From contig VGYW01000307.1 in NCBI GenBank assembly GCA_016872875.1, positions 1 to 10,091 on the forward strand: a stretch of DNA of 10,091 nt. Direction: 5' to 3'. This DNA is from Planctomycetota bacterium. GTDB lineage: Bacteria > Planctomycetota > PUPC01 > DSUN01. This document shows positions 1 through 10,091 of the stretch, piece after piece. The translations under genes and the position numbers were made by a program. Under the pieces are notes generated by a model. The model was not told the DNA's origin. It saw only the letters and a program-made list of their open reading frames with translations, and ran no database searches. Position 1 is the stretch's first letter. The number at the start of each line of letters is the position of its first letter.

Positions 1-62
1 TCGCATTCGGCCACCGGCACGTCTCCTGGAGGCCAGCGCGGCCATTTTCCTGTTGGGGTGCC
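1..62. repeat. Left copy of the 62-bp terminal direct repeat
   Basis: This segment matches 10030-10091 over 62 bases with one difference (C26 versus T10055). It begins TCGCATTCGGCCACCGGCAC and ends TGTTGGGGTGCC. Bases 9-20 can pair with 58-69 (one mismatch), so the copy is a hairpin with a large loop, and the right copy is cut off within the closing stem. It leads directly into a REP-like palindrome at 76-112. I see no coding signal. It is probably one member of a dispersed genomic repeat family, and the window ends may coincide with assembly breaks at that repeat. Confidence 0.85.
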
Positions 63-75
63 GGCGGCCCGAAAG

Positions 76-112
76 CGGAAAATCCTGGGGGTTCGGGGGG
101 CAAAGCCCCCGA
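76..112 (+). repeat. REP-like palindromic repeat, copy A
   Basis: The unit reads GGAAAATCCTGGGGGTTCGG and then closes as a hairpin, TCGGGGG / CCCCCGA around GCAAAG (93-112). The same head (GGAAAATCC or GATAAATCCC, then GGGGGTCTGGGGG and its complement) occurs at 276-312 and 9994-10031 in inverse orientation and at 478-517 in the same orientation. The similarity extends upstream: the GGCCATTTT segment near 41 matches in inverse the AAAATGGCC near 340. Confidence 0.7.
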
Positions 113-141
113 CGCACCGGCCGCAGGCACACCCACGATCT

Positions 142-170
142 CAAGGACTTGGGACGCTGTCAAGTTCTTG
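142..170. repeat. Palindrome associated with REP-like units (CAAGGACTTG type)
   Basis: CAAGGACTTG (142-151) pairs with CAAGTTCTTG (161-170) over 10 positions, one of them a G-T wobble, around a 9-nt loop. Related palindromes lie at 541-570 and 9919-9940, in each case downstream of a GGGGG/CCCCC hairpin read in its own orientation. The full dispersed element therefore appears to be a two-hairpin unit of roughly 100 bp. Confidence 0.65.
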
Positions 171-275
171 TGCTCGGGTGGTTTTTGTTATCTCACGGCC
201 TCCTGGGGCTGGCAGCCAAGTCCTGTGTCCGACCGCGCCGTTGCGGGCCTCGGCACCTGCCTCACGACGGAGGGG

Positions 276-312
276 CTGGGGGCTTTGCCCCCAGACCCCC
301 AGGATTTTCCGC
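276..312 (-). repeat. REP-like palindromic repeat, copy B (inverted)
   Basis: CTGGGGGC (276-283) and GCCCCCAG (287-294) form a perfect 8-bp stem with a TTT loop, followed by ACCCCCAGGATTTTCCGC. This is the reverse complement of the head of copy A. Together, 41-112 and 267-350 form an imperfect large inverted pair around the 142-170 palindrome, a layout reminiscent of a paired REP or MITE-like module. Confidence 0.7.
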
Positions 313-412
313 CTTGCGGGCGAGGGCAGCATCAGCTAAAATGGCCTTGCCGCTGAGGAGGATAGGGCTCCGGTGGGGACCGACCCGAGCGCCTCGGCGG
401 CGGCAGGGCAGC

Positions 413-473
413 AGGGGACGATTCGCCCACAGCGGTCGTCCCCTCTGTCATGCCAGGGGCTGCCCTCGCCCCT
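413..473. repeat. Two adjacent short hairpins in the gene-free leader
   Basis: AGGGGACGA (413-421) is perfectly complementary to TCGTCCCCT (436-444), a 9-bp stem. Immediately after it, AGGGGC (455-460) pairs with GCCCCT (468-473). The segment 460-475 (GCTGCCCTCGCCC) matches, in inverse, the flank of copy B near 315-333, so this belongs to the same repeat cluster. No gene is visible. Confidence 0.5.
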
Positions 474-477
474 AAAG

Positions 478-517
478 CGATAAATCCCAGGGGGTCTGGG
501 GGACTGGTCCCCCAGAC
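478..517 (+). repeat. REP-like palindromic repeat, copy C
   Basis: The head GCGATAAATCCCAGGGG runs into a perfect 11-bp inverted repeat, GTCTGGGGGAC (494-504) and GTCCCCCAGAC (507-517), with only TG between. About 40 bases are identical in inverse orientation to 9994-10031, the best-conserved pair of the family here. Confidence 0.8.
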
Positions 518-540
518 GCGACGAGTGCGCCACGGGGTCC

Positions 541-570
541 ACAAGGATTCGGGACGCTCCCAAGTCATTG
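541..570. repeat. Second REP-associated palindrome (CAAGGATTCGGGACG type)
   Basis: The segment ACAAGGATTCGGGACGCTCC and the following CAAGTCATTG form an imperfect palindrome around GGGA-CGC-TCCC. It is homologous to 142-170 and 9919-9940. It sits 24 nt after hairpin C, giving the same two-hairpin arrangement as copy D. Confidence 0.6.
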
Positions 571-610
571 CACGATCGACCCCCGAAAGGTGTTTGGGTA
601 GACCCGGCTT

Positions 611-685
611 AGGCATCAGGCAGTACGCCCACACCGCGACCCCGTGGCGGCGGCACCACTGGCCCATCACGACCACGCGGGCGAG
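611..685 (-). pseudogene. Fossil fragment of an IS200-like / REP-associated transposase
   Basis: The minus strand reads MGQWCRRHGVAVWAYCLMP in one frame. This closely resembles the segment before the catalytic histidines of IS200-like (Y1, TnpA_REP) transposases, typically followed by NHVHL. Here the reading continues KPGLPKHLSG instead, so the HxH motif and everything after it are missing, and a TAG stop lies just upstream. It is therefore a short dead remnant of about 25 residues. It ends close to the palindrome at 541-570. RAYT transposases are known to be associated with REP palindromes, which fits the surrounding repeats. The identification rests on one short motif read by eye, so it is moderate. 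Confidence 0.55.
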
Positions 686-837
686 CTATCTGGGCATGCA
701 ACCATGCCATCGCGTCCCAACACGCTTGTCAATAGCCTCTGCTCTCCGCCAGCCAAGACCCGCAATCAGGTATCGTGTCCCCAGGTTCAGATTCCGAGGC
801 CGTCAAGTGGCAAAAATGAACAAGGCACTGGCCCAGT

Positions 838-867
838 TTGACAGGACGCGGCACCCTCTGCTATCAT
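838..867 (+). promoter_or_regulatory. Sigma70-type promoter for trpS
   Basis: A perfect -35 hexamer TTGACA (838-843) is separated by 18 nt from TATCAT (862-867), which matches five of six consensus bases. A TGC directly before the -10 gives an extended -10 motif. The transcript would start near 874, about 50 nt before the trpS start. It could carry trpS and the overlapping redoxin gene as one operon. The leader contains CATCC repeats (881-892) but no visible T-box or attenuator. Confidence 0.65.
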
Positions 868-926
868 GCTTTTTTCCACCCATCCATCATCCCCTTCTTC
901 CGCGGCCAGCGGCCGCCCCAGAGGAG

Positions 927-1910
927 ATGGCCTTGAGCAAGCGGCTCTTCAGCGGCATCCAGCCAAGCGGCGGAATCCATATCGGCAACTATCTCGGCGC
1001 CATACGCAACTGGGTGGCCCTCATCCCGGAGTTCGAGTGCATCTATTGCATCGTGGACTACCACGCGATCACGGTGCCCTACGAGCCTGCGGAGATGCCC
1101 GGCCGCATCCTCGAAGCCGCCGCCGTCAACATCGCCTGCGGCATTGACCCCGACCGCTGCACCATCTTCGTCCAGAGCCACGTGCCCCAGCACACCGAGC
1201 TCGCCTGGGTCCTCAACTCCGTGACCCCCGTGGGCGACCTCTTCCGCATGACCCAGTTCAAGGACAAGTCGGCCCAGTTCGAGGGCAGCGTGAACGCCGG
1301 CCTCCTGACCTATCCCGTGCTCATGGCCGCCGACATCCTCCTCTACAAGGGCGAGGTGGTGCCCGTGGGCGAGGACCAGGTGCAGCACCTCGAGCTCAGC
1401 CGCGAGATAACCCGCCGCTTCAACGCCCGCTACGGCCCGGTCTTCCCCGAGCCGAAGGAGCGCCTCACCGCCGCCGCGCGCGTCATGGGCCTCGACGACC
1501 CCACCAAGAAGATGAGCAAGTCGCTCGGCAACACCGTCGCCCTCCTCGAAGACCCCAAGAGCATCTGGGAGAAGGTCCGCACCGCCGTCACCGACCCGGC
1601 CCGCGTGCGGCGCACCGACCCCGGCGAGCCGACGAAGTGCAACATCTTCACCCTCCACGGCTACTTCTCGCCGCCGGCCGACATCGAGCGCGTGGCCGCC
1701 GGCTGCCGCTCCGCCAGCCTCGGATGCATCGAGTGCAAGAAGGTCCTCTTCGACAACATGACGAAGGTGCTCGACCCCATCCGCGAGCGCGCCCAGGCGC
1801 TCCTCGCCCAGCCCGAGCAAGTCTGGGCCATCCTCCGCCGCGGCGCCGAGCGCTGCCTCCCCGTTGCCCAGGCCACCATGGCCGAGGTGAGAAAGGCGAT
1901 GGGGCTGTGA
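927..1910 (+). CDS. trpS: Tryptophanyl-tRNA synthetase with Fe-S-type cysteine motif
   Basis: This cytoplasmic class I synthetase charges tRNA-Trp with tryptophan using ATP. The 327-residue product has normal family length. Visible motifs are GIQPSGGIHIGNYLGA (HIGN at 18-21), the tryptophan-pocket segment MAADILLY (133-140), GEDQVQHLELSR (148-159) and KMSKS (195-199). Cysteines 238, 260, 267 and 270 form C-x21-C-x6-C-x2-C, close to the C-x22-C-x6-C-x2-C that binds a [4Fe-4S] cluster in Thermotoga maritima TrpRS. I chose ATG 927 because homology begins there; the frame stays open back to about 450 only through repeats and the promoter. GAGGAG (921-926) touches this ATG, so TTG 933, six bases beyond it, is a real alternative. 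The stop overlaps the next start (TGATG), suggesting translational coupling. Confidence 0.95.
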   Translation: MALSKRLFSGIQPSGGIHIGNYLGAIRNWVALIPEFECIYCIVDYHAITVPYEPAEMPGRILEAAAVNIACGIDPDRCTIFVQSHVPQHTELAWVLNSVTPVGDLFRMTQFKDKSAQFEGSVNAGLLTYPVLMAADILLYKGEVVPVGEDQVQHLELSREITRRFNARYGPVFPEPKERLTAAARVMGLDDPTKKMSKSLGNTVALLEDPKSIWEKVRTAVTDPARVRRTDPGEPTKCNIFTLHGYFSPPADIERVAAGCRSASLGCIECKKVLFDNMTKVLDPIRERAQALLAQPEQVWAILRRGAERCLPVAQATMAEVRKAMGL

Positions 1911-3316
1911 TGCGCGACCTCACGCCAAGCCTGTTCCTGGCTATCTCAACGTGGGGAACGGCAATGAACGTGGAAGCCGGTTCGTACGCCCCTGAAGTCG
2001 GGAAGAGGCATCCCGACTTCACGCTGCCGAGGGCCGATGACCGCAGGCCCGTATCGCTTTCAGACTTCAGGGGGAGGAAAGTGCTGCTGCTCCACTTCGC
2101 CTCGTGGTGAGTGGGCTGCCGCCGACACGTGCCGGTCTGGCACGCGGCCACGCGCGAGTGGGTGAAGTCGGGGCGGCTCGCCCTCCTGGGCGTCGTGCAG
2201 GAGCAGCACGCCGAGCGCGCGCGGCTCTTCGCCCAGTGGCAGGGCCTCGACTGGCCGATCCTCCACGACCCCATCAACATCCTGCGCCTTCAGGGCGTGC
2301 CCATCCTCGTGGCAGTTGACGAGCACGGGGTCGTCCGCGCCGTGCGGCCCGACCTTAAGACATTCGACGCCGACTTCCTCGACAGGACCTTCTCCGACGG
2401 AGGCGGCGAGGCGGTGGCTCTCACTCCGAGGCCGGGAGACATCCCGGCGCTCCGCGAACGGACCAGGGCAAACCCATCCACCGGCTGGCGGGCGCTCGGC
2501 GATGCCCTTGCCCTCTGGGCCGGCCCGGAGGGCCTCGATGAAGCCATCGCCTGCTACCAGCGGGCCGTGGACAGCGCCCCCGCCGATGGCGATGCCCTCT
2601 TCCGCCTCGGCGCCTGCCATCGCCTTCGCTCCGAGACGGCCGGCCGAAAGCACGGGGACTTCCAGGCCGCCGTGGACGGCTGGAGCCGAGCCCTGGCGAC
2701 CAACCCCAACCAATACATCTGGCGTCGGCGCATCCAGCAATACGGCCCGCGCCTCGACAAGCCCTACGCCTTCTACGACTGGGTGAGCGAGGCGGCCAAG
2801 GCCGTTGCCGCGCGAGGCGAGACGCCCATCCCCCTCAGCGAGCCACCCTATGGCTCCGAGATCGCCCATCCCCTCAAGGAGTTGCCCCAGCCCCAGGCCC
2901 CGACGCCGCCCGACCCCGAGGGGAAGGTGAACCGAGACGCGAAGCGGCTCATCGAGGCCGACGTGGCAGTGGTCCCGCCCACCGTGACGCCAGGGCAAGC
3001 CGTCCGCGTTCACATCGTTCTCCGCCCATCGCGCCGTGCGCAGGCGCACTGGAACAATGAAGGCGAGCCGCTGCGTCTCTTGGTGGACGTTCCTGCCGGC
3101 TGGCGGGCGTCCGAGCGCCTGCTGGCCGCGCCCCAGCCCCAGCAGGCCGAGACCGGCGAAGCGCGCCGCCTCGACTTCGAGGTCCAGGCCCCGCCCGACG
3201 CCGCCGCGGCCCCGCGCCTCCGGGTCTATGCCCTCTACAACGTCTGCGAGACCCAAGGCGGCCAGTGCCTCTTCCTGCGGCAGGACCTCCCGGTCGAGAT
3301 TCCCCTCAGGAAGTAG
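1910..3316 (+). CDS. Probable selenoprotein: UxxC redoxin with TPR-like and DsbD-N-like domains
   Basis: This is a predicted thiol/selenol oxidoreductase of the AhpC/TSA-TlpA type, 468 residues if the in-frame TGA at 2108-2110 is read as selenocysteine 67. Residues 33-66 are a typical redoxin N-terminus (HPDFTLP, VSLSDFRGRKVLLLHFASW). The frame then continues U-V-G-C-R (Sec67, Cys70), then VPVWHAATREW, and GVPILVAVDEHG with the likely cis-proline 131. TPR-like helices follow (about 155-240, including DEAIACYQRAV). A beta-rich C-terminal domain ends YALYNVCETQGGQC (Cys446, Cys453), resembling DsbD N-terminal domains. Homology runs unbroken across the TGA, and a SECIS-like hairpin follows it. 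The start overlaps the trpS stop; ATG 1964 is an alternative, giving Sec49. The N-terminus is only weakly hydrophobic, so export is uncertain. A point-mutated pseudogene is the main alternative, but both halves look intact. Confidence 0.8.
2111..2151 (+). promoter_or_regulatory. Bacterial SECIS-like element directing UGA recoding
   Basis: Directly after the TGA, GTGCC (2129-2133) and GGCAC (2139-2143) form a perfect 5-bp stem closed by the loop GGTCT. This is nearly the apex of the E. coli fdhF SECIS, whose loop GGTC includes the G-U contacted by SelB. GCCGC (2118-2122) pairs with GCGGC (2144-2148), extending the stem past a 6-nt bulge, and GTG (2111-2113) can pair with CAC (2149-2151). The first loop G lies 24 nt after the TGA, within the spacing usual for bacterial SECIS elements. 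Confidence 0.75.
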
Positions 3317-3325
3317 CTCCCTGCC

Positions 3326-3354
3326 TTGACACACAGGGCACAAGCCGGCATCAT
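3326..3354 (+). promoter_or_regulatory. Putative sigma70-type promoter for the beta-propeller gene
   Basis: TTGACA (3326-3331) is followed after 17 nt by CATCAT (3349-3354), four of six matches to the -10 consensus. Transcription would start near 3361, about 38 nt before the ATG at 3399. It lies in the only spacer between the redoxin and propeller genes, so the propeller gene may be transcribed separately. There is no other support. Confidence 0.45.
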
Positions 3355-3398
3355 ACTGCCCGGCAGTCTCTGGGTGTCCCCGGCCACAGGAGTGCTCT

Positions 3399-4727
3399 AT
3401 GCGCAACAGCCCTCTGCCCTCGCAGCTTGTCGTTGGCCTCATCGCGGTCTGCTCGTTTGCCTTCGCGGAGAACTGGCCCCAGTGGCGCGGGCCGCTGTTC
3501 AACGGCTCGACGACCGAGAGCGGGCTGCCCGCGAGCTGGGACTTGGCGGAGAAGGCCAACGTGGCGTGGGCCGCGCCCATGCCCGGCCAGGCCGCGGCCA
3601 CGCCAGCCGTGTGGGCCGAGCGCGTCTTCGTAAGCTCCGTGGACAAGGAGACGAAGGACCTGCTCGCGCTCTGCCTCGACGCCGCGTCGGGCAAGACGCT
3701 CTGGCAGAAGGCGGTGGGCAAGGACCGCAAGGCGCCCGTCGGCACAAACAACATGGCCTGCCCATCCCCCGTCACCGATGGCAAGAGCGTCTGGTTCTTC
3801 TACGGCACGGGCGCTCTCGTGGCCTTCGACTTCGACGGCAAGCAGCTCTGGGCGCGCGAGCTCGAGAAGGACCACGGCGAGTTCGTGGTCAAGTACGGCT
3901 ACAGCTCCAGCCCGCTCCTCTACAGGGGCAAGCTCTACGTCCTCGTGATGCAGAACGCCAGCCCGCAGAAGTACGGGCGGACGCACGACAAGCGGCCCGG
4001 GCCGCTCGAGTCGTTCCTCCTGGCCTTGGATCCCGCCAGCGGCAAGGAGTTGTGGAAGCACGTTCGCAAGACCACGGCCGAGGACGAATCGGTCGAGACC
4101 TACCTCTCTCCCATCCCCTACGAGGGTAGCGGGCGCTCCGAGCTCATCATCCCCGGCGGCGAGTGCGTGACGGGCCACGACGCCGCGACGGGCGGCGAGC
4201 TCTGGCGCTGGTGGTATCAGCCCGCCGACAGGCAGGTGTGGCAGCGCACCGTCAACTCCGCCACGCCGGGCGAGGGCCTCGTCTACGCCGTGAGGCCGAA
4301 GCACCGCTCCGTCTACGCCATCAAGGGCGGGGGCAAAGGCGAGCTTGGTGAAGGCGACCTCGCCTGGCGGCTCGACCAGAACGTGCCCGACGTCGTCACG
4401 CCGCTCTACTACCAGGGCCGCCTCTACGTGGCCAACGACGGCACCCGGGTCATGGCCTGCCTCGACGCGAAGTCGGGCAAGAAGCTCTGGGAGGGGAGCC
4501 TCGAGATGAAGAGCGTCCTCCGCGCCTCGCCCACCGCCGCCGACGGCAAGGTCTACGTCATCAGCCAGAACGGCGAGGTCGCGGTCCTCGCCGCGGGCGA
4601 CCAGTTCAAAGTCCTCTCCCGCATCCAGATGGGCGAGGGGCCATGCACGGCCTCCATCGCCATTGCCGGCGGCAAGCTCTTCATTCGAACCGCCAAGAGC
4701 CTGTACTGCATTGGGGCGGGCAAATGA
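3399..4727 (+). CDS. Secreted PQQ-like (BamB-type) beta-propeller repeat protein
   Basis: The 442-residue product begins with a signal peptide (LVVGLIAVCSFAFA, likely cut after Ala23), so it should act outside the cytoplasmic membrane. The mature protein starts ENWPQWRGP, the hallmark opening of a large planctomycete and verrucomicrobial family of PQQ-like propellers. Blade motifs of the type LDAxSGKxLW recur: LALCLDAASGKTLW, VAFDFDGKQLW, LALDPASGKELW, GHDAATGGELWRW, ACLDAKSGKKLW, and a final VYVISQNGEVAVLAA. This suggests seven or eight blades. No catalytic or PQQ-binding residues are evident, so it is probably a structural or ligand-binding propeller rather than a dehydrogenase. AGGAG (3388-3392) six bases before the ATG supports the start. 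Its position before a sugar isomerase is common in these bacteria, but a shared role is not shown. Confidence 0.85.
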   Translation: MRNSPLPSQLVVGLIAVCSFAFAENWPQWRGPLFNGSTTESGLPASWDLAEKANVAWAAPMPGQAAATPAVWAERVFVSSVDKETKDLLALCLDAASGKTLWQKAVGKDRKAPVGTNNMACPSPVTDGKSVWFFYGTGALVAFDFDGKQLWARELEKDHGEFVVKYGYSSSPLLYRGKLYVLVMQNASPQKYGRTHDKRPGPLESFLLALDPASGKELWKHVRKTTAEDESVETYLSPIPYEGSGRSELIIPGGECVTGHDAATGGELWRWWYQPADRQVWQRTVNSATPGEGLVYAVRPKHRSVYAIKGGGKGELGEGDLAWRLDQNVPDVVTPLYYQGRLYVANDGTRVMACLDAKSGKKLWEGSLEMKSVLRASPTAADGKVYVISQNGEVAVLAAGDQFKVLSRIQMGEGPCTASIAIAGGKLFIRTAKSLYCIGAGK

Positions 4728-4729
4728 GG

Positions 4730-4773
4730 TTGATCGGTCGGATCCGACGGATCGGACGGATCAGACCGATCAA
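4730..4773. repeat. Intergenic hairpin of 9-nt repeats (GATCNGACG)
   Basis: TTGATCGGTC (4730-4739) is perfectly complementary to GACCGATCAA (4764-4773). Inside it GATCCG (4741-4746) pairs with CGGATC (4757-4762), giving a 16-bp stem with one mismatch. The sequence is also a tandem of 9-nt units: GATCGGTCG, GATCCGACG, GATCGGACG, GATCAGACC. It starts 3 nt after the propeller stop and ends before the Shine-Dalgarno of the next gene (GAGGAG, 4784-4789). With no T-run it is not a classic terminator, but it could slow RNA decay or attenuate readthrough. Confidence 0.75.
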
Positions 4774-4795
4774 AGTAACCAATGAGGAGCGCACA

Positions 4796-5590
4796 ATGGA
4801 TCTTGCGCGCATCTCCACCTGCACCTATCCGCTCCGTGCCAGGCCAGGCACCGAGGCGCTTGCGGTGATGGGCAAGGCGGGATTCAGAAAGGTTGACCTC
4901 TGGGGCAACCCGCCGCACTTCTCGGCCGACCCCGCGAAGTGCGACCACGCGGCGCTCGAGGCCGCGGCTCGGGCGGCGGGCGTGCGCATCGCCAACCTGG
5001 GCACCTATTGCGGGGGCGACTTCGCCTCGGATTCCGAGGAGGCGCGGGCGAAGGCGCTCGCCGAGATGAAGGCCACGATTGACCTGGCGGTCCGCTTCGG
5101 CGCGCGCTCCATTCGCGTGCGGCCGGGCACGGGCGAGGACCCCGCCATCATCCCGCGCATCGCGCCGCTCTTCGCGGAGAGCGCCGCCTACGCCGCGCAA
5201 CGCGGCATCTTCCTCGGGATGGAGAACCACGGCGGCAGCCTGGCGGGAAACGTCGAGGCCGCGGTCCGCCTCTGCGAGGCCGTCGGCTCGAAGCACTTCG
5301 GCGTCCTCTACGAGCCGTGCAACCTCTCCCACGCCCGCGTGGACTACAAGGCGGCCCTGGCCGCCTTCAAGCCCTGGCTCGTCCACATCCACGTCAAGGA
5401 CGGCCGCTGGGCGGGCGACAAGTTCCAGGCCACCCACGTCGGCGAGGGCGCGATTGACTATCCCTGGATCGTCGGGCAGCTTGAGGCTCTTGGCTACCGT
5501 GGCGACTACGCGCTAGAATATGAAATATGCGAGGTCGAGCCGTTGGAGACTGCGCTGCCGAGGTGGTTGGAGTACTTCAGAAGGCTTTAA
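4796..5590 (+). CDS. Sugar phosphate isomerase/epimerase family TIM-barrel protein
   Basis: The 264-residue protein belongs to the xylose-isomerase-like / AP endonuclease 2 TIM-barrel superfamily. These are metal-dependent enzymes that isomerise or epimerise sugars and related compounds, or act in inositol-type catabolism. Visible landmarks are the first strand (ARISTCTYPLR), FRKVDLW, GVRIANLGTYCGG, GMENHGG (Glu143), GVLYEPCNL (Glu173), WLVHIHVKDG (His197/His199) and YALEYE (Glu241/Glu243). These fit the usual Glu-Asp/Glu-His-Glu metal site, with Glu173 at the position that is often Asp. No signal peptide is seen, so it is probably cytoplasmic. GAGGAG sits six bases upstream of ATG 4796, a strong start. 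The substrate cannot be told from sequence. It probably shares a transcript with the propeller gene 68 nt upstream unless the intervening hairpin interrupts it. Confidence 0.85.
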   Translation: MDLARISTCTYPLRARPGTEALAVMGKAGFRKVDLWGNPPHFSADPAKCDHAALEAAARAAGVRIANLGTYCGGDFASDSEEARAKALAEMKATIDLAVRFGARSIRVRPGTGEDPAIIPRIAPLFAESAAYAAQRGIFLGMENHGGSLAGNVEAAVRLCEAVGSKHFGVLYEPCNLSHARVDYKAALAAFKPWLVHIHVKDGRWAGDKFQATHVGEGAIDYPWIVGQLEALGYRGDYALEYEICEVEPLETALPRWLEYFRRL

Positions 5591-5600
5591 GCCGCCTTTC

Positions 5601-5696
5601 TCGTCCTCGTCGTCGTCCTCGTCGTCGTCGTCGAGAGCCCTGTGTTTCAGTCCCCTGGAAGTTCGACGACGAGGACGACGACGACAACGACGACGA
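5601..5696. repeat. Long intergenic hairpin of TCG/CGA triplet repeats
   Basis: Bases 5601-5634 (a TCGTCCTCGTCG-type tract) are complementary to 5663-5696 at 30 of 34 positions, with a 28-nt loop (5635-5662). This makes a very stable hairpin filling the spacer between the isomerase stop (5590) and the uvrC start (5723). Read through, one arm would encode poly-serine and the complementary strand an Asp/Glu run. That is low-complexity repeat rather than gene, which is why the uvrC frame was not extended into it. Confidence 0.8.
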
Positions 5697-5722
5697 TTCG
5701 GAAGCCCTGTTGGCGACAGGCC

Positions 5723-7546
5723 ATGATCCCCGAAAAGGTCCAAGAGAAGCTCGCGGCTCTCCCCGAGGCCTGCGGCGTGTACCTGATGAAGGACCGCCAC
5801 AACAAGGTCATCTACGTCGGCAAGGCCGTGAACCTCCGCTCGCGCGTCCGCTCATACTTCCAGGCCGCGGGGGACGAGCGGGTCTTCGTCGAACACCTGG
5901 TGCCCAAGGTCGCCGATATTGACTGGGTGATCGTGGCCTCCGAGAAAGAGGCCCTCATACTCGAAAACAACCTGATCAAGCAGTTCAAGCCGCGATTCAA
6001 CATCAACCTGAAGGACGACAAGACCTTCCTGAGCCTGCGGCTGGACCGCCGCCAGCCGTTCCCGCGCCTGGAGCTCGTCCGGCGCTACACGCCCGAGGAG
6101 GGGGTGCGGTATTTCGGCCCCTACTCGTCGGCCGCCGCCGCACGCGAGACGCTCCGCATCGTGAACGCGATCTTCCCGATCCGCAAGACGCCCGACGCGG
6201 TGTTCCGCAACCGCACCCGCCCCTGCATCTACTACGAGCTTGGCCGCTGCCTGGCCCCCTGCGTGGGCTACGTGGACGCCGCGGCCTACGGCGAGCTCCT
6301 CGACGAGGTGGAGATGTTCCTGCGCGGCCGCAGCCACGACCTGGCCGAACGCCTCCGCGAGAAGATGCGCCAGGCCGCCGAGCGCAGCGAGTTCGAAATG
6401 GCCGCCCGCTACCGCGACCAGCTCGCTGCCATCGAGCGCACCATCGAGAGGCAGCTCGTCGCCAGCCCCCAGAGCGTTGACCGCGACGTTTTCGGCTACT
6501 ACAGGGAGGGCGAGGCGATGCAGGTCCAGGCCCTCCTCGTCCGCCGCGGCAAGCTGGAGGACGTGCCGGCCTACGGCTTCGACACCAAGGGCCTCGCGCC
6601 CGAGGCCGCCTTCGGCGAGTTCTTGAAGCTCTTCTACGGCCGCACCCGCTTCATCCCCGCGGAGGTCCTCGTGCCCGTCGAGCTGCCCGACGCCGCGCCC
6701 CTCGCCGAATGGCTCGCCGAGCGGCGGGGCGCGAAGGTGGGGATCTTCTGCCCGCAGCGTGGCGAGAAGCGCCGCCTCGTCGAAATGGCCGCCCGCAACG
6801 CCGAGAGCAGCTACCGCGCCGCGCACGCAAGCCAGGCCGACCGCGCCCGCGCCCTGGAGCGCCTCCAGGCCGCACTCGGCCTCAGCCGTCTCCCGAAGCG
6901 CGTCGAGTGCTACGACATCTCGAACCTCGGCGGCGCCGAGGCCGTAGGCTCCCAGGTGGCCTTCGACAACGGCACGCCCAACAAGGCCCGCTACCGCCAC
7001 TACAGGATCAAGACCGTGGCGGGCGCGGACGACTACGCGATGATGCGCGAGGTCCTCTCCCGCCGCCTCCGACGCGGCCTGGAGGAGCACGACCTGCCCG
7101 ACCTGATCATCGTTGACGGCGGGAAGGGCCAGCTCGGCGTCGCCCAGGCCGCCATGCACGAGCTCGGCGTGGCGGGCGTTGACCTCATCAGCCTGGCGAA
7201 GGGCCGCGAGGGCGCCGCCGAGCACGTCTACCTCCCGGAGCGGCCCGAGCCAGTCGTCCTGGCCCAGGACGCCCCCGAGCTCCACCTCCTCGACCGCATC
7301 CGTGACGAGGCCCACCGCTTCGCAATCACCTACCACCGCAAGCTGCGGCGCCAGCCGTACAAAGGCTCGGTCCTCGACCGCATCGCCGGCATCGGCCCGG
7401 CGCGCAAGAAGGCCCTCATCGCCCACTTCGGCAGCGTCCGCGCCATCCGCGCCGCCTCCCTCGAGGAACTGCTGAAGGTCGAGGGCCTCCCCCCCAGGCA
7501 GGCCGAGGCCATCCACGCCTTCTTCAATCGCCCGCCCGAGCCGTAG
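5723..7546 (+). CDS. uvrC: UvrABC excinuclease subunit C
   Basis: UvrC makes the 3' and 5' incisions around a lesion in nucleotide excision repair, after UvrA and UvrB load. The 607-residue product is full length. An N-terminal GIY-YIG domain (GVYLMKD 18-24, YVGKAVNLRSRV 31-42) makes the 3' cut. Then come a cysteine segment (RPCIYYELGRCLAPC: Cys168, 176, 180), the UVR motif (about 204-240) that binds UvrB, and an RNase H-like domain with the likely triad Asp398 (CYDIS), Asp465 (IIVDGGKGQL) and His531 (DEAHRF). A helix-hairpin-helix pair ends the protein (LDRIAGIGPARKKAL and LLKVEGLPPRQ). ATG 5723 was chosen because homology begins at MIPEKVQEKL; upstream in-frame sequence is triplet repeat. 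Its ribosome site is weak (ACAGG). The usual first cluster cysteine is replaced by Thr156. The 3' end overlaps the opposing MEMO gene by 23 bases. Confidence 0.95.
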   Translation: MIPEKVQEKLAALPEACGVYLMKDRHNKVIYVGKAVNLRSRVRSYFQAAGDERVFVEHLVPKVADIDWVIVASEKEALILENNLIKQFKPRFNINLKDDKTFLSLRLDRRQPFPRLELVRRYTPEEGVRYFGPYSSAAAARETLRIVNAIFPIRKTPDAVFRNRTRPCIYYELGRCLAPCVGYVDAAAYGELLDEVEMFLRGRSHDLAERLREKMRQAAERSEFEMAARYRDQLAAIERTIERQLVASPQSVDRDVFGYYREGEAMQVQALLVRRGKLEDVPAYGFDTKGLAPEAAFGEFLKLFYGRTRFIPAEVLVPVELPDAAPLAEWLAERRGAKVGIFCPQRGEKRRLVEMAARNAESSYRAAHASQADRARALERLQAALGLSRLPKRVECYDISNLGGAEAVGSQVAFDNGTPNKARYRHYRIKTVAGADDYAMMREVLSRRLRRGLEEHDLPDLIIVDGGKGQLGVAQAAMHELGVAGVDLISLAKGREGAAEHVYLPERPEPVVLAQDAPELHLLDRIRDEAHRFAITYHRKLRRQPYKGSVLDRIAGIGPARKKALIAHFGSVRAIRAASLEELLKVEGLPPRQAEAIHAFFNRPPEP

Positions 7547-8792
7547 CGGGTCCACGGTGCAGTGCGAGGCTGGCGAAGGTGACGGCGCGCTGGAGGGGGT
7601 AGTCGGCGGCCTGGCGGTAGTCGAGGAGGGTGCAGGAGGTGGCGTCCGTTGTGGCGAGGAGGGCGTAGATGGGGGGCACACCGCAGATGTGGCGGGCGTT
7701 GCCCTCGCCGCGCACGGAGTCGTAGAAGGCGTCGGGGGCGAGGGCCACGACGTGTGCGAGCATCGCGCGGTCGGCACTCTCCACGTCCTCCAGCACTTGG
7801 GGCGTGAGTTCGTAGTCGTCGCCGAACTGGCGGCCCACGTGTGAGAGGTCGGCAGCGGCGATGGCGCACGTGCGGCGGCCGCTGGCCGCCACGGCCTCGC
7901 GGAGGGCGTCGAAGAAGTCGGCGATCTCGGGCACCTCGCGCGGCGAGCGCTCGTCGCCCACGGCGCGCTCCATCGAGCCGCAGAGGACCGGCAGCATCTC
8001 TGCCTGGCGGCCGCCCAGGACGTGTTGGAGCCAGACGGCCTGGAACTCGATGGAGTGCTCGTTTCTGTGAACGAGCTCTTCGGCGAAGGGGTCGCGGCCG
8101 TAGCGCCTGGCCAGGGCCTCCACAAGGTCAGCGTTGGTCGGCAGCGTGCCGAGGGGGGTCTGGAAGCTCTTGCGCGTGAGGATGAAGAGGGCGTCTTGCG
8201 CCTGGTGCGCGGTGCCAAGAATCACAAACAGATCGGCGGCGGAATCCTGGGCAAGGACCCTGTAGGCATGGGCATAGGAGGGGCCGCCGCGGGCGAAGTC
8301 TATGTGGGGAGCGATAAGGGCGACGACGGGATTTGCGATCTGCGATTTGCGATTTCCGATTTCGGATTTCAGAGACGAGGAGCCCTCCGCGGTGAGGAGG
8401 CCGGTGAGCTGGGTGGATAGCTCGCGCGGGTCGGCGGGGTAGGCGGAGCCGGCGCTGGACGGGAGGCGGACGGGGCTTTGGCGGAACTCCTCGGCGGCCT
8501 TCGCCAGATGGGCGCGGAAGTGGGAGCTGTCGAGGAACAACGCGTCGTCGAGCTGTTGGACGACCTCCTGTATCTTGTCGCTGAAGACGAGCTCGCCGAA
8601 CTGGCGCAGGAGGGCCGCCTGGATGTCAACCACGCTGTTCGTGCCATCGAGGAGCGAAAGGAGGAAGAGGGTCTCCTGGGGAACGATGAGGACTCTGTCG
8701 CTGATGCGGGCGGGGTCGTGGAGCTGGACGACGACCCGGCCCTGGCGGCGGAGGGGGAGGGCCTCGATGGGGCGGAGCTTCGGTTTGTCCAA
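7524..8792 (-). CDS. MEMO1-family protein (AmmeMemoRadiSam system protein B-like) with N-terminal extension
   Basis: The C-terminal two thirds (about 107-422) is a MEMO domain, a fold related to extradiol dioxygenases and nitrilase-like metalloproteins, often encoded near AMMECR1 and radical-SAM partners. Its biochemical role in bacteria is unsettled. Visible motifs are AGSAYPADP, LIAPHIDFARGG (His163), VILGTAHQA (His196), NEHSIEFQ, AADLSHVG (Asp315, His318) and ARHICGVPPI (Cys370), so the conserved metal-site residues appear present. An N-terminal domain of about 100 residues (DPARISDRVLIVPQETLFLLSLLDGTNS in two parts, helical) resembles PqqD-like winged helices, a weak assignment. Residues 141-154 come from a 7-nt tandem repeat. 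I chose TTG 8792 after GGGGGAG because an ATG start at 8897 would put the 8815-8911 hairpin in the coding region. No AMMECR1 or radical-SAM partner is in the window. Confidence 0.82.
   Translation of the reverse strand: MDKPKLRPIEALPLRRQGRVVVQLHDPARISDRVLIVPQETLFLLSLLDGTNSVVDIQAALLRQFGELVFSDKIQEVVQQLDDALFLDSSHFRAHLAKAAEEFRQSPVRLPSSAGSAYPADPRELSTQLTGLLTAEGSSSLKSEIGNRKSQIANPVVALIAPHIDFARGGPSYAHAYRVLAQDSAADLFVILGTAHQAQDALFILTRKSFQTPLGTLPTNADLVEALARRYGRDPFAEELVHRNEHSIEFQAVWLQHVLGGRQAEMLPVLCGSMERAVGDERSPREVPEIADFFDALREAVAASGRRTCAIAAADLSHVGRQFGDDYELTPQVLEDVESADRAMLAHVVALAPDAFYDSVRGEGNARHICGVPPIYALLATTDATSCTLLDYRQAADYPLQRAVTFASLALHRGPATARAGD
8330..8371. repeat. Six 7-nt tandem repeats (GATTTGC type) inside the MEMO gene
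   Basis: Six consecutive heptamers run GATTTGC, GATCTGC, GATTTGC, GATTTCC, GATTTCG, GATTTCA. The total of 42 nt is a multiple of three, so on the minus strand it adds LKSEIGNRKSQIAN without shifting the frame. It falls between the first helix of the MEMO domain (ELSTQLTGLL) and the strand carrying the first metal-site histidine, a loop that is variable in the family. The composition is markedly more AT-rich than the surrounding gene. Confidence 0.75.
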
Positions 8793-8814
8793 GGGCTCCC
8801 CCGGGGGCAGGCGG

Positions 8815-8911
8815 GGATGGGTGGATGGATGGATGATTGGATGATTGCCGAAGAGGGAGCCGCGACGCTCCCCTCTTGCACTCATCCATTCATCCAATCA
8901 TCCACCCATCC
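8815..8911. repeat. 97-nt hairpin of GGATG-type repeats between purC and the MEMO gene
   Basis: Bases 8815-8848 pair with 8878-8911 at 30 of 34 positions. The stem continues through AAGAGGGAGC (8851-8860) with GCTCCCCTCTT (8867-8877), leaving only CGCGAC as the loop. The hairpin starts 5 nt after the purC stop in the direction of transcription and ends 22 nt before the MEMO TTG start. It could end or attenuate purC transcription or protect its 3' end, although no T-run follows. Similar CATCC repeats appear in the trpS leader (881-892). Confidence 0.8.
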
Positions 8912-8915
8912 TCGC

Positions 8916-9800
8916 TCATTGCGTGAGCCGCCGCAGGGCTTCCAGATACCGTTCGGTGGTCTGCCGAACCACCTCCGGCGGCAGGGGCGGGGCGGGGGGC
9001 GTCTTGTCCCAGCCCGTGGCCTCGAGCCAGTCGCGGACCGGCTGCTTGTCGAACGACGGCTGGCCCCGCCCTGGCTGGTAGCCGTCCAGGGGCCAGAAGC
9101 GGGAGGAGTCGGGGGTGAACGCCTCGTCAATGAGGAGGAGTTTGCCGTCGCGCTGGCCCCATTCGAACTTGGTGTCGGCGATGATGATGCCGCGCTGGCG
9201 TGCGTAGGCTGCGGCCCGGTTGTAGAGTGCGATGCTGCGGTCGCGCAGCGTCGCCGCCAGCCCATCGCCCAGGATGCGGGCGGCCTCGGCGAAGCTGATG
9301 TTCTCGTCGTGGCCCGTCTCGGCCTTGATGGCGGGGGTGAAGAGCGGCTCGGCGAGTTGCGAGGCCTCCACGAGGCCGGCGGGGAGCTGGATGCCGCAGG
9401 TCCGCCCCGCCTTGCGATACTCGCTCCAGGCCGAGCCTGCAAGGTAGCCACGGACCACGCACTCGACGCGGATGGGCGCGGTCCTGTGGACCAGCATCGA
9501 GCGGCCCTGGAGAACGTCCGCGAAGCGCTCCAGGCCGTGGCCCATCTCGGCCACCTGGTCGGTGATGAGGTGGGTGTCCGTGATGTCGGCCAGGAGCCGG
9601 AACCAGAAGGCGGAGAGCGCGGTGAGGACGCGCCCCTTCTCCGGGATGCCGACGGGGTTGACGACGTCGAAGGCGGAGAGCCTGTCGGTGGCGACGATGA
9701 GGAGCTTGTCGTCGAGGTCGTAGATGTCGCGCACCTTGCCGCGGCCGAGCAGCCTGTAGCCGGGGAGGTCGGTCTGCGTGACAACGGGCTTAGCACTCAC
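8916..9800 (-). CDS. purC: Phosphoribosylaminoimidazole-succinocarboxamide (SAICAR) synthase
   Basis: PurC joins aspartate to CAIR with ATP to give SAICAR in de novo purine synthesis, in the cytoplasm. The 294-residue product has the length of the larger PurC type. Motifs are LLGRGKVRDIYDLDD (18-31), VATDRLSAFDVV (36-47), GRVLTALSAFWF, VECVVRGYLAGSAWSEY (112-128), LFTPAIKAETGHDENISF (153-170), IIIADTKFEWG (205-215) and LIDEAFTPDSSRFWP (223-237). I chose GTG 9800, which has AGGAG about 10 bases upstream. An in-frame GTG at 9818 has no ribosome site and would add six residues (MRSPAP). Upstream lies a 30-bp-period tandem repeat and no strong promoter; TATACC near 9824 is a weak -10 candidate. 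No other purine gene is in the window. Confidence 0.95.
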   Translation of the reverse strand: MSAKPVVTQTDLPGYRLLGRGKVRDIYDLDDKLLIVATDRLSAFDVVNPVGIPEKGRVLTALSAFWFRLLADITDTHLITDQVAEMGHGLERFADVLQGRSMLVHRTAPIRVECVVRGYLAGSAWSEYRKAGRTCGIQLPAGLVEASQLAEPLFTPAIKAETGHDENISFAEAARILGDGLAATLRDRSIALYNRAAAYARQRGIIIADTKFEWGQRDGKLLLIDEAFTPDSSRFWPLDGYQPGRGQPSFDKQPVRDWLEATGWDKTPPAPPLPPEVVRQTTERYLEALRRLTQ

Positions 9801-9837
9801 GGGGGCCGGGCTCCTCACTGGGTATAGGGGGGCAGTC

Positions 9838-9917
9838 GTTCAAAGACGTTGAAAATCGTTGAAGATCGTTGAAAGACGTTGAAAATCGTTGAAGATCGTT
9901 GAAAGACGTTGAAAATC
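9838..9917. repeat. Tandem repeat, eight 10-nt units with a 30-nt super-period
   Basis: Eight contiguous decamers alternate in a fixed order: GTTGAAAGAC, GTTGAAAATC, GTTGAAGATC, repeated (the first reads GTTCAAAGAC). The higher-order 30-nt unit is copied 2.7 times almost without error. It lies about 20-100 nt upstream of purC and merges directly into the palindrome at 9919-9940. A minus-strand reading frame through it (repeating NDFQRLSTIF) has no gene-like start and no composition of its own, so I treat it as repeat DNA, possibly in the purC leader. Confidence 0.85.
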
Positions 9918-9918
9918 G

Positions 9919-9940
9919 TTGGGAACGTCCCAAGTTCTTG
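9919..9940. repeat. REP-associated palindrome, third copy (partly replaced)
   Basis: TTGGGA (9919-9924), ACG, TCCCAA (9928-9933) is a perfect short palindrome, continuing GTTCTTG on one side only. Compared with 142-170 and 541-570, the outer arm is missing and the decamer tandem repeat abuts in its place. Confidence 0.6.
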
Positions 9941-9993
9941 AGCCTCCCCGGGCGACGCTCTCCGCGCCGCGGGAACGCAAAGGCAAACTCGCC

Positions 9994-10031
9994 TCTGGGG
10001 GACCAGTCCCCCAGACCCCCTGGGATTTATC
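9994..10031 (-). repeat. REP-like palindromic repeat, copy D (inverted)
   Basis: TCTGGGGGAC (9994-10003) and GTCCCCCAGA (10006-10015) form a perfect 10-bp stem, followed by CCCCCTGGGATTTATCGC. The whole is the reverse complement of copy C (478-517) over about 40 bases. It abuts the right terminal direct repeat. Confidence 0.8.
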
Positions 10032-10091
10032 GCATTCGGCCACCGGCACGTCTCTTGGAGGCCAGCGCGGCCATTTTCCTGTTGGGGTGCC
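10030..10091. repeat. Right copy of the 62-bp terminal direct repeat
   Basis: Identical to 1-62 except T10055. The copy runs off the end of the window in the middle of its closing stem (GGTGCC), so its true extent is unknown. Confidence 0.85.

Follow-up and report, generated by a model that had tools for sequence, protein, structure and literature searches.

An in-frame TGA at the redox-active site of a planctomycetal redoxin points to a selenoprotein family with TPR-like and beta-sandwich domains

Selenoproteins of the Trx fold are already represented by several described groups. A 2026 catalogue lists 119 selenoprotein families or subfamilies, several of them Trx-fold proteins with a UxxC site (U, selenocysteine or Sec), and its table, in the text available, names no family with a TPR or CX6C domain (PMC13188914). 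One entry, the 'Redoxin family protein' (PF08534, UxxC, HEU0032618.1), is known by description, its architecture not being given in the available text (PMC13188914). The nearest NCBIfam model, NF041054 (WAxxUGC_long; ResA-like WAxxUGC motif-containing protein), also covers a seleno-redoxin followed by TPR-like helices. It probably corresponds to the 'UGC-containing TlpA' that appears in the accessible part of the same catalogue (PMC13188914).

The locus described here lies in a window of 10,091 nt, the whole stretch of DNA that was analysed, from a Planctomycetota bacterium (contig VGYW01000307.1). Its product has the fold and active-site position of the TlpA/ResA/DsbE oxidoreductases but differs in a proposed Sec for the first Cys and in two extra domains (Table 1). 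A Redoxin domain and the UxxC site are common to this protein and the catalogued 'Redoxin family protein'. NF041054 matches all 15 aligned members of the family, whereas the window protein scores 53.7 bits (cut-off 300) and reaches the cut-off of no NCBIfam model; the motif also differs, being U-x-G-C in all 15 aligned rows and U-G-C in NF041054. Two sister seleno-redoxins, L098 (genome G074) and L099 (G017), carry WASW-U-GC with TGA at U. L098 scores 165.5 for NF041054, likewise below 300, and this 406-aa sister ends after its TPR part, lacking the C-terminal beta-sandwich.

The frame of the gene is open from its ATG to the TAG at 3314-3316 except for a TGA at residue 67 of 468, in the context HFASW-TGA-VGCRRHVPVW (FASW-U-VGCR). 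Two Pfam domains align across this codon, AhpC-TSA (46.4 bits, cut-off 26, residues 30-121) and Redoxin (PF08534; 39.8 bits, cut-off 26.6, residues 30-142), and their alignments place it at the first position of the redoxin CxxC site, so that the redoxin/Trx fold and active-site motif are present with TGA replacing the first Cys. A first-pass annotation had put an in-frame TGA at the nucleophile position of a redoxin, and the frame and both alignments bear it out. The same annotation held that the code is not reassigned, which agrees with the window, because TGA is the ordinary terminator of four neighbouring genes (trpS, a PQQ propeller, MEMO and purC). It had also foreseen that a gene caller would split the gene or start it at GTG 2111 and lose the active site; the active site is indeed missing from the database entry for the window protein, but this 395-aa record (VPVWHAAT...) begins at GTG 2129. 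A PQQ propeller gene likewise follows the gene of one relative (L001).

Table 1. Features of the locus, in window coordinates.
Feature	Position	Strand	Basis or remark
trpS	927..1910	+	stop shares one base with the selenoprotein ATG 1910
Proposed seleno-redoxin gene, 468 codons with Sec67	1910..3316	+	frame, Pfam, relatives
N-terminal stretch, possible export signal	1910..1981	+	hydropathy
TlpA/ResA-like redoxin domain, about residues 26-158	1985..2383	+	Pfam, fold
In-frame TGA, proposed selenocysteine 67 of UxxC	2108..2110	+	TGA in 52/52 other family genes
SECIS-type hairpin, stem CGUGCC/GGCACG, loop GGUCU	2128..2144	+	covariation, folding, published rules
TPR-like helical region, about residues 174-301	2429..2812	+	predicted
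C-terminal beta-sandwich, residues 334-468, with Cys446 and Cys453 (CX6C)	2909..3313	+	predicted fold, alignment
PQQ (BamB-like) beta-propeller gene	3399..4727	+	domains

The product is probably exported. Hydropathy over 12 N-terminal residues is 1.41 in the window protein, the lowest of 15, against 1.86-2.82 in 14 relatives whose start codons were chosen by hand. The C-terminal beta-sandwich is modelled with a pLDDT of 92.7. Judged by fold and motif, the protein would act as a TlpA/ResA-like thiol-disulfide oxidoreductase in which Sec67 attacks a disulfide and Cys70 resolves the intermediate. Sec decoding and this function taken together are likely. The alternative that best survives is a selenoprotein that works as a peroxiredoxin-like peroxidase instead of a thiol-disulfide oxidoreductase; it is unlikely, though it deserves serious consideration.

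Several repeats surround these genes. The window ends (1-62 and 10030-10091) form a 62-nt direct repeat, 98% identical, which may be a dispersed repeat or reflect a contig broken at a repeat. Positions 471-521 and 9989-10039 form a 51-nt inverted repeat (94% complementary) within GC-rich intergenic repeats, and about nine 10-nt units are arrayed upstream of purC at 9836-9925. At 5601-5690 and 8823-8911, near the ends of genes or between them, lie hairpins with arms of 27 nt and 25 nt that are 93% and 92% complementary, respectively; Rfam miRNA matches there fall below cut-off.

The TGA is conserved throughout the family. Scanning GTDB contigs yielded 27 loci, of which L001-L016 match past the TPR part; TGA stands at position 67 in all 15 that cover it, L016 being cut off. 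Where their group is named, these loci belong to Planctomycetota or Verrucomicrobiota. When 392 genomes from the phylum of G001 (Pirellulaceae) were searched with a profile, 44 had matches at E<=1e-20, and with G074 and G017 left aside as the sister type (WASW-U-GC), the family gene is present in 42/392 sampled genomes of that one phylum. All 30 loci fetched from this search have TGA at the site (five repeat genes of the GTDB scan), as do 12/12 further genomes. In total the codon is TGA in 52/52 family genes other than that of the window, some of them near kin (for example L089 and L090), and Cys in none of the 52. This count omits L016 and two second genes, L100 (Asp) and L101 (Ser), from genomes already counted. 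The first-pass annotation had named TGA confined to scattered, decayed copies as a sign against a selenoprotein; its presence at one codon in every family gene read at this site contradicts that picture. Identity to the window protein in 14 relatives amounts to 36-62% before the TGA (residues 28-66) and 45-64% after it (residues 68-150), so protein-level conservation is apparent on both flanks. A second TGA within the match in G061 is a normal stop. In L015 (9959-11441), the translation reads as though the C-terminus had been swapped for a KH/S1-like stretch resembling polynucleotide phosphorylase, perhaps through an assembly chimera.

Downstream of the TGA lies a hairpin of the bacterial SECIS (bSECIS) type. 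Published rules, as given in the available text, call for a loop of 3-9 nt, a stem of 4-16 bp, a distance of 16-37 nt from the UGA, G in the first two loop positions and an MFE of at most -7.5 (PMC13188914). The window hairpin falls within these values, with a 6-bp stem, a 5-nt loop (GGUCU), a spacing of 23 nt from the TGA to the loop, and -9.2 kcal/mol for the 17-nt hairpin; an MFE of -7.5 is reached by 31/53 sequences as 17-nt hairpins and by 47/53 in 25-nt folds. Loops across the 53 are GGUCU (20), CGGGU (17), CGUGU (13) and others (3). All 96 paired cells are kept in 16 sequences and 311/318 in 53, with compensatory change of both partners in 18 cells; one or two of the six pairs are lost in six of the 53. 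Neither the paired nor the both-sides-changed value was matched by any of 2000 shuffles, which ignore relatedness, and slid versions of the stem gave at most 167 paired cells. The third base is also constrained: across 37 conserved fourfold codons, it varies least at V74, P75 and G69, all of which lie in or beside the hairpin. As the region holds four such codons, our own arithmetic puts the chance of this at about 4 in 7770. Folding of single sequences is ambiguous as evidence for the stem. In the 53-nt stretch of the window that starts at the TGA, a rival fold reaches -22.9 kcal/mol against -20.3 with the stem forced, a difference of 2.6, and it is also best when folding begins at nt 9 or 13; a 60-nt stretch and stretches beginning at nt 16 or 18, on the other hand, have the stem in their best fold. 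Energies in 15 stretches are mostly not far below those of shuffles (window z 0.26).

Most of the relatives' genomes encode the machinery for selenocysteine. In the genomes of L001-L016, SelA exceeds its cut-off in 14/16, SelB is found in 15/16 (G003 having only pieces below cut-off) and SelD in 15/16, with a TGA within SelD itself in 13. A tRNA-Sec with anticodon TCA was confirmed by ARAGORN in 13/16. Only these confirmed tRNAs were counted for the 16 genomes, because a search at E<=0.001 also matched 14/14 control genomes and those Rfam tRNA-Sec matches of 46-52 bits that ARAGORN checked proved to be tRNA-Ser. Across the 392 genomes, SelA at E<=1e-40 is found in 246 (239 over the curated cut-off), namely in 38/42 family carriers against 208/350 others (Fisher p = 3.3e-5), a comparison in which carriers were matched by hand between tables, kinship was ignored and many of the assemblies are split over many contigs. 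SelB exceeds its cut-off in each of the four carriers that lack SelA; SelD is found in one of them and a tRNA-Sec match of about 69 bits in two, a pattern that incomplete drafts would explain. In G316 (locus L102), five genes stand in a row on the same strand: an AIRS-type gene whose domain is selD-like, then selB, selA, a BNR propeller gene and the selenoprotein gene, so the last lies one gene away from selA-selB. From the relatives' genomes, we infer Sec machinery in the window's own host.

Conservation, covariation and the relatives' machinery together make it almost certain that the TGA is decoded as Sec, this step being considered by itself. SelB and Sec-tRNA(UCA), guided by the hairpin, would read the UGA as Sec67. 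The earlier proposal of a likely UxxC selenoprotein thus gains support from the conserved TGA, the covarying hairpin, the wobble constraint, the relatives' Sec machinery and the selA/selB neighbourhood. The TGA might instead be read as another residue without selenium, Trp or Cys, by readthrough or a suppressor. Such decoding would fit the three of 16 relatives' genomes in which no tRNA-Sec was found, and the Sec in the product is itself read from sequence; it is nevertheless highly improbable, given that genes of the window use TGA as a normal stop, that the covariation is of SECIS type, that the family is associated with SelA/SelB and in one case neighbours selB-selA, and that the codon sits at the redox-active residue. 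A pseudogene or a sequencing or assembly error, with the TGA a true stop and the downstream frame a leftover or a GTG-started gene, is scarcely credible even though most database copies are separate proteins of about 385-430 aa beginning after the TGA, since decay would scatter stops, yet the same single codon is TGA in the 52 other genes, from many assemblies, with both flanks conserved.

In most selenoprotein families, Cys homologs far outnumber Sec forms, according to the available text of a marine survey (PMC2398784). Homologs with Cys at position 67, for which the first-pass annotation had proposed a search, did not appear here; only Ser and Asp forms did. The set comprised 190 database proteins, from 120 of 2324 and 120 of 150 matches listed, with P0001 and P0002 removed. 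No residue aligns at position 67 in 184, mostly because the start lies after the TGA, and P0041 has an unrelated N-terminus. Five span the site, with Ser in P0122-P0125 and Asp in P0126 (342 aa). None of the 190 among the matches listed has Cys, and a rarer Cys form is possible. A weakly matching second gene in G001 (L101) also has Ser; together with L100 in G036 (Asp, and of sister-type architecture by reading), it is a candidate redox-dead paralog.

The C-terminal Cys pair is absent from six Ser/Asp proteins (P0122-P0126 and L101), P0126 lacking the whole domain, and both Cys are kept in 45/53 TGA genes, the window's included. Among the other eight, L092, L094 and L097 are cut short and L015 runs into another protein; L086, L087, L091 and L095 retain the C-terminal region without the CX6C pair. 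Coupling between the UxxC site and the pair is suggested by these sequences but would not be strict, because the last four are Sec genes without the pair. Cys446/Cys453 may be an internal electron partner of UxxC, as the joint absence in Ser/Asp forms hints, and this is the weakest step of the proposed mechanism. A possible parallel is the DsbD alpha domain, a beta-sandwich whose two Cys lie on a hairpin; DsbD was absent among the matches listed by fold and sequence searches. Tentatively, and with some doubt, the family could be Sec-committed: its members would have either Sec, in most cases alongside the CX6C pair as a second redox centre, or Ser/Asp and no second pair, with no Cys intermediate.

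The protein probably represents a new selenoprotein family of familiar chemistry and decoding, although it may prove to be the catalogued 'Redoxin family protein'; no account of the family or its three-part architecture was found in the literature searched. Database copies are mostly truncated 'TPR' or hypothetical proteins without the active site, and the entries of Tautonia rosea, Tautonia plasticadhaerens and Tundrisphaera lichenicola, seen as protein records, are truncated in the same way. A Sec reading of the TGA would add a selenoprotein family and provide a marker for the use of selenium by these bacteria. If the family is Sec-committed, it would lend itself naturally to testing why selenium is needed, because most families have many more Cys homologs in the part of the survey available (PMC2398784). 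The apparent lack of Cys forms would make the question of selenium versus sulfur testable within one protein.
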